Source of the DNA: Candidatus Gastranaerophilales bacterium
GTDB taxonomy: Bacteria > Cyanobacteriota > Vampirovibrionia > Gastranaerophilales > Gastranaerophilaceae
Assembly: GCA_944324945.1 (NCBI GenBank)
Contig: CALUYE010000001.1
Span: 558,001 to 622,000, forward strand
Length of the DNA stretch: 64,000 bases
Direction: 5' to 3'
In this document: piece after piece, positions 1 to 64,000 of the stretch
How the letters are laid out: every line of letters begins with the position of its first letter
Position numbering within the stretch: position 1 is the first letter of the stretch
Translations under genes and position numbers: made by a program
The notes under the pieces: model-generated
What the model was told of the DNA's origin: nothing
What the model saw: only the letters and a program-made list of their open reading frames with translations
Database searches by the model: none

Positions 1-482
1 TCTCCTTTTTGAAGGGTTAAAATATCATTTCTTAATAAATCCAAATCAAAATTCTCGGGCGCATCAACATCATATCCTGCATCTCTTAATAAATCAAAAT
101 TTCCGTATTTTTTAATTAATTGCGAAATGTCTTTAAAGTAATTATCCGCTGTTAAAATATTAACAGGCAGATTTAATTCTTTTATACATTTTGTTATTTG
201 GTTGCATATAGTTGATTTTCCGCTTGCGCTTTCTCCGCTTAAAGCGATTAAAATTCTGTCATTAGGGCGGTTTATAAGCCTTGTGCTGAATTCGTCAAGA
301 AAATTTTCCCTATAGCTTAATATTATTTGTTTTGGGGACTTTTTGTCATGATTTATTATTTGTCTGAATTTTGTTTGAAGATAAAACGCAAGAAATGACC
401 TGCCCGAGCGGGTTTTACAGTTGGGCTTTTGTATTTTTTCTTTCAGTTGATTTTCTAATAAATTTTTAACTAAAGAGTCCAT
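1..482 (-). CDS. P-loop nucleoside (uridine) kinase-like protein, C-terminus cut by window edge
   Basis: The ATG at 482-480 opens a frame that runs off the left edge (about 160 codons seen). After an N-terminal extension of some 75 residues there is a P-loop, GESASGKST, followed by TADNYFKD and then DVDAPENFD. This arrangement is typical of uridine kinase/phosphoribulokinase-like enzymes, which phosphorylate a small metabolite at the expense of a nucleoside triphosphate in the cytoplasm. The extension before the P-loop is longer than in Udk itself, so the substrate is uncertain. The gene lies 24 bp downstream of rnpA on the same strand, where many bacteria carry yidD or yidC, and is probably cotranscribed with rpmH-rnpA. 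Family assignment is good; substrate is inference. Confidence 0.7.
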   Translation of the reverse strand, partial: MDSLVKNLLENQLKEKIQKPNCKTRSGRSFLAFYLQTKFRQIINHDKKSPKQIILSYRENFLDEFSTRLINRPNDRILIALSGESASGKSTICNQITKCIKELNLPVNILTADNYFKDISQLIKKYGNFDLLRDAGYDVDAPENFDLDLLRNDILTLQKG

Positions 483-506
483 GGTATTTATTTAAATCTT
501 GTGAAT

Positions 507-869
507 TTATTTATTTGCCAATTTTTGGATTAATTGCGAGATTATTTTTTGAATTTCTTCAAAATCGGAATCAAGTATTGAATCTTTTGCGTAAAATATT
601 AAACTTTTATATCTGTTTATTATATCTGTTTGATTGTTTTTAAACATCAGTCTTACGGTTTCTCTCATAAGACGTTTTATTCTGTTTCTTTTGGTTGCTC
701 TTTTATGAACTTTTTTAGAAACAACAAAACCTACCCTGGTGGGGCAGTTTTTGTCTTGTTTTAATATTCCTGCGTATAAAATCATTTTGGGGTCAGAAAC
801 AAAATTTCGATTTTTATACGTTAAGTTAAATGCAAAATTAGCATTTAATCTGTTTTCTTTTTTAAGCAC
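507..869 (-). CDS. rnpA: Ribonuclease P protein component
   Basis: RnpA is the basic protein subunit that binds the RNase P RNA and helps it cut the 5' leader from pre-tRNAs. The 120-residue product is the usual length and highly basic. It carries the family signature K-x-x-x-R-A-x-x-R-N-x-x-K-R ([15 protein letters not shown]) about residues 56-70, with [12 protein letters not shown] just before it. The start codon is GTG (869-867), which lies inside the last codons of rpmH, so the two genes overlap by 8 bp. The rpmH-rnpA pair is an almost universal bacterial arrangement. Confidence 0.97.
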
Positions 870-1014
870 GATTTTTAGCTGTTATTGAAACACTGTGGCG
901 ACCTTTAGCGCGTCTTGCATTAATGACGCGTCTGCCGTTTTTTGTAGCCATTCTTGCTCTAAAACCGCTGACATTTTGTCTTTTTCTTTTGGTGCCTTCT
1001 AATGTACGGCGCAT
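862..1014 (-). CDS. rpmH: 50S ribosomal protein L34
   Basis: This 50-codon gene reads [18 protein letters not shown] and then [20 protein letters not shown]. Apart from a few substitutions ([15 protein letters not shown] in place of TYQPSKRKRKRTHGF), this is the canonical L34 sequence, a small Arg/Lys-rich protein of the large ribosomal subunit. An AAGGAG ribosome binding site lies about 8 bp upstream of the ATG at 1014-1012. It overlaps the start of rnpA by 8 bp and a sigma-70-type promoter lies 70-100 bp upstream. Confidence 0.97.
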
Positions 1015-1085
1015 TTTTTATTCTCCTTGTATATAAATATTAATTTTTGTTAATACTTGACATCGGGTCTGTGTCGGTATTTACT

Positions 1086-1114
1086 ATACTATATTAGACA
1101 AAATAGGGTGTCAA
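1086..1114 (-). promoter_or_regulatory. Putative sigma-70-type promoter for rpmH-rnpA
   Basis: On the minus strand a perfect -35 TTGACA (1114-1109) is followed after 17 bp by TAGTAT (1091-1086); TATAGT two bases away is an alternative -10. The -35 box sits only 4 bp from the ATG of the divergent proC gene. The plus strand also has a TTGACA at 1057-1062, so the two transcription units appear to have overlapping divergent promoters. Pattern match only. Confidence 0.5.
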
Positions 1115-1118
1115 GATT

Positions 1119-1934
1119 ATGGAAATAAATGTTAATAAAGATGTTAAGCTTGGAGTTATCGGATGCGGCAAAATGGCAAGCGCTATTTTAGGCGGAGTCT
1201 ATAATAATTCCTTTTTAAAGCAGTCCGATATTTTTTTGTATGACGTTAATAATGATGCCGTTGATAATCTGGTTTCAAAATATAATTTTAATAAAACAAA
1301 ATCAATTTCCGATTTGTTATCAAAAACAAACACAATTCTTTTGGCAATTAAACCGTTTGTAATTAAAGAAGTATTGGATGAGATTAAAAAAGATTATAAC
1401 AATCACCTTATCTTGACAATCGTTGCAGGTGTTAAAACGGAAAAATATAATTCAATTATAAATAGTGCAAAAATAATAAGAATCATGCCAAATACCCCTT
1501 CTCTTATAAACGAAGGAATGAGTGCCGTTTGCTCGAATGATAAGGTTGATATTCAAGAGCTTGATTTTGGTTTTAATTTTATGAAAAATTGCGGTAAGGT
1601 AATTAAAACAACGGAAGATAAAATCGATATTATAACCGCCCTATCAGGTTCAGGCCCCGCTTTTTACTATAGAATAATCGATTTAATGGCAAAAAGTGCT
1701 CAAAAATTAGGACTAAGCTATGATGAAGCCGTTTTATTGTCCTCTCAAACGGCTCTGGGAAGCGCTAAAATGGTTTTAGAAAACGATTTTCAAATTGAAC
1801 AATTAATAAAAAACGTTACAACCCCCGGCGGATGTACGGAAGTTGGCAATAATGTTTTAAATGAATCGGACATTGATAAAATTCTTGATAAAACAATTAA
1901 AGATACTATGCAAAAAGCAATCGAATTAGGTTAA
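1119..1934 (+). CDS. proC: Pyrroline-5-carboxylate reductase
   Basis: ProC catalyses the last step of proline synthesis, the NAD(P)H-dependent reduction of 1-pyrroline-5-carboxylate to proline. The 271-residue protein starts with a Rossmann glycine-rich loop, GVIGCGKMASAIL (about residues 12-24), has the mid-domain RIMPNTPSLINEG, and ends with the dimerisation domain signatures ALSGSGPAFYYRIIDLMA and VTTPGGCTEVG. Length and motifs are normal for the family. The partners proB and proA lie at 22.8-25.1 kb, so all three enzymes are in this window but in two places. The stop overlaps by 4 bp the end of the convergent gene. Confidence 0.96.
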   Translation: MEINVNKDVKLGVIGCGKMASAILGGVYNNSFLKQSDIFLYDVNNDAVDNLVSKYNFNKTKSISDLLSKTNTILLAIKPFVIKEVLDEIKKDYNNHLILTIVAGVKTEKYNSIINSAKIIRIMPNTPSLINEGMSAVCSNDKVDIQELDFGFNFMKNCGKVIKTTEDKIDIITALSGSGPAFYYRIIDLMAKSAQKLGLSYDEAVLLSSQTALGSAKMVLENDFQIEQLIKNVTTPGGCTEVGNNVLNESDIDKILDKTIKDTMQKAIELG

Positions 1935-2866
1935 TAACCTATCTGGCTATAAACGGCATCAACGTATTCTTGTCCTTGCTGCGTATTAATACCGTTTTTG
2001 TGCCCTTGGTTATACATTGCAAGCATGGCATCTTTTGAATCTGTTTTACTTGCGTCATATCTTAAAAGAAGAATCATCATCTCAAGCGCTTTTTTGGGAT
2101 TAATTCTATCTTCATAAGTATATTTTTGTCCGTTGTTATATAAATACTTTCCGAAAAATCCTTTTTCAATTTGATTGTTAACTTCATCTACGGCACATTC
2201 GTGGAATTGACCGTAGCCAAGAGCTAAATATTCACCCGTTCGTCTTGAATAATCACCAAGAGCGTCAAATTCCGCATTCGATTCCTGGCAAATTTGAGCA
2301 TAGAATAAAAGCGGGTCTATACAGTTATTCCCCCATTTTTCCGATTCGCAAAGATGAATTAAAAAATCTGCAACTTCAAGCTCGTTTAAGTTAAGCGCAT
2401 TTGTTAATTTTTCAAGACGCTCGGGTGCATGGATATCTGAGTTTTTAATATTGTCCAATAATCGGACTGCCTTAGTATTTTCTTTTGATTCTATTGTTTC
2501 TTCTATTGCTTCCTTAGATATTTCTTCAGGCGCTTCTGTTTCGATACAAATAACGGGATTGTTTTCGTTTTTTGAATCGTCTTCAACTATTACAATATCT
2601 GATTTGTTATCAAGGAAATTATTTAATTTCGGTGTCTGGCTTAAAAGACCTGCCGCCATAAGAAGAGCCATAACTCTTGCTTTTGAATATGTTTTTTGCT
2701 TTCTTCTGCTTCTTGGTTTGTTTGAAATTTCAAATTCATCGTATTGTAACGGTCTTGAATCATACCTAAGAGTATATGTTCTTGCTTTGGGTTTATTTTT
2801 ATCATTAACCCAGGAAGGAACGTCTATATAGTTTGATGATGTAAAATTTATTTTTGAGATACTCAT
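1931..2866 (-). CDS. Lytic transglycosylase-like (SLT-fold) protein with N-terminal F-x-x-S motif
   Basis: I place the start at 2866 (MSISKINFTSS), preceded by AAAGG; an upstream in-frame ATG at 2968 would add 34 residues that look untranslated. The 311-residue product has a basic low-complexity N-terminus with an INFTS motif (residues 6-10) resembling the F-x-G motif of other proteins in this window. A short hydrophobic stretch follows (about 63-77), then an acidic linker. The C-terminal half resembles soluble lytic transglycosylases: ICQESN with the likely catalytic Glu near residue 195, LGYGQF in place of the usual GLMQI, AMYNQG, and a final Y-V-D-A-V. These enzymes cleave peptidoglycan glycan strands. 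Family is likely; activity is inferred. Confidence 0.7.
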   Translation of the reverse strand: MSISKINFTSSNYIDVPSWVNDKNKPKARTYTLRYDSRPLQYDEFEISNKPRSRRKQKTYSKARVMALLMAAGLLSQTPKLNNFLDNKSDIVIVEDDSKNENNPVICIETEAPEEISKEAIEETIESKENTKAVRLLDNIKNSDIHAPERLEKLTNALNLNELEVADFLIHLCESEKWGNNCIDPLLFYAQICQESNAEFDALGDYSRRTGEYLALGYGQFHECAVDEVNNQIEKGFFGKYLYNNGQKYTYEDRINPKKALEMMILLLRYDASKTDSKDAMLAMYNQGHKNGINTQQGQEYVDAVYSQIGY

Positions 2867-3019
2867 ATTATTTACCTTTTTAAAAGCGCAAATTAAACAA
2901 AAATCAAAAATAAATAAAATTGCTCTATTCGGAATAAAAAAATTACAACAGTCGCAAAAATAGTGCAATTACTTTATATGTAATATTTACATTTCTTAAT
3001 ATTTAATAAAGAAATAACA

Positions 3020-3048
3020 TTGAATTCAAAAAATTCTTAAGCTAGTAT
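3020..3048 (+). promoter_or_regulatory. Promoter for leaderless uvrB transcript
   Basis: TTGAAT (3020-3025), a 17-bp spacer and TAGTAT (3043-3048) stand exactly 6 bp before the uvrB ATG. No Shine-Dalgarno sequence lies between, so transcription should start at or within a base or two of the start codon. The same geometry recurs upstream of nadK, csaB, zupT and the SDR gene. Confidence 0.5.
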
Positions 3049-3054
3049 TTTAAT

Positions 3055-5058
3055 ATGAAATATAATAAATTCAAAATAAAAAGCGATTTTTTACCCTCGG
3101 GAGACCAGCCTAAAGCAATTAAACAATTAACACAAGGGTTAAATGCTTCAATGAAAGCTCAAACCCTTCTTGGCGTAACAGGTTCAGGTAAAACATTTAC
3201 AATTGCAAACGTTATACAAAACGTCCAAAAACCTACATTAATAATAGCTCACAATAAAACCCTTGCAGCGCAATTGTATAATGAATTCCGCGAATTGTTT
3301 CCCGATAATGCGGTTGAGTATTTTATTTCATATTATGATTATTATCAGCCTGAAGCATATATTCCAAGAACAGATACCTATATTGAAAAATCAGCAACAA
3401 TAAATGATGAAATAGACAGACTTCGCCACAACACAACAAGAAGCTTGTATGAAAGAAATGATGTAATTGTTGTTGCTTCGGTAAGCTGCATTTACGGTTT
3501 AGGATTACCTGAAAATTATTTTAAAGGAACGGTTACTCTTTGTTTGGGTCAGGAAATTACAAGAAGAGATTTATTAACGTATTTAACGGGAGTAAGATAC
3601 GAAAGAAATGATGTTGAATTAAAGCGCTCAACCTTCAGAGCCAAAGGCGATGTTGTTGAAATTATGCCGAGCTTTGAAAAAGTAATAAATCGAATTTCTT
3701 TTTTCGGGGATGAAATAGAATCGATTACAAGAATTGATTATTTAACGGGGGAAGTTTTGGAAAAACCCTCTGAAATTGTTATATATCCTGCGGTTCATTA
3801 CCTTTCTTACGACGAGGAAGTTGATGAAACAATTTCTTTAATAAGAAAAGAACTTGATGAAAGACTTACTGAATTAAAAAACGAAAATAAAATCGTGGAA
3901 GCCCAAAGATTGTCCCAAAGAGTTAATTATGATATTGAAATGATTAAAGAAATGGGCTATTGCTCGGGAATTGAAAATTATTCAAGAATAATAGAAAGGC
4001 GTGCCCCGGGTACTCCTCCTGCTACTTTGCTTGATTATTTCACAGATGATTTTTTGGTTGTTATAGATGAATCCCATGTTACACTTCCTCAATTAAAAGG
4101 GATGTATTTTGGAGACAGGGCAAGAAAAGAAGTTCTTGTGGATTACGGTTTCAGGCTTCCTTGCGCAAAAGATAACCGTCCTTTAACGTTTGATGAATTT
4201 TATTCAAAAATAGATGATAAAAATGCTCAAAAAATATTTATCTCGGCAACCCCGGGCGACAAAGAAAAACAAGAATCCTCTCAAATAGTTGAACAAATAA
4301 TAAGACCGACGGGATTATTGGATCCTTATATTGAAGTACGCCCGACATTAAATCAGGTTGCGGATTTAATAAAAGAAATAAAACTTGTAACACAAAAAAA
4401 AGAAAGAGTTTTAATTACCACTCTTACAAAAAAAATGGCCGAAGAATTATCAAGCTATCTTCAAGGTCAGGGACTGAAAGTAAGATATTTGCACAGTGAA
4501 GTAAAATCTTTGGAAAGAGTTGAAATTTTAAGAGATTTAAGACTCGGTGAATTTGATATTTTGGTAGGAGTTAATCTTTTAAGAGAAGGGCTTGATATTC
4601 CTGAAGTTTCCCTTGTTGCAATAATGGATGCCGATAAGGAAGGCTTTTTAAGATGTGAAACATCTTTAATTCAGACAATAGGAAGAAGCGCCCGTAACGC
4701 AAACGGAAAAGTAATTATGTATGCGGATAAAATAACGGATTCAATGCATGTGGCGCTTGATGAAACAAAAAGAAGAAGAGAGCTTCAAATTGAATACAAT
4801 AAAGAACATAATATTGTTCCTAAAACAATTAAAAAAACAATTCAAAACAATCTTTTATCTTTGGTTCAAAGCTATAGAAGCACGGAAGATATCGTAGCAC
4901 AGCATCTTGTCGAGATGGATGTCGATATTAAAGATATACCGAAATTAATTAAAAAACTTGAAAATGACATGAAACAGGCTGCTTCTGAATTAGATTTTGA
5001 AAGAGCAATTCAACTAAGAGATGAAGTTAAAAAATTAAAAGGAATTATTGCAAAGTAG
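3055..5058 (+). CDS. uvrB: Excinuclease ABC subunit B
   Basis: UvrB is the damage-verifying helicase-like subunit of nucleotide excision repair. It is loaded by UvrA and recruits UvrC for dual incision. The 667-residue length is standard. Visible are Walker A GVTGSGKT (residues 40-47), the beta-hairpin region [10 protein letters not shown] that is inserted between DNA strands, the DEAD-like box VVIDESH, the helicase motif [10 protein letters not shown], motif [11 protein letters not shown], and a C-terminal UVR motif ([15 protein letters not shown]) that contacts UvrC. No ribosome binding site is seen before the ATG and a promoter ends 6 bp upstream, so the mRNA is probably leaderless. No other uvr gene is nearby. 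Confidence 0.98.
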
Positions 5059-5105
5059 CCTTTTAAAATATTGCTGTGGTAAAATTTTAATAAGGATGAA
5101 AAGGT

Positions 5106-5948
5106 ATGACGGATTTAGCCAATAATAACCCTTTATTTTACAATTCCGCTCTTTTGTTTTCGCAAGAGTCCATGGAAAAATTAAAAAATGCCAAAATCGC
5201 GCTTGCAGGGCTTGGCGGAATAGGTTCAATTACTCTTGAAATGCTTGTAAGGAGCGGAATTGAAAATTTTAAAATAGCGGATTACGATAAATATTCAAAA
5301 GAAAATCTAAACCGTCAATTGTTTGCAACCGTTGATACCATAGGAAAAAATAAAGCGCTTGTTGCAAAAGAAAGAATGCTTAAAATAAACCCTTCCTGTA
5401 ATATTGAAGTATTTAAAGACGGTGTTACATATAAAAACGCGCACGATTTTTGTAAAGACAGCGATATAATTCTTGTTTTACCCGATAGCGAAGCGATTAA
5501 AGTTTTAATCCATAAAATTGCAAAGAAAAATAAAACCCCCTGCATTATGGCTTCGAGAGACTCGCTTGAAAACGCTTCAAGATGGTTTATAAGGGCAAAA
5601 TTATGGGATTATAAAAACGAGAATACCGTTTCTTTTGCAAAAACCAATCACCCCGAGCTTGATAAATTTGAAATTGAAGAATTGAATCAGGATATTTTAG
5701 ATAAATATGATGAAAAAATAAAAATAAAAAAAATGAATCTTTTTAAAGAAAAAGCACTCAAAGGAGCCGATTTATTTAAAAGTATTTCAAAAAAAGATTT
5801 GATAGAAAGAATTGAAAACACTCCTGATTATTATAACCGCCATGTGTGCTCCGTTATAGCAAACAGCGCGGGCTGTTTTGCAGCTGTAAGTGCAATAAAA
5901 TATATCCTTAGAGAAAAATGTGAATATATAGGAATTGATTTATGGTAA
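5106..5948 (+). CDS. ThiF/MoeB/HesA-family E1-like adenylating enzyme
   Basis: The N-terminal half is a clear ThiF-fold: nucleotide-binding loop GLGGIGSITLEMLVRSG, the acidic strand end IADYDKYSKENLNRQ with the conserved N-x-x-R-Q, and TIGKNKALVAKERMLKINP. These proteins adenylate the C-terminus of a ubiquitin-like sulfur carrier or, in the TcdA branch, activate tRNA t6A for cyclisation. In 280 residues I see no paired CxxC zinc motifs, which MoeB and ThiF usually carry; that favours a TcdA-like or unclassified role. The conserved C-terminal helix follows HVCSVIANSAGCFAA. An AAGG site precedes the ATG. Its stop overlaps the first GT8 gene by 7 bp, so the two are cotranscribed, though a functional link is not obvious. 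Confidence 0.75.
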   Translation: MTDLANNNPLFYNSALLFSQESMEKLKNAKIALAGLGGIGSITLEMLVRSGIENFKIADYDKYSKENLNRQLFATVDTIGKNKALVAKERMLKINPSCNIEVFKDGVTYKNAHDFCKDSDIILVLPDSEAIKVLIHKIAKKNKTPCIMASRDSLENASRWFIRAKLWDYKNENTVSFAKTNHPELDKFEIEELNQDILDKYDEKIKIKKMNLFKEKALKGADLFKSISKKDLIERIENTPDYYNRHVCSVIANSAGCFAAVSAIKYILREKCEYIGIDLW

Positions 5949-7018
5949 ATTTAAAATACAAAAAAATAATCATATTAATTCCTGTAATTCTTTTAATTAT
6001 TTTTTCAATTTTTGCATTTTTTAAATTTAACCAAACTAAAATCCACCCCTTCCCCAAAATCACCCCTGATTCAGATAATTCAATTAATATAGTATTTACA
6101 ACCGATAAAGAATACTCACCCTACCTTAAAGTAGCTCTAAAATCTCTAATACTCAATAAAAATAAAGATTCAATTTATAATATCTATATCTTATGTATAG
6201 ATTTAAACAAAAAAACACAACAGGAACTTAAGCAATTTGAACAAGATAAGGTTAAAATAAATACTGTTGCGCTTAAAAAGGGTATGTTATCGGATAAAAT
6301 CAAGACAAAAGTTAACATTCATTATGTTTCAAAAGCGGATTTGTTTAAGATTTTTATTCCTGAAATGTTTCAAAATTTTGATAAAATCTTATATCTTGAT
6401 TCAGATATTCTTGTTTTAGGGGATTTATCTTCTTTATATAATACCGATATTCAGGATAAATATATAGCAGCAGTTAAAAGGTATGATTTTTCGCCCAAGT
6501 TAAAGAAAGAAATATTTAACTGCGGTGTTATGCTTTATAACAATAAAAAATGGCAAGAAGATAATATTTCTCAAAAAATAGTAAATACAATAAATGAAAA
6601 TAAAAAAAATACCACAATAACACAGTATCCATTTAATAAGGTTATTAAAAAGAAGGGAGTAAAATTAATTTCGCCTTTATATAATAATATAGTTTTACCT
6701 GAAGCTGATTTTTCACTTTCTTTATATAAAAAAAATTATTCGCCTTTTTGCGATACGATAAAAGATTATAATGATTTAAAAAATAAAACAATAATTGTTC
6801 ATTTTGCGGGAATCCAAAAACCATGGTATAACCCTGATATGGAATTTGCATCTTTATGGTGGCAATATGCTCATCTTATAAACCCTGATTGGAAAGTTGA
6901 GAAAAGAAATATTTTTAAACACGCTCTAAATTCTTTTGCAATTGTTGTAAAATTTATGGAAAATAAGAATTTTTCAGATTACATAAAAAATTTTTATAAA
7001 ACATTCAAAACAAGCTAA
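5942..7018 (+). CDS. GT8-family glycosyltransferase, membrane-anchored, copy 1 of 5
   Basis: First of five tandem GT8 paralogues. A single N-terminal membrane segment (about residues 7-27) and a Pro-rich stem precede the GT8 domain, which starts at INIVFTTDKEYSPYL. The metal- and sugar-nucleotide-binding D-x-D is LYLDSDILVL with D153/D155. The C-terminal H-F-A-G-x-Q-K-P-W is the family metal/substrate motif, and YAHLINPDWKVEKRN is shared with copies 3 and 5. GT8 enzymes are retaining transferases, often adding galactose or glucose to surface glycans. The anchor differs from the one in copies 2, 4 and 5, while the last residues (FYKTFKTS) match copy 4. Substrate unknown; the product is probably an envelope polysaccharide or glycoprotein. 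Confidence 0.9.
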   Translation: MVNLKYKKIIILIPVILLIIFSIFAFFKFNQTKIHPFPKITPDSDNSINIVFTTDKEYSPYLKVALKSLILNKNKDSIYNIYILCIDLNKKTQQELKQFEQDKVKINTVALKKGMLSDKIKTKVNIHYVSKADLFKIFIPEMFQNFDKILYLDSDILVLGDLSSLYNTDIQDKYIAAVKRYDFSPKLKKEIFNCGVMLYNNKKWQEDNISQKIVNTINENKKNTTITQYPFNKVIKKKGVKLISPLYNNIVLPEADFSLSLYKKNYSPFCDTIKDYNDLKNKTIIVHFAGIQKPWYNPDMEFASLWWQYAHLINPDWKVEKRNIFKHALNSFAIVVKFMENKNFSDYIKNFYKTFKTS

Positions 7019-7022
7019 ACCT

Positions 7023-8111
7023 ATGAAAAAACCTCTTCTAACAACTTTAATACTTCTAATCATCCTATCCTTAGGTTTAACTACCATACTTTTTTTAAAC
7101 AATAGACAAGATAGAATCCCCATAATCCCAAAACCAAAAAATAATAACTCAATCAATATAGTATTTACAACAGATAAAGAATACTCACCCTACCTTAAAG
7201 TAGCTCTTAAGTCTTTAATACTTAATAAGGATAAAGACTCTTTTTATAATATCTATATCTTATCTATAGACCTAAACAAAAAAACCAAAGAAGAACTAAA
7301 AACTTTTAAACAAGATGATGTTGAAATTACGACAATTCCTTTAAAGTTGTCGATGTTGAAAAATGTCGGAAATTATAGAATAATTGCAAGATGCCATGTT
7401 TCAAGAGCGGATTTATTCAAATTCTTCATTCCCGAAATGTTTCAAAATTTTGATAAAATTTTATACCTTGATTCAGATATTCTTGTTTTAAAAGATATAT
7501 CAAAAATTTATAACTATGATTTAGAAGATAAATATATAGGTGCTATTCAGGAAAGTTATTTAAATGAAGAATTTAAATACAACTGCGGGGTTATTTTGTT
7601 TGATATCAAAAAATGCAGCGAAAATAATATAACTAAAAAATTGATTCAAGCAAAAAATAATGATAAAAAACATATTTATATAACCCAGCCTTTTTTCCAC
7701 GAAGTGCTTGATGAAACAAAAGTTAAAACCATGCCTTTTGAATTTAACCGTTTTTCAACAACAGATGAAAAAGAATTTAAAAAATTTAATTATAAAGACT
7801 TGTATTATAAAAACGATAAAACGATAAATTCTCTTGATGATGTTGATAAAAGGGCAATTATAATCCATTTTCTTGCGTATAAAAAACCCTGGCAGTACGA
7901 AAAAATACCTTTTGCAAATCAATGGTGGTATTATGCTCATCTTATAAACCCGAATTGGAAAGTTGAGAAAAAAAGAAATACTATACAAAATTTCATACTG
8001 GCGCTTCAAATATCGATTGCAGCAAACAAAGAAAAGAAATTTGCTTCGCTAAAAAGCGCCCTTGATAATTTTAATCGTAACTTTAAATACCTTACAAAAG
8101 AGGATAAATAA
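7023..8111 (+). CDS. GT8-family glycosyltransferase, membrane-anchored, copy 2 of 5
   Basis: This 362-residue paralogue starts 4 bp after copy 1. It has the anchor beginning MKKPLLTTLILLIILSLGL, which copies 4 and 5 also carry at near-identical DNA sequence. D-x-D is at about residues 150-152 (LYLDSDILVL). The block after it (KDISKIYNYDLEDKYIGA) belongs to the type seen in copy 3 rather than in 1, 4 and 5. The substrate-binding half is its own, and the terminal motif is HFLAYKKPW, in which the usual small residue of H-F-A-G is changed. The 5' part uses CTA and CTC leucine codons more freely than neighbouring housekeeping genes, a possible sign of foreign origin. The stop overlaps the ATG of copy 3 by 1 bp. 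Confidence 0.9.
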   Translation: MKKPLLTTLILLIILSLGLTTILFLNNRQDRIPIIPKPKNNNSINIVFTTDKEYSPYLKVALKSLILNKDKDSFYNIYILSIDLNKKTKEELKTFKQDDVEITTIPLKLSMLKNVGNYRIIARCHVSRADLFKFFIPEMFQNFDKILYLDSDILVLKDISKIYNYDLEDKYIGAIQESYLNEEFKYNCGVILFDIKKCSENNITKKLIQAKNNDKKHIYITQPFFHEVLDETKVKTMPFEFNRFSTTDEKEFKKFNYKDLYYKNDKTINSLDDVDKRAIIIHFLAYKKPWQYEKIPFANQWWYYAHLINPNWKVEKKRNTIQNFILALQISIAANKEKKFASLKSALDNFNRNFKYLTKEDK

Positions 8112-9115
8112 TGAAAAAAATAATTTTAATATCCATAGGTTTAATTTTAGTGATTTTATTAACACTTGTTTTACTTATTAAAAATAATAAAACAACAATC
8201 CCCACAATCCCAAAACCAAAAAATAATAACTCAATTAATATAGTATTTACAACAGATAAAGAATACTCATCTTATCTTAAAGTAGCTCTAAAATCTCTAA
8301 TACTTAATAAAGATAAAGATTCAATTTATAATATCTATATCTTATCTATAGACCTAAACAAAAAAACACAAGAAGAATTAAAAACTTTTAAACAAGATGA
8401 TGTTGAAATTACGACAATTCCTTTAAAGTTATCGATGCTTAAAGGAACTATAAAAAATAACGTAAAATATTCTTACAGAGTATCAAATTCCGATTTATTT
8501 AAATTCTTCATCCCTGAAATGTTTCAAAATTTTGATAAAATCTTATATCTTGATTCAGACATTCTTGTTTTAAAAGATATATCAGAAATTTATAATTATA
8601 ATTTAGAAAATAAAATAATAGGGGTTTTACCGGAGAAAACAAATTTTAAAAATGAAGAAAATTCAAAATACAACTGCGGGGTTATTTTGTTTGATATCAA
8701 AAAATGCAGAGAAAATAATATAACCAAAAAACTGATTCAAGCAAAAAATAATGATAAAACAAAAAGATATGTAACACAGCTTGCATACACAAAAGCAGTA
8801 GATATAAAGAATACTAAAGCATTGCCTTTAGGTTATAATTATTTAATAAAAGATGAACAAACTTTGGATAATAAAGATAAAATTTTAATTGTTCATTTTG
8901 CAGGTTTTCAAAAGCCCTGGTATAATCCTGATATGGAATTTGCACCTTTATGGCGGCAATATGCTCATCTTATAAACCCTGATTGGAAAGTTGAGAAAAG
9001 AAATATATCTGCTTGTTTAATATATGCTTATTTGAGTCTTGATAAATCTAAAAAAATGTCAAAAAATATAAGAACTTTTAAAAAGAAATATAATAGGTGC
9101 AGATTGATAAAATAA
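8111..9115 (+). CDS. GT8-family glycosyltransferase, membrane-anchored, copy 3 of 5
   Basis: The shortest copy, 334 residues. It has a distinct N-terminal membrane segment (IILISIGLILVILLTLVLL) joined to the common stem PKPKNNNSINIVFTTD. D-x-D is at about 148-150 and is followed by KDISEIYNYNLENK, related to copy 2. The region between D-x-D and HFAGFQKPW is about 20 residues shorter than in copy 1, so the acceptor pocket probably differs. The C-terminal YAHLINPDWKVEKRN is shared with copy 1. The ATG overlaps the stop of copy 2, and copy 4 begins 2 bp after its stop. A GT8 fold is certain from the motifs; donor and acceptor are unknown. Confidence 0.9.
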   Translation: MKKIILISIGLILVILLTLVLLIKNNKTTIPTIPKPKNNNSINIVFTTDKEYSSYLKVALKSLILNKDKDSIYNIYILSIDLNKKTQEELKTFKQDDVEITTIPLKLSMLKGTIKNNVKYSYRVSNSDLFKFFIPEMFQNFDKILYLDSDILVLKDISEIYNYNLENKIIGVLPEKTNFKNEENSKYNCGVILFDIKKCRENNITKKLIQAKNNDKTKRYVTQLAYTKAVDIKNTKALPLGYNYLIKDEQTLDNKDKILIVHFAGFQKPWYNPDMEFAPLWRQYAHLINPDWKVEKRNISACLIYAYLSLDKSKKMSKNIRTFKKKYNRCRLIK

Positions 9116-9117
9116 AT

Positions 9118-10185
9118 ATGAAAAAACCTCTTCTAACAACTTTAATACTTCTAATCATCCTATCCTTAGGTTTAACTACCATACTCTTTCTAAACAACAA
9201 ACAAAACACAATCCCCATAATCCCAAAACCAAAAAATAATAACTCAATTAATATAGTATTTACAACAGATAAAGAATACTCATCTTATCTTAAAGTAGCT
9301 CTAAAATCTCTAATACTTAATAAAGATAAAGATTCAATTTATAATATCTATATCTTATCTATAGACCTAAACAAAAAAACACAAGAAGAATTAAAAACTT
9401 TTAAGCAAAATGATGTCGAAATTAACACCGTTCCTCTTAAAGTAAAAACGCTTGATAAAATAATAGATAAAAAAATAAATTTCTTCTATGTTTCAAGAGC
9501 GGATTTATTCAAATTCTTCATCCCCGAAATGTTTCAAAATTTTGATAAAATCTTATATCTTGATTCAGACATTCTTGTTTTAAGGGATTTATCTTCTTTA
9601 TATAATACGGATATTCAGGATAAATATATAGCAGCAGTTAAAAGATATAATTTTAGAGGAAACAGAAAAAAAGACGACTATAACTGCGGAGTTATGTTAT
9701 TTAATATTCAAAAGTATAGAAAAGATAATATAGCGCAAAAATTAATCAAAGCAAAGAATAATGATAAAGACGGCAGATCAAGCCAGTATTCATTTAACAG
9801 CGTCATTAAATTAAAAGATGTAAAATTAATTTCGCCAATTTATAATAATAACGCTTACACTGAGGATGAAGACTTTATTAAATACAATTTTAAAAAAACT
9901 TATTCACCCTTTTTAGATAATATAAACAATCTTTTAGAACTTGATAAAAATACAATAATAGTTCATTATATAGGTGCAGATAAACCCTGGCACAAAAATT
10001 CGAATTCAAGATTTAAAGAAAAATGGTGGGAATATTCAAAACTTGTTGATGCTAATATGAAATATAAAAAAAGAAGTTTTATTGAGCGGTTAAAAAATGC
10101 ATATTTTTTAACTTTGCGATCTTCAACAAAAAAAACATTTATACAGTACATTAAAAAATTTTATCACATATTCAAAACAAGCTAA
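9118..10185 (+). CDS. GT8-family glycosyltransferase, membrane-anchored, copy 4 of 5
   Basis: I use the ATG at 9118, where the shared MKKPLLTTLIL anchor begins, rather than an in-frame ATG 21 bp upstream inside copy 3. The 355-residue protein is a mosaic: anchor and stem as in copies 2 and 5; D-x-D (about 149-151) followed by RDLSSLYNTDIQDKYIAAVK as in copy 1; a private acceptor region; HYIGADKPW as the terminal motif; and a tail (FYHIFKTS) like that of copy 1. It lacks the YAHLINPDWKVEKR block found in all the others and has YSKLVDANMKYKKRS at that place. Four bases separate its stop from copy 5. Confidence 0.9.
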   Translation: MKKPLLTTLILLIILSLGLTTILFLNNKQNTIPIIPKPKNNNSINIVFTTDKEYSSYLKVALKSLILNKDKDSIYNIYILSIDLNKKTQEELKTFKQNDVEINTVPLKVKTLDKIIDKKINFFYVSRADLFKFFIPEMFQNFDKILYLDSDILVLRDLSSLYNTDIQDKYIAAVKRYNFRGNRKKDDYNCGVMLFNIQKYRKDNIAQKLIKAKNNDKDGRSSQYSFNSVIKLKDVKLISPIYNNNAYTEDEDFIKYNFKKTYSPFLDNINNLLELDKNTIIVHYIGADKPWHKNSNSRFKEKWWEYSKLVDANMKYKKRSFIERLKNAYFLTLRSSTKKTFIQYIKKFYHIFKTS

Positions 10186-10189
10186 ACCT

Positions 10190-11260
10190 ATGAAAAAACC
10201 TCTTCTAACAACTTTAATACTTCTAATCATCCTATCATTAGGTTTAACTACCATACTTTTTTTAAACAACAAACAAAACACAATCCCCATAATCCCAAAA
10301 CCAAAAAATAATAACTCAATTAATATAGTATTTACAACAGATAAAGAATACTCATCTTATCTTAAAGTAGCTCTAAAATCTCTAATACTTAATAAAGATA
10401 AAGATTCAATTTATAATATCTATATCTTATCTATAGACCTAAACAAAAAAACACAAAAAGAACTAAAAACCTTTAAACAAGATGATGTTGAGATTAGTAT
10501 TGTTCCTTTAAAGTTGTCGATGTTGAAAGGAAAAATAAGACACAGAACTTTTTGTCATCATGTTTCAAACGCTGATTATTTTAAATTCTTCATCCCCGAA
10601 ATGTTTCAAAATTTTGATAAAATCTTATATCTTGATTCAGACATTCTTGTTTTAGGAGATTTATCTTCTTTATATAATACGGATATTCAGGATAAATATA
10701 TAGCCGTTTTAAGGCGCTACAGCTATCCTGTCGACTTAAAAGAGGTGAGATATAATATAGGAATTATTTTATTTAATATTCAAAATTGTATAAAAAGCAA
10801 TCTTACTTCTAAACTTTTATATACAAAAAATCACAACAACGATAACAACTCAATAACACAGGCAACTTTTAACAAGGCAATACCCCAAAACATGGCAGAG
10901 CCGATATCTCCGATATATAACAACAGAACAATAACAACAAAAGAAGATTTTATTAAATATAATTTTAGAAAAAATTATCACCCCTTTCTGGATGAAATAA
11001 ATAACTTGGATGAACTTGATAAAAAAACAATAATTGTCCATTTTGCAGGATATCAAAAACCCTGGTATAACCCGAAAATGAAATTTGCAAAACAGTGGTG
11101 GCGATATGCTCATCTTGTTAATCCCGATTGGAAAGTTGAAAAAAGAAAGCTTTTCGATAGAATTGTTAATTCGTATAGAATCAGCAAAAATACAAATAAA
11201 GATGCAAAAACCCGCTTAAAAATTTTTTTCGGTTCACTTTTTAAAAAGAACTACAAATAA
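10190..11260 (+). CDS. GT8-family glycosyltransferase, membrane-anchored, copy 5 of 5
   Basis: The last of the array, 356 residues. Its first 270 or so bases are almost identical to copy 4 (anchor, stem, VFTTDKEYSSYLKVALKSL). D-x-D (about 149-151) is followed by GDLSSLYNTDIQDKYIA as in copies 1 and 4, then a unique segment. It ends with HFAGYQKPWYNP and YAHLVNPDWKVEKRK. The sequence just before its ATG, AACAAGCTAAACCT, is the same as before copy 2, so the duplicated unit included the end of the preceding gene. The stop overlaps the end of the convergent HD-domain gene by 10 bp. Confidence 0.9.
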   Translation: MKKPLLTTLILLIILSLGLTTILFLNNKQNTIPIIPKPKNNNSINIVFTTDKEYSSYLKVALKSLILNKDKDSIYNIYILSIDLNKKTQKELKTFKQDDVEISIVPLKLSMLKGKIRHRTFCHHVSNADYFKFFIPEMFQNFDKILYLDSDILVLGDLSSLYNTDIQDKYIAVLRRYSYPVDLKEVRYNIGIILFNIQNCIKSNLTSKLLYTKNHNNDNNSITQATFNKAIPQNMAEPISPIYNNRTITTKEDFIKYNFRKNYHPFLDEINNLDELDKKTIIVHFAGYQKPWYNPKMKFAKQWWRYAHLVNPDWKVEKRKLFDRIVNSYRISKNTNKDAKTRLKIFFGSLFKKNYK

Positions 11261-12057
11261 CACTTATGTTCCTGATTTGTTATTCCGGCATATAGTTCGA
11301 TAAATTTTTTAGCGGGAGAGGAATCCACTTTTGTTAATAATACTTCTTCAATTTGGAAAAATCCGACATCTTGAGACATTTCAATATCAATTTTAATCGG
11401 TTTTCTTTCGCCATGGCATATTTTAACTTTTGTTATGGCGTTTGCGCTGTATTTATGTATGTCTCCGACTCTGGGGGCATTGTTTATCGCAAGAGGAATT
11501 CTCGCCCTTCCTTTTGTCATATCGCAGCCATCGGCAATTAAAATAATCCCCGCTTCAATTGAATGGATTTTTCTTGTTGACATGTGTCCTATTATTGCTT
11601 CTATTGCAAGAGATTTTATGATTACTTTTTTATGGATATCGTCCCCGAAAACATACTGAAGCGCTCTATCTATTATAGGTATTGCAAGAGTTGTAGACAT
11701 ATCTTCATGCGATTGTCTTCCAATCATCATACCGAGGTCATGCATTAAGCCCGCCACAACAACAGCGCATAGGCTGTCTTCAAATGTTCCTATTTCTTCT
11801 TTTTCAATAGAAGTTTGAATATCAAAATCATGCAAAATATTAAGCATCTTAATTGCGTTATTTGCAACCTGCCTCATATGAACAGGCCCATGGTCATTAA
11901 AACCGAGTCTTTTAATTGAGACGTTGTTTGCATAATCTTGCATTTCCTGTAATTCGACATCATCCATTAAATACTTTGCAAGCTTTGTGCAGTCTTTATA
12001 TTTTTGTAATTTATTTATTATTTTTGTTTCAATACTGATTTCTTTTGGAGATTTCAT
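11251..12057 (-). CDS. HD-domain metal-dependent phosphohydrolase-like protein
   Basis: The 268-residue protein has the HD-superfamily ligand set in order: HGPVHMRQVANNAIKML (first His), VAGLMHDLGMMIGRQSHEDMS (the H-D pair plus a following His), and a later ADGCDMTKGRAR (second Asp). HD proteins hydrolyse phosphate esters, often nucleotides or cyclic dinucleotides, with bound divalent metal. I see no partner domain (GAF, response regulator) that would tell which substrate is used. I start at 12057 because GGA lies 8 bp upstream of it; the ATG at 12063 would add two residues but leaves too little room for a ribosome binding site. It is convergent with the GT8 array and divergent from grpE. Confidence 0.75.
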   Translation of the reverse strand: MKSPKEISIETKIINKLQKYKDCTKLAKYLMDDVELQEMQDYANNVSIKRLGFNDHGPVHMRQVANNAIKMLNILHDFDIQTSIEKEEIGTFEDSLCAVVVAGLMHDLGMMIGRQSHEDMSTTLAIPIIDRALQYVFGDDIHKKVIIKSLAIEAIIGHMSTRKIHSIEAGIILIADGCDMTKGRARIPLAINNAPRVGDIHKYSANAITKVKICHGERKPIKIDIEMSQDVGFFQIEEVLLTKVDSSPAKKFIELYAGITNQEHKCYL

Positions 12058-12139
12058 AAGCATTTTCCGTTAAATAAGCTATAATATAATTATACACAAA
12101 ATTTCATCTATTTAAACATGAATATAAACTTTTGAATAC

Positions 12140-12167
12140 TCGACAACGATTATTCATAATTTATAAT
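12140..12167 (+). promoter_or_regulatory. Putative promoter for grpE-dnaJ
   Basis: TCGACA (12140-12145, five of six consensus bases) and a perfect TATAAT (12162-12167) are 16 bp apart, 37 bp before grpE. I looked for the CIRCE heat-shock operator here and do not see it, so heat control by HrcA is not supported by this sequence. Confidence 0.5.
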
Positions 12168-12203
12168 ATAAATAGATGATTTTTATTTCAAAGGAGGCAA
12201 TTT

Positions 12204-12785
12204 ATGGATAACGGTAAAAATCCTTTCAGTCAAGAAGATGAAGAAATAAAAGAAGAAGTAAATAAAGAATCACAAGAAGAAATAAAAGAAGAAACCAAAG
12301 AAGAAGAAATAAATAAAGAAGAATCAAAAGAAGACAACTATAAAGAAAAATACGAAGATTTAGACAATAAATACTTAAGACTTGCAGCGGATTTTGATAA
12401 TTTCAGAAAAAGAACTTCTCAAGAAAAAGAAGAACTGTCAAAATATGCTTGTGCTGAAGTTTTGAAAAAAATTGCAGGCGTTTTGGATACTTTTGACAGA
12501 GCCAAAGAACACCTAAAAGAAATAGAAGACTGCAAAGTCGTAAAAGAAAGTTATGAAGTTGCTTATAAACAACTTCTTGATACATTGAAAAAAATAGGAA
12601 TGGAAGAAATAGAATGTCTGGGGCTTGAATTTAACCCCAGTGAACACGAAGCAATAACACAAATTCCGACAGACGAATACGAACAAGACCATGTTGCCTG
12701 CGTTATGCAAAAAGGTTACAAAATCGGCGACAGAATCATAAGACCCGCGCTTGTCGGAGTTGCAAAAAAGAAGGAAGACGAATAA
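12204..12785 (+). CDS. grpE: Nucleotide exchange factor GrpE
   Basis: GrpE releases ADP from DnaK and so drives the chaperone cycle. The 193-residue protein has a very acidic, Glu/Lys-rich N-terminus (about 1-45), a long coiled-coil helix with the conserved YLRLAADFDNFRKRTSQEKE, and the C-terminal beta domain ending VMQKGYKIGDRIIRPALVGV, the GrpE signature. A strong AGGAGG ribosome binding site lies 8 bp upstream of the ATG. It is 3 bp from dnaJ and clearly cotranscribed; dnaK itself is not in this window. Confidence 0.97.
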   Translation: MDNGKNPFSQEDEEIKEEVNKESQEEIKEETKEEEINKEESKEDNYKEKYEDLDNKYLRLAADFDNFRKRTSQEKEELSKYACAEVLKKIAGVLDTFDRAKEHLKEIEDCKVVKESYEVAYKQLLDTLKKIGMEEIECLGLEFNPSEHEAITQIPTDEYEQDHVACVMQKGYKIGDRIIRPALVGVAKKKEDE

Positions 12786-12788
12786 AAA

Positions 12789-13910
12789 ATGGATTATTAT
12801 GAAATACTGGGAGTGGAAAAAAATGCCACAAAAGAAGAATTAAAAAAAGCATTCAGACAAAAGGCAAGACAATACCACCCTGATGTTAATAAAGCGCCTG
12901 ATGCAGCAGAAAAATTTAAAGAAATAGGAAAAGCATACGAAACCTTATCTGATGATAACAAACGCGAAATTTATGACAGATACGGAGAAGACGGCTTAAC
13001 TAATGCAGGCTTTAATCCTAATTCCTTTAATATGGGCGATATAGATTTATCGGATATTTTTTCATCTTTCTTTGGCGGAGGTTTTGGGGGATTTTCTTCT
13101 TCATATTCGCAAGATCCCAATGCGCCTGTTGAGGGGGATGATTTAAGGCTTGATATTGAGATAGATTTTTTAGAAGCCTGCTTTGGTCTTGAAAAAGAAA
13201 TTAAAGTAAGGCATTTAGAACCCTGCACGGATTGTAATTCAACAGGCATGGATAAAAACGCTAAAGATACAATTTGTCCCGTATGTAAGGGTAAAGGTAG
13301 AGTTCAAAAAAGCACACGCACTATTTTAGGCTCTTTTACATCCGTTACAACCTGTCCTAATTGCCATGGAAGCGGCAAAAATCCAAAAGCTTATTGTAAA
13401 ACCTGCCATGGTGTCGGTGCCGTTGAAAAAGAAAAAAATATAACCATAAAAATCCCCCATGGGGTTGAAAACGGTTCAAAAATGAGAGTAGCCCATGAAG
13501 GCGATGCAGGCAAAAACGGCGGAAGACCCGGGGATTTATACGTTGTAATTCATACAAAACCGTCAAAAGAATTTGTCCGCCAGGGTTTTGATATATATAC
13601 GGAACTTGAAATAACAACTCCCCAGGCAGTATTAGGGGATGAAGTTAAAGTTAATACAATACATGGTGAAACAATTATAAAAATCCCTCAGGGAGTCCAA
13701 AACGGGGATAAACTCACTCTTAAAAACATGGGTGTACCCTATTTGGGAAGTGAAATTCAAAGAGGAATGCATTATATTACTTTAAAAGTAGGTGTACCTA
13801 AAAAATTATCCCGCGAGGAGGAAAAATTATACAGAGAATTGTTTATTTTATCCAAACAACAGGAAAAAGAAGGTTTGTTAAACAAAGTTAAATCCGCTCT
13901 TGGAAAATAA
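12789..13910 (+). CDS. dnaJ: Chaperone protein DnaJ (type I)
   Basis: DnaJ is the J-domain co-chaperone that delivers unfolded substrates to DnaK and stimulates its ATPase. All domains of a full-length type I protein are present in 373 residues: the J-domain with HPD at 30-32, a Gly/Phe-rich linker ([14 protein letters not shown]), four zinc-finger repeats of the form CxxCxGxG or near it ([32 protein letters not shown]) at about 146-215, and the two-lobed substrate-binding region with [10 protein letters not shown]. It follows grpE by 3 bp. Confidence 0.97.
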
Positions 13911-13924
13911 TAAAGGGAGAAAAA

Positions 13925-15418
13925 ATGAAGCTGAATTATAATATTATAGTTAAAATATTATTTTTATTTATATTTTTTATAGGTCAAAATACGGCTTTTG
14001 CTTCAAAATTACCAAATGATGTATGGAATTTCGTTAAAACGAATCTCCCTAATGCGCAGCAGCGCTTTGACAGCATTATAACGCTTCCTGATGAAGTTAT
14101 GTATATTCCTCTTTATCCTCCAAACAATACTACGGTTGATAAGATTTCAATCGAATATACATATCCTGAGAAAATGAATTTATCACAACTTCCCGAAGTT
14201 GTTCTTTTAAATAACGGCTATTCTCTTTTAAAAGTAATAAAAGACAATAAAGGCAACTACACTTTAACAAAAAAAGACGATCTTCCGCTTAAAGTTCGCC
14301 TGGGGCTTATGCCTCAGGATATGTTAACTCCTGTTGGGCTTATAATGCCCGAGAGTTTAAAATTAACTTTGGGAGATTTATTAATTCCATCTAAAGATGA
14401 ATCCTCTCTTGTTTTAAAAGGGGAAGAAAAACAAAAAGTAAAAAGCCCTTATAATCCGACCGTGAGAAGGGATGAATTTATTGCCGCAACAGACTTTAAG
14501 GATAAAAAAATATTTATAAATCCGAGAAATTCAAAATTTCTTGAAGTTTATGATTCAACTTCAAGAACCCCTCTGTATGAATTAAAACTTGCGTCAATGC
14601 CTTTAAAAATTCTTGCAAGCAAGGATAATAAAGTTGCGCTTGTTTTGTATTGGTCGGGGAAAAATGTTGAAATAATAGATTTAAAAGACGAAAGAACAAT
14701 TGCAACAATCGAACTTGAAGCAAAAGCATCGGATGCGGTTTTAAACGAAAAAGACAACATTGCCTATATCGCATCAAGCGCTGCAAATGCAATTTATATA
14801 CTTGATATGAATTCAATGCAATTAAAACAGGCGATTAAATTAAATCAAAAACCCTCTAAAATTGCTTATAGTTCTATGGATGATTCGATTTCATTTTATG
14901 ATGAATTTGCTTCAAAAATTTTCAACGTTACAAAAAACGGTGCTGATTACATAGTTCAGCCGATGGGTGAAGTGCATAACGTTTCTAAAATAATATCGGA
15001 TATTGCAAATATTTATGCAATATCAAGAACAGACAGCCAGCTTATTATTTTTGATAAAGCTCTTGCAAAGCAGCTTGATGTTATAGATATAGATAAAAAA
15101 CCAACGGACGCGCTGATGTATGGAACAAAGATATTTATTCTTTGTTCAAAAGAAGGCTATCTCGATGTTTACGATACTATTGAAGGAAAAATTATCTCAA
15201 GAGAACAGTTATCAAAAGAAGGATTTTATTCTAATTTAACTCTTGTTCAAAATCAAAATAAAGAAGATAACAAAGTTAAAAATAATCTTTTAATTACGGG
15301 AATAAATTCTAACAATTATCTGTTATACAATCTTGAAACAATGAAACTTGTTAAAAAACAGGAATCTTATGTTGATGTTGCAAATATTGTAATACTTGAT
15401 AAAGTTCAAAGGTTGTAA
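13925..15418 (+). CDS. Exported beta-propeller (YncE-like) protein of unknown function
   Basis: A typical signal peptide (KILFLFIFFIGQNTAFA, cleavage after about residue 26) sends this 497-residue protein out of the cytoplasm. From about residue 150 it consists of repeats with the pattern of YncE/NHL-like propellers, for example LILASKDNKVALVLYWSG, IAYIASSAANAIYILDMN and IFILCSKEGYLDVYDT, each with a surface strand ending in x-D-x-x-x. Such propellers bind partners or DNA rather than catalyse, so no function can be read from the sequence. It follows dnaJ by 14 bp with a GGGAG ribosome binding site and is followed by a methyltransferase 1 bp on, suggesting one operon. Confidence 0.6.
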   Translation: MKLNYNIIVKILFLFIFFIGQNTAFASKLPNDVWNFVKTNLPNAQQRFDSIITLPDEVMYIPLYPPNNTTVDKISIEYTYPEKMNLSQLPEVVLLNNGYSLLKVIKDNKGNYTLTKKDDLPLKVRLGLMPQDMLTPVGLIMPESLKLTLGDLLIPSKDESSLVLKGEEKQKVKSPYNPTVRRDEFIAATDFKDKKIFINPRNSKFLEVYDSTSRTPLYELKLASMPLKILASKDNKVALVLYWSGKNVEIIDLKDERTIATIELEAKASDAVLNEKDNIAYIASSAANAIYILDMNSMQLKQAIKLNQKPSKIAYSSMDDSISFYDEFASKIFNVTKNGADYIVQPMGEVHNVSKIISDIANIYAISRTDSQLIIFDKALAKQLDVIDIDKKPTDALMYGTKIFILCSKEGYLDVYDTIEGKIISREQLSKEGFYSNLTLVQNQNKEDNKVKNNLLITGINSNNYLLYNLETMKLVKKQESYVDVANIVILDKVQRL

Positions 15419-15419
15419 A

Positions 15420-16040
15420 ATGGACGGAGTTTATGAAGTTAAGAAAATAAATCCTTCCTGTTTTGATAAAACAACGGAAGAAATTTTATCAAACCTTGAA
15501 AAAACAAAAAATTCTTTTTGGAATTTGGATAGAGAATGTGCAAATTTTTTAAATACTTTAATTAAAATAAAAAACGCTAAAAATGTCTTAGAAATCGGTA
15601 CTTCAAACGGCTATAGCGGAATTTGGATTTTAGAAGCACTTAAAGAGACCAAAGGAAAACTAACAACCGTTGAATACTGGGAAAAAAGGCAAAGTGTCGC
15701 AAGAGCTAATTTTTCAAAGTGTGTTCCTGAAGTTTATGCGGAATCTAAAATAGGCGCTGCAGTTATTGTTCTTGAAGATATGCTTGATGAAATAAAACAA
15801 AATAAAAGAGAAAAGTTTGATTTTGTTTTTATTGACGCAAATAAAAAGGAATATATAGAATATTTTGAACTTATTGATAAAATGATAAACAAAGGAAGCG
15901 TTATTCTTGCAGACAATATTTTAACGCATTACAAAAAAGTGGAAGATTATGTTAACGCTCTTTTTGATAATCCTTCTTATCAATCTCAAATTCTGCCTTT
16001 CGGTGCAGGCATGATGCTTTCATATAAAATATCCGATTAA
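15420..16040 (+). CDS. Class I SAM-dependent O-methyltransferase (family 3)
   Basis: The protein has the O-methyltransferase family 3 order: NLDRECANFLNTLIKIKNAK, the SAM-binding motif VLEIGTSNGYSGIWILEAL, TVEYWEKRQSVARANF as the acidic end of strand 2, and the metal-binding FVFIDANKKEYIEYFE followed by ILADNILTH. Relatives methylate catechols, caffeoyl-CoA or tRNA uridine (TrmR), so the substrate remains open. I start at 15420, one base after the previous stop and with AAAGG eight bases upstream (206 residues); an in-frame ATG at 15396 lies inside the preceding gene. The end overlaps leuA by 4 bp. Confidence 0.85.
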   Translation: MDGVYEVKKINPSCFDKTTEEILSNLEKTKNSFWNLDRECANFLNTLIKIKNAKNVLEIGTSNGYSGIWILEALKETKGKLTTVEYWEKRQSVARANFSKCVPEVYAESKIGAAVIVLEDMLDEIKQNKREKFDFVFIDANKKEYIEYFELIDKMINKGSVILADNILTHYKKVEDYVNALFDNPSYQSQILPFGAGMMLSYKISD

Positions 16041-17572
16041 TAAACCTGATTAAGTGCGTTAAATATTGCTTTTACGTTTGCCAAAGCGGTAGAAGAATCG
16101 ATTGCTCTGCCTATAATTTCATTATTTTTATTATCAAGCATTGAAACTGCACTCATAGCGCTTGCGCCCGAGCCTTTTTCGTCGCCGTCCAGCGAATACT
16201 GTTTATAATATGACAATTTGATTTTATCAAAGCCCAGTTTGGATAATCCGTTCAAACAAGCGTCAATCGGGCCGTTTCCTGTTCCGATAACTTCTTTTCT
16301 TTCGCCTTTATAGTTGAAAAACAAGTCATAAACACCCTTTTCAATAGGCTTAAAGGAAATTAATTCAAACACGCCTTTAATATTGCAAATCTTGTTAAAG
16401 TAAAGTTCAAGTATTTCTTCACCCGTTAATTCACCCTTAGATTCAGCCATTTCTTTTGCAATGGGTGTAAGATAGATTGATTCTTGAATGGTAATCGGGT
16501 ATTTAAGAGCTTTAATAATATCGTAAATTGCAGTTTTTCCGCTTTGAGAAGTGAAGCCGATTTTTTCATCGTCATACCTTCCGATAATTGAAGGTTTGAT
16601 TGGCCTATAGGCTCCAAAATCCATGTCTTTTGTTTTAATGGCGCCGTCCTGATGAATTCCAGACCTGTGCGCAAGAGCTTCAGGGCCTACAAGAGGCGCT
16701 TTTTCATAAATTTTAACTCTTGACATTTGAGAAATTAAAAGTGTTGTCTCGTAAATTTTTTCTAAATTAATCCCCGTATCTACGCAGTTGTTGTTTAAAA
16801 TTGTTGCAACCTGCGCAAAATCAGTATTACCTGCACGTTCCCCAAGACCATTTAAGCAACATTCAAGCTGAATTGCCCCGCTAAAGTAGCTTTCTACCGT
16901 TGTTGCGGTTGCCATACCTAAATCGTTATGGTTATGAACGGAAATTATGACATTAGAAGGCAGATTTTCTTTAACTTTTTTCATTAAAGAAATATATCTG
17001 TATGGGCGGTACCTTTCAACCGTATTTGGAAGGTTGATTGTGGTTGCACCCTTATTAACTATTTCTTTTAAAACTTCAATAACAAAATCAATATTTTCTT
17101 CGCAGTCTCCAAAATGTTCAACAGAAAATTCAATGTCGCAATTGGGGTTTTTGATATTCTTTTTTGCAAAATCAACCGCATCAATTGCAATTTGTGCGAC
17201 ATCCTGCGGTTTTTTATTTAATACATATTCCATATGAAAAGGAGAAAGGGTGATAAATGTATGAAGTCTTGAATTTTTGGCATCTTTTATTGCAGCTAAT
17301 GCCCTTTCAATATCACCGTGATGAGCACGTGCTAAAACGGAGACTTTTGTTTTTTCTCCCGCTTTTTTGGCTAATTCGACACATGAATCAAAATCCATCT
17401 GCGATGATGCAGGAAAACCTATTTCAACGGCAGGGATGTTAAGTTCTTGAATTTTATCAAATATAATCAATTTTTCATCCAGATTCCAAGGCTTTTTAAG
17501 GGATTGATTCCCGTCTCTTAGAGTAATGTCGTAAAAATAAGGTTTAATTTTCGGTATTTCATTTCTTTGCAT
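16037..17572 (-). CDS. leuA: 2-isopropylmalate synthase
   Basis: LeuA condenses acetyl-CoA with 2-oxoisovalerate in the first committed step of leucine synthesis. The 511-residue protein has the HMGL-like TIM barrel with YDITLRDGNQSL near the N-terminus, the metal-binding SVHNHNDLGMATATT, and GLGERAGNTDFAQV, then HRSGIHQDGAIK. The C-terminal LeuA_dimer domain starts near NGPIDACLNGL and includes KGSGASAMSAVSML, the region that binds the feedback inhibitor leucine. R-D-G-N-Q-S-L followed by K-K-P-W resembles the longer type-2 enzymes, though this one is somewhat shorter. Citramalate or homocitrate synthase cannot be ruled out from sequence alone. It is a single gene here; no leuB, C or D is nearby. 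Confidence 0.85.
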   Translation of the reverse strand: MQRNEIPKIKPYFYDITLRDGNQSLKKPWNLDEKLIIFDKIQELNIPAVEIGFPASSQMDFDSCVELAKKAGEKTKVSVLARAHHGDIERALAAIKDAKNSRLHTFITLSPFHMEYVLNKKPQDVAQIAIDAVDFAKKNIKNPNCDIEFSVEHFGDCEENIDFVIEVLKEIVNKGATTINLPNTVERYRPYRYISLMKKVKENLPSNVIISVHNHNDLGMATATTVESYFSGAIQLECCLNGLGERAGNTDFAQVATILNNNCVDTGINLEKIYETTLLISQMSRVKIYEKAPLVGPEALAHRSGIHQDGAIKTKDMDFGAYRPIKPSIIGRYDDEKIGFTSQSGKTAIYDIIKALKYPITIQESIYLTPIAKEMAESKGELTGEEILELYFNKICNIKGVFELISFKPIEKGVYDLFFNYKGERKEVIGTGNGPIDACLNGLSKLGFDKIKLSYYKQYSLDGDEKGSGASAMSAVSMLDNKNNEIIGRAIDSSTALANVKAIFNALNQVY

Positions 17573-17740
17573 ATTCTTAATATCCTGCCCTGTTTACTTT
17601 TGGATGTTTTTGATATAATTATTATAGTCTAAAAATATTGCCTGGCAAATTGGTGCATTTTTTGTGTAAAAAAATGTAAATCTGTGCGGTTTTTTTATCA
17701 AAATTTTGTATTCACGGGCGTTATTAAAAACGGGTAAAAT

Positions 17741-18379
17741 ATGAAAGTAAACAGCATTCAACAACAATCTCAAAACTATAAAAAAAGCCAGAATTTTAAT
17801 GGCTTTATCGGTGCGGTCGGTAAATTTGTCGAAAAACATCCTGTGGCAATTACCTCTTTAGCTGCTTCATCGGTTGTTGCGCAAAAAATCGTTATGTCGG
17901 GTTCTGAAGCAACAATAGGCCCTGTTGTTGATATTGCCGTCGGTAAAGCTATTACAAAAGCAACAAACGAAAAAGACGGAAGAACAAACCAAAGCTCAAA
18001 AGTTCAGGCAATAAGAACATTTTCCCAATCATTAGGCGGAACAATAACAGGCGTTATTATAAGAAGCCTGTGCATCGGTGCTATGGGCTTTTTAGCAGGA
18101 AAAGCAACGGGCAAACTTGCACAGATAATCAACCCTCAAGGGCTTGATAAGACAAAAGACATGTTTAAATTCAGCGAAAATGTTGATAAATGGGGAAAAT
18201 CAATAGGAGGCGCAGTTGCTGTTGGCGTTATGATGTTTACTAATTTTTTAATTGATGCACCTTTTATTAATCAAATAAATAAACATGCAACAAAATTTGT
18301 CGATAAACACTCAAAAAAACCTGTTTTAGCCGAAAACGTACAAGTAACCGAAAAAAAACAAGATAAGGAGGTTAAATAA
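17741..18379 (+). CDS. Membrane protein with N-terminal NFNG motif, unknown function
   Basis: I do not recognise a known family. The first 17 residues are polar (Gln, Asn, Lys), followed by NFNG (18-21), the F-x-G type motif repeated in several other proteins of this window. Three hydrophobic or small-residue stretches follow: about 35-53 (VAITSLAASSVVAQKIVMSG), 100-120 (GGTITGVIIRSLCIGAMGFL) and 160-178 (IGGAVAVGVMMFTNFLI). The tail is Lys-rich. The stop overlaps the next ATG by one base, so the two membrane proteins are made together, perhaps as a complex. Confidence 0.6.
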   Translation: MKVNSIQQQSQNYKKSQNFNGFIGAVGKFVEKHPVAITSLAASSVVAQKIVMSGSEATIGPVVDIAVGKAITKATNEKDGRTNQSSKVQAIRTFSQSLGGTITGVIIRSLCIGAMGFLAGKATGKLAQIINPQGLDKTKDMFKFSENVDKWGKSIGGAVAVGVMMFTNFLIDAPFINQINKHATKFVDKHSKKPVLAENVQVTEKKQDKEVK

Positions 18380-19101
18380 TGGCAAATCCTCCAAAAATTG
18401 TCTTAAATTTATTAAAACAACTTGATCCATATAAAGAAGCAGGTTCACTGCTTATGGTGTTGAATGCTCTTGGTATGATTTTTGCCGCTTTGAGCAATAC
18501 ATTCGCTGCTGCAAGTGATAAAAATACCTCTGCTCAGGATAAAAAAATACTTGTTCCCGCAGGTCTTGCAACTGGGGCTGCAAATATCGGGCTTTATTAT
18601 GCAATGACTAAAAAATTAATAAAAGGTCTTGAAAAATCGGCGGATGATCACTTAAAAACTCTAAAACCCGATGAAATTGCTTCAAGAACGCTTGAATTTG
18701 TAAACACAAAAATAAACAAAGCTCAAAAAGGTACACTTTTTGGTTTTGGCAAAAAAAGCGCGGAATATATAGATTCAATGAAAAACACTCTTTTAAAAGA
18801 TGCTAAGCCGACAGATTATGCGCTTGATTTATATAAGAATAATTTTAAAGCGGGTGCAGGAGTTTTGGGCGCTTTTATAGGTGCCGTTGTGGGTTGTTCT
18901 ATTTTAACTCCCGTTATTCGTGATGTGAGTGCTTATGTTGTACAAAAAATAAGAGAAAAGAAAGACCCGGAACTTCAAAATAAGCCCTATAAGCCATATT
19001 TTGACCCTGCTCATTTAAAAGTAAGATACCATGGCAAAAAACAGCCTTTGTCTTTAAAAACCTACATGGCTTTTACAAACAGCACAAATATGAAAATTTA
19101 G
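18379..19101 (+). CDS. Membrane protein of unknown function
   Basis: A 240-residue protein translationally coupled to the preceding gene, with AAGGAGG seven bases before its ATG. Hydrophobic stretches: about 20-42 (AGSLLMVLNALGMIFAALSN), 55-73 (AGLATGAANIGLYYAMTKK) and 155-175 (GAGVLGAFIGAVVGCSILT). The C-terminal 60 residues are basic with a Pro/Tyr-rich PYKPYFDPAHLKVRYHGKK. It lacks the N-terminal F-x-G motif of its neighbour. No family is recognised; probably lineage-specific. Confidence 0.6.
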   Translation: MANPPKIVLNLLKQLDPYKEAGSLLMVLNALGMIFAALSNTFAAASDKNTSAQDKKILVPAGLATGAANIGLYYAMTKKLIKGLEKSADDHLKTLKPDEIASRTLEFVNTKINKAQKGTLFGFGKKSAEYIDSMKNTLLKDAKPTDYALDLYKNNFKAGAGVLGAFIGAVVGCSILTPVIRDVSAYVVQKIREKKDPELQNKPYKPYFDPAHLKVRYHGKKQPLSLKTYMAFTNSTNMKI

Positions 19102-19127
19102 CATCGGTGTTATTTTTGTTATATAAT
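19098..19127 (+). promoter_or_regulatory. Putative promoter for gcvPB-queA-ald-proBA
   Basis: TTAGCA (19098-19103), an 18-bp spacer and TATAAT (19122-19127) lie 30 bp upstream of the gcvPB ATG, starting inside the last codon of the previous gene. An AAGGG ribosome binding site follows. I see no room for a glycine riboswitch in the 56-bp gap. Confidence 0.4.
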
Positions 19128-19157
19128 TCATATAAGTATTCTATTTAAGGGTTTTAT

Positions 19158-20504
19158 ATGGAAAAAAGAACGTCTGAAATTAAATTAAAAGATATTACCG
19201 AGCTTGAATTAATGAGGCATTATAAAAAATTGTCCGATAAGAATTTTTGTATTGAAAAAGGTTTTTATCCTCTCGGTTCCTGCACTATGAAATATAACCC
19301 GAGAATTAACGAATGGGCAGCTAATCTTGAAGGGTTTAAAAATCTTCACCCTGCTCAAGATGATATTGATTGCCAAGGCGCTCTTAAATTAATGTATGAA
19401 CTTCAAAATTTTTTAAAAATAATAACGGGTATGGATGAAATTTCGCTTCAACCTTGCGCGGGAGCACACGGCGAATTTAGCGGAATAATGGTAATTAAAA
19501 AATATTTTGAAGATAAGGGCGAATTAAATACAAGAAAAAAAGTAATAATACCCGATAACGCCCATGGAACTAATCCTGCAAGCGCTGCTATGTGTGGTTT
19601 TGAAGTAGTTGAAGTAAAATCGGATGAAAAAGGGCTTGTTAATATAAATGAACTTAAAAATATTATAAATCAATACAAAAATGAAATCGCAGCAATTATG
19701 ATGACAAACCCTAACACTTTGGGGTTGTTTGATAATAATGTTTTGGAAATTTCAAGTTTAATGCATTCAAATGGTTCTTTGTTGTATTATGACGGAGCTA
19801 ATTTTAACGCAATTATGGGTTATACCAATCCTAAATTGATGGGGTTTGATGTTGTGCATCTTAATCTTCACAAAACTTTCTCAACTCCGCATGCAGGCGG
19901 CGGCCCGGGCTCAGGGCCAATCGGCGTAGTTGATAAATTAAGACCCTATTTACCGATTCCAAGAATTGAATTTGACGGTGAAAACTATAAAAGAAACTAT
20001 AATTATCCTAAAACAATAGGGAAAGTCGCTTCGTTTTTCGGTAATTTTAATGTTTTAATAAAAGCTTATACATATATTTATATGATGGGAAAATCTTTAA
20101 AAGATGTTTCTTCTGACGCGGTTTTAGCTGCTAATTATTTAAAATCAAAATTATCACCATACTATCAAATTCCTCATAAGCAATTCTGCGCCCATGAATT
20201 TGTAATTGATAATTCCGATAAAAAAGAACTGGGTACATCAACCCTTGATATAGCAAAAAGGTTAATGGATGAAAATATTCACCCTGCAACAATCTATTTT
20301 CCTTTAATAGTCCATGAAGCGTTTATGGTTGAACCGACGGAATCCGAGACAAAAGAAGTTCTTGATAATTTTATTCAAGTCATGATTAAAATTGCAAATG
20401 AGATTAAAGAAGGAATCGATTTTGGCGAATTTCCGAAAACAACTCCCGTTAGAAGAATTGATGAAGTGCGTGCTGCAAGACAGCCTGATTTAAGAGAATC
20501 GTAA
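19158..20504 (+). CDS. gcvPB: Glycine dehydrogenase (decarboxylating) subunit 2
   Basis: GcvPB is the PLP-carrying half of a two-subunit P-protein that decarboxylates glycine and passes the aminomethyl group to lipoyl-GcvH. The 448-residue length is normal for the split form. Key sites: GFYPLGSCTMKYNP near the N-terminus, DNAHGTNPASAAMCGF, MTNPNTLGLF, and the PLP lysine K239 in LNLHKTFSTPHAGGGPG. Its partner genes gcvT, gcvH and gcvPA form a separate minus-strand operon at 28.9-31.7 kb. Here gcvPB instead leads a run with queA, ald, proB and proA. Confidence 0.96.
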   Translation: MEKRTSEIKLKDITELELMRHYKKLSDKNFCIEKGFYPLGSCTMKYNPRINEWAANLEGFKNLHPAQDDIDCQGALKLMYELQNFLKIITGMDEISLQPCAGAHGEFSGIMVIKKYFEDKGELNTRKKVIIPDNAHGTNPASAAMCGFEVVEVKSDEKGLVNINELKNIINQYKNEIAAIMMTNPNTLGLFDNNVLEISSLMHSNGSLLYYDGANFNAIMGYTNPKLMGFDVVHLNLHKTFSTPHAGGGPGSGPIGVVDKLRPYLPIPRIEFDGENYKRNYNYPKTIGKVASFFGNFNVLIKAYTYIYMMGKSLKDVSSDAVLAANYLKSKLSPYYQIPHKQFCAHEFVIDNSDKKELGTSTLDIAKRLMDENIHPATIYFPLIVHEAFMVEPTESETKEVLDNFIQVMIKIANEIKEGIDFGEFPKTTPVRRIDEVRAARQPDLRES

Positions 20505-21559
20505 TGGAAGAAATATTAAAAACATCAGATTTTGATTATTTTCTGCCCCCCGAATTGATAGCGCAAAATCCTCTTGAAAAAAGAGAAGAGTGCGCTATGA
20601 TGTATTTAAATAAAACAACAAAAGAAATAAAACATCTTCATTTTTACGATATATTGGATTATTTAAATAAAGACGATATTCTTGTTTTAAACGATACCAA
20701 GGTTTATCCTGCAAGAATTATTGCAAAAAGAAAAAGCGGGGCAGGTGTTGAAATTTTTCTTTTAAATCCGTTAAATAATTCATCTTGTTGGGAAGCATTG
20801 ACAAAAAATGCAAAAAGAGTAAAAGAAGGAGAAATCTTAGAAGTTGCGCCTGATTTTAAAATAAGATTAATTGAAAAACAAGAAGCACCTAATTTAAACG
20901 AAATACCTAAATATATCGTTGAATTGATTTATGAAGGGGATGATATTTATAAAGTTTTAAATAAATACGGCTCAACTCCGCTTCCGCCATATATTGAGCG
21001 CGAAGCACAGGAAAAAGACAAAGATAATTACCAGACGGTTTATGCAAAAAACACGGGTTCTGTGGCATGTCCCACTGCAGGACTTCATTTTTCAAAAGAA
21101 TTACTTGAAAAAATTCAAAAAAAAGGCGTAAAGATAGCTTATATTACCCTAAGCGTCGGACTTGGAACGTTCATGCCCGTAAAAGTCGAAAATATTAAAG
21201 AACACACGATGCATTATGAAAGTTATACAATTCCAAAAGAAACCCAAGAGCTTTTTGAAAATAAAAAAGGTAAAGTTATAGCAGTCGGCACAACTGTTTT
21301 AAGGTGTTTAGAAGCAACTTATCAAAAATACGGTAAAATTATCGCAGCATCCGATAAAACAAATATTTTTATCTATCCTCCGTATAAAATTAAATCAATT
21401 GATAAATTAATTACAAATTTCCATCTTCCAAAATCCACTCTTATTATGCTTGTGAGTGCTTTTTGCGGTAAGGAATATATATTTAGAGCATACAGGGAAG
21501 CCGTTGATAAAAAATATCGTTTTTTCAGTTACGGCGATTGCATGTTTATTGATTGCTGA
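20504..21559 (+). CDS. queA: S-adenosylmethionine:tRNA ribosyltransferase-isomerase
   Basis: QueA transfers the ribosyl part of SAM onto 7-aminomethyl-7-deazaguanine in tRNA, giving epoxyqueuosine at position 34. The 351-residue product is full length and shows the family motifs FDYFLPPELIAQNPLEKRE, VLNDTKVYPARI, GSTPLPPYIER, CPTAGLHFSKELLEK and TNFHLPKSTLIMLVSAF. Its ATG overlaps the gcvPB stop by one base. No other queuosine gene is in the window. Confidence 0.97.
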   Translation: MEEILKTSDFDYFLPPELIAQNPLEKREECAMMYLNKTTKEIKHLHFYDILDYLNKDDILVLNDTKVYPARIIAKRKSGAGVEIFLLNPLNNSSCWEALTKNAKRVKEGEILEVAPDFKIRLIEKQEAPNLNEIPKYIVELIYEGDDIYKVLNKYGSTPLPPYIEREAQEKDKDNYQTVYAKNTGSVACPTAGLHFSKELLEKIQKKGVKIAYITLSVGLGTFMPVKVENIKEHTMHYESYTIPKETQELFENKKGKVIAVGTTVLRCLEATYQKYGKIIAASDKTNIFIYPPYKIKSIDKLITNFHLPKSTLIMLVSAFCGKEYIFRAYREAVDKKYRFFSYGDCMFIDC

Positions 21560-21630
21560 ATTTAAAATACGCATTGCAAACAAACTTTAAGAATGTTAAA
21601 ATCAACATAAACAAACTAAGTGAGGCTAAT

Positions 21631-22767
21631 ATGAAATACGATTTTGGTGTTGTTAAAGAATTAAAAACAGGGGAAATAAGAGTAGCAATCACCCCTGATG
21701 TTGTTGCTATGCTAAGAGCGGACGGTTTAAGCGTATTAATAGAATCAAACGCAGGCTTAAACTCGGGTTTTAGTGATGACGATTATATTCAAAACGGTGC
21801 AACGGTTGTAAAATCGGCTCAGGAAGTCTGGAATAATTCTAAAATCATGGTAAAAGTAAAAGAGCCTCAAAAATCAGAATTTCAATATTTCAGACCTGAT
21901 CTTGTTATTTTTTCATATCTTCACTTGGCGGTTGAAGAAGAGTTAACAAAAGAACTTCTAAAAAAGAAAGTAACGACAATTGCTTCAGAATCCGTTGAAA
22001 CACAAGATAAACAGCTTCCTTTATTAAGACCCATGTCAGAAGTGGCAGGGAGAATGGCGGTTCAAATCGGAGCTAATTTTTTGCAATCTCATAACGGCGG
22101 CTCGGGCGTTTTATTATCGGGAGTCCCCGGGGTTCAACCAGGCAAGGTTATAATAGTGGGCGCCGGGGTTGTAGGCTTTAACGCAGCTCAAATGGCAATC
22201 GGTATGGGAGCGGATGTATCAATTTTTGATACGAATCCTAAAAAACTCGTGCAAATTGACGGTATTTACGGTACATCAATTAAGACGCATTATTCAAACC
22301 CTGCAAAGCTGGCTCAGGAAATTCCTAAAGCCGATTTATTAATTACATCGGTTTTAGTGCGTTCCATGGTAGCGCCTAAAATAATTACCGAAGAAATGGT
22401 TAAATCAATGAAAAAGGGTTCGGTTATTGTTGATGTTGCAATTGATCAGGGCGGAAATGTCGAAACCATGGATAGAACCACAACGCTAAAAGAGCCGGTT
22501 TTTGAAAAATACGGCATATTGCACTGCGCAATTCCAAATATTCCATCTGCCGTTCCAAAGACATCTTCTTACGCATATTCTTATGCTATGTATCCTTATT
22601 TGAAATCTTTGGGCGAAAAGGGTTTGATTGAGACAATTAAGGAAAATCAGGATTTATCAAACGGGGTTAATACATTTAACGGCGAAATTACAAACGCATC
22701 CGTAGCACAGTCATTGAATTGCGAATATACCCAGATAGAACTTCTTGTAGGATTTAAATTAAAATGA
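21631..22767 (+). CDS. ald: Alanine dehydrogenase
   Basis: Ald interconverts L-alanine and pyruvate plus ammonia with NAD. I use the ATG at 21631 (MKYDFGVVKELKTGEIRVAI), preceded by GTGAGG, which gives the standard 378 residues; an in-frame ATG at 21553 inside queA is not credible. Motifs: KELKTGEIRVAITPD with the conserved Arg and Lys, MVKVKEPQ, the signature MSEVAGRMAVQIGA, the Rossmann loop VIIVGAGVVGFNAA, and DVAIDQGGNVET. The end overlaps proB by 4 bp (ATGA). Confidence 0.96.
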   Translation: MKYDFGVVKELKTGEIRVAITPDVVAMLRADGLSVLIESNAGLNSGFSDDDYIQNGATVVKSAQEVWNNSKIMVKVKEPQKSEFQYFRPDLVIFSYLHLAVEEELTKELLKKKVTTIASESVETQDKQLPLLRPMSEVAGRMAVQIGANFLQSHNGGSGVLLSGVPGVQPGKVIIVGAGVVGFNAAQMAIGMGADVSIFDTNPKKLVQIDGIYGTSIKTHYSNPAKLAQEIPKADLLITSVLVRSMVAPKIITEEMVKSMKKGSVIVDVAIDQGGNVETMDRTTTLKEPVFEKYGILHCAIPNIPSAVPKTSSYAYSYAMYPYLKSLGEKGLIETIKENQDLSNGVNTFNGEITNASVAQSLNCEYTQIELLVGFKLK

Positions 22768-23870
22768 TGGAAAACATAGACAGAATTGTTTTCAAGTTCG
22801 GAACAAATATTTTAAGAAACCCGCAGGGCGAAATTTCGCTTTCACATCTTTATTCTTTTATAGAAGATATGAGTTATTTATATAAACAGGGCAAGGAGAT
22901 TTTGGTTGTAACCTCGGGTGCTGTCGGTTTGGGAGCAAAAAAATTAAATATAGATACTTCAATATCAACAACCCTAAAACAAGCGGCAGCAAGTGTCGGA
23001 CAGCCTTTATTAATGAGTATCTGGCAGGACGGCTTTGAAAAGTACGGTATTACAACGGCGCAGATTCTTTTAACCGAAGAAGATTTTGCAAACAGAAAAA
23101 AATATTTATCTTTAAGATCAACTCTAAGCAAACTCCTTGAAAATAAAGTAATACCTATAATCAATCAAAATGATGCGGTGTCGCCTTCTGAATTGGAACA
23201 TGTTTGTTTTTCCGATAACGATAAGTTATCTTCAATTGTAGCTTCAAAATTGGATGCCGATTTATTGGTCATGGTGTCTGATATAGACGGTTTGTTTGAT
23301 AAAAACCCGAAAGAATATAAAGACGCTAAATTAATTCAAAGGGTTGAAAAAATTACATCCAAAATTGAAAAACTTGCAAAAGGTGCATCCCAAGGCGGCA
23401 GAGGCGGCATGATTACAAAAATAAGTGCGGCAAAAGTCGCAACATCAAGCGGTCTGTATGCAAAAATCGTAAACGGTACAACTCCCAATATAATTAAAAA
23501 AGTTTTTGATGATGACATAGGAACAATATTTATACCAAGCAAAAATCTTTCCCACAAAAAGCGCTGGATTGCCTATGCTACAAATATCATGGGTAAAATC
23601 AAGGTAAACGAAGGAGCAAAAAACGCCATTGTTAATCATCAAAAAAGTCTTTTATCCATCGGCATAGTTGACATTGAAGGAAATTTTAAAAGAGGCGAAA
23701 TTGTTTCAATAGTTGATTCTTCAAATGATGAATTTGCAAGAGGAATAACAAATTATTCATCAGGTGATATCGAAAAAATCAAAGGAAACCATTCGGATAA
23801 AATATGCGAAATTTTAGGGCATAAATTTGATGATGACGTTGTAATTAAAGACAACCTTGTTGTAATTTAG
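22764..23870 (+). CDS. proB: Glutamate 5-kinase with PUA domain
   Basis: ProB phosphorylates glutamate to gamma-glutamyl phosphate, the first and feedback-controlled step of proline synthesis. The 368-residue protein combines the amino acid kinase domain (VFKFGTNIL, VTSGAVGLGAKKL, INQNDAVS, FSDNDKLSSIVASKLDADLLVMVSD) with a C-terminal PUA domain starting near residue 275 (GKIKVNEGAKNAI), as in E. coli ProB. The start ATG overlaps the ald stop; a second ATG follows at once (22767). proA comes 7 bp after, and proC is at 1.1 kb. Confidence 0.97.
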   Translation: MMENIDRIVFKFGTNILRNPQGEISLSHLYSFIEDMSYLYKQGKEILVVTSGAVGLGAKKLNIDTSISTTLKQAAASVGQPLLMSIWQDGFEKYGITTAQILLTEEDFANRKKYLSLRSTLSKLLENKVIPIINQNDAVSPSELEHVCFSDNDKLSSIVASKLDADLLVMVSDIDGLFDKNPKEYKDAKLIQRVEKITSKIEKLAKGASQGGRGGMITKISAAKVATSSGLYAKIVNGTTPNIIKKVFDDDIGTIFIPSKNLSHKKRWIAYATNIMGKIKVNEGAKNAIVNHQKSLLSIGIVDIEGNFKRGEIVSIVDSSNDEFARGITNYSSGDIEKIKGNHSDKICEILGHKFDDDVVIKDNLVVI

Positions 23871-23877
23871 GAAAAAT

Positions 23878-25131
23878 ATGGAAAACAATAAAATAATCGA
23901 AACGGCAAAAAAGGCACATGATGCTTTTTTAAAGACAATGAATTTTAAAGCGGATGTTAAAAATGATGCTTTGACAAAAATCTGTGAAAAATTAAAAGAA
24001 AATAAGGATAAAATTTTTAGCGAAAACAAAAAAGATATTGAAAGCGCTAAAGAGCTTTTAGCAAACGGTGAGATAAATAAAGCAATTTTTGACAGATTGA
24101 AGCTTGATGAATCAAAATTAAACAGCCTTATAAAAGGGCTTGAAGATTTAATCAAGCTTGAAGATCCGATAAATAAAATTTTGTGGCAAAAAGAACTTGA
24201 TGAAGGGTTAATTTTAAAAAAAATCGTAACGCCAATCGGAGTTATCGGGGTTATTTTTGAAGCAAGACCAGATTGCTTTATACAGATTTCAAGTTTAATT
24301 ATAAAATCAGGAAACTGTGCAATTTTAAAAGGCGGCAGGGAATGTATAAATACAAATAAAATATTCGGTGAAATTGTTAATTGCGCGCTTTTAGAAGCAG
24401 GATTTCCGCAAAATTCAATCAATCTTGTTTATTCAAGAGACGATGTTAAAGAAATGCTTAAATTAGATGAATATATAAATTTAATTATACCAAGAGGGGG
24501 AAACAATCTTGTAAAATATATAAAAGAAAATACAAAAATTCCCGTCTTGGGGCATGCAAGCGGAATTTGTCATATTTTTGTCGATGAAAATTGTGATTTC
24601 GAAAATGTTAAAAATATCGTAATTGATGCTAAAACACAATACCCGAGCGCCTGTAACGCGCTTGAAACGCTTCTTGTTCATAAAAATTACTGCTATATTG
24701 ATAAATTGAAAGAAGCGCTTTTAACTTCCGATATTAAAATTATTGAAAATCCTGATAATTATTCAATTGAATACAGTGATAAAATTTTATCTTTTAAAAT
24801 TGTGGATGGTATTGATGAAGCAATTGAACATATCAACAAATACGGTTCAGGGCACACGGATTCTATTTTATCCGATAATCAAAAAAACATAGAAAAATTC
24901 ATGAATCTTGTAGATTCATCATCTGTTATGGCAAACTGTTCGACAAGATTTTCAGACGGTTTTAGATACGGTTTTGGAGCAGAAGTCGGAATCTCAACAA
25001 ATAAAACCCACGCAAGAGGCCCTGTGGGGCTTGAAGGTTTAACAATATATAAATATTTATTATACGGTTCAAATAATATTGTTCTACCTTACGCCACGGG
25101 CGAAAAACAATTCAAGCACAAATTTATTTAA
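23878..25131 (+). CDS. proA: Gamma-glutamyl phosphate reductase
   Basis: ProA reduces gamma-glutamyl phosphate from ProB to glutamate-5-semialdehyde, which cyclises to the ProC substrate. The 417-residue aldehyde-dehydrogenase-type protein shows ITPIGVIGVIFEARPD-like sequence (TPIGVIGVIFEARPD), GNCAILKGGRECINTN, the catalytic cysteine in YPSACNALETLLVH, and the signature region SSSVMANCSTRFSDGFRYG followed by GFGAEVGIST and HARGPVGLEGLT. An AGGA ribosome binding site precedes the ATG. It closes the gcvPB-queA-ald-proBA run. Confidence 0.97.
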   Translation: MENNKIIETAKKAHDAFLKTMNFKADVKNDALTKICEKLKENKDKIFSENKKDIESAKELLANGEINKAIFDRLKLDESKLNSLIKGLEDLIKLEDPINKILWQKELDEGLILKKIVTPIGVIGVIFEARPDCFIQISSLIIKSGNCAILKGGRECINTNKIFGEIVNCALLEAGFPQNSINLVYSRDDVKEMLKLDEYINLIIPRGGNNLVKYIKENTKIPVLGHASGICHIFVDENCDFENVKNIVIDAKTQYPSACNALETLLVHKNYCYIDKLKEALLTSDIKIIENPDNYSIEYSDKILSFKIVDGIDEAIEHINKYGSGHTDSILSDNQKNIEKFMNLVDSSSVMANCSTRFSDGFRYGFGAEVGISTNKTHARGPVGLEGLTIYKYLLYGSNNIVLPYATGEKQFKHKFI

Positions 25132-25194
25132 TTTATAAAAATATATAAATACTTGTTGCATTTTTTTTATTTTAGTATTAAACTTTATTTTGTC

Positions 25195-25270
25195 GCGGAA
25201 GTAACTCAATTGGTAGAGTACCTGCCTTCCAAGCAGGCTGTTGCGAGTTCGAGCCTCGTCTTCCGCTCCA
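25195..25270 (+). tRNA. tRNA-Gly (anticodon TCC)
   Basis: A full cloverleaf: acceptor GCGGAAG pairs with CTTCCGC, the D-arm contains AACTCAATTGGTAGAG, anticodon stem CCTGC/GCAGG encloses loop CTTCCAA with anticodon TCC, and the T-arm has GAGTTCGAGCCTC-type sequence. Discriminator base T is followed by an encoded CCA (25268-25270). It reads glycine codons GGA/GGG. Confidence 0.96.
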
Positions 25271-25440
25271 TTTAAAATAATGAGTCTTAATGATGGGTAA
25301 CGGTATAGTTTATTGCACACCAATTCTTATTTAATAATATATTAAGTTTTGTAAAATAATAGCTTTATTTCCCTTGCAAAAAGCAAATATTATTTTCTTT
25401 GGATTTTGTATACTTAAAACGATGAAGGAGCGATTGTTCT

Positions 25441-28400
25441 ATGAATATTGACAAAATCAGACTCGCAAAAGCCGAAAATACAACAAAAACCACAAAAAAT
25501 TCTTATCAATACAACCCGATGTATTTGAAAAGTAATAATTTAAAAGACAGTGTAAGTTTTAGCGGGAATAATAACAGAAAATTAAAAAAAGTGCTTGCAG
25601 CAAGAATTGCAACCATTATGCTTGCGCTTTCTTCTGTTTTTAATACCGTAAGCTGCTCACCTCAGCAAAAGACCAATAATGAAACAACAGCAGCTCAATC
25701 AGAAGCTGTACCTTTGGTTGATTATGATTTAAATCTTGATGAAGCTCTTGAGAGTGAAGAACCTGAATCTATTGTAATAAATACAAACAATATTGATGAT
25801 TCAAATGATACAGAAGCTTTAAATGAAATAAAAACAAAAATAGACGAAACTAAACTTGCTCCAAGCGAATTTGATTATACAAATATTCTTGAAAACGATG
25901 TAAGGTTGCTTGATCATATTGAATTAGACAACAATACGACTTCAACTTTCGAACTTGGCGAAAAACCTGCCGTTAAAAGATACAACAGCGACAATATAGG
26001 TTCTGCAACAGTTATTACAACATACAATAAAGACATTGATGAAGAATCGGTTGAAGGCGGATCTTATATTATCCCCGAAGATGTTGAAAATTATACAGTT
26101 CTTGATTTAATCAATGATGCTTACGGCGAATTAAACACCAATGAAAAAAATTCTGCCGCCTGGGCAATTGTTGATAACAGCAGTGATATTTTAAAAGAAG
26201 TAAATAAAACATATTTAACCGTTCAAATGGCAGAACAATTTAAAGAAGATTTGTCTTTGGAAGAAAATATCCCATTATACGCACTAAGTGCCATTAAAGA
26301 TATTGCTTCGGGCGGTTTGGATTATGAAAATGAAGACTATGCCTTTTTAAATCTTTCAATTGACGAACTTGAAGGCGTTAGCGAAGAAGAATATGAAAAT
26401 TTCCAAAAAGTTAAAGAAGAATTAGAATCCCTAAATTCTAAAAATGAACAGGGTGAATTTGAAGAAATTGATGAAACTACAAAAACGGATTCAATTCCTT
26501 CCGAAATAATTTTTATAAGCGATATTTCATCCCTTAAATCAAAAGAAATCGTAACTCCTTCGCTATATACCATGGAAGATAAAGGCAGACAAGGAACTAA
26601 ATTTATAAGAAACGTAGGTTTCCCTTCAAAATGGTATGATTTAGAATTGGCCGCAAATAAAGATTTGACTCTTGAAGAGGCAAAAGTTGAAATAGCTAAT
26701 CAGTTAGGTCAGCACTACTCTGGTCAAGATGGAAAAGAATTAAGAAAAGATAGCGAAGGAAACTATATTATATCAAGCTATGCAGGTCAAAACATTTTAA
26801 AATCAATTCTTTTGGATGAAGAAAACAACTCAATCTTTGACGGTGAAAAAATAGATGAATTGGATGATGTCTTAACAATTCTTGCTCAAAGAATGATAGA
26901 TGGCAAAGATACCACTCTTGCAACTCCTGATACAACTTTATCGTTTATATATAAAAACAGGTTGAATTACCCGATAGACTATGCGCTTGTAAAAAGAGAC
27001 GTTAAAACGGCATATTTACACGTTGATAAAACAGCAGTAGCATTTTCGGAACTTCAACAGTTAGCCAAAGAAGATGATAGAGAAGAACCGATTGCACTTG
27101 ATTTATTAAATTATGTTGAATACAAAGGTACTTCCCTAAAAGAAGCAATAGAAAACGCAAAAGGTACTTCAAGGGAACAGGAAATGATTGTTCTTGGTGC
27201 TTCTGCAATAACACAACTTGCTGAGACCAATCCCGTTATATTTAACAATGTTCTTGCCGATACTGAATTTACACCAAAAGAACTGTTAAATGTAAAAATA
27301 AACGCACCTTTAGCAGGCGGTGAAAGTGTTGAAAATTATACAATACAGTTAGAAAACCTTGTATATTTCTATGAAAAAGAAGCTCCTGTCATAAAAAGGA
27401 CTCCTACTCCAACTCCTGATCCTACTCCGACACAACCACCCACTCAGGCGCCAACACAACCGCCTACTCAGGCACCGAGTGAAACTCCGACAATATTACC
27501 GTTCCCGGAACCTGCACCAAGCAGAACTCCGTCAAGACCCGGTGGCGGTGGCGGAAGCAGCCATGATGACGACGATGATGACGGAGGCGGTGGAACACCA
27601 ACAAGTACACCAACATCAACTCCAACATCGACTCCAACATCAACTCCAACATCGACTCCAACATCGACTCCAACCGATAATCCTACAACGGTACCCACTG
27701 ACAACCCTACAACGGTACCGACGGATGTACCGACGACTCCTCCTCCGACAGACACTCCGACAGAGTGTCCGACAGGACCTGATGTACCCATAGACCCTGA
27801 AAATCCTCCTATAACATCAGAAATTCCAAATGGCGGCGGTGATTCAGGTGCTGATTTAGATGACGGCACTCCGACAGACACCCCGACAGATTGTCCTACA
27901 GGGCCTGATGTACCCATAGATCCTGAAAATCCTCCGATTACATCAGAAACACCAAGCGGCGGCGGCGATTCAGGTGCTGATTTAGATGACGGATCGGGTT
28001 CAGATAACCCGGGCGGTAATCCTGAAGGCCCCGGAGAAAACCCTGAAGGCCCAGGTGGTGATACAGGTAACACCCCCTCAGGCGGTGAACAAGGAAATAA
28101 CGGTGGCGACTCAGGCGCCGATTTAGATGACGGTTCAGGTTCAGATAACCCCGGTGGCGGTTCGCAAAACCCCGATGGCGGCTCCGGCGATGAAGGCGGC
28201 AGTGATAATCCAGGCGGCGGTGATACGGGTAACACCCCTTCGGGCGGTGAACAAGGAAATAACGGTGGCGACTCAGGCGCCGATTTAGATGACGGATCGG
28301 GTTCTGATACAGGCTCTGAAGGCGGCTCAACTCCAGGAGGCGACTCAGGCTCAGATAGCGACTCGGGTTCTGATTCAGGCTCAAGCTCTGATTCAAGCGC

Positions 28401-28509
28401 TTCATCAGGCGAACAAAACAACAATTCAAGCGACTCAGGAGCTGATTTAGACGACGGTTCAAGCGGAAGCTACAGCGATTTTGACAGCGACGATGATGTT
28501 GATATATAA
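25441..28509 (+). CDS. Large exported or surface protein with Pro/Thr and Gly/Ser/Asp repeats
   Basis: A 1022-residue protein with AAGGAG upstream. The first 38 residues are polar, followed by the motif SFSG (39-42) and then a basic patch and hydrophobic stretch (about 48-71) ending VSCSPQQ with Cys72. This looks like a lipoprotein-type signal placed unusually far inside. Residues 75-640 are acidic, mostly helical, of no family I know. From about 650 the protein is low-complexity: a Pro/Thr region with PTQ and PTST repeats, a GGGG-Asp patch, two copies of PTGPDVPIDPENPPITSE, and five copies of GADLDDG spaced by Gly/Ser/Asn. The tail is reminiscent of a cell-wall-spanning stalk. No sortase signal is seen. 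It stands alone between tRNA-Gly and a strong terminator. Confidence 0.65.
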   Translation: MNIDKIRLAKAENTTKTTKNSYQYNPMYLKSNNLKDSVSFSGNNNRKLKKVLAARIATIMLALSSVFNTVSCSPQQKTNNETTAAQSEAVPLVDYDLNLDEALESEEPESIVINTNNIDDSNDTEALNEIKTKIDETKLAPSEFDYTNILENDVRLLDHIELDNNTTSTFELGEKPAVKRYNSDNIGSATVITTYNKDIDEESVEGGSYIIPEDVENYTVLDLINDAYGELNTNEKNSAAWAIVDNSSDILKEVNKTYLTVQMAEQFKEDLSLEENIPLYALSAIKDIASGGLDYENEDYAFLNLSIDELEGVSEEEYENFQKVKEELESLNSKNEQGEFEEIDETTKTDSIPSEIIFISDISSLKSKEIVTPSLYTMEDKGRQGTKFIRNVGFPSKWYDLELAANKDLTLEEAKVEIANQLGQHYSGQDGKELRKDSEGNYIISSYAGQNILKSILLDEENNSIFDGEKIDELDDVLTILAQRMIDGKDTTLATPDTTLSFIYKNRLNYPIDYALVKRDVKTAYLHVDKTAVAFSELQQLAKEDDREEPIALDLLNYVEYKGTSLKEAIENAKGTSREQEMIVLGASAITQLAETNPVIFNNVLADTEFTPKELLNVKINAPLAGGESVENYTIQLENLVYFYEKEAPVIKRTPTPTPDPTPTQPPTQAPTQPPTQAPSETPTILPFPEPAPSRTPSRPGGGGGSSHDDDDDDGGGGTPTSTPTSTPTSTPTSTPTSTPTSTPTDNPTTVPTDNPTTVPTDVPTTPPPTDTPTECPTGPDVPIDPENPPITSEIPNGGGDSGADLDDGTPTDTPTDCPTGPDVPIDPENPPITSETPSGGGDSGADLDDGSGSDNPGGNPEGPGENPEGPGGDTGNTPSGGEQGNNGGDSGADLDDGSGSDNPGGGSQNPDGGSGDEGGSDNPGGGDTGNTPSGGEQGNNGGDSGADLDDGSGSDTGSEGGSTPGGDSGSDSDSGSDSGSSSDSSASSGEQNNNSSDSGADLDDGSSGSYSDFDSDDDVDI
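27400..28480 (+). repeat. Tandem and interspersed coding repeats in the stalk region
   Basis: Within the preceding gene: six-base-periodic ACTCCAACATC-type repeats (about 27595-27680), coding PTST; a roughly 100-bp segment coding CPTGPDVPIDPENPPITSE at 27766-27824 and again at 27894-27952; and a roughly 70-bp segment coding NTPSGGEQGNNGGDSGADLDDGSG, split here by position, at about 28069 and 28228. The near-identical DNA points to recent duplication by slippage or recombination, and copy numbers may vary between strains. Confidence 0.8.
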
Positions 28510-28515
28510 AAATAA

Positions 28516-28547
28516 AATTACAGCCTCGAAATTACGAGGCTGTAATT
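28516..28547. terminator. Bidirectional rho-independent terminator
   Basis: A perfect 13-bp stem (28516-28528 with 28535-28547, core ACAGCCTCG/CGAGGCTGT) encloses the 6-base loop AAATTA. It has A-rich sequence on one side and T-rich on the other, and lies between two convergent genes, so it can stop transcription from both directions. Confidence 0.85.
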
Positions 28548-28549
28548 AT

Positions 28550-28825
28550 TTATAATTCGCAGCATTTATACGCAAAGGCTTTAATTTGTTTTGACGGGAT
28601 ATTAATCCAGGCGAATTCTTTTTCTTTATCATCATGGTGTGAGTTGAAACACTTAATTTTTGCATCTTTAAGGGTAATAATCCCGTCGTAGCATTTTTCT
28701 TTACCCATTTCGTAATCACATTTGTATAATTTGCCTTCGATTTTAACATTATCCAAAAAGCAAATTAAAACATCGGATTCCGTATGATTTACAAGTTCGT
28801 AAATTGCATCGTAAGTTTTGCACAT
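28550..28825 (-). CDS. Small protein of unknown function, possible Sm-like fold
   Basis: I start at 28825 (MCKTYDAIYELV) because a near-perfect AGGAGGT lies 6 bp upstream; the longer frame to 28912 would run into gcvPA. The 91-residue product is Cys/Lys-rich. The stretch SDVLICFLDNVKIEGKLYKC, then DGIITLKDAKIKCF and INIPSKQIKAFAY, has the strand pattern of a small Sm/Hfq-like beta barrel, but that is only a resemblance by eye. It is the last gene of the gcv operon, 61 bp after gcvPA, and ends at the terminator. Confidence 0.6.
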   Translation of the reverse strand: MCKTYDAIYELVNHTESDVLICFLDNVKIEGKLYKCDYEMGKEKCYDGIITLKDAKIKCFNSHHDDKEKEFAWINIPSKQIKAFAYKCCEL

Positions 28826-28886
28826 AATTTTACCTCCTTTTATTTTAAAAGGATAAATTAAGGAAATAAAAATTGCATCCTTCCGT

Positions 28887-30137
28887 TTATTTTTGAAGGT
28901 ATAATCTAGCAAATTTTAAATAAGAATCTAATTCTTCTTTGTCATTTAATTCGCTTACGGAAACCAAGATTTCTTTTGAATTTAATTTAATACCAGCAAG
29001 GATATTATTTTCTTTCATAAATTTTAAAAACTCATCCGCTTCAATTTGAATGGTAAATTCGTCAAAGAAATCTTTGTTTTTAATTTTAAAACCTTCTTTT
29101 TCAAGATTTTCTTTTAATAAATGAGCGTTATTATATGAATCCTGTGCTATTTTTATAAAACCTGTTTTTCCGAGTTTTCTTAAATATAAATTTGCCATAA
29201 ATGCCACAAGGGCTTGATTTGAACAGATATTTGAAGTTGCTTTTTGTCTTCTTATGTGCTGTTCGCGCGCTTGAAGCGTTAAGCAGTATGCGATTTTACC
29301 TTCAATATCCACGGTTTTTCCGCAGATTCTTCCGGGCAGCTGCCTTTTATATTTATCTTTGCAAGCAATAAAACCTGCATATGCTCCTCCAAAATTAAGC
29401 CCGATTCCCAATGATTGGACATCCCCGACGGTTATATCCGATTTTGGAGGTTCAAAAAGCGCTGTTGAAACTAAATCAACGCAAGCTATTATTAATTCAT
29501 TATTGTTTTTATCGGGCATTTTATTAAATTCACCGTATTTATCAGGTGTTTGGTACAGTTTTGCGCATAAATCATTATCGAAACAATCAATACCCGTTAT
29601 TAATTCAATATCATTTGCCCAAAGGTAGGTTTTTATAACTTCTAAATAATTAGGGTTTATGTTTGATGATACAAACGCTTTATTTTTGTGTGTTAATCTT
29701 GCAGCCATCAGTATAGCCTCAGCGCATGCAACGGCTCCATCATACACGGAAGCGTTTGAAACATCCTGATTAACAAGAGTGCACATTAAAGATTGAAATT
29801 CATACATTACTTCAAGCGTGCCTTGAGAAATTTCTGCCTGATAAGGAGTATAGCAGGATAAAAATTCAAACCTTGAAGCAACATCTGATATCAAGGACGG
29901 TATAAACCTTTTTTTTGCCCCCAGACCCAAAAAATTTAAATAATTTGTTTTATTTAGCCGAGAAAGTTTTTTTAAATTCTTTTGTGCTTCGATTTCATCA
30001 CACCCTGAAGCTAAATTTAATTCTTTCATTTTAGCTTTATCGGGTATTATATCAAAAATTTTATCAATCGATTCTACACCGATTGATATAAGCATATTTT
30101 GTCTGTCTTTTTCATCTAATGCTTCAAAATTATACAT
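28887..30137 (-). CDS. gcvPA: Glycine dehydrogenase (decarboxylating) subunit 1
   Basis: GcvPA is the non-PLP half of the split P-protein and works with GcvPB (19.2-20.5 kb). The start at 30137 (MYNFEALDEKDRQNML) gives 416 residues; the frame extends further upstream over gcvH but without support. Recognisable are FLGLGAKKRFIPSLISDVAS-like sequence (substitutions of the usual G-x-G-x-Y-x-H-x-x-P), TPYQAEISQGTLEVMYEFQSLM, NASVYDGAVACAEAILMA, and LNFGGAYAGFIACKDKYKRQLPGRI (in two parts). The usual YDH of the active site reads LGAKKRF here, a point worth checking. It follows gcvH by 16 bp. Confidence 0.93.
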   Translation of the reverse strand: MYNFEALDEKDRQNMLISIGVESIDKIFDIIPDKAKMKELNLASGCDEIEAQKNLKKLSRLNKTNYLNFLGLGAKKRFIPSLISDVASRFEFLSCYTPYQAEISQGTLEVMYEFQSLMCTLVNQDVSNASVYDGAVACAEAILMAARLTHKNKAFVSSNINPNYLEVIKTYLWANDIELITGIDCFDNDLCAKLYQTPDKYGEFNKMPDKNNNELIIACVDLVSTALFEPPKSDITVGDVQSLGIGLNFGGAYAGFIACKDKYKRQLPGRICGKTVDIEGKIAYCLTLQAREQHIRRQKATSNICSNQALVAFMANLYLRKLGKTGFIKIAQDSYNNAHLLKENLEKEGFKIKNKDFFDEFTIQIEADEFLKFMKENNILAGIKLNSKEILVSVSELNDKEELDSYLKFARLYLQK

Positions 30138-30153
30138 ATTTTTCCTTAAAGTG

Positions 30154-30531
30154 CTATTGAACTTCGTCTTTGTAGTCGTTATATTCAAGAAGCCCTTGAG
30201 AATCCTGCTGGAAATTGTCGCATTCAATTTTAACAAGCCAATTTTCAAAGGCATCTTCGTTTAATAATTCAGGGGAATTTGTTAATTTTTCATTCACTTC
30301 AATTATTTTTCCTGAAACAGGCATATAAATTTCACTTGCCGCTTTAACTGATTCTATTGTTGCAAAGACCTCTTCTTTTGCATAGCTTGCGCCAACTTCG
30401 GGCAGTTCAATAAATACAATATCTCCTAATTGTTCAATGGCATAATCCGTCAGTCCTATTGTTGCTTTATTATCTTCTTCTAAAATCCACTCATGGGTTT
30501 TAGCGCATAAAATTCCATCGGGCATTGTCAT
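30154..30531 (-). CDS. gcvH: Glycine cleavage system H protein
   Basis: GcvH carries the lipoyl arm that shuttles the aminomethyl group between P-, T- and L-proteins. The 125-residue protein has the family features THEWI, IGLTDYAIEQLGDIVFIELPEVG, and the lipoylation site ESVKAASEIYMPVSG with Lys63, followed by NEKLTNSPELLNEDAFENWL. Length is normal. The operon order on the minus strand is gcvT-gcvH-gcvPA; no lpd (L-protein) is nearby. Confidence 0.97.
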   Translation of the reverse strand: MTMPDGILCAKTHEWILEEDNKATIGLTDYAIEQLGDIVFIELPEVGASYAKEEVFATIESVKAASEIYMPVSGKIIEVNEKLTNSPELLNEDAFENWLVKIECDNFQQDSQGLLEYNDYKDEVQ

Positions 30532-30545
30532 TATTTACTTATCTC

Positions 30546-31706
30546 CTATTTTATATAATTCTTTTTTACAAACGGTTTTTTTACAATTTGTGCATTGTAT
30601 AATTTATTTCTTACCATAACTTGTATATCCATGCCAATACTTTCTTGCGGATTGTTAAGTTTTTCAATTGTTTCGGCTTCCAATAAATTATATTCAATCA
30701 TACAAAAACCTATGTTTTTGCCTAATGTCGGACTTGGAGCGCCTGATGTTACGATTCCTGCTTTTTTACCTTTAATATATACTTCATATCCGTTTCTTGC
30801 AATTTGTTTTTCCTGCATAACAAAAGCAAAAAGCTTTCTTCTTAAAGGCATTTGTTTTAGTTTTTGCGCAAGTATGATTTTTTTGCCGTTATAGTCTTCT
30901 TTTTTATCTTTCGGTATAAAAAATCCTAAAGAAGATTCCAAAGGTGTTGTATATTCATTTAATTCATGCCCGTATAAAGGAAGCCCCGCTTCAAGTCTCA
31001 GTGTATCTCTTGCACCCAAACCAACAGGAGTAACATTATATTCTTTATAAGATAATATTTTATTCCATAAATCCGATGCGTATTTATTTTCAAAAATTAT
31101 TTCAAAGCCGTCTTCTCCCGTGTATCCTGTTCTTGTTAATAAAACGGGGATATTATCAAGAGTTGTTTTGATGAATGTGAAAAATTTAGGCTGCGCGGAT
31201 TTTATAACTCCTAATTTTTCAATGATATCTTTAGCTTTAGGACCTTGAAGGGCAAGCATTGAAAAATCATCACTTTTATTTATTATCTCAACATCAAAAT
31301 TCAAAGCTTCTTTTTTAATAAATTCAATATCTTCTTTTATTCTTGAAGCGTTTATAACGGCAAAATAATCAATTTCATCAATTATTCCTTTAGAGTTATA
31401 AATTATTAAATCATCAATAAGCCCACCTTCTTTATCAGGCAATTGGCAATATATTGCAGCTCCTTTAGCCAGAGAAGTTAAATCCTGCGGCACAATTGAC
31501 TGTAGGAAGTTAAAACTTTCCCTTCCTTTAATATAAATTTCACCCATGTGTGAAACATCAAAAAGTCCCGCGTGGTTTCTTGTTGCGTTGTGTTCTTTTA
31601 TTATTCCTTCATATTGAACAGGCATGAGCCATCCTTCAAAAGGAACCATTTTTGCTTTTAATTTTATGTGTTCATCATATAAAGCTGTTTTTTTATTTTC
31701 TTCCAT
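30546..31706 (-). CDS. gcvT: Aminomethyltransferase (glycine cleavage T protein)
   Basis: GcvT releases ammonia from the aminomethyl-lipoyl arm and makes 5,10-methylene-tetrahydrofolate. The start at 31706 (MEENKKTALYDEHIKLKAKM) has GGGAG upstream and gives 386 residues. Motifs: FEGWLMPVQYEGIIKEHNATR (read as GWLMPVQY plus EHNATR), GLFDVSHMGEI, LLTRTGYTGEDGFEI, GLGARDTLRLEAGLPLYGHEL. The catalytic Asp of the folate site lies in the early DVSHMGE segment. It follows alr by 11 bp, and folD just upstream uses the methylene-THF it makes. Confidence 0.97.
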   Translation of the reverse strand: MEENKKTALYDEHIKLKAKMVPFEGWLMPVQYEGIIKEHNATRNHAGLFDVSHMGEIYIKGRESFNFLQSIVPQDLTSLAKGAAIYCQLPDKEGGLIDDLIIYNSKGIIDEIDYFAVINASRIKEDIEFIKKEALNFDVEIINKSDDFSMLALQGPKAKDIIEKLGVIKSAQPKFFTFIKTTLDNIPVLLTRTGYTGEDGFEIIFENKYASDLWNKILSYKEYNVTPVGLGARDTLRLEAGLPLYGHELNEYTTPLESSLGFFIPKDKKEDYNGKKIILAQKLKQMPLRRKLFAFVMQEKQIARNGYEVYIKGKKAGIVTSGAPSPTLGKNIGFCMIEYNLLEAETIEKLNNPQESIGMDIQVMVRNKLYNAQIVKKPFVKKNYIK

Positions 31707-31717
31707 GTTAACTCCCG

Positions 31718-32869
31718 CTATCTTACATAAATCCTTGGCAGGCGCATTTTTAGTCTGCAAGTGAGTTCGTAGTTTATTGTTCCTAATTCTTTTGCCCAGC
31801 TGTCGATTGTATCTGTTTTATTTTCTTCTCCCAATAAAACAATAATATCACCGATACTACAATCAACATCGCTTATATCAAACATCATCTGATCCATGGT
31901 TATTCTGCCGATTTGTTTTATATATTTTCCTTTTAAAAAAGCAGTGATTTTACCTGATAGTCTTCTATCGACTCCATCTGCGTAGCCTATCGGGATTGTT
32001 GCAACTTTTGTATCTTTTTGGGCAATATATGTGTGCCCGTAACTTATCCCTTCTCCTTTTTTCAGGGTATGAATGTTTGTTATTCTTGCCTTTAGCCCCA
32101 TAACGGCACGCATATTTTGAACGTCATTTTCTTTATAAGAAAAAGGACTCAAACCCCACATAATTATTCCCATTCTTACCATATCATAAGAATATTTGCT
32201 GTATTTAAAAATAGCAGGAGAGTTAAGACAGTGGATTTTTATGTTTCTTTTTTTGAATTCGTCCAAAAAAGGCTCGATTGTTTTTTTGAATTTTTCTATT
32301 TGAGAGTTAAAAATATTTATATTTTCAACATCCGCAAAATGGGTAAAAATACCTTTTAAATCAATGTAGTCCGCTTTTAATAATTTTTCTATATATTCTT
32401 TTGAACAATCAGCATCAAGCCCTATTCTATTCATGCCCGTATCTATTTTAATATGGGCTTTTAATTTTTTATTTAATCTTTTATAAAGCTGACTTGCAAC
32501 ATCTAAATGTTCTTCGTTAAATATTGATATGGCAATATCATATTTAATTGCATTTTCAAAAGCCCACAAAGGACTTGCGCCCAAAACAAGAATCGGTTTA
32601 TCTATCTTATTTTCCCTAAGTTCAATTCCTTCATCAATGCTTGCAACTCCAAATTCACTAACTCCGCATGCAATTAATGTGGGAGCACACATACAAGAGC
32701 CGTGTCCATAGGCGTCTGCTTTAATTACGGCAAAAAGATCGGGCATTTTTTTTGTATTGTTCTTTAAATAATTTTTTATTTCTAAAACGTTATTTTCAAG
32801 ATTGGAAAGGTTAATTTCAACCCAGGCATCTCTGTTTTTGTTTACCGAAGTTCCTCTGTAGTTTTGCAT
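31718..32869 (-). CDS. alr: Alanine racemase
   Basis: Alr makes D-alanine for peptidoglycan from L-alanine, using PLP. The 383-residue protein (start 32869, MQNYRGTSVNKN, with AGGATT upstream) has the PLP lysine in FAVIKADAYGHG, HIKIDTGMNRIG, the ADVEN segment, VRMGIIMWGLSP, the second-base region KGEGISYGHTYIA with the catalytic Tyr, and IPIGYADGVDRRLSG. Length and motifs are normal. It sits in the folD-gcv operon, an unusual place, and the Ald enzyme at 21.6 kb uses its substrate. Confidence 0.96.
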   Translation of the reverse strand: MQNYRGTSVNKNRDAWVEINLSNLENNVLEIKNYLKNNTKKMPDLFAVIKADAYGHGSCMCAPTLIACGVSEFGVASIDEGIELRENKIDKPILVLGASPLWAFENAIKYDIAISIFNEEHLDVASQLYKRLNKKLKAHIKIDTGMNRIGLDADCSKEYIEKLLKADYIDLKGIFTHFADVENINIFNSQIEKFKKTIEPFLDEFKKRNIKIHCLNSPAIFKYSKYSYDMVRMGIIMWGLSPFSYKENDVQNMRAVMGLKARITNIHTLKKGEGISYGHTYIAQKDTKVATIPIGYADGVDRRLSGKITAFLKGKYIKQIGRITMDQMMFDISDVDCSIGDIIVLLGEENKTDTIDSWAKELGTINYELTCRLKMRLPRIYVR

Positions 32870-32883
32870 TCTTAATCCTTTAA

Positions 32884-33723
32884 TTAATTTTGTTTTAAAA
32901 ATAATTCGTAAGTATTCTCCATTAAACAAGCAATTGTCATAGGCCCTACTCCTCCGGGGACAGGGGTTATATAACTTACTTTATCTTTTACGTTTTCAAA
33001 ATCAACATCCCCCATTAATTTGCCGTTATTTTGTTTTACTATTCCGACATCAATTATAACACTGTTTTGTTTTACCATGTCCTTTTTAATTAATTTCGGG
33101 CATCCTGTTGCGCTTATTATAATGTCTTTTGTTTTTGTGATTTCTTTTAAATTTTCACTTTTGGAATGCGCTAAAGTTACGGTTGCATCTCTGTTTGTTA
33201 AGAGTGCTGCCATGGGTTTTCCTACTATATTAGACCTTCCTATAACAAGAGTGTTTTTGCCTGTTATATCGATTTTGTAATAATCAAGAAGTTTAATTAT
33301 GCCTTTTGGCGTACAGCAGACTGCAAAAGGGTTTAAATTTGAATACAGTTTCCCTGTATTTAAAGGATGAAAACCATCCACGTCTTTTATCGGGTTAATA
33401 AGCTCTATTAATTCATTTTCGTTTAGATGGTTAAACAAAGGAAGCTGTAATAATATTGCATTTACATTAGAGTCATTATTTAATTTATTAATAAGTTCAA
33501 TTAATTCTTCCTGTTTTACGGTTTTTTCAAATTTATAAACCATTGATTTATAGCCAAGAATATTTGCCTGTTTTTCTTTTGAGTTAACATAAATTCTGCT
33601 TGCATCATCATTATTTGCAAGAATAACTGCTATAGAAGGCTTTTTTTGAAGTTTATCCGTTTTTTTTTGAAGCTCTTTTAATAATTCAATCGAGACTTTT
33701 TTCCCATCTATAATTGTTGCCAA
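32884..33723 (-). CDS. folD: Methylenetetrahydrofolate dehydrogenase/cyclohydrolase
   Basis: FolD oxidises 5,10-methylene-THF and hydrolyses the product to 10-formyl-THF. The start codon is TTG (33723-33721) with AGGAG six bases upstream; translation begins M-A-T-I-I-D-G-K. The 279-residue protein shows YVNSKEKQANILGY (active-site Lys and Tyr region), LLQLPLFNHLNENELIELI, the signature PIKDVDGFHPLNTGKL, the Rossmann VIGRSNIVGKPMAALL, and the C-terminal TPVPGGVGPMTIACLM. Its position in one operon with gcvTHPA fits a one-carbon unit: glycine gives methylene-THF and FolD converts it. Confidence 0.97.
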   Translation of the reverse strand: MATIIDGKKVSIELLKELQKKTDKLQKKPSIAVILANNDDASRIYVNSKEKQANILGYKSMVYKFEKTVKQEELIELINKLNNDSNVNAILLQLPLFNHLNENELIELINPIKDVDGFHPLNTGKLYSNLNPFAVCCTPKGIIKLLDYYKIDITGKNTLVIGRSNIVGKPMAALLTNRDATVTLAHSKSENLKEITKTKDIIISATGCPKLIKKDMVKQNSVIIDVGIVKQNNGKLMGDVDFENVKDKVSYITPVPGGVGPMTIACLMENTYELFLKQN

Positions 33724-33725
33724 AA

Positions 33726-34454
33726 TTAACTCCTTTGAATCAAGTTCATTCTTGTATAAAAAGTTTCTAAATCGCTTAAAACTTTATTCAAATCAACTTC
33801 ATCCATTTCTTCAATAAAACCTAATATCTTAAAATCATAATTGTTTAAAGATTCAATTACGTTGTTTAAATTTTCTTTTTTAACCTTGTTTATAATTACA
33901 TCAAGCTGCCCTTCTGGGATGTATTTTTTGGATGAATTTTCAATTTTTTGAAGCAGGGCAATATCTTCTTTTTTAGGGCCTGAGACAATAATTGCTTCAT
34001 CAATTTTACAATCCACAAGCGAATTTAAATATTTTAAATCATATTCGCAATCAAAAATAACAAAATCATACCGCTCGGTTAATTTTAACAATGAATCACG
34101 CATTAATTTTGTTGTTATACATGTGCAGTCTTTAGGGGTTGTAAGCCAAGTTGCAATTATATCCGTTGTATCATCAATTGATATAATTATATCTTCAAGC
34201 GCCCATTCAATGTATTCCTGTTTGCTCATTCCTTCGGGAATTCCTGTTTTGTATTCATGTTTTCCCGATTTAATCCCGTAGAGCGTATTTTTTGTATTGA
34301 TATTATAACTTTGAGACAACTCAAGAGTTAAATCGTTATCAACAAGTAAAATTGTTTTATCGGGAAAGTTTTTTTTCAAAAGTTTATGCAAAGCTTTTGT
34401 AATTAATGTTTTCCCGTTTCCTGATTTACCTATTAATGCTATATTTGAAGTCAT
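33726..34454 (-). CDS. CooC/MinD-like P-loop ATPase
   Basis: The 242-residue protein starts with a deviant Walker A, IGKSGNGKTLITKALHKLL, in which the signature Lys before the loop is kept (K-S-G-N-G-K-T). Then come ILLVDNDLTLELSQSYN (the A' Asp), and FVIFDCEYDLKYLNSLVDCK as Walker B with the DCEYDL in place of DxxAGxEH. This pattern matches SIMIBI-class ATPases of the CooC type, which help insert nickel into CO dehydrogenase, and related MinD/NifH-like proteins. The partner is not visible. It is the first gene of the operon with folD, alr and gcvTHPA, 2 bp before folD. AAGGAT precedes the ATG. Confidence 0.7.
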   Translation of the reverse strand: MTSNIALIGKSGNGKTLITKALHKLLKKNFPDKTILLVDNDLTLELSQSYNINTKNTLYGIKSGKHEYKTGIPEGMSKQEYIEWALEDIIISIDDTTDIIATWLTTPKDCTCITTKLMRDSLLKLTERYDFVIFDCEYDLKYLNSLVDCKIDEAIIVSGPKKEDIALLQKIENSSKKYIPEGQLDVIINKVKKENLNNVIESLNNYDFKILGFIEEMDEVDLNKVLSDLETFYTRMNLIQRS

Positions 34455-34537
34455 CTGTTATCCTTTTGTATGATTTTTAATTTTATTATAAAAATGAATT
34501 ATTTTAAAGATTTATCCTATCCGTAATTAAAATTTTT

Positions 34538-34546
34538 TGCTAAAAT
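34538..34546 (+). promoter_or_regulatory. Extended -10 promoter for leaderless nadK
   Basis: TGCTAAAAT (an extended -10, TGn plus TAAAAT) ends 6 bp before the nadK ATG. No recognisable -35 is seen at 17 bp, as is common with extended -10 promoters, and no ribosome binding site lies between, so the transcript is probably leaderless. Confidence 0.5.
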
Positions 34547-34552
34547 ATAGCC

Positions 34553-35350
34553 ATGAATAAGCTGTTTGAAAAAATTGCAATAATCTACAACCCTTCTATT
34601 GAAGAATCAAAAACAAATGCCCTAAAACTGCATCAAAAAATCAATTCTTCCGAAATTTTTTCAATAGATGAAATGAAAAAAGATATTGATTTAGCTCTTA
34701 TTGTCGGAGGAGACGGTACATTTTTAAAAGCCGCAAGATTTTATTCTTCGACGGATGTTGTAATTTTAGGTTTTAATGTCGGAAGATTGGGTTATCTTGC
34801 GCAGGCAAAAATTGAAGAAATTGATTGCGTTTTAGAAAAATTAAAGAATAAAGATTTTGAAATTGAAAAAAGATTAATGCTAAAAAGCAACAATTCAACT
34901 GCTCTTAACGATATTGTAATCAAAGGAACAAATTGCGCAAGAAGCGCTACTTTTGATTTATTTATTAACGATAGAGAAGTCTGTTCTTATGTTGCGGACG
35001 GTTTAATTATTTCTACTCCTACAGGCTCAACTGCGTATTCTTTATCAGCAGGCGGCCCCATAATATCTCCCGTTGTTGATTGTTTTTTAATAATTCCTAT
35101 TTGCCCTCATACTCTTAACACAAGACCTTTAATTGTTCCGAAAGATGAAAAAATTAAAGTGAAAACATTTGAAAAAAATCAAAAATTAAACGTATCCTTT
35201 GACGGTCAAATAGATATCGTAACGCATGATGAAATAACAATTGAAAAAAACGAAAATTGTGCAAAACTTTTAATTTTAGGTAAGCAAAAAGATAAATTTT
35301 ATGATATTTTAAAAGAAAAACTTCACTGGTCGCTATCAATCAAAAAATAA
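34553..35350 (+). CDS. nadK: NAD kinase
   Basis: NadK phosphorylates NAD to NADP. The 265-residue product has the catalytic GGDGT motif (residues 52-56, VGGDGTFLKAARF), the FNVGRLGYLA segment, ALNDIVIKG with the conserved N-D, the diphosphate-binding STPTGSTAYSLSAGGPI, and CPHTLNTRPLIVP. Length is slightly short for the family but all active-site motifs are present. recN follows 1 bp after the stop, as is common in bacteria. Confidence 0.96.
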   Translation: MNKLFEKIAIIYNPSIEESKTNALKLHQKINSSEIFSIDEMKKDIDLALIVGGDGTFLKAARFYSSTDVVILGFNVGRLGYLAQAKIEEIDCVLEKLKNKDFEIEKRLMLKSNNSTALNDIVIKGTNCARSATFDLFINDREVCSYVADGLIISTPTGSTAYSLSAGGPIISPVVDCFLIIPICPHTLNTRPLIVPKDEKIKVKTFEKNQKLNVSFDGQIDIVTHDEITIEKNENCAKLLILGKQKDKFYDILKEKLHWSLSIKK

Positions 35351-35351
35351 A

Positions 35352-36947
35352 ATGCTAAAATCACTTTTTATTAAAAATTTCATATTAATAAATGAAACAC
35401 GCCTTGATTTTAAAAAAGGGTTTAATGTTTTATGCGGCGAAACAGGTGCCGGTAAAAGCATTATAATAAAAGCTCTTGATATTGTCTTAGGCGCAAAAAC
35501 AGACAAAAATATCATGCTTGATAAAAATTCTCCCTGTCTTATTGAAGCGGTTTTTGAAAACAAAAACGAAGAAGTGGTAATTTCAAGAGAAATATCATCA
35601 ACATCCAAATTTCGCTTAAACGGAATTTTATCTTCTTTGGATGAAATTAAAGATTTAAGAGAATCCTTGATAGACATTCATTCGCAGCATCAAACTTATT
35701 CATACATGGCTTCCAAAAACCATATTCACCTTCTTGATGATTATATTATTAAAAAACATCCTGAATACAAAGAACTTCTTGTTAATTATCGGGAAAACTT
35801 TATAGAATACAGGGAAATTAATAAAAAACTTGAATTTTTAAAAGAAAATTCTCAAAATAATGAAAAAGAAATCGAATTTTTAAAATTTCAATTAAAAGAG
35901 CTTGACGACGCGCAAGTTAGAGAAAATGAAGAAGAAGAAATAAAATCTCAAATTGATATACTCTCAAACGCTCAAGAGCTTAAAGAAGGAACATATAGCG
36001 CTTATTACGCCCTGTATGGCGATAATCAGAGTATAATTGAGGCTTTGGGTAAAATTAAATACAGCTTATCGAATTTATCTCAAATCGATAAAGCTCTTGA
36101 AGATTACCACAGTACTATTTTTGACGTTTTTGAAAATTTAAAAGACTGCGCAAATGAACTTAGAAATTATTCATCATCTCTTGAATTTGATTCCGTAAAA
36201 CTCGATGAATTAAACGAAAGACTATCACTTATTCAAAAACTGAAAAGAAAATACGGTAACGATTTAGATTATGAGCGCGAAAATATAGATAAAAAACTAA
36301 AAGAACTGACAAACGATGATTTTAATATTGAAGAACTTGAAAAAAAAGCAGCACCCCTAAAAGAAATCTGCTCTCTTTTAAGCTCAAACATCAGAGAATA
36401 TCGAAATCAAAACGCATGCGAACTTTCTTTATTGATTGAAGAAAAATTAAAAAGTCTTGAATTAAAAGAAGCAAAGTTCGAAATTTCAATTAAAGAATCA
36501 ACCCCTGATGAGAAAGGATGCGAAAAAATTGAATTTTTGATTTCAACAAACAAAAATCAATCCCCTGCTCCACTAGTACGCATTGCATCAGGCGGTGAAA
36601 TTTCAAGAGTCATGCTTGCGCTTAAAACAATATTTGCCTCTATAGATAAAGTTTCTACCGTTGTTTTTGATGAAATAGATACGGGTATTTCAGGCGTTAC
36701 CTCGGGCGCTGTTGCAAATTCAATCTTGGAACTGTCAAAAACAACCCAGCTTATCTGTATCACCCATCAACCAATAATATGCGCCAAAGCCGATAATTTC
36801 ATCTGGATATCAAAAGAACACACCAAAAACACAAATATCACAATAAAAGAACTAACCAAAGAAGAAAGATTAAAAGCCCTGGCTCAAATGGCCGCCGGCG
36901 AAATCACCCCCACCACCCTCCAATTCGCCAAAACACTTGTCGGATGA
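35352..36947 (+). CDS. recN: DNA repair protein RecN
   Basis: RecN is an SMC-like ATPase that holds broken DNA ends during double-strand break repair. The 531-residue protein has Walker A GETGAGKS (29-36), the LIDIHSQHQT segment, a central coiled coil (roughly 145-330, rich in Glu/Lys heptads), the ABC signature IASGGEISRVMLALK, and Walker B STVVFDEIDTGISG followed by LICITHQP. It is slightly shorter than the E. coli protein through a reduced coiled coil. It is cotranscribed with nadK and meets the convergent arginase-family gene back to back. Confidence 0.96.
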   Translation: MLKSLFIKNFILINETRLDFKKGFNVLCGETGAGKSIIIKALDIVLGAKTDKNIMLDKNSPCLIEAVFENKNEEVVISREISSTSKFRLNGILSSLDEIKDLRESLIDIHSQHQTYSYMASKNHIHLLDDYIIKKHPEYKELLVNYRENFIEYREINKKLEFLKENSQNNEKEIEFLKFQLKELDDAQVRENEEEEIKSQIDILSNAQELKEGTYSAYYALYGDNQSIIEALGKIKYSLSNLSQIDKALEDYHSTIFDVFENLKDCANELRNYSSSLEFDSVKLDELNERLSLIQKLKRKYGNDLDYERENIDKKLKELTNDDFNIEELEKKAAPLKEICSLLSSNIREYRNQNACELSLLIEEKLKSLELKEAKFEISIKESTPDEKGCEKIEFLISTNKNQSPAPLVRIASGGEISRVMLALKTIFASIDKVSTVVFDEIDTGISGVTSGAVANSILELSKTTQLICITHQPIICAKADNFIWISKEHTKNTNITIKELTKEERLKALAQMAAGEITPTTLQFAKTLVG

Positions 36948-37811
36948 TTATTTAATCAAAGACAATTGATTCAGCATGTTTTTTAATTTGATTGCAATTT
37001 TTGGCATGGGTTCTGCTATTGTTAGGGCTATTAAGTTATATTCTTTTGAAATATCATTAATTATTCTAATCACTTCATTTATTTTTAATCCGTCGGGCAC
37101 AACTCCGACTGCTGCTATAATTTCTTTGGGGTCTAATACATCTAAATCAAAATGAATCATGACATTTTTTGCGCCGGTTGATTTAATCCAAGATAGGATT
37201 TTATTACTGTTTTTATTTATATCTTTATTTATCAGGTGTTTGATTTTGTATTCTTTTTGTCTTATTTTAATTTCTTCTCTTTCCCAATCTCTTAGCCCTA
37301 AAAATAAAATTTTAGAAGGGTCAATAAAGGAAGGAAGAATTTTATTTATGTTTTCATTAACCTTACCCATCATAGCACTTACTGCCATTGCATGATAACC
37401 GTTATAATTATCATAAGGCAAGGTAATATCAGGATGCGCATCAATCCAAATAACTGCTGTATCGTTATTATATTTTTTATTTAAATAAGTAAAAGGAATA
37501 ACACTTGTTGAACATTCTCCTCCAAAAGTAAGGATTTTATCGGGATTTGCTTTTTTGATTATTTCAAGAGCTTTTTTGCTTTGCTTTATTATAATTTTAT
37601 AGTCAAGAATTCCTTCTTTCTCTTGTCTTTTTGAAATTTTTTTATCTATCGGGACTGTATATGTTTCATTTTTTGTTTCGGGGGCTAAAAAATTAAGCAA
37701 AAAAGAACCAAGGATATATCCTTTTGAAGAATCTTCAATACTTAAATCAGATACTAAGCTTGAAATGTTCCCTCCCTGCCATTGCGGATATATAAGTCTT
37801 ATTGTTGTCAT
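36948..37811 (-). CDS. Arginase/agmatinase-family ureohydrolase
   Basis: A 287-residue member of the manganese ureohydrolases (arginase, agmatinase, formimidoylglutamase, guanidinobutyrase). The ligand motifs DAHPDI and HFDLDVLDP are intact, and the later segment IAEP-like TIAEPMPK closes the fold. The first motif, normally GGDHS, reads GGECS, so a His ligand of one Mn is replaced by Cys; that may change the metal site or the reaction. Which guanidino or ureido compound is hydrolysed cannot be told. A ribosome binding site AAAGG precedes the ATG. The gene is convergent with recN and shows no operon partner. Confidence 0.82.
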   Translation of the reverse strand: MTTIRLIYPQWQGGNISSLVSDLSIEDSSKGYILGSFLLNFLAPETKNETYTVPIDKKISKRQEKEGILDYKIIIKQSKKALEIIKKANPDKILTFGGECSTSVIPFTYLNKKYNNDTAVIWIDAHPDITLPYDNYNGYHAMAVSAMMGKVNENINKILPSFIDPSKILFLGLRDWEREEIKIRQKEYKIKHLINKDINKNSNKILSWIKSTGAKNVMIHFDLDVLDPKEIIAAVGVVPDGLKINEVIRIINDISKEYNLIALTIAEPMPKIAIKLKNMLNQLSLIK

Positions 37812-37963
37812 AAATTACCTTTCTTATTAATAAATTAAATATATTACAAAATTGTTGACATTAAAATATTAATAAATAAAATATTAATTGCGCATATCGA
37901 AGCAAAGGGCATATAAGAACTCTGTTTTTATATGTTTTAAATACGATTTTTAAGGAAATAATT

Positions 37964-38233
37964 ATGCAAGTAAATTTTAGGGGAAATATAAATTCAACAT
38001 ATCAAAATAAAAACAATAACAACAATAAAATAAAAAATGCGGCAATAACGGCAGCTCAATGGTTTGGTTTTGGCATCGGGCTTGATATTGTTAACTATAA
38101 ATTTACTGCAATTAAATCCCCCGCAAAAAAATCCCTTTTCATAAACACACTAATTGCAGCAGGTGCTGCATTGATTACCATGTTTCATAAAAATGATTCC
38201 AAAAAGATAAATAACATTAATATAATGGCTTAA
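37964..38233 (+). CDS. Small membrane protein with N-terminal VNFRG motif
   Basis: An 89-residue protein beginning MQVNFRGN, with the F-x-G motif at residues 5-7, followed by an Asn/Lys-rich run and two hydrophobic helices (about 30-46, AITAAQWFGFGIGLDIV, and 60-76, LFINTLIAAGAALITMF). The ending is basic. AAGGA precedes the ATG. No family is recognised. It resembles the small two-helix proteins inside the nearby transposon in design, though it lies outside the inverted repeats. Confidence 0.6.
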   Translation: MQVNFRGNINSTYQNKNNNNNKIKNAAITAAQWFGFGIGLDIVNYKFTAIKSPAKKSLFINTLIAAGAALITMFHKNDSKKINNINIMA

Positions 38234-38290
38234 TTATTTTATAGTATATTTAAAAAAGGTTAAAAGTAAATATTTAAATTGGGGTTTATT

Positions 38291-38767
38291 ATGAATGAAA
38301 TTGAGATTAGAAGGGCTAAGGAAGGGGATGTTGGGGATATTGTCAGGTTGCTTTATGAAGTTCATAAGGTGCATAGTGATTTAAGGCCTGATTTATTTAA
38401 GGCGGGTGCTAAGAAATATACGGATAAGGAGCTTGAAAGAATAATTTCTGATGATAAAACTCCTGTTTTTGTCGCGCAAAAAAATGATGAAATTGTAGGC
38501 TATGTATTTTGCATTCATCAGCAGTTTGTTAGCAGTAACAATATGACTGATATTAAAACTCTATATATTGATGATTTATGTGTTCATAAAGCCATGAGAG
38601 GCAAGCATATCGGAAAAATGCTTTATGACTATGTAGTTAAGTATGCTAAAGAAAATGAATTTTATAATATAACTTTAAATGTATGGGCTGATAATAAAAA
38701 TGCTTTTGAATTTTATAAAAAAATAGGACTAAAAATTCAGAAAATCGGAATGGAAAAAATTTTATAA
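38291..38767 (+). CDS. GNAT-family N-acetyltransferase
   Basis: A 158-residue GNAT protein. The acetyl-CoA pyrophosphate-binding motif A reads DDLCVHKAMRGKHIGKMLYD (R-x-x-x-I-G-K), preceded by IVGYVFCIHQQ and followed by LNVWADNKNAFEFYKKIGL, the C-terminal GNAT hallmark. The ATG at 38291 has GGGG seven bases upstream; a TTG 12 bp earlier is less likely. The acceptor (a small amine or a ribosomal protein) is unknown. It is the last ordinary gene before the transposon. Confidence 0.85.
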   Translation: MNEIEIRRAKEGDVGDIVRLLYEVHKVHSDLRPDLFKAGAKKYTDKELERIISDDKTPVFVAQKNDEIVGYVFCIHQQFVSSNNMTDIKTLYIDDLCVHKAMRGKHIGKMLYDYVVKYAKENEFYNITLNVWADNKNAFEFYKKIGLKIQKIGMEKIL

Positions 38768-38990
38768 CCTCTACATATAAAATTAATAAAAACAATGAAT
38801 TTCTAATCGAATGTCTTACTTTTATTACGGTTAATTCTTAATTATGAAGCCTATCCGTTAATTCGCTGCACTCTTGAAGTTTTGTCCGGATATCCCGGGA
38901 GAGTATTTCTATAATTGTATTTTCAATTTTATTCCGGTGATTTAATATTTTTTTGTATCTATTGTAAAGAAACACATGGTTTGATTATTA
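38768..38990. other. Intergenic stretch left of the transposon with partial end-repeat copies
   Basis: No gene is seen. It contains TGTCCGGATA at 38883-38892, identical to the first ten bases of the inferred left terminus, and GGTTTGATTATTA at 38978-38990, which copies the inner part of the repeat. These may be extra transposase-binding sites (which would move the true end outward to 38883) or remnants of an earlier insertion. A short Sma-type palindrome CCCGGG lies at 38895-38900. Confidence 0.5.
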
Positions 38991-39016
38991 TGTCCGGATA
39001 GTTTGATTATTTTGGA
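38991..39016 (+). repeat. Left terminal inverted repeat
   Basis: Starts TGTCCGGATA and continues GTTTGATTATTTTGGA. Its reverse complement matches the right terminus 47485-47510 at 24 of 26 bases and the internal copy 47320-47344 at 24 of 25. Confidence 0.8.
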
Positions 39017-39183
39017 ATAAAATTGTTTTAAATTTTTAAAACAATGTAAGATTTTTAAAATTTTTTATAAATAAAATGCATTCAAATAATTGTAAATTTT
39101 ATTATAATATTGTGAAAAAACTAGCAAAAAATATATTCAGCTGTTTTATATTAGAAAATATCAGTATTAAGAAAAGAGTAATA

Positions 39184-40407
39184 ATGAAAGTGCAAAATAT
39201 ACGAAGAATAAACAATAATAAAATGTCTTTTAGGGGTGTATTTGCAAATAAAATTAGAGAAACGCTAAGTGGAATAGATAAAAAACATTCCGAAGTCAGA
39301 ACAACTGATTATTTGGATGATTTTCATAAAAATATAGATGCCATAGACAAATGGTATGATACAGAATCACAAAAAGCCAGAGAAGCTTGGTTTTTTAGGA
39401 AAAGCAAGCTAAAACGTATTGATGAACAATATAAGGCTAAAAATGAAGTTTGGAAACAAGATACTGAAATATTTGTACAGGCAAAAGAAGCCCATTTGCA
39501 AGATATAGAACAGCTCCTTGAAAATGCTAAGAAATATAATACCGCTCTTGAAGAGATTAATCGATTAAAAGAAGAAGCAAGAGTTACAGCTTCTACTATA
39601 CAATTGGTAAAGCAACAGCAAGCTGCAAATAAAAATTCTGGTTTTAACAGACTTGCAGGATACGAATCAGAAAAAACAACATTACAAAGATATTTAATTA
39701 ATCCTATTTTTGAAGAACAATCGGGAAAACCAATTAAACTTCCTAATGCAATATTATTCTTTGGTCCGACCGGCGTCGGAAAAACAACTTTTGCAATTGC
39801 ACTTGCTCAAGAAATAAAAGAGGGAAAAGAACCTGTTAAAATAGATATGACTAACGACCCTGATGAAATAATGGAAGAAATTGAAGTTATGTCAAGAAGA
39901 GCAAGAAAACATTATAAAGAAACAGGAGAGAGAACACTTATACTATTAGATGAAGTAGAAACTATTGCAAATGATGATTCAGAAGTTCTTGACGAATTAA
40001 AGGCAAAATTAACTAAAGCATTTAAAGAAGATAAATGTATTTATATTATGACTTCTAACAATCCAACATTAATTTCAAAAGACATTTTAACACCTGACAG
40101 AACAGGGTTGATTGTTAGTGTTGACCCGCCTGATTATGATAATGCTCAAGCTGTAACTGAATTCTATTTTAAGAATCTGAAAAATGTAAATATAGATTAT
40201 AGCAGACTTGCAAGAGTATTAACGCAACAAAAAAATGGAGCATACAGTAATTCAGGAATTGAGGAAATATATAAATCATGCTGTACAATGAAAATTTCTT
40301 CAACTGATGATATAATAAATGCAATTAATTCAACTCAACCTAATATTACAAGAAGCGAACTGACTTCTTATGAAAACGATAAAAATAGATTCTTGGGAAA
40401 TGCTTAA
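39184..40407 (+). CDS. AAA+ ATPase with N-terminal coiled coil and SFRG motif (transposon cargo)
   Basis: I start at 39184 (MKVQNIRRINNNKMSFRGVF) rather than the ATG 108 bp upstream, because the polar leader plus SFRG (residues 15-18) is the pattern of other proteins here. The 407-residue product has a long charged helical region (about 25-165, probable coiled coil), then one AAA+ module: ILFFGPTGVGKTTFAIALA with Walker A Lys200, LILLDEVETIAND with D256/E257, sensor 1 YIMTSNNP, and a lid region ending in YSNSGIEEIYKS. The second-region sequence LTPDRTGLIVSVDPPD could supply an arginine. It is not like MuB or TnsC in layout, so a cargo function (remodelling a partner protein) is more likely than target selection. 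The next gene overlaps nearly end to start. Confidence 0.8.
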   Translation: MKVQNIRRINNNKMSFRGVFANKIRETLSGIDKKHSEVRTTDYLDDFHKNIDAIDKWYDTESQKAREAWFFRKSKLKRIDEQYKAKNEVWKQDTEIFVQAKEAHLQDIEQLLENAKKYNTALEEINRLKEEARVTASTIQLVKQQQAANKNSGFNRLAGYESEKTTLQRYLINPIFEEQSGKPIKLPNAILFFGPTGVGKTTFAIALAQEIKEGKEPVKIDMTNDPDEIMEEIEVMSRRARKHYKETGERTLILLDEVETIANDDSEVLDELKAKLTKAFKEDKCIYIMTSNNPTLISKDILTPDRTGLIVSVDPPDYDNAQAVTEFYFKNLKNVNIDYSRLARVLTQQKNGAYSNSGIEEIYKSCCTMKISSTDDIINAINSTQPNITRSELTSYENDKNRFLGNA

Positions 40408-40408
40408 T

Positions 40409-40834
40409 ATGATTGAAAGTATCAAAAGTAAAATTTCAGAACGTAATTTCAGAATTAATTCTGCTATTATTGCAGGAACTACAGGTATTGGAACTTTGGT
40501 TGGTATTGAAAAAAATAAACTAAATAAAATGGATCTTGATACAGTATTGACAGAAGAATATGGCAAATATCTTGAACAGATTAAAAACAATAATTCGACC
40601 ATTAAGGATAGCGTTAAACTTTCAGAGCAAAACCAAATAGCTAAAGATATTTTTAATGAAAAATGTAGATATGGACATGAGCTCTTAAGCAAAACAAATA
40701 AGAAGAATGTTTTACTTGGAGTTGCAATAGGTGCTACGGTTGGTATTTTAGGTGTTATTTTAAAAAATAAAATTTTTAAAGGAAAGAATAATGAAAATAA
40801 CTCCGATAAAAAATCACTCGATATACGCTCATAA
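40409..40834 (+). CDS. Two-helix membrane protein (transposon cargo)
   Basis: Begins within 2 bp of the AAA+ stop; GGGAA upstream suits the ATG at 40409 (an in-frame ATG at 40400 is also possible). The 141-residue product has two hydrophobic Gly-rich helices, about 17-35 (SAIIAGTTGIGTLVGI) and 105-124 (VLLGVAIGATVGILGVIL), with a charged loop of some 70 residues between. Both ends are basic. No family is recognised. Its last 44 bp overlap the next gene, so all three plus-strand genes are translationally coupled and probably act together. Confidence 0.65.
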   Translation: MIESIKSKISERNFRINSAIIAGTTGIGTLVGIEKNKLNKMDLDTVLTEEYGKYLEQIKNNNSTIKDSVKLSEQNQIAKDIFNEKCRYGHELLSKTNKKNVLLGVAIGATVGILGVILKNKIFKGKNNENNSDKKSLDIRS

Positions 40835-41852
40835 TACTTACTATAAAAATAACATACATAATGGTCGAATAAAATCAAATAACAATTTTTATATTCAATC
40901 ATTCAAAGGCTCTTATGATAGCAAAATAACAACAGAAATATCGAATATAAGAGATTCTTGTAAATATAAAAACGAAATAAAGGCACTAAAAGAAAACTCT
41001 CTTTTAAAAGAGGTATCTTTTGACGATTTTTTAGCTTCTGCAATGAGATTAACAAATAAGTATTCTAGCACTTTCCCTATAAAAGAAGACTTTTTTGAAT
41101 ACAAAGCAAAAAACAGATTTATCGAAATAATTAAAAAATGTTTAAATGACGAAGTAGAAAATTATATAAATCCTGAAAAATTATATGAATTTATCGACCA
41201 TTATTATTGGTGGGGGTTCAATGATAAAAAATTTGGCTCATCAAGTGCATTTACAGTAAATGCAGCGTGTATTTTGCCTTACGCAAAACAATATGAAAGA
41301 GAATTGCAAATATCTAAACTTGAACATTTAACTTCACGTGAAAATACATATAGAAAAGCACTGCAAGTTCAAGAACATGAGTTAAAAAACAAAGAATTTA
41401 TAAATGAAATATATTTTCAACCTTTGATAACCTCAAAAAATGACCCGACAATAAGTTTGCCTAATGCCATTATGATAGAGGGGGGAAATCCAAAAGACAG
41501 TGAAGATCTTATTAGTTGGGCATTGTCGAAAACACCAAGCAATAAGATAGTAGTCGAGAATGACAAATCTTCAAATAATACATTAATTAAAAACAGACTA
41601 AAATCAGCCCTCGAAAAATCCAGACAAACATTTGAGGAATATAGAATTCCAACACTAATATATTGCGAAGAACTTGATAGACTTGTTCAATCCTCAAATC
41701 CTCCGGTTGAAATTGCCTCAATGAAAGCTTTACTATCAAATACATATTCTAAATACGGAGCTACCATAATCTTTTCTACTCAAAATTCAAACAAAATAGA
41801 TAATGTTATAAAACAGCCACATAGAATGAAAAGCATAAACATTGACAACTAA
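40791..41852 (+). CDS. AAA-like pseudo-ATPase with SFKG motif (transposon cargo)
   Basis: The 353-residue protein begins with an Asn/Tyr/Lys-rich leader ending QSFKG (residues 36-40). From about residue 220 it follows the AAA+ core of its neighbour: LPNAIMIEG aligns with LPNAILFFGP, but the P-loop reads GGNPKDSED (231-239) with no G-K-T. LIYCEELDRL stands in the Walker B place and TIIFSTQNSNKID in the sensor 1 place. It stops just after the place where the neighbour has its SRH-like segment and has no lid. So it looks like a catalytically dead relative, perhaps a regulatory subunit in a mixed ring. AAGGA precedes the ATG. The end overlaps the convergent gene by 4 bp. Confidence 0.7.
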   Translation: MKITPIKNHSIYAHNTYYKNNIHNGRIKSNNNFYIQSFKGSYDSKITTEISNIRDSCKYKNEIKALKENSLLKEVSFDDFLASAMRLTNKYSSTFPIKEDFFEYKAKNRFIEIIKKCLNDEVENYINPEKLYEFIDHYYWWGFNDKKFGSSSAFTVNAACILPYAKQYERELQISKLEHLTSRENTYRKALQVQEHELKNKEFINEIYFQPLITSKNDPTISLPNAIMIEGGNPKDSEDLISWALSKTPSNKIVVENDKSSNNTLIKNRLKSALEKSRQTFEEYRIPTLIYCEELDRLVQSSNPPVEIASMKALLSNTYSKYGATIIFSTQNSNKIDNVIKQPHRMKSINIDN

Positions 41853-42175
41853 ATGGAATTATTTTTTTTATCATTAATATAGTGTCTGATAGCCTTAACT
41901 GCTTGAACAGCAGTTACCAATATACAAGCTGCCATTGTTCCAAACAATATTTTTTCTCCTATCGGATTTGATTTCGAAACGTTTTTTGCCACATCTTTAC
42001 TTGCAAATCCATCTCCACATGCAAACCCTAATCCAGCTAATAATAAACCCTCTGCTATACTTGCTTTTAATACTTTATAGTCTTTTATTTCATCTTTTTT
42101 TAAATTGTCAGTATTATTTCCAAATAGCACATTTTTATTAGAATTTATACTATGAGTAAGTTTTTGTATTTGCAT
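41849..42175 (-). CDS. Two-helix membrane protein with VLFG motif (transposon cargo)
   Basis: Start at 42175 (MQIQKLTHSINSNKNVLFGN) with AAGG upstream gives 108 residues; the longer frame to 42211 overlaps the AAA+ gene. The leader carries VLFG (16-19). Two hydrophobic segments follow, about 40-56 (AEGLLLAGLGFACGDGF) and 75-92 (ILFGTMAACILVTAVQAV), and a basic tail. The design matches the plus-strand membrane protein at 40409. It lies 4 bp after the large AAA+ gene on the same strand, so each AAA+ gene in the element has its own small membrane partner. Confidence 0.65.
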   Translation of the reverse strand: MQIQKLTHSINSNKNVLFGNNTDNLKKDEIKDYKVLKASIAEGLLLAGLGFACGDGFASKDVAKNVSKSNPIGEKILFGTMAACILVTAVQAVKAIRHYINDKKNNSI

Positions 42176-42179
42176 AAAA

Positions 42180-44318
42180 TTACCTTTTAAGCTGTTCTTT
42201 TGATTTCTCAAAATATTCTATATCATCTTTTGTTATTTCGGGTTTGGCTTCTCGGATAACACTTGCCAACATATCCGCATTGATTATACCATTATTTAAC
42301 AATTTTGCCATCCCTACCATATTTTTTATTTGACCGTTGCTGTATTTTGAATCATATTTTTTACACATTTCATTGAATATAGACATAATTTTTTCATAAT
42401 CAAAATCATCATTTTCTATATAATATTTAAAAACAGATAAAGCATTTTTGTTGTCAGGCGGATTAAGTGGTATAATAATTGGCATTTTTTCTGAATCTAA
42501 AAACATTTTATCGATTTTATCAGGATAGTTTGTTGTAAAGAACAAGATTGCATGGTATTCGCTTGCTGCATTTTCAATCAATTTTGCAATTTTTTCATTA
42601 TATTCTTGCTCTTCCTTATTCTTTGCAGGCGTCATAAAGGCAGTGCATTCGTCAACAAGAATAATAGAATTTCTTTGTTCGTTTTCCCAATGCTTTTTAG
42701 CTTCATTAAGTTTTTTTAGTAATCTCTGATATGCTTTATCTTTTCTGCTCGTAGTAGGAACTCCCAGAGGATTCATACCGAATTCGTCCGCTATTGCGCC
42801 TGCAAATGTTGTTTTTCCGTTGCCTCTTGGGCCAAAAAACAATATTGAATTTACCAAATCTTCACTATCGCAAGTATTGATATCTGATAATGAACTTAAA
42901 TAAGCTTTTAAGAATCCTTTTTCTTCATCATATCCTGCAATTTTTGAATAACCAAACGCATTGGATTTTGCAAGATTCTGATAAATTTCATTTTCTTTTG
43001 TAAGTATATCTTGAATATCTTTTTGGTTTGGTATATTCGGAATATTTTTATTTTTATCTTCCAAATCCTTGCTTTTCTTGTTTTCTTCATTGATTTGACG
43101 TTGATGTTCGGCTTTCTTTTGATTTATTTTTTGGTTTTCTCTTCTTTCCCAAGCTCTTGCAAAATTTCTTATTTTTGAATTAGCAAAGTTAGAAAATTCC
43201 ATCAGAAAAGTTCTGTTTTTAAATTGCCTTGTAAAGACTTCAGAAGATATTTTATCCATATTCATTTTTGTATAAAATTCATCAGCATACTTATCCAACA
43301 TTTGAGATACTTCCGGATAATTAACAACATTTTCGGATATATCTATTGCTGTATCAACAGCAGCTTTAGATATTAATGCATTATCTGCAATATCAAAAAT
43401 TTCATATACAGCAGATGTTATGATTGCATTTTTTATAGCTTGTTTAGCGATTTCTTTTTGGTTTACTTTTTGATGGTTTAATTTTGTAAAAACATTCATT
43501 TCGGCCATTTGCAATAGAAACATAGTAGTAGCTTTTGGCATATCTCTGCGCACAACATGCTCCATTAGCATTCCTAAAAATTCTTTATGTTCTCTTGGAG
43601 TATTTTTTAATGCAAATTTTACTGCTTCTTCGTTTTCTAGGTCGCCAATTGTATGTGTAGCATCAAAACCATGAAAAATTAATTTTGTACCAAAATATGA
43701 AACCAATCTTTGGAATTGTGCCATATTTGTCATTGTGCCATTTTTTACTTGTTTAATAAAACCTCTACCCATTTTTTCAGTAACGGCCGCACTTAAACCG
43801 CCATTAATACCCCTTACAGCACCTTCCGAAACAGGAGTAGATGTACCGCCACTTGCAGCTTCGGATGCAATGCTTGCTAATGCTATAATTTTTTTTGAAC
43901 CTTCGTAACCTATATATAATCCTTGCGAATATTCTATTGCAGCATGTTGGACTGCTGCCATAAAGGGTATTTTTAAATAATTTGCCATATAAGCAAACAT
44001 TAAAAACTGCGTTCCTCTTAGTGCCCAAGCATCTGCACCAACTACTGTTGCCTTGCCAGCAGCAGCAGAAATACTACCACAGGCAGCAGCAGCACCATGT
44101 ACAATCATTTTGCAATACTTTTCTTGTTCAGGGGTAATCATTGAACCAAAACTTATATTATTTTTATAAGGCATGATTCTTTGTAACTCAAATCTGTCTT
44201 TGTCATTATATTTATTGATTTGTGTTGAATACGTGGAATTTATATGGTTATTAATTAAGCGATTTTTATTATATAAATAATTATTTGCAAAAACTGCTTT
44301 TGGTGATGAAATTTTCAT
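42180..44318 (-). CDS. Large AAA+ ATPase with Ala/Gly-rich helical N-terminal half and ISFGS motif (transposon cargo)
   Basis: A 712-residue protein. A polar leader of 54 residues ends in ISFGS (55-59). Residues 65-200 are Ala/Gly-rich with hydrophobic helices (VHGAAAACGSISAAAGKATV, FLMFAYMANYLKIPFMAAV, IIALASIASEAASGG), possibly membrane-active. A helical region follows, then a coiled coil at about 390-430 (QKINQKKAEHQRQINEENKK), and then an AAA+ module: ILFFGPRGNGKTTFAGAIA with Lys502, IILVDECTAFMTP with D556/E557, sensor FFTTNYPDKID, and PLNPPDNKNA at the position of VDPPDYDNA in the smaller AAA+ protein. The C-terminal lid (YSNGQIKNMVGMAKLL) also matches it. The two ATPases are therefore paralogues on opposite strands. 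Confidence 0.8.
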   Translation of the reverse strand: MKISSPKAVFANNYLYNKNRLINNHINSTYSTQINKYNDKDRFELQRIMPYKNNISFGSMITPEQEKYCKMIVHGAAAACGSISAAAGKATVVGADAWALRGTQFLMFAYMANYLKIPFMAAVQHAAIEYSQGLYIGYEGSKKIIALASIASEAASGGTSTPVSEGAVRGINGGLSAAVTEKMGRGFIKQVKNGTMTNMAQFQRLVSYFGTKLIFHGFDATHTIGDLENEEAVKFALKNTPREHKEFLGMLMEHVVRRDMPKATTMFLLQMAEMNVFTKLNHQKVNQKEIAKQAIKNAIITSAVYEIFDIADNALISKAAVDTAIDISENVVNYPEVSQMLDKYADEFYTKMNMDKISSEVFTRQFKNRTFLMEFSNFANSKIRNFARAWERRENQKINQKKAEHQRQINEENKKSKDLEDKNKNIPNIPNQKDIQDILTKENEIYQNLAKSNAFGYSKIAGYDEEKGFLKAYLSSLSDINTCDSEDLVNSILFFGPRGNGKTTFAGAIADEFGMNPLGVPTTSRKDKAYQRLLKKLNEAKKHWENEQRNSIILVDECTAFMTPAKNKEEQEYNEKIAKLIENAASEYHAILFFTTNYPDKIDKMFLDSEKMPIIIPLNPPDNKNALSVFKYYIENDDFDYEKIMSIFNEMCKKYDSKYSNGQIKNMVGMAKLLNNGIINADMLASVIREAKPEITKDDIEYFEKSKEQLKR

Positions 44319-44337
44319 ATAATATTTTTCCTAAAAA

Positions 44338-47067
44338 CTATTTAGCACCAAATAAATTTTTAACTAAATTTTCAAGAAAATCAGGAATGCCGTTATGATT
44401 TGCATCTATTTCCATAAAATCAGGGATTAGATTTCCATTATGATCACCTTCGAGAAAATCAGGAATACCATTATGATTTGCATCTTGCATTGCTTCTTCT
44501 ACACTAAGGTCTTTTTCCAGATAATCCGGAATTCCATTTTTATTCAAATCAGCTGTTAATGGATCAACGGTATATGAACTTGTATCCGGCAGTGTTTTTT
44601 CTGGTACATGTAAATGACTCCTATCTAGCATATAAGGACGTATACGCATACCAAACTCTGGGTGATTTTTTTCAATATATTGTCTTAAATATTCATTATT
44701 AATTGTTTCTGTAACATTTTCTTTGCCGGCAATATTTCTAAATTGTGCAAATATAGGATTACTATCAATTACTTTCATATATGAAGCAAAATATGCGTCA
44801 CCATCTTTATCTTTTGCAAGTATCATATCATTGCCAAATATATCTTTCATGTTTTCAGTTTCGGGCATTGAATCTTTCTTAAATAAGCCCCTTAAGAATG
44901 TACCGATTTTGTCTATAGTGCTTTCATCATTGGAATTGTTGGAATTATTATTTCTGTGGTCTCCTCTTAACCACTCACCTAATACGCCTAATCTGCTTCC
45001 TTCTCTTACATTTTCTGAAGAAGGCATATTTGACCATCTGTCATCCCAAGGGCAGGTAGGATATCCCGAACCAAAAGCGGGAATTGCCATAGGTTGTAAA
45101 TAATTACCATCCATAATTGCAGATACTTTTTCGCTAGGGTCAACAAATATTCCATGTATTGCATCAACAAACTTATTATTTCCTAGGTCAATATCTACTG
45201 AACCATCAAAATTCTTAAATATACCGTTTTCCCAATCTACAAAATCATAATTATCTGCATCAATTTTTATACCAGTACCTTTGAACTCAATAATTTGTTC
45301 ATCACTATCTATATTTACCAAATTGGATTGAATACCATTTTCTAATACTGAATAACCATCACTATCAAAAAATAATTCTTCAGCCCCTTCTCCCATTTTG
45401 ACCATTGCGGCAGATATTGCCAATCCCAATAGAAATGGTTTTCCTTTTATACTTAAATTTTTTATTGAATCACTTCTATAATGAAGTCCGAGAAATGTTA
45501 TTCCGTGCTTATTAATAGTTCTAACTTCAGTTTTCATCATTAAATCATTTAAGATATTTTTATCGATTTCTTGTTTTTGAACACTATTTAAACATTGTTT
45601 AATTGATATTTGAGGAGCGTTCGGACAAGGTTTTGAATTGTGAAAATCTAGGTAACAATCAATGTATTTTATTAATTCTTGTATAGTTGGAATGTAATTA
45701 TTAGTGAGTTTTTTGTGCATATCTCTATGGAGTTTTTCTCCTCGTTTCATCCAAGCAGGTTTGTTTTCAATACTTGTTCCAATGTAGCTTGGCATTAACT
45801 TCTCGAACTCTTCTTGAAATTCAAGGAAGAATCTTTCAATAACTTTTGCTCTTGCGTTATAGGGTTTAGCAAATACTGATTTAATACCAAGATTTGCATA
45901 GATTCCATTAAACCCTTCTTCATCAAAATCACAGGATTGAAAATATTTTGCTTTAAATGCTTTTCCGTTATCTTGGTAAATGACTTTGGGAATAATACCT
46001 AAATTAATAATGGCATTTCTTAATGCCGAAGCTATACATTGAGTGTTTTCACTCATCATAATTTCATATCCGACTAATGCTGTTGATTTCCAGTCTAAAA
46101 AACCGACAAGTGTTGCTCTTGTTGGTTTTCCTGTAAATGGATTAATTACTTGAAAGTTTAGAGTATGTCCATCAGCAATAAGTACATCACCAACTTCAAG
46201 TTTAGAAATATCTCTTTCAATATATGCTTCCACTTTATCGTGGTATGCCTTTTCACCTTCTCTAAATAGTATCCACCTTGAATAATTATTCTTTTTGTAG
46301 TGCTCAGCATATCTTCTAAATGTAATAACGTGAGGAATATTTTCAATTCCTTTCTTTTCAAGTATATGTTGAGTTAATTTTATCGCTTTTGTAACACTGA
46401 ATTTATTTGGATGTAGAAGAAATTTAATAAATATATCTTTCATTTCTTGAGTTAAAATTGTATTATATTCACCCTGTTTTGTATATTTGTAATTAGGTAA
46501 AAGCACCCTATAATCTTCACTATCTTCATATGCCCAAATCCATCGATGAAGTGTGCCTATTGAAATACTTCCAATAAATTTATGTATCTTTGGAAGATAC
46601 ATTCCACTATTGTATAAATCTAAAAATATTGAATCGGCTTCTTTTTTAGTTTTGTATTTAGTTCTCATATTCTGAAGAGCTTTTACAATATCTACTCTAG
46701 CAAGTGCCGTTAATTTTGCACTCTCTGTTATGAAGTTTTTATTGTTGATATTATTAATGGGAACTAATGCGGTGCAATTTGATTGAGTTGCTTCTTTAAT
46801 TAATTCATCCTGGAATTTTTCTTGAATTTCTGGTTCTAGAGATGAGTATAATATCTCGTATGATTTACCTCCAAAAACTTTAACAACACGTGCTACATAT
46901 TTACCTTTTTGAATTGCTAATCTTAGTGAACGATTGCTTTTCAACCCTTTTAATTCTGCTATTTTATTAATAGGGACGAACGAGTTAAAAGTGGTGCTTG
47001 CACCAACTTTTCCCAGATGCGAGGAGCTAAAAGCTTTGCTTATATCTATATATTCTTCGTTTTTCAT
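44338..47067 (-). CDS. Mu-type DDE transposase fused to a calcium-binding-repeat module
   Basis: Residue numbers from the ATG at 47067 (a GTG 9 bp earlier is possible). Residues 30-90 form a Mu-like N-terminal DNA-binding domain (INKIAELKGLKSNRSLRLAI). The integrase core has the acidic triad D299 (LIADGHTLNFQV), D366 (VIYQDNGKAF) and E411 (KVIERFFLEF). The Mu C-terminal barrel begins (HGITFLGLHYRS, to about 532) and then breaks off. What follows is unlike any transposase: LSIKGKPFLLGLAIS (an F-x-G-like motif and hydrophobic run), an acidic beta-rich region, an Asn/Ser linker, and four terminal D-x-N-x-N-G-I-P-D-F/Y-L-E repeats like thrombospondin type-3 or EF-hand calcium loops. Part of the barrel that MuA uses for assembly is missing, so activity is doubtful. 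The gene lies next to the right end, as expected. Confidence 0.82.
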   Translation of the reverse strand: MKNEEYIDISKAFSSSHLGKVGASTTFNSFVPINKIAELKGLKSNRSLRLAIQKGKYVARVVKVFGGKSYEILYSSLEPEIQEKFQDELIKEATQSNCTALVPINNINNKNFITESAKLTALARVDIVKALQNMRTKYKTKKEADSIFLDLYNSGMYLPKIHKFIGSISIGTLHRWIWAYEDSEDYRVLLPNYKYTKQGEYNTILTQEMKDIFIKFLLHPNKFSVTKAIKLTQHILEKKGIENIPHVITFRRYAEHYKKNNYSRWILFREGEKAYHDKVEAYIERDISKLEVGDVLIADGHTLNFQVINPFTGKPTRATLVGFLDWKSTALVGYEIMMSENTQCIASALRNAIINLGIIPKVIYQDNGKAFKAKYFQSCDFDEEGFNGIYANLGIKSVFAKPYNARAKVIERFFLEFQEEFEKLMPSYIGTSIENKPAWMKRGEKLHRDMHKKLTNNYIPTIQELIKYIDCYLDFHNSKPCPNAPQISIKQCLNSVQKQEIDKNILNDLMMKTEVRTINKHGITFLGLHYRSDSIKNLSIKGKPFLLGLAISAAMVKMGEGAEELFFDSDGYSVLENGIQSNLVNIDSDEQIIEFKGTGIKIDADNYDFVDWENGIFKNFDGSVDIDLGNNKFVDAIHGIFVDPSEKVSAIMDGNYLQPMAIPAFGSGYPTCPWDDRWSNMPSSENVREGSRLGVLGEWLRGDHRNNNSNNSNDESTIDKIGTFLRGLFKKDSMPETENMKDIFGNDMILAKDKDGDAYFASYMKVIDSNPIFAQFRNIAGKENVTETINNEYLRQYIEKNHPEFGMRIRPYMLDRSHLHVPEKTLPDTSSYTVDPLTADLNKNGIPDYLEKDLSVEEAMQDANHNGIPDFLEGDHNGNLIPDFMEIDANHNGIPDFLENLVKNLFGAK

Positions 47068-47319
47068 CGCAGACACACATTAGCTCGGAATTAAATGTAT
47101 TGGAACATCATATCCTACGTTTTGGCAACAACTCTTAACATACTTACGCAATTAAAATTGCTTGTATGTTAGAGTTTTGCATCCATCATTCAAAAGCTCG
47201 CTTGTGCTCGCTAAGAATGAGTGTATGTCATTCATGTATCATTAAAATTTCCAAAACCTTGTGTTAATTTTTCCGAAACTTGGTGTTAATTTTTTAATTC
47301 CTTGCACAACTGGACTATA
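47068..47319. other. Upstream region of the transposase with inverted repeats and a short direct repeat
   Basis: No gene is seen. An imperfect hairpin spans 47137-47170 (outer arms AACATAC/GTATGTT, inner GCAATT/AATTGC). A second pair of arms, TCATTC and GAATGA, lies around 47187-47219. Two near-copies of a 24-base unit, each ending GTGTTAATTTTT, lie at about 47251-47295. They may be operators or accessory transposase or host-factor sites; none matches a motif I can name. Confidence 0.4.
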
Positions 47320-47344
47320 CCAAAATAATCAAACTATCCGTACA
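47320..47344 (-). repeat. Internal copy of the transposon end repeat (right side, inner)
   Basis: Reads CCAAAATAATC then AAACTATCCGTACA. On the opposite strand it matches the left terminus at 24 of 25 positions. Confidence 0.75.
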
Positions 47345-47382
47345 CCTTAAAAATGGTGCTAAACTCAGCTATATTAAGAAAA

Positions 47383-47400
47383 AATCAAACTATCCGTACA
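47383..47400 (-). repeat. Internal copy of the transposon end repeat (right side, middle)
   Basis: AATCAAACTATCCGTACA, the outer 18 bases of the repeat; the inner part has diverged to a run of A. Spacing from the other two right-end copies is 56 and 110 bp. Confidence 0.7.
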
Positions 47401-47484
47401 GTCCGAAAAAAGTCCATTTCGGCAGTTTGATTTTTTTGGTAAACTTAATTTTCCGACCCGAAAACGCCCTCGCAGAGCGGGCTG

Positions 47485-47510
47485 TCCAAAATAATCAAAG
47501 TATCCGTACA
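47485..47510 (-). repeat. Right terminal inverted repeat
   Basis: Ends ...TATCCGTACA at 47510. It is the reverse complement of the left terminus except at two positions. The next bases, AATCAAACCGG, again resemble part of the repeat (GGTTTGATT on the other strand), which is also found just outside the left end. Confidence 0.8.
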
Positions 47511-47570
47511 AATCAAACCGGTCGTTAAATTACAACAAAAGCAAAGCGGTTGTATCCAGAATTAGCCATA

Positions 47571-47596
47571 AAAAAGAGCCTTTTTAGGCTCTTTTT
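47571..47596 (-). terminator. Rho-independent terminator of tRNA-Met
   Basis: A 10-bp stem (AAAAAGAGCC, 47571-47580, with GGCTCTTTTT, 47587-47596) around a 6-base loop. On the minus strand it is followed by a T-run, 9 bp downstream of the tRNA 3' end. Confidence 0.8.
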
Positions 47597-47604
47597 AGAA
47601 ATAA

Positions 47605-47676
<72 letters not shown>

Positions 47677-47848
47677 GTGGCGAATTGATAAGTTAATTGT
47701 ATCAGTTAAATATTATTTTTCAAGTGGAATTTTTGTTTGAATATTAAGAAATGTTAACAATATTTTAATTAAAAAGGCAATTTCAAAGGGCAAAAAGTTT
47801 TTATTTAATTGTAAGGTTAGTTTATATATTTTGTAGTGGAGGTTAGTT

Positions 47849-48490
47849 ATGTTAAATTCGACTTCAGCATTTTCACCAAAGGGAAATGGTCTGTACCTGG
47901 GTCAAAATTATGGCGGGTATAGCGGTGTTGGTAATACAGGTTCTCTTTTTGGCGGATATGGTACATCTTCAAGAATCACAAGCAGGGTAGCGAGCTATTT
48001 AAGAACAGAATATGCAAACACAATTGAAAAAGCTCAAAGAAATCTTGCAAACGGTGAATTTGATAAGGCAATGTCAAATATTGAATCGTTAAGAGAACAT
48101 GCAAAAGAGTATGCTGCCGAATTGGGCGGCACTATTGATGATGAACAAATTTCAACAGCTTTAAATAAGGCGGGAGCTGATTTTGAAGGTTATGTTGATG
48201 AAAACAGCAAGGGTTCATTCGCAACAGGTTTATTTAACGGTATTCCTTTAGTTGGTTTATTCTTTGAATCTTATTCAAAAAATGAAATACAGGCTAAATT
48301 AGGAAACGATGATGTAAGACTTTCCGATACTTTAAAAGAAAGCGCAGGTAAGGTTATAAGCGGTGCAGGTGTTGGTGCTGCTGTAGGTTCTGTTATAGCT
48401 CCGGGTGTCGGTACTCTGATCGGCGCTATTGCGGGTACAGCTTTAGCATTCGGACAAAATATGGTTAAAGATTGGGTTAATGCGCAGTAA
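47849..48490 (+). CDS. Glycine-zipper protein of unknown function
   Basis: A 213-residue protein with GGAGG-type ribosome binding site (GTGGAGG). The N-terminus is Gly/Ser/Tyr-rich (about 1-45, including SAFSPKG), a helical region with paired Ala/Glu follows (50-130), and the C-terminus is a glycine zipper: GAGVGAAVGSVIAPGVGTLI then GAIAGTALAFG, ending in DWVNAQ. Glycine zippers insert into membranes and oligomerise, and are seen in pore-forming and outer-membrane-associated proteins. No signal peptide is present. It is monocistronic, ending in a perfect palindromic terminator. Confidence 0.6.
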   Translation: MLNSTSAFSPKGNGLYLGQNYGGYSGVGNTGSLFGGYGTSSRITSRVASYLRTEYANTIEKAQRNLANGEFDKAMSNIESLREHAKEYAAELGGTIDDEQISTALNKAGADFEGYVDENSKGSFATGLFNGIPLVGLFFESYSKNEIQAKLGNDDVRLSDTLKESAGKVISGAGVGAAVGSVIAPGVGTLIGAIAGTALAFGQNMVKDWVNAQ

Positions 48491-48545
48491 ATAAATTAAC
48501 CCGATTAGCCTCAAACAAAATATATAGCCTGAATCAGTAAGAAAG

Positions 48546-48573
48546 AAGCGGTCTTTGAATTCAAAGACCGCTT
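48546..48573. terminator. Bidirectional terminator (28-bp perfect palindrome)
   Basis: AAGCGGTCTTTGAA and TTCAAAGACCGCTT form a perfect 14-bp stem with minimal loop, lying between the ends of two convergent genes and flanked by A/T-rich sequence. Confidence 0.75.
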
Positions 48574-48596
48574 GACTTATTTATACAATTTTTTAA

Positions 48597-49895
48597 TTAT
48601 AATTCTTCATCAAGAACACTTTCTTCGGTTCTTAAGTTCATATAATCACCCGCAGGAATTACGGTGTCTCCCGTAATTAGGATATATATTGTTTTGGCTT
48701 TTTTAATGTCGAATTCCGTTAGGGGTGCCATTTGATGCGCAACATCGATTAGATTTTGTTTTTGCGAGCCGTCATAATAAGCAAGAGCATTTGTTTTTTT
48801 AGCTTTTTTGGCGTTTGTGTATACTACTTTTTCTTTTTTTGTAAAAGGAACTCCTGCCATATCATAAGTTTCGCCTGAAGGCATAGAGTATTTATGGAAA
48901 ACTATTCTTGATTTTTCGGGTTTTGATCTCCATGCGCTGTAGCCGATTTTATCGACTCTTGCGTAGAATTCTGTTCCTTTCGGATATAAGAAAGTACCTT
49001 CTTTTGTATATACATCATTTGGTGCGGCAAAAACATATTCGCTTGCCATTAGGTCTTTTCTTGTTTTTACTTCTGTTAGCGCGGTTGCAACAAGGATGTT
49101 GCCTGCTTCGATTATTTTTTTGCTGTCGTATAATTTAACTTTATCGTTTGTTGCAAAATCAACAAGTCCTAAGGTTTCATCTCTTAAGAAAGTTGCTTTA
49201 TTAAAGTCATATCCGTCATCTTCAAAATCGGAATAATCTGAAGCGTTGTCGCCATAAGCGTTTTTAAATGAATCTTTTACTTTATCAAGATTTGCAGCTA
49301 TTTTATCAAACAAAACCGCAGCTTCTGCTCTTGTTAAATCTCTTGAAGGGGTGAATTTTAATTCGTCGGGGTGATTAACATAAATTCCGTTTGCTACGTT
49401 TTTTATGTATGCTCTTTTTGCCCATAAGGGGATTTCATCGTAATCTTCAAAATTTGTTATGTCTGCTGCAACATAATCCGCTTTTGTAATGTTTGCAATC
49501 ATGCTCATTGTTTCATTGTGGTCAATGTTTGCCGCAGGTTTGAATGTTTTATCGGGGTATCCGAAAGCCATTGCGATTTGTTCGGATAATTTAATACTTC
49601 TTTCATTGGGTGTTGTATCGTCTACATCTTTAAATGTTGAAGGCTGGATAACGCTTTCATCTTGTCTTTGAACAACTTTTAAAAGCGCGTTTACGAATTC
49701 GCTTCTTGTCATTGTACCTTCGGGGTTAAATTTGTTGCCATCAACTATTCCTATATAGTTGTTTTGAATTGCTCTTATAATTTCCTGGCTTGCCCAGTAG
49801 CTGTTTTTAACATCAATAATTTCAAGCGCATTTGCCGCTATGTTCATTGTAAAAAGAGCAAGTGTGATGACAATTAATTTTTGAATCTTCTTCAT
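48597..49895 (-). CDS. SLH-domain envelope protein
   Basis: A signal peptide (KLIVITLALFTMNIAANA) is followed by three S-layer homology repeats within about residues 25-200: IIDVKNSYWASQEIIRAIQN with GNKFNPEGTMTRSEFV; FKDVDDTTP with GYPDKTFKPAANIDHNETM; and DEIPLWAKRAYIKNVAN with FTPSRDLTRAEAAVLFDKI. SLH domains anchor proteins to a pyruvylated cell-wall polymer. The CsaB homologue at 55 kb could make that modification. The rest (about 220-432) is a mostly beta domain of no clear family with TEFYARVDKIGYSAWR. In two-membrane relatives of Cyanobacteria such proteins connect the outer membrane to peptidoglycan, but no porin barrel is present here. Confidence 0.85.
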   Translation of the reverse strand: MKKIQKLIVITLALFTMNIAANALEIIDVKNSYWASQEIIRAIQNNYIGIVDGNKFNPEGTMTRSEFVNALLKVVQRQDESVIQPSTFKDVDDTTPNERSIKLSEQIAMAFGYPDKTFKPAANIDHNETMSMIANITKADYVAADITNFEDYDEIPLWAKRAYIKNVANGIYVNHPDELKFTPSRDLTRAEAAVLFDKIAANLDKVKDSFKNAYGDNASDYSDFEDDGYDFNKATFLRDETLGLVDFATNDKVKLYDSKKIIEAGNILVATALTEVKTRKDLMASEYVFAAPNDVYTKEGTFLYPKGTEFYARVDKIGYSAWRSKPEKSRIVFHKYSMPSGETYDMAGVPFTKKEKVVYTNAKKAKKTNALAYYDGSQKQNLIDVAHQMAPLTEFDIKKAKTIYILITGDTVIPAGDYMNLRTEESVLDEEL

Positions 49896-49952
49896 TTAAT
49901 ACCTCATAAATTTAAATTTATGCTTAAATTTTACAATAATGTTTGATTAAAA

Positions 49953-50960
49953 TCAATTAATTTCATTCAAAATTAAATTATAGTCAATATCGAGGCATTT
50001 TGATTCGCTGCAATTACACATTCTTTTATCCCATAAACAGGGTCTGCAGGAGATATTGTTTTTTATTACTTTGATATTTTCGCCCTGCGGAACAAGCTTT
50101 AATTCGTTAGTCGGACCAAATATTGCAAATATTTTAGCTTTTGCGCAGACTGCAACATGCAAAGGCGCACTGTCAACGCAAATTGTGCAGGCAGAATTTT
50201 TCATCAAATACGCCATTTCTTTAATATTTTTTGTTTTGTTAAAGAAATTAACGAAGTTCGGGTTGTTTTTAATTTCTTCATCTTTTAAGATTTTTTCAAT
50301 TAAATCTTTATCGTCATTTGTTCCCAAAAGTACAATTTTTTTGTTTTTGTTTAAAAGTCCTTTAATTAAACCAATCCAAAAAGATAATTTAGGGCACTTA
50401 AAAATGTTTTTCGAAATTGACATTTTGGAAACCCCTGGGTGAATGCAGATATATTCGCCTTTAATTTCATCAGGTATTTTGTAGTTATTATCAAGTTTTA
50501 GACAAGGTAATTCATATTCAACTTCAACAACAGGCTTAACAAGGTCATGATACATTTTTGCAGCGTATTGTTTTTCGTTTAATTTAACTTTTTTTGTTAG
50601 CAGAAAGTCTGTTTTTGAATTGTAGCCTATTCTTTCTTTAATTCCCGTTAAAAATAGAATTATAGAAATAAAAGGACTTTTACCGCTTGAAATTACGCAA
50701 TCAAAGTTTTTAAACCAAACTGATGTTATGAATTTTAAAATATTTAAGCATTTTTTTATTCCTTTTGCTTTTATATCAAGGCAAATAACTTCATCAATAT
50801 CATTTGTTAAATTTTTTATGCTTTTTGAGCGGGGTTCCAGCGTAAGAGTTATTTTTGAATTTTTATATTGTTTTTTAATAGATGAAATTGCGCTTAAAAA
50901 TAAAATTTCATCCCCAATCCCGCCAAAATTAATTAATAAAATATTTTTATAATCCTTCAT
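49953..50960 (-). CDS. GT9-family (heptosyltransferase-like) glycosyltransferase
   Basis: A 335-residue GT-B enzyme of family 9: N-terminal NILLINFGGIGDEILFLSAI, the middle ICIHPGVSKMSISK and KIVLLGTNDDKDLIEKIL, and the C-terminal donor-binding CVDSAPLHVAVCAKAKIFAIFGPTN. The end has a Cys-rich SCRPCLWDKRMCNCSESKC, frequent in GT9 proteins. Relatives add heptose or hexose to the LPS core. Inferred role: assembly of a surface polysaccharide in the outer membrane. It stands 57 bp from the SLH gene, possibly transcribed with it. Confidence 0.87.
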   Translation of the reverse strand: MKDYKNILLINFGGIGDEILFLSAISSIKKQYKNSKITLTLEPRSKSIKNLTNDIDEVICLDIKAKGIKKCLNILKFITSVWFKNFDCVISSGKSPFISIILFLTGIKERIGYNSKTDFLLTKKVKLNEKQYAAKMYHDLVKPVVEVEYELPCLKLDNNYKIPDEIKGEYICIHPGVSKMSISKNIFKCPKLSFWIGLIKGLLNKNKKIVLLGTNDDKDLIEKILKDEEIKNNPNFVNFFNKTKNIKEMAYLMKNSACTICVDSAPLHVAVCAKAKIFAIFGPTNELKLVPQGENIKVIKNNISCRPCLWDKRMCNCSESKCLDIDYNLILNEIN

Positions 50961-51076
50961 ATAAAAATTATCCGTTTTAATTTTTCTAAGTCAATTGCTA
51001 ATTTAAATATTTTCTATATTGCAAATAAAAATTTAAATGATAGCATAGAATAGTTAACTAAATATAAACAAATTTT

Positions 51077-51581
51077 CGGGATGTAGCATACCCGAGCAAA
51101 GCGAAGCTTAGTCCTCTTAGGACTTGCTGAGCAAAGCAAGGGCAAAGGTGTGCGAAGCACCGAAACGGCGCTATTGAAGCGGCGGTTTGGTGCGAAGTCC
51201 TTACCCCATGCGCAAATCCCGAGAGTAAAGTAGCACATTAAACAATTTAATATAAACAAATTTTCGGGATGTAGCATACCCGAGCAAAGCGAAGCTTAGT
51301 CCTTTTTAGGACTTGCTGAGCAAAGCAAGGGCAAAGGTGTGCGAAGCACCGAAACGGCGCTATTGAAGCGGCGGTTTGGTGCGAAGTCCTTACCCCATGC
51401 GCAAATCCCGAGAGTAAAGTAGCACATTAAACAATTTAATATAAACAAATTTTCGGGATGTAGCAGGGACCCCATCCAATCAACAAACTAAACACCGCTT
51501 GAATCAAACAAAACCATGATGGGGGTGTGCAAATCCCGAGAGTAAAGTAGCACATTAAACAATTTAATATAAACAAATTTT
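51077..51581 (+). repeat. Array of three tRNA-Pro-ended repeat units in front of tRNA-Pro
   Basis: Three units start with the first 11 bases of the following tRNA-Pro (CGGGATGTAGC) and end AAATCCCGA, like its 3' end: 51077-51222 (146 bases), 51265-51411 (147) and 51454-51539 (86). Each is followed by the same 42-base spacer (51223-51264, 51412-51453, 51540-51581) that also stands directly before the real tRNA. Units 1 and 2 are nearly identical inside, with local hairpins such as AGTCCT/AGGACT and GGTG/CACC; unit 3 has a different interior with ACCCCATC/GATGGGGGT. No protein-coding sense is apparent. The outer ends could pair like an acceptor stem. Confidence 0.85.
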
Positions 51582-51655
51582 CGGGATGTAGCGCAGTTTG
51601 GTAGCGCACCGTGTTCGGGTCGCGGGGGTCGCAAGTTCAAATCTTGTCATCCCGA
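51582..51655 (+). tRNA. tRNA-Pro (anticodon CGG)
   Basis: Cloverleaf: acceptor CGGGATG with CATCCCG, D-stem GCGC/GCGC, anticodon stem CCGTG/CGCGG around loop TTCGGGT (anticodon CGG), T-arm GCAAGTTCAAATCTTGT, discriminator A, no encoded CCA. It reads codon CCG, rare in this AT-rich genome. The repeat array before it copies both its ends and its upstream spacer. Confidence 0.94.
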
Positions 51656-51661
51656 TTTGTT

Positions 51662-52957
51662 TTAATTGGATTTTTTAAGATTGTTGCAAGCATTAATCCA
51701 TAATTCAATATTTTTTAAATGCTTTTCTTTGTATCTGGAACAGTATTCGTTTTGCATACAATCCATAATTATTTCTTTGTGTTTTATAAAATCGTTTTTG
51801 GCTAAATCAAATTGTCTTAAATTATAATACGCACGTCCGCGTTTAAAGTATAAATCAGTGTATTTATATTTAACACTGTTTGCAAGATATGTGTATGCTT
51901 GTATTGCTTTTTGATAATCTTTAATTTTAAGCGAACAATCGCCAATTACACTGTAGAGTGATATTGTATCATTTGAGATAAATTTGTAGTTTTTTGCTTT
52001 ATAATAAATCGGTTTTTTATTTGAATATTTTAAGCCTTCCTGCGCTTCTTTTATTGCAAAAGTGCATTTATTTAATTTTTTATAACAATAAGCTTTTTGA
52101 AGATAGCTGTCTGATGATGTGTTTATTATTCTTTGCGCTTCTTCATATTTTTGAATAGCGTCTGTATAGTTTTTGTTTTTATAATCATTAAGTGCTTCTT
52201 CATATATTTTATAATATTGTTTTTCTGTTTTTGATAAAGGAAGCGTGGGGGCATTTATATATATAAGCATTCCAATTAGTGCTATCATTGCTATTAGCCA
52301 GATAGAAAATATAATTTTAGCTATTTTTGGCATTAATTTCAGCTGATATTTAAAAGCAAGGCAAAAAGGAAGTTTTTTACCAAAACGTCTGAAATAGTTA
52401 ATATTTTCTTTGGCAAATTCTTGATTCCCGCTTAGTTTTAGTGAAAAATTCGGTAATTTTGATGACACTTTTAAAATATCAAGAACATATTGATAAGGAC
52501 AACGAAAGAATTCAACTTCATTTTCGTTATTTTTAAATGTTATACTTTCATTATTTAACAAGCTTATTTTTGTTGTAATTTTTGCCTTTAGATAACTGCT
52601 TCTGCTATAGTATACCGTATTTAAATCCGCTTCAATTTCAAATTTTTCAATTTCGTTAAGCGCTATAATTTTTGTTTTGGTTATTTTATTTTTTATTTTA
52701 TATACTAAATATAATGAATCATCCGACATTAGAATATGGCTTGTGTATTCTTGATTATTTGTTAGTGAACCAAATAAAAACGGCACAAAAAATATAAGCG
52801 TAAATATCAATTCCCACCCATTGCTTTTTGTTCTATAGCTTAGGGAATTGTCAAAAATGATAAGTTTAGCAACAAATATAACTATTGCTAAAATTATAAT
52901 AAAACCCAAAACAAAAACAAAAGGCGAAATTCTTGATTGAACTTTAATTTTTTTCAT
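51662..52957 (-). CDS. Membrane protein with C-terminal TPR repeats
   Basis: The 431-residue protein has two N-terminal membrane helices (about 12-34 and 47-65), a beta-rich domain of about 140 residues resembling a PH-like fold, a third helix (about 212-235, IIFSIWLIAMIALIGMLIYI), and then tetratricopeptide repeats from residue 245 on: YYKIYEEALNDYKNKNYTDA, SYLQKAYCYKKLNKCTFAI, SLYSVIGDCSLKIKDYQKAI and LYFKRGRAYYNLRQFDLAK. TPR repeats bind partner proteins. No catalytic signature is seen. It lies 6 bp after the tRNA-Pro end, convergent with it. Confidence 0.75.
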   Translation of the reverse strand: MKKIKVQSRISPFVFVLGFIIILAIVIFVAKLIIFDNSLSYRTKSNGWELIFTLIFFVPFLFGSLTNNQEYTSHILMSDDSLYLVYKIKNKITKTKIIALNEIEKFEIEADLNTVYYSRSSYLKAKITTKISLLNNESITFKNNENEVEFFRCPYQYVLDILKVSSKLPNFSLKLSGNQEFAKENINYFRRFGKKLPFCLAFKYQLKLMPKIAKIIFSIWLIAMIALIGMLIYINAPTLPLSKTEKQYYKIYEEALNDYKNKNYTDAIQKYEEAQRIINTSSDSYLQKAYCYKKLNKCTFAIKEAQEGLKYSNKKPIYYKAKNYKFISNDTISLYSVIGDCSLKIKDYQKAIQAYTYLANSVKYKYTDLYFKRGRAYYNLRQFDLAKNDFIKHKEIIMDCMQNEYCSRYKEKHLKNIELWINACNNLKKSN

Positions 52958-53059
52958 TGAATAATTTTAAAACATTTTTTAAAATCAAGCCTCATATCAA
53001 CAATCGATTCTTGCAATCAAATTTCATATACTTTATTATATTATTAGATTGGAGCAAAG

Positions 53060-53956
53060 ATGAGAAGGAGAAATTTTTTAAAAGGCCTATTCGCCGCCTA
53101 CACTTGCGCAAGCACTTATTTTTCTTTTAAATATTTCAAAAATAATAGCACTTCTTCAAACGATAATTCAAAGTTTATAGAACGTGTTGAAATTCCTGTT
53201 GTTTACCATTGTAATTTAAACTGTGCGCATTGCGACCATTTTGCTTCAATTGCTCCTAAATATATTATGCCTGTGGAAGTTTATAAAAAAGATGTTGAAC
53301 AGCTTGCAAAGATAACGAAAGGTAATGTAAAAGAATTGACTTTGCTTGGAGGAGAACCGCTTTTACATGATAATTTGCCTGAAATATTTAAAATATCTCG
53401 TAAATATTTCCCTAATTCAAGAATAGAATTATTAACAAACGGTACCCTTCTTGAAAAACAGCCTGACAGTTTTTGGATTAGTGCCGAAAAAGAAGATATA
53501 GGTATTTATGTGAGCAACTATAGGACCGGTAAAAAGCTTTATGATTTTGATAAAATATGCGAAAAAATAGATAAATTCAGAACGAAAATAAGGATAAGTT
53601 ATCCTAAATTAACTTTTCAACTAATGAATTTAACAAAAGATATTCAGCATAAAAATATTGAAAAAAGATATTCAAAATGTTATTCAAAATTATGGCCGAT
53701 ACTTGATAACGGCAAGTTTTATGCTTGTTCTACTTTAAACGGATTGGATTTATTTTTTAATAAAAAATTCCCGCAATATGCAATTCCTATAGCTAAGGAT
53801 GATGTTTTAGATATTTATAAAATAAAATCAATTGATGAATTAATTGATTTTTACAATAAGCCTAAAAAAATGTGTGCCCACTGTAACTATTATATTTCAG
53901 GCAAAAAAGACTGGGCGCTTTCAAAAAGAGAGGCAAGTGAGTGGTATAGGGTCTGA
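53060..53956 (+). CDS. Radical SAM protein with Tat-like N-terminus and SPASM-type C-terminus, copy 1
   Basis: The protein starts MRRRNFLKGLFAAYTC, matching the twin-arginine export motif R-R-x-F-L-K followed by a moderately hydrophobic stretch (to about residue 23). The radical-SAM cluster motif is CNLNCAHC (C51, C55, C58), then LTLLGGEPLLHDNLPEI with the SAM-binding G-G-E, and ELLTNGTLL. The C-terminal part has C-x(n)-C residues in KCYSKLWPILDNGKFYACS and MCAHCNYY, suggesting one auxiliary cluster. Length 298. Export of a radical-SAM enzyme would be surprising, since it needs a reductant and SAM; the N-terminus could instead anchor it to the inside of the membrane. GGAG precedes the ATG. 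Substrate unknown. Confidence 0.8.
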   Translation: MRRRNFLKGLFAAYTCASTYFSFKYFKNNSTSSNDNSKFIERVEIPVVYHCNLNCAHCDHFASIAPKYIMPVEVYKKDVEQLAKITKGNVKELTLLGGEPLLHDNLPEIFKISRKYFPNSRIELLTNGTLLEKQPDSFWISAEKEDIGIYVSNYRTGKKLYDFDKICEKIDKFRTKIRISYPKLTFQLMNLTKDIQHKNIEKRYSKCYSKLWPILDNGKFYACSTLNGLDLFFNKKFPQYAIPIAKDDVLDIYKIKSIDELIDFYNKPKKMCAHCNYYISGKKDWALSKREASEWYRV

Positions 53957-53971
53957 TTTTAAAGGCAGAAA

Positions 53972-54919
53972 ATGAAAAGAAGAAATTTTTTTAAAGGATT
54001 ATTTGGTGCTTATGCCGCTATAAGCGGATATTTTTCCGTTAAATATTTTAGTGAAAAAGATAAAAAACCTAAGTTTGAATATAAATTAAATAATAGGTGC
54101 GATGATGATACAATAGGAAAATTAGACAAAAAAATAATAGGTTTAATAGGTTATCCAATTGTATACAATTGTAATTTAAATTGTGCAAGATGTGATCATT
54201 TTGCTCCTATTGCAAAACCTTATCAGGTTCCTTTTGAAGTTATAAAAAAAGATTTCAAGCAATTGTCAAAAATAATAAATAAAGAAGGTGAATTGAAGGT
54301 TTTATGGATAATTGGAGGCGAACCATTGCTGCATGAAAATTTGCCTGAAGTATTAAAAGCAGCGCGCGAATATTTCCCTAAAACAAAAATCGAACTGACG
54401 ACAAACGGTTTTTTAATAGATAAGCAGGAAGATATATTTTGGGAAACTTGTAGTAATAATAATATAAAAATTATAATTGAAAATTATATATATAATGAAA
54501 AAAATATAGATTTTAATAAAATATGCGAAAAATTAAAGAAATTTCACTGTGATTTGAAAGTCAACGGGCCAAAATATCAATTTAAGCCAATGGATTTAAC
54601 AAAAGAAATATCTCATGATGCACAAAACAGGTATAAAAGCTGTTTTCCAAAACTCTGGCCGATATTGGATAACGGTAAATTTTATTCATGTTCTGTTATA
54701 AACGGGGTTGATAAGTTTTTTAATAAAGAGTTTCCATCCCATGCGATTCCTGTTTACAGTGAAGATGTTTTAGATATCTATAAAATAAAATCAATTGATG
54801 AATTGATTGCATTTTATGAAAAGCCAAAGGCTTTTTGTGCGCATTGTAATTATTTTATATCCCAAGGTAAAAAATGGGCGCCTTCCAAAAAAGAACTGAG
54901 CGAATGGTATAAAGTTTAA
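53972..54919 (+). CDS. Radical SAM protein with Tat-like N-terminus and SPASM-type C-terminus, copy 2
   Basis: A 315-residue paralogue 15 bp after copy 1. The start MKRRNFFKGLFGAYAAISG repeats the R-R-x-F-F-K pattern. A 20-residue insertion precedes the cluster motif CNLNCARC (C67, C71, C74) and the G-G-E in WIIGGEPLLHENLPEVL. The C-terminal Cys set is the same (SCFPKLWPILDNGKFYSCS, FCAHCNYF), as is DVLDIYKIKSIDELI. The pair may handle two related substrates, or one may be a scaffold. The next gene, csaB, starts 44 bp on with its own promoter. Confidence 0.8.
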   Translation: MKRRNFFKGLFGAYAAISGYFSVKYFSEKDKKPKFEYKLNNRCDDDTIGKLDKKIIGLIGYPIVYNCNLNCARCDHFAPIAKPYQVPFEVIKKDFKQLSKIINKEGELKVLWIIGGEPLLHENLPEVLKAAREYFPKTKIELTTNGFLIDKQEDIFWETCSNNNIKIIIENYIYNEKNIDFNKICEKLKKFHCDLKVNGPKYQFKPMDLTKEISHDAQNRYKSCFPKLWPILDNGKFYSCSVINGVDKFFNKEFPSHAIPVYSEDVLDIYKIKSIDELIAFYEKPKAFCAHCNYFISQGKKWAPSKKELSEWYKV

Positions 54920-54928
54920 TTTTATAAT

Positions 54929-54957
54929 TTGTGCGCTTAAATCTTTTATTATATAAT
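54929..54957 (+). promoter_or_regulatory. Promoter for leaderless csaB
   Basis: A perfect TATAAT (54952-54957) ends 6 bp before the csaB ATG, with a weak -35 TTGTGC 17 bp upstream (54929-54934). No ribosome binding site is present between, so the transcript would start at the ATG. Confidence 0.5.
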
Positions 54958-54963
54958 GAATTT

Positions 54964-55986
54964 ATGAAAAATGTTGCAATATCGGGCTATATTGGCTTTG
55001 GAAATTTCGGAGATGAGGCGATTTTTTGCGCTTTAAGCAGTCATTTAAAAGATTTAAACTATAATATTTGTGCAATTTGCAACAACCCCGATAAAGTAAA
55101 AAAGGAATACAATGTTTCAACCTGCTATTTTAAATCTTTTTTTAGGATAATAAAAACACTTTTTAAATGCGATATTTTAATTTCAGGTGGCGGAAGCTTA
55201 TTGCAAAATAAAACAAGCAATCATAGCTTATTTTATTATCTTTTTATTATTTTCCTTGCAAAATTGATGCAAAAAAAAGTAATAATTTTTTCGCAAGGTT
55301 TTGAACCGATAAAAGGTAAAATTCCTCTTTTTATTACAAAAGAAATTTTAAAAAAAGCAGATTTTATCTCGGTAAGAGATAAAAAGAGCTTTGATTTATT
55401 ATCAACATACAATATTAAATCATATTTAACATCAGACCCTGTTTATTCTTTGCTTGAAAATGTAAATCCTTGTGAAAATAAAAACGGTATAATAGTTCAA
55501 CTAAGAAAAACAGACAACTTGAATAAAAATTTCATATCCGATTTAGCCTATGCGTTTTCAAACACGGAAGGTAATATAAATGTTTTTTCTTTTCAGGATG
55601 AATATGATAGAGAAATTTGCGAGCAATTTATAAATGAATTATCTAAATATAAAATAAATGCAAATTTAATTACAAATAAAAATATTTATGAGACAATCAA
55701 TATAATAAACAATTCAAAATATATAATTTCAACAAGACTCCACGGCTTAATTGCAGCGCATGCTCTTAAAACAAAATGCTTTGGAATTGTATATGATGAT
55801 AAAATAAAAACCCTGTGTGATGAATTAAAAATAGATAATATTGATATATATAACTATTCAAAAAATGAATTAAAAGAAAAGTTAGTTAATTTTTTTAGCA
55901 ATAATTGTGTTAATGTAAATTACAGAAAATACGATTGGAAAATTTTGGATAATTATTTAAAAAGCATACAAGGAGAAACAGTTTGA
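54964..55986 (+). CDS. csaB: Polysaccharide pyruvyl transferase CsaB
   Basis: CsaB adds ketal-linked pyruvate from PEP to a cell-wall polysaccharide, making the ligand for SLH domains. The start at 54964 (MKNVAISGYIGFGNFGDEAI) gives 340 residues; a 33-bp upstream extension has no support. The fold is GT-B-like with the family motifs GFGNFGDEAIF, ISGGGSLLQNKTS, KKVIIFSQGFEPIKG, ISVRDKKSF, and the C-terminal STRLHGLIAAHALK with the essential R-L-H-G. It links functionally to the SLH protein at 48.6-49.9 kb. The stop overlaps the next gene by 4 bp. Confidence 0.93.
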   Translation: MKNVAISGYIGFGNFGDEAIFCALSSHLKDLNYNICAICNNPDKVKKEYNVSTCYFKSFFRIIKTLFKCDILISGGGSLLQNKTSNHSLFYYLFIIFLAKLMQKKVIIFSQGFEPIKGKIPLFITKEILKKADFISVRDKKSFDLLSTYNIKSYLTSDPVYSLLENVNPCENKNGIIVQLRKTDNLNKNFISDLAYAFSNTEGNINVFSFQDEYDREICEQFINELSKYKINANLITNKNIYETINIINNSKYIISTRLHGLIAAHALKTKCFGIVYDDKIKTLCDELKIDNIDIYNYSKNELKEKLVNFFSNNCVNVNYRKYDWKILDNYLKSIQGETV

Positions 55987-56663
55987 TTAAAAAATCAATT
56001 ATAGAACGCTATAATAAAGATAAAAAATTTGTTTTAATTTCAACTTTGGTTATAATTTTATTTCACATAATTCGTTTTTTCTACAGATGTAAATGCATTA
56101 ACTATCCAAAAGAAAAATGTGTTTTTGCGCTGTGGCATGCGCACCAGTGCGGTGTATTTTCGTGTAATTTAGAGCGAAAAACGGCAATTATGGTATCAAA
56201 TTCCAAAGACGGAGAAATAATCTCGCGTGCAGCAAATGCCATGGGTGTTGAAACAGTTAGAGGCTCCCATCAAAGAGGCGGAGCTAAAGCAACTTATGAA
56301 TTAATTAAAAAAATAAAAGAAGAAGATGTTAACGGAGCGATTACAATAGATGGCCCTAAAGGTCCTAATAGAGTTGTAAAAAAAGGAATTATCGAAATAG
56401 CAAAACTTGCAAATGTTCCGATTGTTCCTGCCGTATGGTGGAGTAAGGATATTACATTTTTAAAATTTAAATCCTGGGATGAATTTCGTTTTCCTCTTAT
56501 CGGTACAAGGCTTGTTATGCTTTTTGGGGATCCTATATATTTGCCTGAAAATCCGACAGATGAAGATATTGAAAATGTAAGACAAAAAATTGAAAACAGT
56601 TTGAACGAATTATATATAGATATAAAAAAGAATTTTGATAAATATTTAAAACAAAAACCCTGA
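55983..56663 (+). CDS. Lysophospholipid acyltransferase-family protein (DUF374)
   Basis: A 226-residue protein of the DUF374 group: ALWHAHQCGVF with the catalytic H-x(4)-D-like place altered, IMVSNSKDGEIISRAANAMG, VRGSHQRGGAKATYELI, AITIDGPKGPNRVVKKG and PIVPAVWWSKDITFLKFKSWD. Members resemble the PlsC/LpxL acyltransferases and occur mostly in bacteria with an outer membrane, often near lipid A genes. One N-terminal hydrophobic stretch (about 16-33) may hold it at the inner membrane. It is translationally coupled to csaB (ATGA overlap), with GGAG upstream, supporting a joint envelope function. Confidence 0.87.
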   Translation: MIKKSIIERYNKDKKFVLISTLVIILFHIIRFFYRCKCINYPKEKCVFALWHAHQCGVFSCNLERKTAIMVSNSKDGEIISRAANAMGVETVRGSHQRGGAKATYELIKKIKEEDVNGAITIDGPKGPNRVVKKGIIEIAKLANVPIVPAVWWSKDITFLKFKSWDEFRFPLIGTRLVMLFGDPIYLPENPTDEDIENVRQKIENSLNELYIDIKKNFDKYLKQKP

Positions 56664-56686
56664 AAATAATTTTCAGGGTTTTTTAT
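56656..56686 (+). terminator. Rho-independent terminator
   Basis: An 11-bp perfect stem (AACCCTGAAAA with TTTTCAGGGTT, 56656-56666 and 56670-56680), loop TAA, followed by a T-run. It overlaps the last codons of the acyltransferase gene and closes the csaB transcript. Confidence 0.9.
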
Positions 56687-56701
56687 TATGTAATTTGATT
56701 T

Positions 56702-57472
56702 TTACATAGCGCCTTTAATTAATTCAATAAAGCTGTCTGCTTTTAAAGATGCTCCGCCGATTAAGCCGCCGTCTATTTCAGGTTGAGCCATTTGCTCAAC
56801 AATTGTTGACGGTTTAACCGAGCCGCCGTATAATATTCTTATTTTGTCTGCAGTATCTTGAGAATATAGTTTTGCTACAACTTTTCTTATTTCCCCGATT
56901 GTTCTGTTTGCTTCAATACTGTCGCAAGATTTACCTGTTCCGATTGCCCAGATAGGTTCATATGCGATAACCGATTTTTCAACGTCTGAAGCACTAATGC
57001 CGTCAAGCGCTTTTGTAATTTGTGAAGCTAAATGTTCATCGGTAACGCCTGCTTCTCTTTGTTCCAAAGTTTCGCCGCAGCAAATAATCGGTATTAAACC
57101 TTTTGCTAGGATTGCTTTTGCTTTTTGATTGATAAATTCATCGGATTCATTGAACATTTGACGGCGTTCGCTGTGTCCGATGATTACAAATTGAACTTTG
57201 AAATCTTCAAGCATTTCAAGAGAAACCTCTCCTGTGTATGCGCCTGAAGGATTGGGGTTAACGTTTTGTGCCGCAAGAGCAATTTTAGATTCGTTTCTGA
57301 TTAAATCATGTGCTTGCCACAATGATGTAAAAGACGGCGCAATGATTACTTCGGGCATTTTTGATGCATCAAGCTGCGATACGCCATACATAATTCCATC
57401 AACAAGCTCTTTTGTGGCTGCTTTATTATTGTTCATTTTCCAGTTTCCGGCTATAATAGGTCTTCTTGCCAT
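56702..57472 (-). CDS. tpiA: Triosephosphate isomerase
   Basis: TpiA interconverts dihydroxyacetone phosphate and glyceraldehyde-3-phosphate in glycolysis. The 256-residue TIM barrel shows GNWKMN with the active-site N and K, VIIGHSERRQ with the catalytic His, VIAYEPIWAIGTGK with the catalytic Glu, and ILYGGSVKPS and DGGLIGGASLKADSF for phosphate binding. Two consecutive ATGs exist (57475 and 57472); GGAG is 6 bp from the second, which I prefer. Neighbouring glycolytic genes are not present. Confidence 0.98.
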   Translation of the reverse strand: MARRPIIAGNWKMNNNKAATKELVDGIMYGVSQLDASKMPEVIIAPSFTSLWQAHDLIRNESKIALAAQNVNPNPSGAYTGEVSLEMLEDFKVQFVIIGHSERRQMFNESDEFINQKAKAILAKGLIPIICCGETLEQREAGVTDEHLASQITKALDGISASDVEKSVIAYEPIWAIGTGKSCDSIEANRTIGEIRKVVAKLYSQDTADKIRILYGGSVKPSTIVEQMAQPEIDGGLIGGASLKADSFIELIKGAM

Positions 57473-57531
57473 CATATACTCCTTTATTAAAATAATTACA
57501 AAATTATTTTACCATGAACAAAAAAGCAAAA

Positions 57532-58356
57532 TTAAACAATGGCTCTTGATAACCTTTCGGATCTGTTTTGAGAAAGGATATTTCTAAGTTTCATAATTGC
57601 CTGCGCATGAAGCTGGCACACGCGAGATTCCGAAACATTTATTGCTTCGCCTATTTCTTTTAGAGTCATATTTTCATGATAGTAAAATACTAACAATGTT
57701 CTTTCGCGCTCGGGGAGTTTTTTTAGCGCATTTTCAAGCTCGCGTTTGGCATCGGATCGCTCAAGTTCTTCTTCGGGTTTTGACGAATTCTCGTCTTCGA
57801 TTGTGTCTATTATTTCAACACTGTCATCGCCCGTTCCCTTTTTGTCATAAATTGAATTAACGGATAAATCGCTTGACATAATCTCAAGCATTTTTTCTTC
57901 GTCCATCCCGAGAACATCCGCTACTTCTTTTGATGTCGGGGCTCTGCCTATTTGTTGTTTTAAGCGCTCTGTTGCAATTTTAATTTCTTTAATTTTTTTT
58001 CTTAAACTTCTCGGGAGCCAATCAGAAGATCTTATTTTATCAATAATTGAACCTCTGATTCTCATAAGCGCGTAAGATTCAAATTTAGCACCCTTTGAAG
58101 GGTGATATTTTTCAATGGCATCAATTAAGCCTTCGATTCCAAACGAAACGATGTCTTCAAAAGAAAAACTTCCCGGAAGATTAACCTTTATTCTTCCTAC
58201 AACATAACGTGCAAGGTAAATATACTGGATTATAAGTTTATCCCTTAACTGTTTATTGGTTTTATCTTCTAAATATTGTTCCCAAAGTATTGCTAATTGC
58301 TCATCTGAAAGTTTATTTATTTTTTTGTATGAATCAATGTCTGCTGTCTGACTCAT
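57532..58356 (-). CDS. RNA polymerase sigma factor of the FliA/WhiG (sigma-28) group
   Basis: A 274-residue group 3 sigma factor. Region 2: LIIQYIYLARYVVGRI, DIVSFGIEGLIDAIEKYHPS with KGAKFESYALMRIRGSIIDKIRSSDWLPRSLR, read in parts, which is very close to FliA. Region 3: IGRAPTSKEVADVLGM. Region 4: LPERERTLLVFYYHENMTLK and EIGEAINVSESRVCQLHAQA, the -35-binding helix-turn-helix. FliA controls late flagellar genes and WhiG controls development. No flagellar gene is in the window, so the regulon is open. It is monocistronic, minus strand. Confidence 0.9.
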   Translation of the reverse strand: MSQTADIDSYKKINKLSDEQLAILWEQYLEDKTNKQLRDKLIIQYIYLARYVVGRIKVNLPGSFSFEDIVSFGIEGLIDAIEKYHPSKGAKFESYALMRIRGSIIDKIRSSDWLPRSLRKKIKEIKIATERLKQQIGRAPTSKEVADVLGMDEEKMLEIMSSDLSVNSIYDKKGTGDDSVEIIDTIEDENSSKPEEELERSDAKRELENALKKLPERERTLLVFYYHENMTLKEIGEAINVSESRVCQLHAQAIMKLRNILSQNRSERLSRAIV

Positions 58357-58414
58357 TTTGAATCTACTGAAATCCCCAAGTTGTGTCTATAAAAATATTT
58401 TCCAAAAACCATAC

Positions 58415-58450
58415 TGTTATGTCATCATCTAAATTAATGATGACATAACA
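58415..58450. terminator. Long perfect hairpin between two minus-strand genes
   Basis: A 14-bp perfect stem (TGTTATGTCATCAT, 58415-58428, with ATGATGACATAACA, 58437-58450) around loop CTAAATTA. There is no immediate T-run on the minus strand (a short one comes some 6 bases on), so it may be a terminator of the upstream gene or a regulatory site upstream of the sigma-factor gene. Confidence 0.45.
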
Positions 58451-58462
58451 ATTTAAACCTTT

Positions 58463-58876
58463 TTATGTAGTTGTTTGCAAATTTTTATTAATCATTTTTT
58501 TTGATTTTTCTACATATTTCATTTTTTTATTTAATTTTTTTATTTCAGCTTTTAAATTTTTGCAATTTTTAATTGCTTTTTCTTTTTCTTCAAGTGCCGT
58601 GTTATATTTTTCGGTTGTTGCGGCAAGTTCCTGTCTTAGCTCAACCTGTGCATCGTCAAGATTTACAAGTGCGGAGTTAAATTTTTCTTCTTTAATTGTT
58701 GATTTATACACGGAACCTGTCTGCGTTTGAGTTGTTGTTGATGCGGATGCTGTTGTAATTGTAGGCGCTAATTTTACTTCAGTTGCCCTATCCATTGAAT
58801 CAAATACAGTGTCAAGCGCAAAAACATTAGTTGTCATTAAACTTATGACAAACGCATAAATATATATTTTTTTCAT
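58463..58876 (-). CDS. Small exported coiled-coil protein
   Basis: A 137-residue protein with a clear signal peptide (KIYIYAFVISLMTTNVFA, cleavage after about residue 20). A Thr/Ser-rich linker (about 40-58) is followed by one long helix (about 63-130) with heptads of Leu/Ala and many Lys/Glu, a probable coiled coil. It is basic at the end. No enzymatic motif is seen; likely a periplasmic structural or adaptor protein. It is transcribed alone, ahead of the sigma-factor gene on the same strand. Confidence 0.65.
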   Translation of the reverse strand: MKKIYIYAFVISLMTTNVFALDTVFDSMDRATEVKLAPTITTASASTTTQTQTGSVYKSTIKEEKFNSALVNLDDAQVELRQELAATTEKYNTALEEKEKAIKNCKNLKAEIKKLNKKMKYVEKSKKMINKNLQTTT

Positions 58877-58983
58877 GCTAACTCCAAAATTAATTCCTAT
58901 CTCATTAATATTTTAATCAATCGAGCATCATAATGCAATGAAACTTCAAATAATTACTCTTTTTATTTGATTTAATTTTTTAG

Positions 58984-58992
58984 TGATATAAT
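58984..58992 (+). promoter_or_regulatory. Extended -10 promoter for leaderless zupT
   Basis: TGATATAAT, a perfect extended -10 (TGn-TATAAT), ends 6 bp before the ATG at 58999. Only T lies between, so there is no ribosome binding site and the mRNA should begin at the start codon. Confidence 0.55.
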
Positions 58993-58998
58993 TTTTTT

Positions 58999-59838
58999 AT
59001 GGATAATTCATATATTATTGCATTAACTTTGTCTACTCTTGCAGGGCTTTCGACGGTAATAGGCGCTTTTGTTACTTTTTTCATTAAGCAAAACTCACTT
59101 AAATTTTTATCCTTCGGTCTTGGTTTATCTGCAGGAGTTATGATATTTGTTTCGCTTGTTGACTTGTATCCTGAAGCTTGCAATATGATTAAAAATCAGT
59201 TCGGAGATAATTATCTTTGGCTTGCTGTTTTATGTTTGACATTAGGTATGTTGTGTGCGGTTTTGATTGATTATTTTATTCCAGATCATATACAAGGCCA
59301 GATGTTATCAAAGCAATTAGGTGCAAATGAAAGTCATTGCGACAGCACAGATTGTGCGCATAATGAAAATGCTGAAATTTCAATAGGTAAAATAAAAAAA
59401 GCGGGAATTATAACTGCAATAGTTGTAGCACTCCATAACCTTCCCGAGGGTCTTGCAACATTTTTTATATCGTCGCAGGATGCAATGATAGGTCTTGGAG
59501 TTGTAATCGCAATTGCAATACATAACATCCCTGAGGGAATGGCAATTTCTATCCCTGTATATCAGGCTACGCATTCAAAAAGAAAAGCGTTTTTATATTC
59601 TTTTTTATCGGGTATGGCAGAACCAATAGGCGGGGTTGTAGGATTCAGCGTAGTGCAGACATTTTTCCCTAACTTATGTATAGGAATTTTATTTGCTTTT
59701 GTAGCGGGAATTATGACCTATATTTCTCTTGATACGCTTTTGCCTCTTTCTCGTGATTATGACACGGGTCATTATTCAATAAGCGGTGTAGTCGTCGGGA
59801 TTTTGGTTATGGGCTGTACTTTAGTTATGCTTGATTAA
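58999..59838 (+). CDS. zupT: ZIP-family zinc/divalent metal transporter
   Basis: A 279-residue inner-membrane protein with about eight membrane helices. The first are ALTLSTLAGLSTVIGAFVTF and LSFGLGLSAGVMIFVSLVDL. Helices 4 and 5 carry the metal-binding signatures HNLPEGLATFF and HNIPEGMAISI, the hallmark of ZupT-type ZIP transporters that import zinc and other divalent ions. The cytoplasmic loop between helices 3 and 4 contains His and Cys (ESHCDSTDCAHNE), a possible metal sensor. GMAEPIGGVVGF follows. Translation probably starts on a leaderless mRNA. The end overlaps the convergent radical-SAM gene by 4 bp. Confidence 0.92.
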   Translation: MDNSYIIALTLSTLAGLSTVIGAFVTFFIKQNSLKFLSFGLGLSAGVMIFVSLVDLYPEACNMIKNQFGDNYLWLAVLCLTLGMLCAVLIDYFIPDHIQGQMLSKQLGANESHCDSTDCAHNENAEISIGKIKKAGIITAIVVALHNLPEGLATFFISSQDAMIGLGVVIAIAIHNIPEGMAISIPVYQATHSKRKAFLYSFLSGMAEPIGGVVGFSVVQTFFPNLCIGILFAFVAGIMTYISLDTLLPLSRDYDTGHYSISGVVVGILVMGCTLVMLD

Positions 59839-61238
59839 AAGTCGTTTTTTATAATTTTTATAAATGTATCAAAATAATATTTTAATTTTGTTACGGAATT
59901 GATTTCTAAAGCCGTTTTTAGAATGTAATTCGGCCTTAAATAGTAGTTTCTGTTCATTTTTTTATTAAAATCATATATTTCATCGCTTGATAAACCATAG
60001 CTTCTTGTAATCGGATAAATGTAAGGATTTTCGCAGTTTGCTTCAGAAAGTCTGTTTTTTGTAATATAGTCATAATATTTTGTACCTTTAAGTGCGCTTG
60101 CCGTATAAAAGCTTGCAAACTGGGTGTTTAATTCTTTTGCAAATTTATAGGTTTCTTTAATGGTTTCTTTTGTTTCCCAGGGAAGCCCCGTAAGGTAGCA
60201 GGCATAAATTTGAATTTTAGCTTCTTTTAGAGCTTTAACACCTTCTTTTATGCGTTCTAAATTTAAATTTTTATCGGTTTTGTCAAGAATTTTTTGAGAT
60301 CCGCTTTCAATACCTGTTGTAATTAAATTACAGCCTGCTTTTTTTAATAAAAGTGCTGTTTCTTTATTTATTAAATCAATTCTTGCATTTGTAGAAAAAT
60401 TAATTTTTAAATTGTTTCTGATTATCTGTCTGCACAGTCTTTGAACATAATTGTTATCAAGCGTTATTGAATCGGCAAGAAAGATAAAATCTCTTATATT
60501 ATATTTATTAATACATTCTTTTATTTCTTTTATTATAAGGTCTGTATTTCTATATCTTACATTTTTGCCGTTAATTGAACTTATTGTGCAAAAAAAACAA
60601 TCCAAAGGACAACCTTTTTGTACTCTTATTGCGCTTTGCGGCTCTTTTGTATCGGGTCTTTGGTATGAGTTATTATCGATTAAATCCCTATCCAAAAAAG
60701 GCAGATAATCTAAATTATCGGGAGTTTTTCTGTCGGGAGTCGATGTAATTTTGTTGTTTATTTGATAGGTTATGCCTTTTATATCTTTTAAATTTTTATA
60801 TTCTATTATCTCATCAAAAGAAAGTTCAAATTCGTTGCGAAGTGCAATGTCTATTTCAGGGTACTGCTGTAAAATTCCGTATGAATTGTTATTAAAGACA
60901 GCACCTTTTGTTATAACTACCGTATCTTCCAATAATTCTCTTGCTTGAGTCAGTATTGATAAGTCTTCTTTTAATTTTTCGGCAGAAACATTCAAAACAA
61001 GAAAGTCAGGTTTAAAAACCCTTAAATCTCTTAAAAAATCATATACGGTTTCGTTTTTTTTGGCGTAATCGCAAAATTTTGTTTCGTATCCTCTTTTTTT
61101 AGCCAAAGAAGATAAACTCATCATATCAACAGGCAGCGTCATTGGAATATCACTTAAACACTCGTCATCTCTGTTTATTGTTTGGGCGGGCGGATATACG
61201 AAGAATATTCTTTGTCTTTTTATTTTTTTGCTATCCAT
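59835..61238 (-). CDS. Radical SAM protein with B12-binding-like N-terminal domain
   Basis: A 467-residue protein of the BchE/HpnJ-like group. The N-terminal 150 residues form a flavodoxin-like domain (FFVYPPAQTINRDDECL, PDFLVLNVSAEKLKEDLSIL) of the type that binds cobalamin, though the His-containing D-x-H-x-x-G is not visible. The cluster motif is CPLDCFFC (C210, C214, C217). Then come FIFLADSITLDNNYV, INFSTNARIDLI, GCNLITTGIESGSQKILDK and YACYLTGLPWETKETI, all typical. Members methylate or rearrange unactivated carbons in lipids, cofactors or natural products. It is 1 bp from the SDR gene in an apparent minus-strand operon; substrate unknown. Confidence 0.85.
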   Translation of the reverse strand: MDSKKIKRQRIFFVYPPAQTINRDDECLSDIPMTLPVDMMSLSSLAKKRGYETKFCDYAKKNETVYDFLRDLRVFKPDFLVLNVSAEKLKEDLSILTQARELLEDTVVITKGAVFNNNSYGILQQYPEIDIALRNEFELSFDEIIEYKNLKDIKGITYQINNKITSTPDRKTPDNLDYLPFLDRDLIDNNSYQRPDTKEPQSAIRVQKGCPLDCFFCTISSINGKNVRYRNTDLIIKEIKECINKYNIRDFIFLADSITLDNNYVQRLCRQIIRNNLKINFSTNARIDLINKETALLLKKAGCNLITTGIESGSQKILDKTDKNLNLERIKEGVKALKEAKIQIYACYLTGLPWETKETIKETYKFAKELNTQFASFYTASALKGTKYYDYITKNRLSEANCENPYIYPITRSYGLSSDEIYDFNKKMNRNYYLRPNYILKTALEINSVTKLKYYFDTFIKIIKNDF

Positions 61239-61239
61239 T

Positions 61240-62040
61240 TTATTTTTCTTTTGATATGCGATGTTTTAGTGTTGTCTTTATTATAAAATTAACAAAATCC
61301 TGAGGTAAAAATCTTGTCAATTTTGCAATTTTAGCATCCAAACCAATATTATAGACCGATTTAGGTTTTTTTGCTTCAATAATTTGTGCAATTTTTTTTG
61401 CGGTATATATAGGGCTTAGTGCATGAAGGGAGTTATTTTGCGCGTTTTTCAATAAAAATTCTTTTTCATCTTTGAATTTAGTATTGTTTTTAAGATGATT
61501 TTCGTTATTTTTAATTGAACTTTCCCAGAATTTTGTTGCGATTGCTCCGGGTCTTATTGAGATTGTTTTAACATTGCTTTCAATTGAATACATATTTAAA
61601 AGAATGTCTGCCGCTGCTTTTGAAATTGAATAAGGGCTTAAAAAAGGAAATATTCCATATTGAGCCATGGATGAAATATTAATAAATTTTCCGTTTTTTT
61701 CTAAATAAGGACAGATATATTTAATTATTCTTAATAAACCAAACAGATTAACATCAAACTGTTTTTTAAAATCCGTTTCGTTTAATTCTTCAACGGCCCC
61801 TGCTATTGCTAAACCCGTGAAATTGATTATTGTATCGAATTTTAAATTGTATATTTTTTCTTTTAAATTAATAAAATCAATTTCTTCACAAACATCAAGA
61901 TAAAATTCATGGATATCTTTATTAATTAAACCGACATGACGTGATGTGGCGTAGATTTTATAATCTCTGCCATCCAATTCCTCCAGTGTTCTTAATGCCA
62001 ATTCGGAATTAATTCCGATTATCAAAATATTCTTCTGCAT
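61240..62040 (-). CDS. Short-chain dehydrogenase/reductase
   Basis: A 266-residue SDR protein: N-terminal ILIIGINSELALRTLEEL (a changed T-G-x-x-x-G-x-G), INFTGLAIAG at the NNAG place, the catalytic tetrad with INISSMAQYGIFPFLSPYSI and SKAAADILLNMYSIE (Ser, Tyr, Lys), and ISIRPGAIATKF. The nucleotide loop lacks the first usual Gly, so cofactor preference is unclear. Reaction unknown. The ATG has no ribosome binding site, and a TTGAAT-17-TAAAAT promoter ends 6 bp before it. It leads into the radical-SAM gene, suggesting a joint modification pathway. Confidence 0.85.
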   Translation of the reverse strand: MQKNILIIGINSELALRTLEELDGRDYKIYATSRHVGLINKDIHEFYLDVCEEIDFINLKEKIYNLKFDTIINFTGLAIAGAVEELNETDFKKQFDVNLFGLLRIIKYICPYLEKNGKFINISSMAQYGIFPFLSPYSISKAAADILLNMYSIESNVKTISIRPGAIATKFWESSIKNNENHLKNNTKFKDEKEFLLKNAQNNSLHALSPIYTAKKIAQIIEAKKPKSVYNIGLDAKIAKLTRFLPQDFVNFIIKTTLKHRISKEK

Positions 62041-62046
62041 AGAACT

Positions 62047-62075
62047 ATTTTATTTTAAACAAAAAAATTATTCAA
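62047..62075 (-). promoter_or_regulatory. Promoter for leaderless SDR transcript
   Basis: On the minus strand, TTGAAT (62075-62070), 17 bp, TAAAAT (62052-62047), then 6 bp to the ATG at 62040. No ribosome binding site. The same -35 and spacing as before uvrB. Confidence 0.5.
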
Positions 62076-62084
62076 ATTGAGTAT

Positions 62085-62699
62085 TTATTTTGAAGTGTTG
62101 GTAAATTCTTCAAGGTTAATTTTTTTCTTTTTTATAAAAACCGCTGATTTTGTGTCTATTAGAGCACCTTTTTGAATTAATTGTTTTGTAATATCATTCA
62201 TATCGTTTTTAAGGGAAAGCGATAGTATGGTGTTATTTGTAAGGTAATCTGTATAATTTACTTTTGCGTTGTTATCAATTAAAAACTGTGCCATTTGAGT
62301 GTTTTTATTTCTAACCGCTTCATATAATTCACTGTAAAATCCTCTGTCTAGTTTTGCACCGTTTTCAAATAAAAGTTTTACTATTTCAAAATTGTTCTTT
62401 TTTGCTGCATGGTAAATCGGATATTCACCGTAATAGCTTTGATTTATATCCATGTTTGTTTTTAATAAAAGCGAAACGTTTTCAATGTTTCCTTTATCTA
62501 TTTCATTAATTAAACACTGTGTATTAGGGTATAGTTTTTTGGATGCAAGAATGGTTATAAGTTCCTGATTGGGCTGTTGCTTATCTTTATTTGTAAGTAA
62601 AACAGACCTTGATGAAAAATCGCCCAATTCTTTAACATCAATTGCAAGTGCAAAAGATGAAAAGAAAAATATAAAAATTCCTAAAATTATTCTAAACAT
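62085..62699 (-). CDS. Exported ankyrin-repeat protein
   Basis: A signal peptide (IILGIFIFFFSSFALA) precedes 204 residues in total with about four ankyrin repeats from residue 65 on: NIENVSLLLKTNMDINQSYY, YPIYHAAKKNNFEIVKLLF with NGAKLDRGF, LYEAVRNKNTQMAQFLIDN, and LSLSLKNDMNDITKQLIQKG. Ankyrin repeats bind other proteins. With the signal peptide it probably acts in the periplasm or outside. It begins 2 bp after bioD on the same strand and is probably cotranscribed, without an obvious link to biotin. Confidence 0.8.
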   Translation of the reverse strand: MFRIILGIFIFFFSSFALAIDVKELGDFSSRSVLLTNKDKQQPNQELITILASKKLYPNTQCLINEIDKGNIENVSLLLKTNMDINQSYYGEYPIYHAAKKNNFEIVKLLFENGAKLDRGFYSELYEAVRNKNTQMAQFLIDNNAKVNYTDYLTNNTILSLSLKNDMNDITKQLIQKGALIDTKSAVFIKKKKINLEEFTNTSK

Positions 62700-62701
62700 A
62701 A

Positions 62702-63364
62702 CTATAACTCAACAGATGTAAAACTTTGTATAATTTTTGCTTTATCAAATTTTTCAAAATCGGGAATTACCCCTAATACTTTGACGTCTGTGAATAAGCT
62801 TAATTCATCAATGAATTTTGATTCGCTCAATGAAGGATTTTCAGGCATGGAGTTTATAATAATACCTTTAATTTTTATATTGTTTAATTTAGCGCATTCA
62901 ATTGTCATTAAAAGATGGTTTAAACGACCTAATTTAGGTGTTGTTACTATTATTGTTTCAAGATTTAAAAATTTAATAATATCGCAGAAAAGTTTTCCTT
63001 TGCAGGCAGGGCAATACAATCCACCCGCTCCTTCAACTATTGTAAGGTCAAATTGTTTTGAGAATTCTTCATAATCGTTTTTGATTTTATCTAAATCCAC
63101 ATCAATATTATTTATAAGGCATGCTAAATGAGGAGAAATTTCTCCTTTAAAAAGGTAAGAATATTTTGTTTGAATTGAAGAATATTTTTTTAATTCATAA
63201 ATATCAGGAGCAACTAAAACATCATCTCTTTTATATGCTCCGCTTTGAAAAGGCTTATAATATCCTACCTTAAGCCCTTTATTTTCATAAGCCAAACATA
63301 ACCCCACAGAGACAAACGTTTTACCTATATCAGTGTCGCAACCTGTAATAAATATACTTCCCAT
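62702..63364 (-). CDS. bioD: Dethiobiotin synthetase
   Basis: BioD closes the ureido ring of dethiobiotin from 7,8-diaminopelargonate, CO2 and ATP. The 220-residue P-loop protein begins IFITGCDTDIGKTFVSVGL (Walker A with T-D-x-G-K-T), followed by YYKPFQSGA with the conserved Lys, VEGAGGLYCPA with the Glu-x-Ala-Gly-Gly, and TPKLGRLNHLLMTIE. It stands back to back with bioB, with a 64-bp shared promoter region, so the two last steps of biotin synthesis are coregulated. Confidence 0.95.
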   Translation of the reverse strand: MGSIFITGCDTDIGKTFVSVGLCLAYENKGLKVGYYKPFQSGAYKRDDVLVAPDIYELKKYSSIQTKYSYLFKGEISPHLACLINNIDVDLDKIKNDYEEFSKQFDLTIVEGAGGLYCPACKGKLFCDIIKFLNLETIIVTTPKLGRLNHLLMTIECAKLNNIKIKGIIINSMPENPSLSESKFIDELSLFTDVKVLGVIPDFEKFDKAKIIQSFTSVEL

Positions 63365-63385
63365 AAGCTACCTCACAAATTTTTG

Positions 63386-63408
63386 TTGTTTATAATATAA
63401 TTATACAA
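63386..63408. promoter_or_regulatory. Possible bioB promoter and operator
   Basis: An imperfect 23-bp inverted repeat with outer arms TTGT and ACAA lies midway between bioD and bioB and includes TATAAT (63391-63396). Its place suggests a site for a biotin repressor such as BirA, but the sequence is only loosely similar to known bio operators and is A/T-rich enough to arise by chance. Confidence 0.3.
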
Positions 63409-63428
63409 TTAAATGACCGGAGGCTCAA

Positions 63429-64000
63429 ATGAAATCAAAAGATGAGTTATTGAAACTTTACAGTGAAGATTTAGATTTGCTTTTAAAAGAAGCAAAAAAA
63501 TATACATTTAAAGAGTTTGAATTCTGTTCTTTGATTTCGGCGCGCACGGGAAAATGTTCGCAGGATTGTAAATACTGCGCTCAATCAACAAGATATAACA
63601 CAAATATAAAGACTCATCCGCTTGTTAGTATAGAAGAAGTTAAAAAAGCGGCTCTTGAATCCAAAAAAAACGGCGCGATTAATTTTGCAATAGTAACTTC
63701 AGGCAAAACCCCCGATGAAGCAAAAGATTTTGATAAATTGCTTGAAATGATTAAAGAAATAAATAAACTGGGGTTAAAATCCTGCGCAAGTATCGGAATT
63801 TTAACAAAACAACAGGCGCAAAAATTAAAAGAAGCGGGTCTTGTGCGCTTTCATCATAATATAAATACTTCAAAAAGCTATCATAACAGTATCTGCTCAA
63901 CCCATAGCTGGCAAGATAGAATCAACACCTGTAAATATGTAAAAGAAGCAGGGATTGAATTGTGCTGCGGTGTTATTATAGGAATGGGTGAAACTATAGA
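63429..64000 (+). CDS. bioB: Biotin synthase, C-terminus cut by window edge
   Basis: BioB inserts sulfur into dethiobiotin using a radical-SAM [4Fe-4S] cluster and a [2Fe-2S] cluster. Only the first 190 codons are present. They show FEFCSLISARTGKCSQDCKYCAQS with the cluster motif CSQDCKYC, then VTSGKTP, LKSCASIGIL, the HHNINTSKSYHNSICSTHSW segment with the [2Fe-2S]-cluster Cys, and CGVIIGMGE at the edge. CGGAGG lies 5 bp upstream of the ATG. It is divergent from bioD. Confidence 0.96.
   Translation, partial: MKSKDELLKLYSEDLDLLLKEAKKYTFKEFEFCSLISARTGKCSQDCKYCAQSTRYNTNIKTHPLVSIEEVKKAALESKKNGAINFAIVTSGKTPDEAKDFDKLLEMIKEINKLGLKSCASIGILTKQQAQKLKEAGLVRFHHNINTSKSYHNSICSTHSWQDRINTCKYVKEAGIELCCGVIIGMGETI

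Follow-up and report, generated by a model that had tools for sequence, protein, structure and literature searches.

The window analysed here, a stretch of 64,000 nucleotides from a Candidatus Gastranaerophilales bacterium, carries a compact module of AAA-type and small membrane proteins within a Mu-like transposable element (Table 1). Five of its genes, named here AAA1, TM1, P, TM2 and BIG, had been picked out in a preliminary description, and their coordinates and spacing are borne out: on the plus strand AAA1 overlaps TM1 by 38 bp and TM1 overlaps P by 44 bp, on the minus strand 4 bp separate BIG from TM2, and the two sets are convergent, with overlapping stops. The span given in that description, 39184-44318, includes neither end of the transposon nor the sixth gene, C6, which is fused to the transposase.

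Table 1. Features of the module and its element (positions are those of the window).
Feature	Position	Strand	Remarks
Mu-like transposable element carrying the module	38963-47534	.	About 8.6 kb; TG...CA termini
Left element end	38963-39016	+	TGTAAAGAAACACATGGTTTGATTAT... GGATAGTTTGATTATTTTGG
AAA1, active-type classical AAA ATPase	39184-40407	+	Walker A GPTGVGKT, Walker B DE, sensor-1 N292, lid YSNSGI
AAA1 Arg306			Residue at the arginine-finger column
TM1, small membrane protein	40370-40834	+	One clear and one weak hydrophobic segment
P, pseudo-AAA+ protein, putative arginine-finger donor	40791-41852	+
P, lost Walker A	41481-41504	+	GGNPKDSE, residues 231-238
P Arg345	41823-41825	+	SRH arginine-finger column (equivalent to FtsH R315 / p97 R362)
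TM2, small protein with two hydrophobic helices	41849-42175	-	ATG start; adjoins BIG in relatives
BIG, AAA ATPase	42180-44318	-	Walker A intact; Lys611 replaces Arg at the finger column
C6, sixth module protein	44338-45438	-	C-terminal part of ORF 44338-47076
MuA-like transposase part of ORF 44338-47076	45439-47076	-	phrog_310 match
Right (transposase-side) element end	47316-47534	-	Contains the GGATAnTTTGATTATTTTGG end repeat twice

The module genes are cargo of this 8.6-kb Mu-like transposon, as had been proposed, being flanked by Mu-like ends and a MuA-like transposase. Imperfect inverted repeats of ~50 bp stand at both element ends, and the same end sequences recur at other loci and in other genomes, the left end type in L096, L217 and L218 and homologues of the right end in L046, L058, L104, L201, L208 and L210. 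The profile phrog_310 (MuA-type transposase) covers residues 31-537 of the ORF at 44338-47076 (E 1.3e-90); the transposase is truncated and joined in frame to C6. A check for a 5-bp target-site duplication found no matching flanking bases at the two ends; such a duplication would be gone from an insertion that is old or rearranged. A search via the neighbouring genes found no clean syntenic empty site. C6 itself carries acidic NGIPDFLE repeats, and in other six-gene copies its homologues are separate genes upstream of BIG, one of them with EF-hands.

AAA1 and BIG, said earlier to share the order of their motifs and a similar lid, do so: Walker A, Walker B, the sensor-1 Asn and the lid are present in both, each has the YSNxxI motif that marks the lid family-wide, and both exceed the Pfam AAA cut-off of 21 (bit scores of 51 and 53, respectively). 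The best matches of the active domains are to classical AAA proteins (PF00004, p97/Cdc48, Vps4), and BIG matches classical AAA structures with a Z of about 22 over 240 residues; the best NCBIfam match, to CdvC (1.4e-13), lies far below its cut-off. The aromatic pore-loop motif (Ar-phi-G between Walker A and Walker B) is absent from 17/17 active paralogue cores. BIG additionally carries a conserved helical N-terminal domain at about residues 60-400. At the arginine-finger column of the copy in the window, AAA1 has Arg306 and BIG has Lys611.

The third AAA-like protein, P, had been thought to have lost its P-loop while keeping everything else up to an SRH-like segment. It shows GGNPKDSE opposite the GPTGVGKT of AAA1 and yet aligns with AAA1 to its own end, but it has lost most of Walker B and the Asn of sensor 1 as well. 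Arg345 sits 14 residues after the sensor-1 column, and P is without a lid because the chain ends 8 residues after this arginine-finger position. Assignment of P to the AAA proteins rests on profile alignment together with a predicted structure, the modelled core of which (residues 193-353) resembles the large domain of AAA+ proteins (Foldseek E 2e-6) and aligns with p97 D1 205-371 (VIA Z 15.2, 155 residues, 3.0 Å). A search of PDB sequences with the P profile gave weak matches only, and neither LAP1 nor Torsin was among the nearest 50 structural matches listed.

By sequence, P belongs to a conserved, order-wide family of pseudo-AAA+ proteins, the profile of which was matched in 114/286 genomes. 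Two findings could have told against the grouping first proposed, namely homologues of P with an intact Walker A and genes usually found apart from each other; neither was made. Walker A is absent from all 43 non-redundant cores of the main pseudo-AAA clade, with sensor 1 and Walker B decayed across the family, and an active paralogue lies within 5 kb of 78 of the 86 strong pseudo-AAA matches. For some matches, dead as well as active, no partner is visible; several of these lie on short contigs. In the tree, 43 dead cores form one clade (support 100/99), and two further dead lineages are nested among the active cores, each next to its own partners; the tree shows a dead, arginine-keeping partner arising independently at least three times. 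Domains have been exchanged too, the BIG N-terminal domain being joined to a dead core in L047 and to an active core in the window. A scan of genome contigs with the alignment of active cores returned mostly archaeal and other AAA proteins, along with one named Candidatus Gastranaerophilales record. Single proteins of the window had no match on viral contigs, the BIG alignment matched one viral contig, a remnant that follows a lysozyme-like gene (L232), and the module proteins were unmatched in phage and plasmid records. A decaying pseudogene was considered for P and dropped, given conservation across genera, a single clade and a constrained arginine.

Arginine occupies the finger column in 39 of 44 non-redundant dead cores vs. 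19 of 47 active cores (Fisher 2.5e-6), although these counts are not independent because the two sets of sequences are related. In a larger set, it is found in 90% of the dead cores, where only one of the 123 columns is more conserved, and in 36% of the active cores, where its column ranks 67 of 121; the Walker A Lys is present in 100% of the active cores. Among the few dead cores that lack the arginine, most are degenerate second half-domains or represent a further partner. The lid motif was found in 0/48 dead vs. 37/53 active cores, and 13 of the dead chains finish 7-11 residues past the Arg.

Of the two small proteins, both described at first as two-helix membrane proteins, TM2 has two hydrophobic segments that stand out clearly (Kyte-Doolittle means of 1.8 and 1.6), but TM1 has one (2.3), its first helix being weak (1.2). 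P has no hydrophobic anchor of its own in this copy, and the separate TM1 is present instead; relatives of TM1 elsewhere combine a pseudo-AAA core with hydrophobic segments, and such segments lie beside dead cores in L098, L109 and L112-L114. The mixed AAA ring at the membrane that was suggested initially is plausible, its putative link to the membrane being drawn from hydrophobic segments and from relatives whose dead AAA domain itself bears them.

Our main reading, to which we assign a probability of roughly 0.6, is that the module proteins form a heteromeric AAA+ machine whose active site is split; near the membrane, the dead P would provide an arginine finger in trans. The role of the inactive regulatory subunit in the preliminary description can be sharpened: with the finger-column Arg kept while Walker A is lost, P looks like an arginine-finger donor. 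In the assembly that we infer, with its trans-activation, membrane placement and substrate, P would bind no ATP, have no lid and dock onto an active subunit, Arg345 would enter the nucleotide pocket of its neighbor, and hydrolysis would be switched on only upon hetero-assembly. Anchorage at the membrane may come from TM1, TM2 and the helical N-terminal domain of BIG, and C6 could be a partner or client that is linked to the membrane and perhaps binds calcium. A switch or remodeler of a membrane or envelope complex is more likely than a threading unfoldase, since the active domains have no aromatic pore-loop motif. AAA1 keeps its own Arg306, and P is therefore not obviously needed for AAA1. On a broader scale, we see about even odds that in one bacterial order, at least three times, a classical AAA ATPase has ceded the arginine finger to a paralogue that is dead and has no lid, with obligate membrane hetero-assemblies as the outcome; the cassettes would move on Mu-like transposons and spread as their cargo.

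P might instead be a structural or inhibitory pseudo-subunit or an adaptor, its arginine making a non-catalytic salt bridge or client contact. Such a role would fit the retention of the arginine by AAA1 and by over a third of active cores, as well as the Lys312 column, which is conserved as much as the arginine; we consider it improbable, since the arginine-finger column is the only SRH or active-site position to survive, at the exact sensor-1 spacing and in three separate dead-partner lineages, and since many neighboring active ATPases have lost theirs, among them those of L109, L112 and L113. A conflict or defense system, as was first suggested, would act against phage or in superinfection exclusion on Mu-like elements. 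Carriage on such elements, recent transfer between genera of the module on its own and the remnant on a viral contig would suit it, as would copies that adjoin type III RM (L099), SspC/SspD (L106) and type I/IIG-like RM genes (L056, L058). However, only ~5 inspected copies adjoin restriction-modification or Ssp genes, most others lying among housekeeping-like genes; PADLOC gave no specific match for the module proteins, only weak, generic AAA matches (best 5e-7), and no effector domain was recognized in the module, so that defense, too, seems unlikely. Service of AAA1, BIG and P in transposition, like MuB (itself an AAA+ ATPase) or TnsC, would account for an element with a MuA-like but no MuB-like gene, but is very improbable given the many sites where module genes occur without a visible transposase (L109, L112, L113), a separate MuB-like gene (phrog_296) in L096, and active domains of the classical p97/Vps4 type.

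To our knowledge, AAA+ ATPases that are switched on by a dead partner providing the arginine are known mainly from the eukaryotic Torsins. If arginine donation by P is right, these bacterial, convergent and naturally varied pairs, with the finger kept in some ATPases and lost in others, would allow comparative tests, and the principle could be tested by simple protein expression. It would also trace a route from homo-oligomeric motors to obligate hetero-assemblies, and a large unannotated gene family among gut-associated, non-photosynthetic cyanobacterial relatives would gain its first concrete role.

Several known systems resemble parts of this arrangement. Like the module, McrB/McrC pairs a bacterial AAA+ NTPase with a separate activating protein, but the nuclease McrC remodels the active site of McrB, whose arginine finger is its own (PMC6624300). 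Vps4/CdvC, p97/Cdc48 and spastin have the AAA core and lid common to AAA1 and BIG; the module differs from them in lacking aromatic pore loop 1, in the frequent loss of the arginine finger and in its paired dead paralogue. In the clamp loader, delta-prime contributes an arginine finger in trans, as we propose for P. Delta-prime and RFC5 are likewise ATPase-inactive AAA+ subunits of a heteromeric AAA+ assembly (PMC3331839); that assembly is a pentamer held by a collar and acts on DNA, whereas P has neither collar nor lid and has membrane-type partners. TorsinA with LAP1/LULL1, which work at the ER and nuclear envelope of eukaryotes (PMC4358337, PMC4999309, PMC5425593), offer a further parallel. 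In both cases an AAA+ ATPase without aromatic pore loops stands beside an ATP-dead partner of AAA+ fold in which Walker A/B and the small C-terminal (lid) domain are missing while the finger position still has its arginine. A link to the membrane may be shared as well, here as judged from hydrophobic segments. Many active partners in our set also resemble Torsin in lacking a finger of their own, unlike AAA1 of the window. Conversely, the module is bacterial, partly carried on mobile elements, equipped with dead partners of several origins and known from sequence. Torsin belongs to the Clp/HCLR clade, and because the ATPases of the module are classical AAA domains (PF00004, p97/Vps4-like), its likeness to Torsin-LAP1/LULL1 is convergent, not homologous.

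The pseudo-AAA+ protein of the window module (P) belongs, as judged from its sequences, to a conserved pseudoenzyme family. In a comparison of non-redundant sets of P-type (P-loop-less, ATP-dead) and active-type (A) cores, Walker A was absent from all main-clade P members, extending to homologues the P-loop loss that the preliminary description had read from the window copy, and the Walker B acids and the sensor-1 Asn were gone from most P members. The motif of the lid, the C-terminal small AAA domain, was found in 0/48 P and 37/53 A proteins, and 13 of the 48 P chains terminate 7-11 residues past the SRH, the segment with the arginine-finger column. This column sits 14 residues after the sensor-1 column in the alignment, as in FtsH (R315) and p97 (R362). 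It holds Arg in 39/44 P cores vs 19/47 A cores (Fisher 2.5e-6, indicative only because related sequences are not independent) and ranks 2 of 123 in conservation in P vs 67 of 121 in A; many active partners carry Ile, Val, Ser, Ala, Cys or Lys there. The window ATPases AAA1 and BIG have Arg306 and Lys611, respectively. Lys312 of P is conserved as strongly as the arginine (94% of cores).

Genes of the module and the adjoining transposase fusion in the window
Feature	Position	Strand	Evidence
AAA1, AAA ATPase	39184-40407	+	Pfam AAA score above cut-off
TM1, small membrane protein	40370-40834	+	module gene
P, pseudo-AAA	40791-41852	+	no significant match in Pfam, NCBIfam or PADLOC families
TM2, small membrane protein	41849-42175	-	module gene
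BIG, large AAA protein	42180-44318	-	Pfam AAA score above cut-off
MuA-like transposase/C6 fusion ORF, adjoins BIG	44338-47076		phrog_310 and C6 homology

A tree controls better than the Fisher test for the non-independence of related sequences. It places 43 P cores in one clade (support 100/99) and two more P-loop-less, arginine-keeping groups (L214/L216 and L115/L231) within the A clade, each encoded near an active partner of its own; the dead, arginine-keeping partner has thus arisen repeatedly. P was modelled with confidence by AlphaFold over residues ~225-350, and model residues 193-353 match p97 D1 205-371 (VIA Z 15.2, 155 residues, 3.0 A). The AAA domain and lid of BIG resemble Vps4, p97 and spastin (Z ~22 over ~240 residues), and its N-terminal domain is helical, of low model confidence and without a match in Pfam.

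A profile built from P cores (A3) matched 114/286 genomes of the order and 27/50 genera, although weak matches may be active paralogues; among 244 genomes sampled across the phylum, matches at E <= 1e-10 were confined to the order. An A-type gene is present in a record named Candidatus Gastranaerophilales, which also has element-end sequence (79% over 192 bp) and a RecN with 47% identity to that of the window, making it very probable that this order is Gastranaerophilales. The genes usually stay together, with an active paralogue <=5 kb away in 78/86 strong P matches. The A-TM-P set is found in several genera, and L096-L106 repeat the convergent layout that also has BIG, TM2 and C6, a sixth module protein. 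In one genome of the order (G039), a BIG-type N-domain is fused to a P core, not an A core, a domain swap that ties the active and dead kinds together. M16-type-peptidase-like proteins adjoin A/P modules in two genomes (L052:5447-6799 and L053:5831-7162; weak Pfam M16_C match in one), and an IMG/VR contig (L232:5905-11348) carries a remnant of BIG, TM2 and P with a lysozyme-like gene and a reverse transcriptase resembling that of a diversity-generating retroelement.

The proposal that the module is transposon cargo, and the gene overlaps and spacing described for AAA1, TM1, P, TM2 and BIG, were both borne out. The ORF adjoining BIG aligns over residues 31-537 with MuA transposases (phrog_310, E 1.3e-90), and from ~residue 547 on it matches C6, elsewhere a separate ~400-aa protein encoded directly upstream of BIG (e.g., L096, L098, L099, L103, L104). 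The halves are joined in frame and both truncated, C6 to its C-terminal part, so the ORF looks like a fusion by deletion inside the element. The ~450 bp that precede the transposase start have further copies elsewhere, other genomes included, and they end in a sequence (TGTAATTTAACGACCGG...GGATACTTTGATTATTTTGG) that recurs, inverted and imperfectly, at 38963, immediately to the left of AAA1. Since both end types recur (L046, L058, L096, L104, L201, L208, L210, L217, L218), a Mu-like element of ~38963-47534 is delimited; a 5-bp duplication was looked for at its ends and not found. Further genes of Mu-like phages (MuB, GemA, gpG and a D12-class methylase) adjoin other module copies. In four genomes (L201, L208, L210, window 47077-48490), glycine-zipper genes of the 47849 family are found no more than ~1 kb from Mu-like element ends, possibly because such elements prefer to insert there. 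This genome (L046) and a genome of another genus (L096) share a module copy with 97.9% identity over 3,292 bp, and the similarity extends little past the module. Recent transfer is the likely reading, although both assemblies are drafts in several contigs. The copy on this genome's second contig (L046:8123-11412) is partly decayed, its AAA gene split by stops and BIG a remnant; the genes of its 3.3-kb counterpart (L096:6732-10022) are complete.

The suggestion of a conflict or defence system was not supported: restriction or Ssp genes lie near a few copies (L056, L058, L099, L106), and most others inspected sit among housekeeping-like genes. The membrane-type partners and the acidic or EF-hand-like repeats of C6 (L096) suggest that the module may remodel an envelope complex. 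Many proteins have at their N-terminus a short Asn/Lys-rich leader whose last residues form a motif like [IV]SF[KG]G, in the window (39184, 40791, 42180, 41849, 37964, 17741, 25441) and in many loci (e.g., L096:12014-13366, L107:4465-4758). Over 475 ORFs the frequency of the motif per 20 residues is ~0.09 within the N-terminal 60 residues vs ~0.016 further in, with ~47 carriers outside module matches; the leader could be a sorting tag used across the order.

In AAA+ assemblies the neighbouring subunit completes each site in trans with an arginine, and P keeps only that arginine; a subunit that cannot bind ATP yet retains the finger is best explained as an activator. The sequences show the motif and lid losses, arginine conservation, linkage and repeated origin; beyond these, we infer that P would join active subunits in a hetero-assembly, its arginine activating the partner ATPase, and that the assembly would be placed at the membrane to act on a client. 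In the window, the arginine of P would most likely be used on BIG, which has none at the finger column.

Dead AAA+ subunits as such are already known, and the activator logic, in which a dead AAA+ partner supplies the arginine, was demonstrated for LAP1/LULL1 and the eukaryotic ATPase Torsin (PMC4358337, PMC4999309, PMC5425593). LAP1 has an AAA+ fold without Walker A, has lost Walker B and the C-terminal domain, keeps at the finger position an arginine, Arg563, that is strictly conserved, and has a transmembrane helix, while Torsin lacks both an arginine finger and aromatic pore loops (PMC4358337, PMC4999309, PMC5425593). P likewise lacks Walker A and the lid, has mostly lost the Walker B acids and keeps the finger arginine; the active proteins, like Torsin, lack the aromatic pore-loop motif (17/17 examined), which speaks against a threading unfoldase. 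A full-text literature search, of incomplete coverage, found no bacterial Torsin-LAP1-like pair. Membership of the Torsin family was rejected because the ATPase domains here are classical AAA; despite this difference in family, the mechanism may be the same as that of Torsin with LAP1/LULL1.
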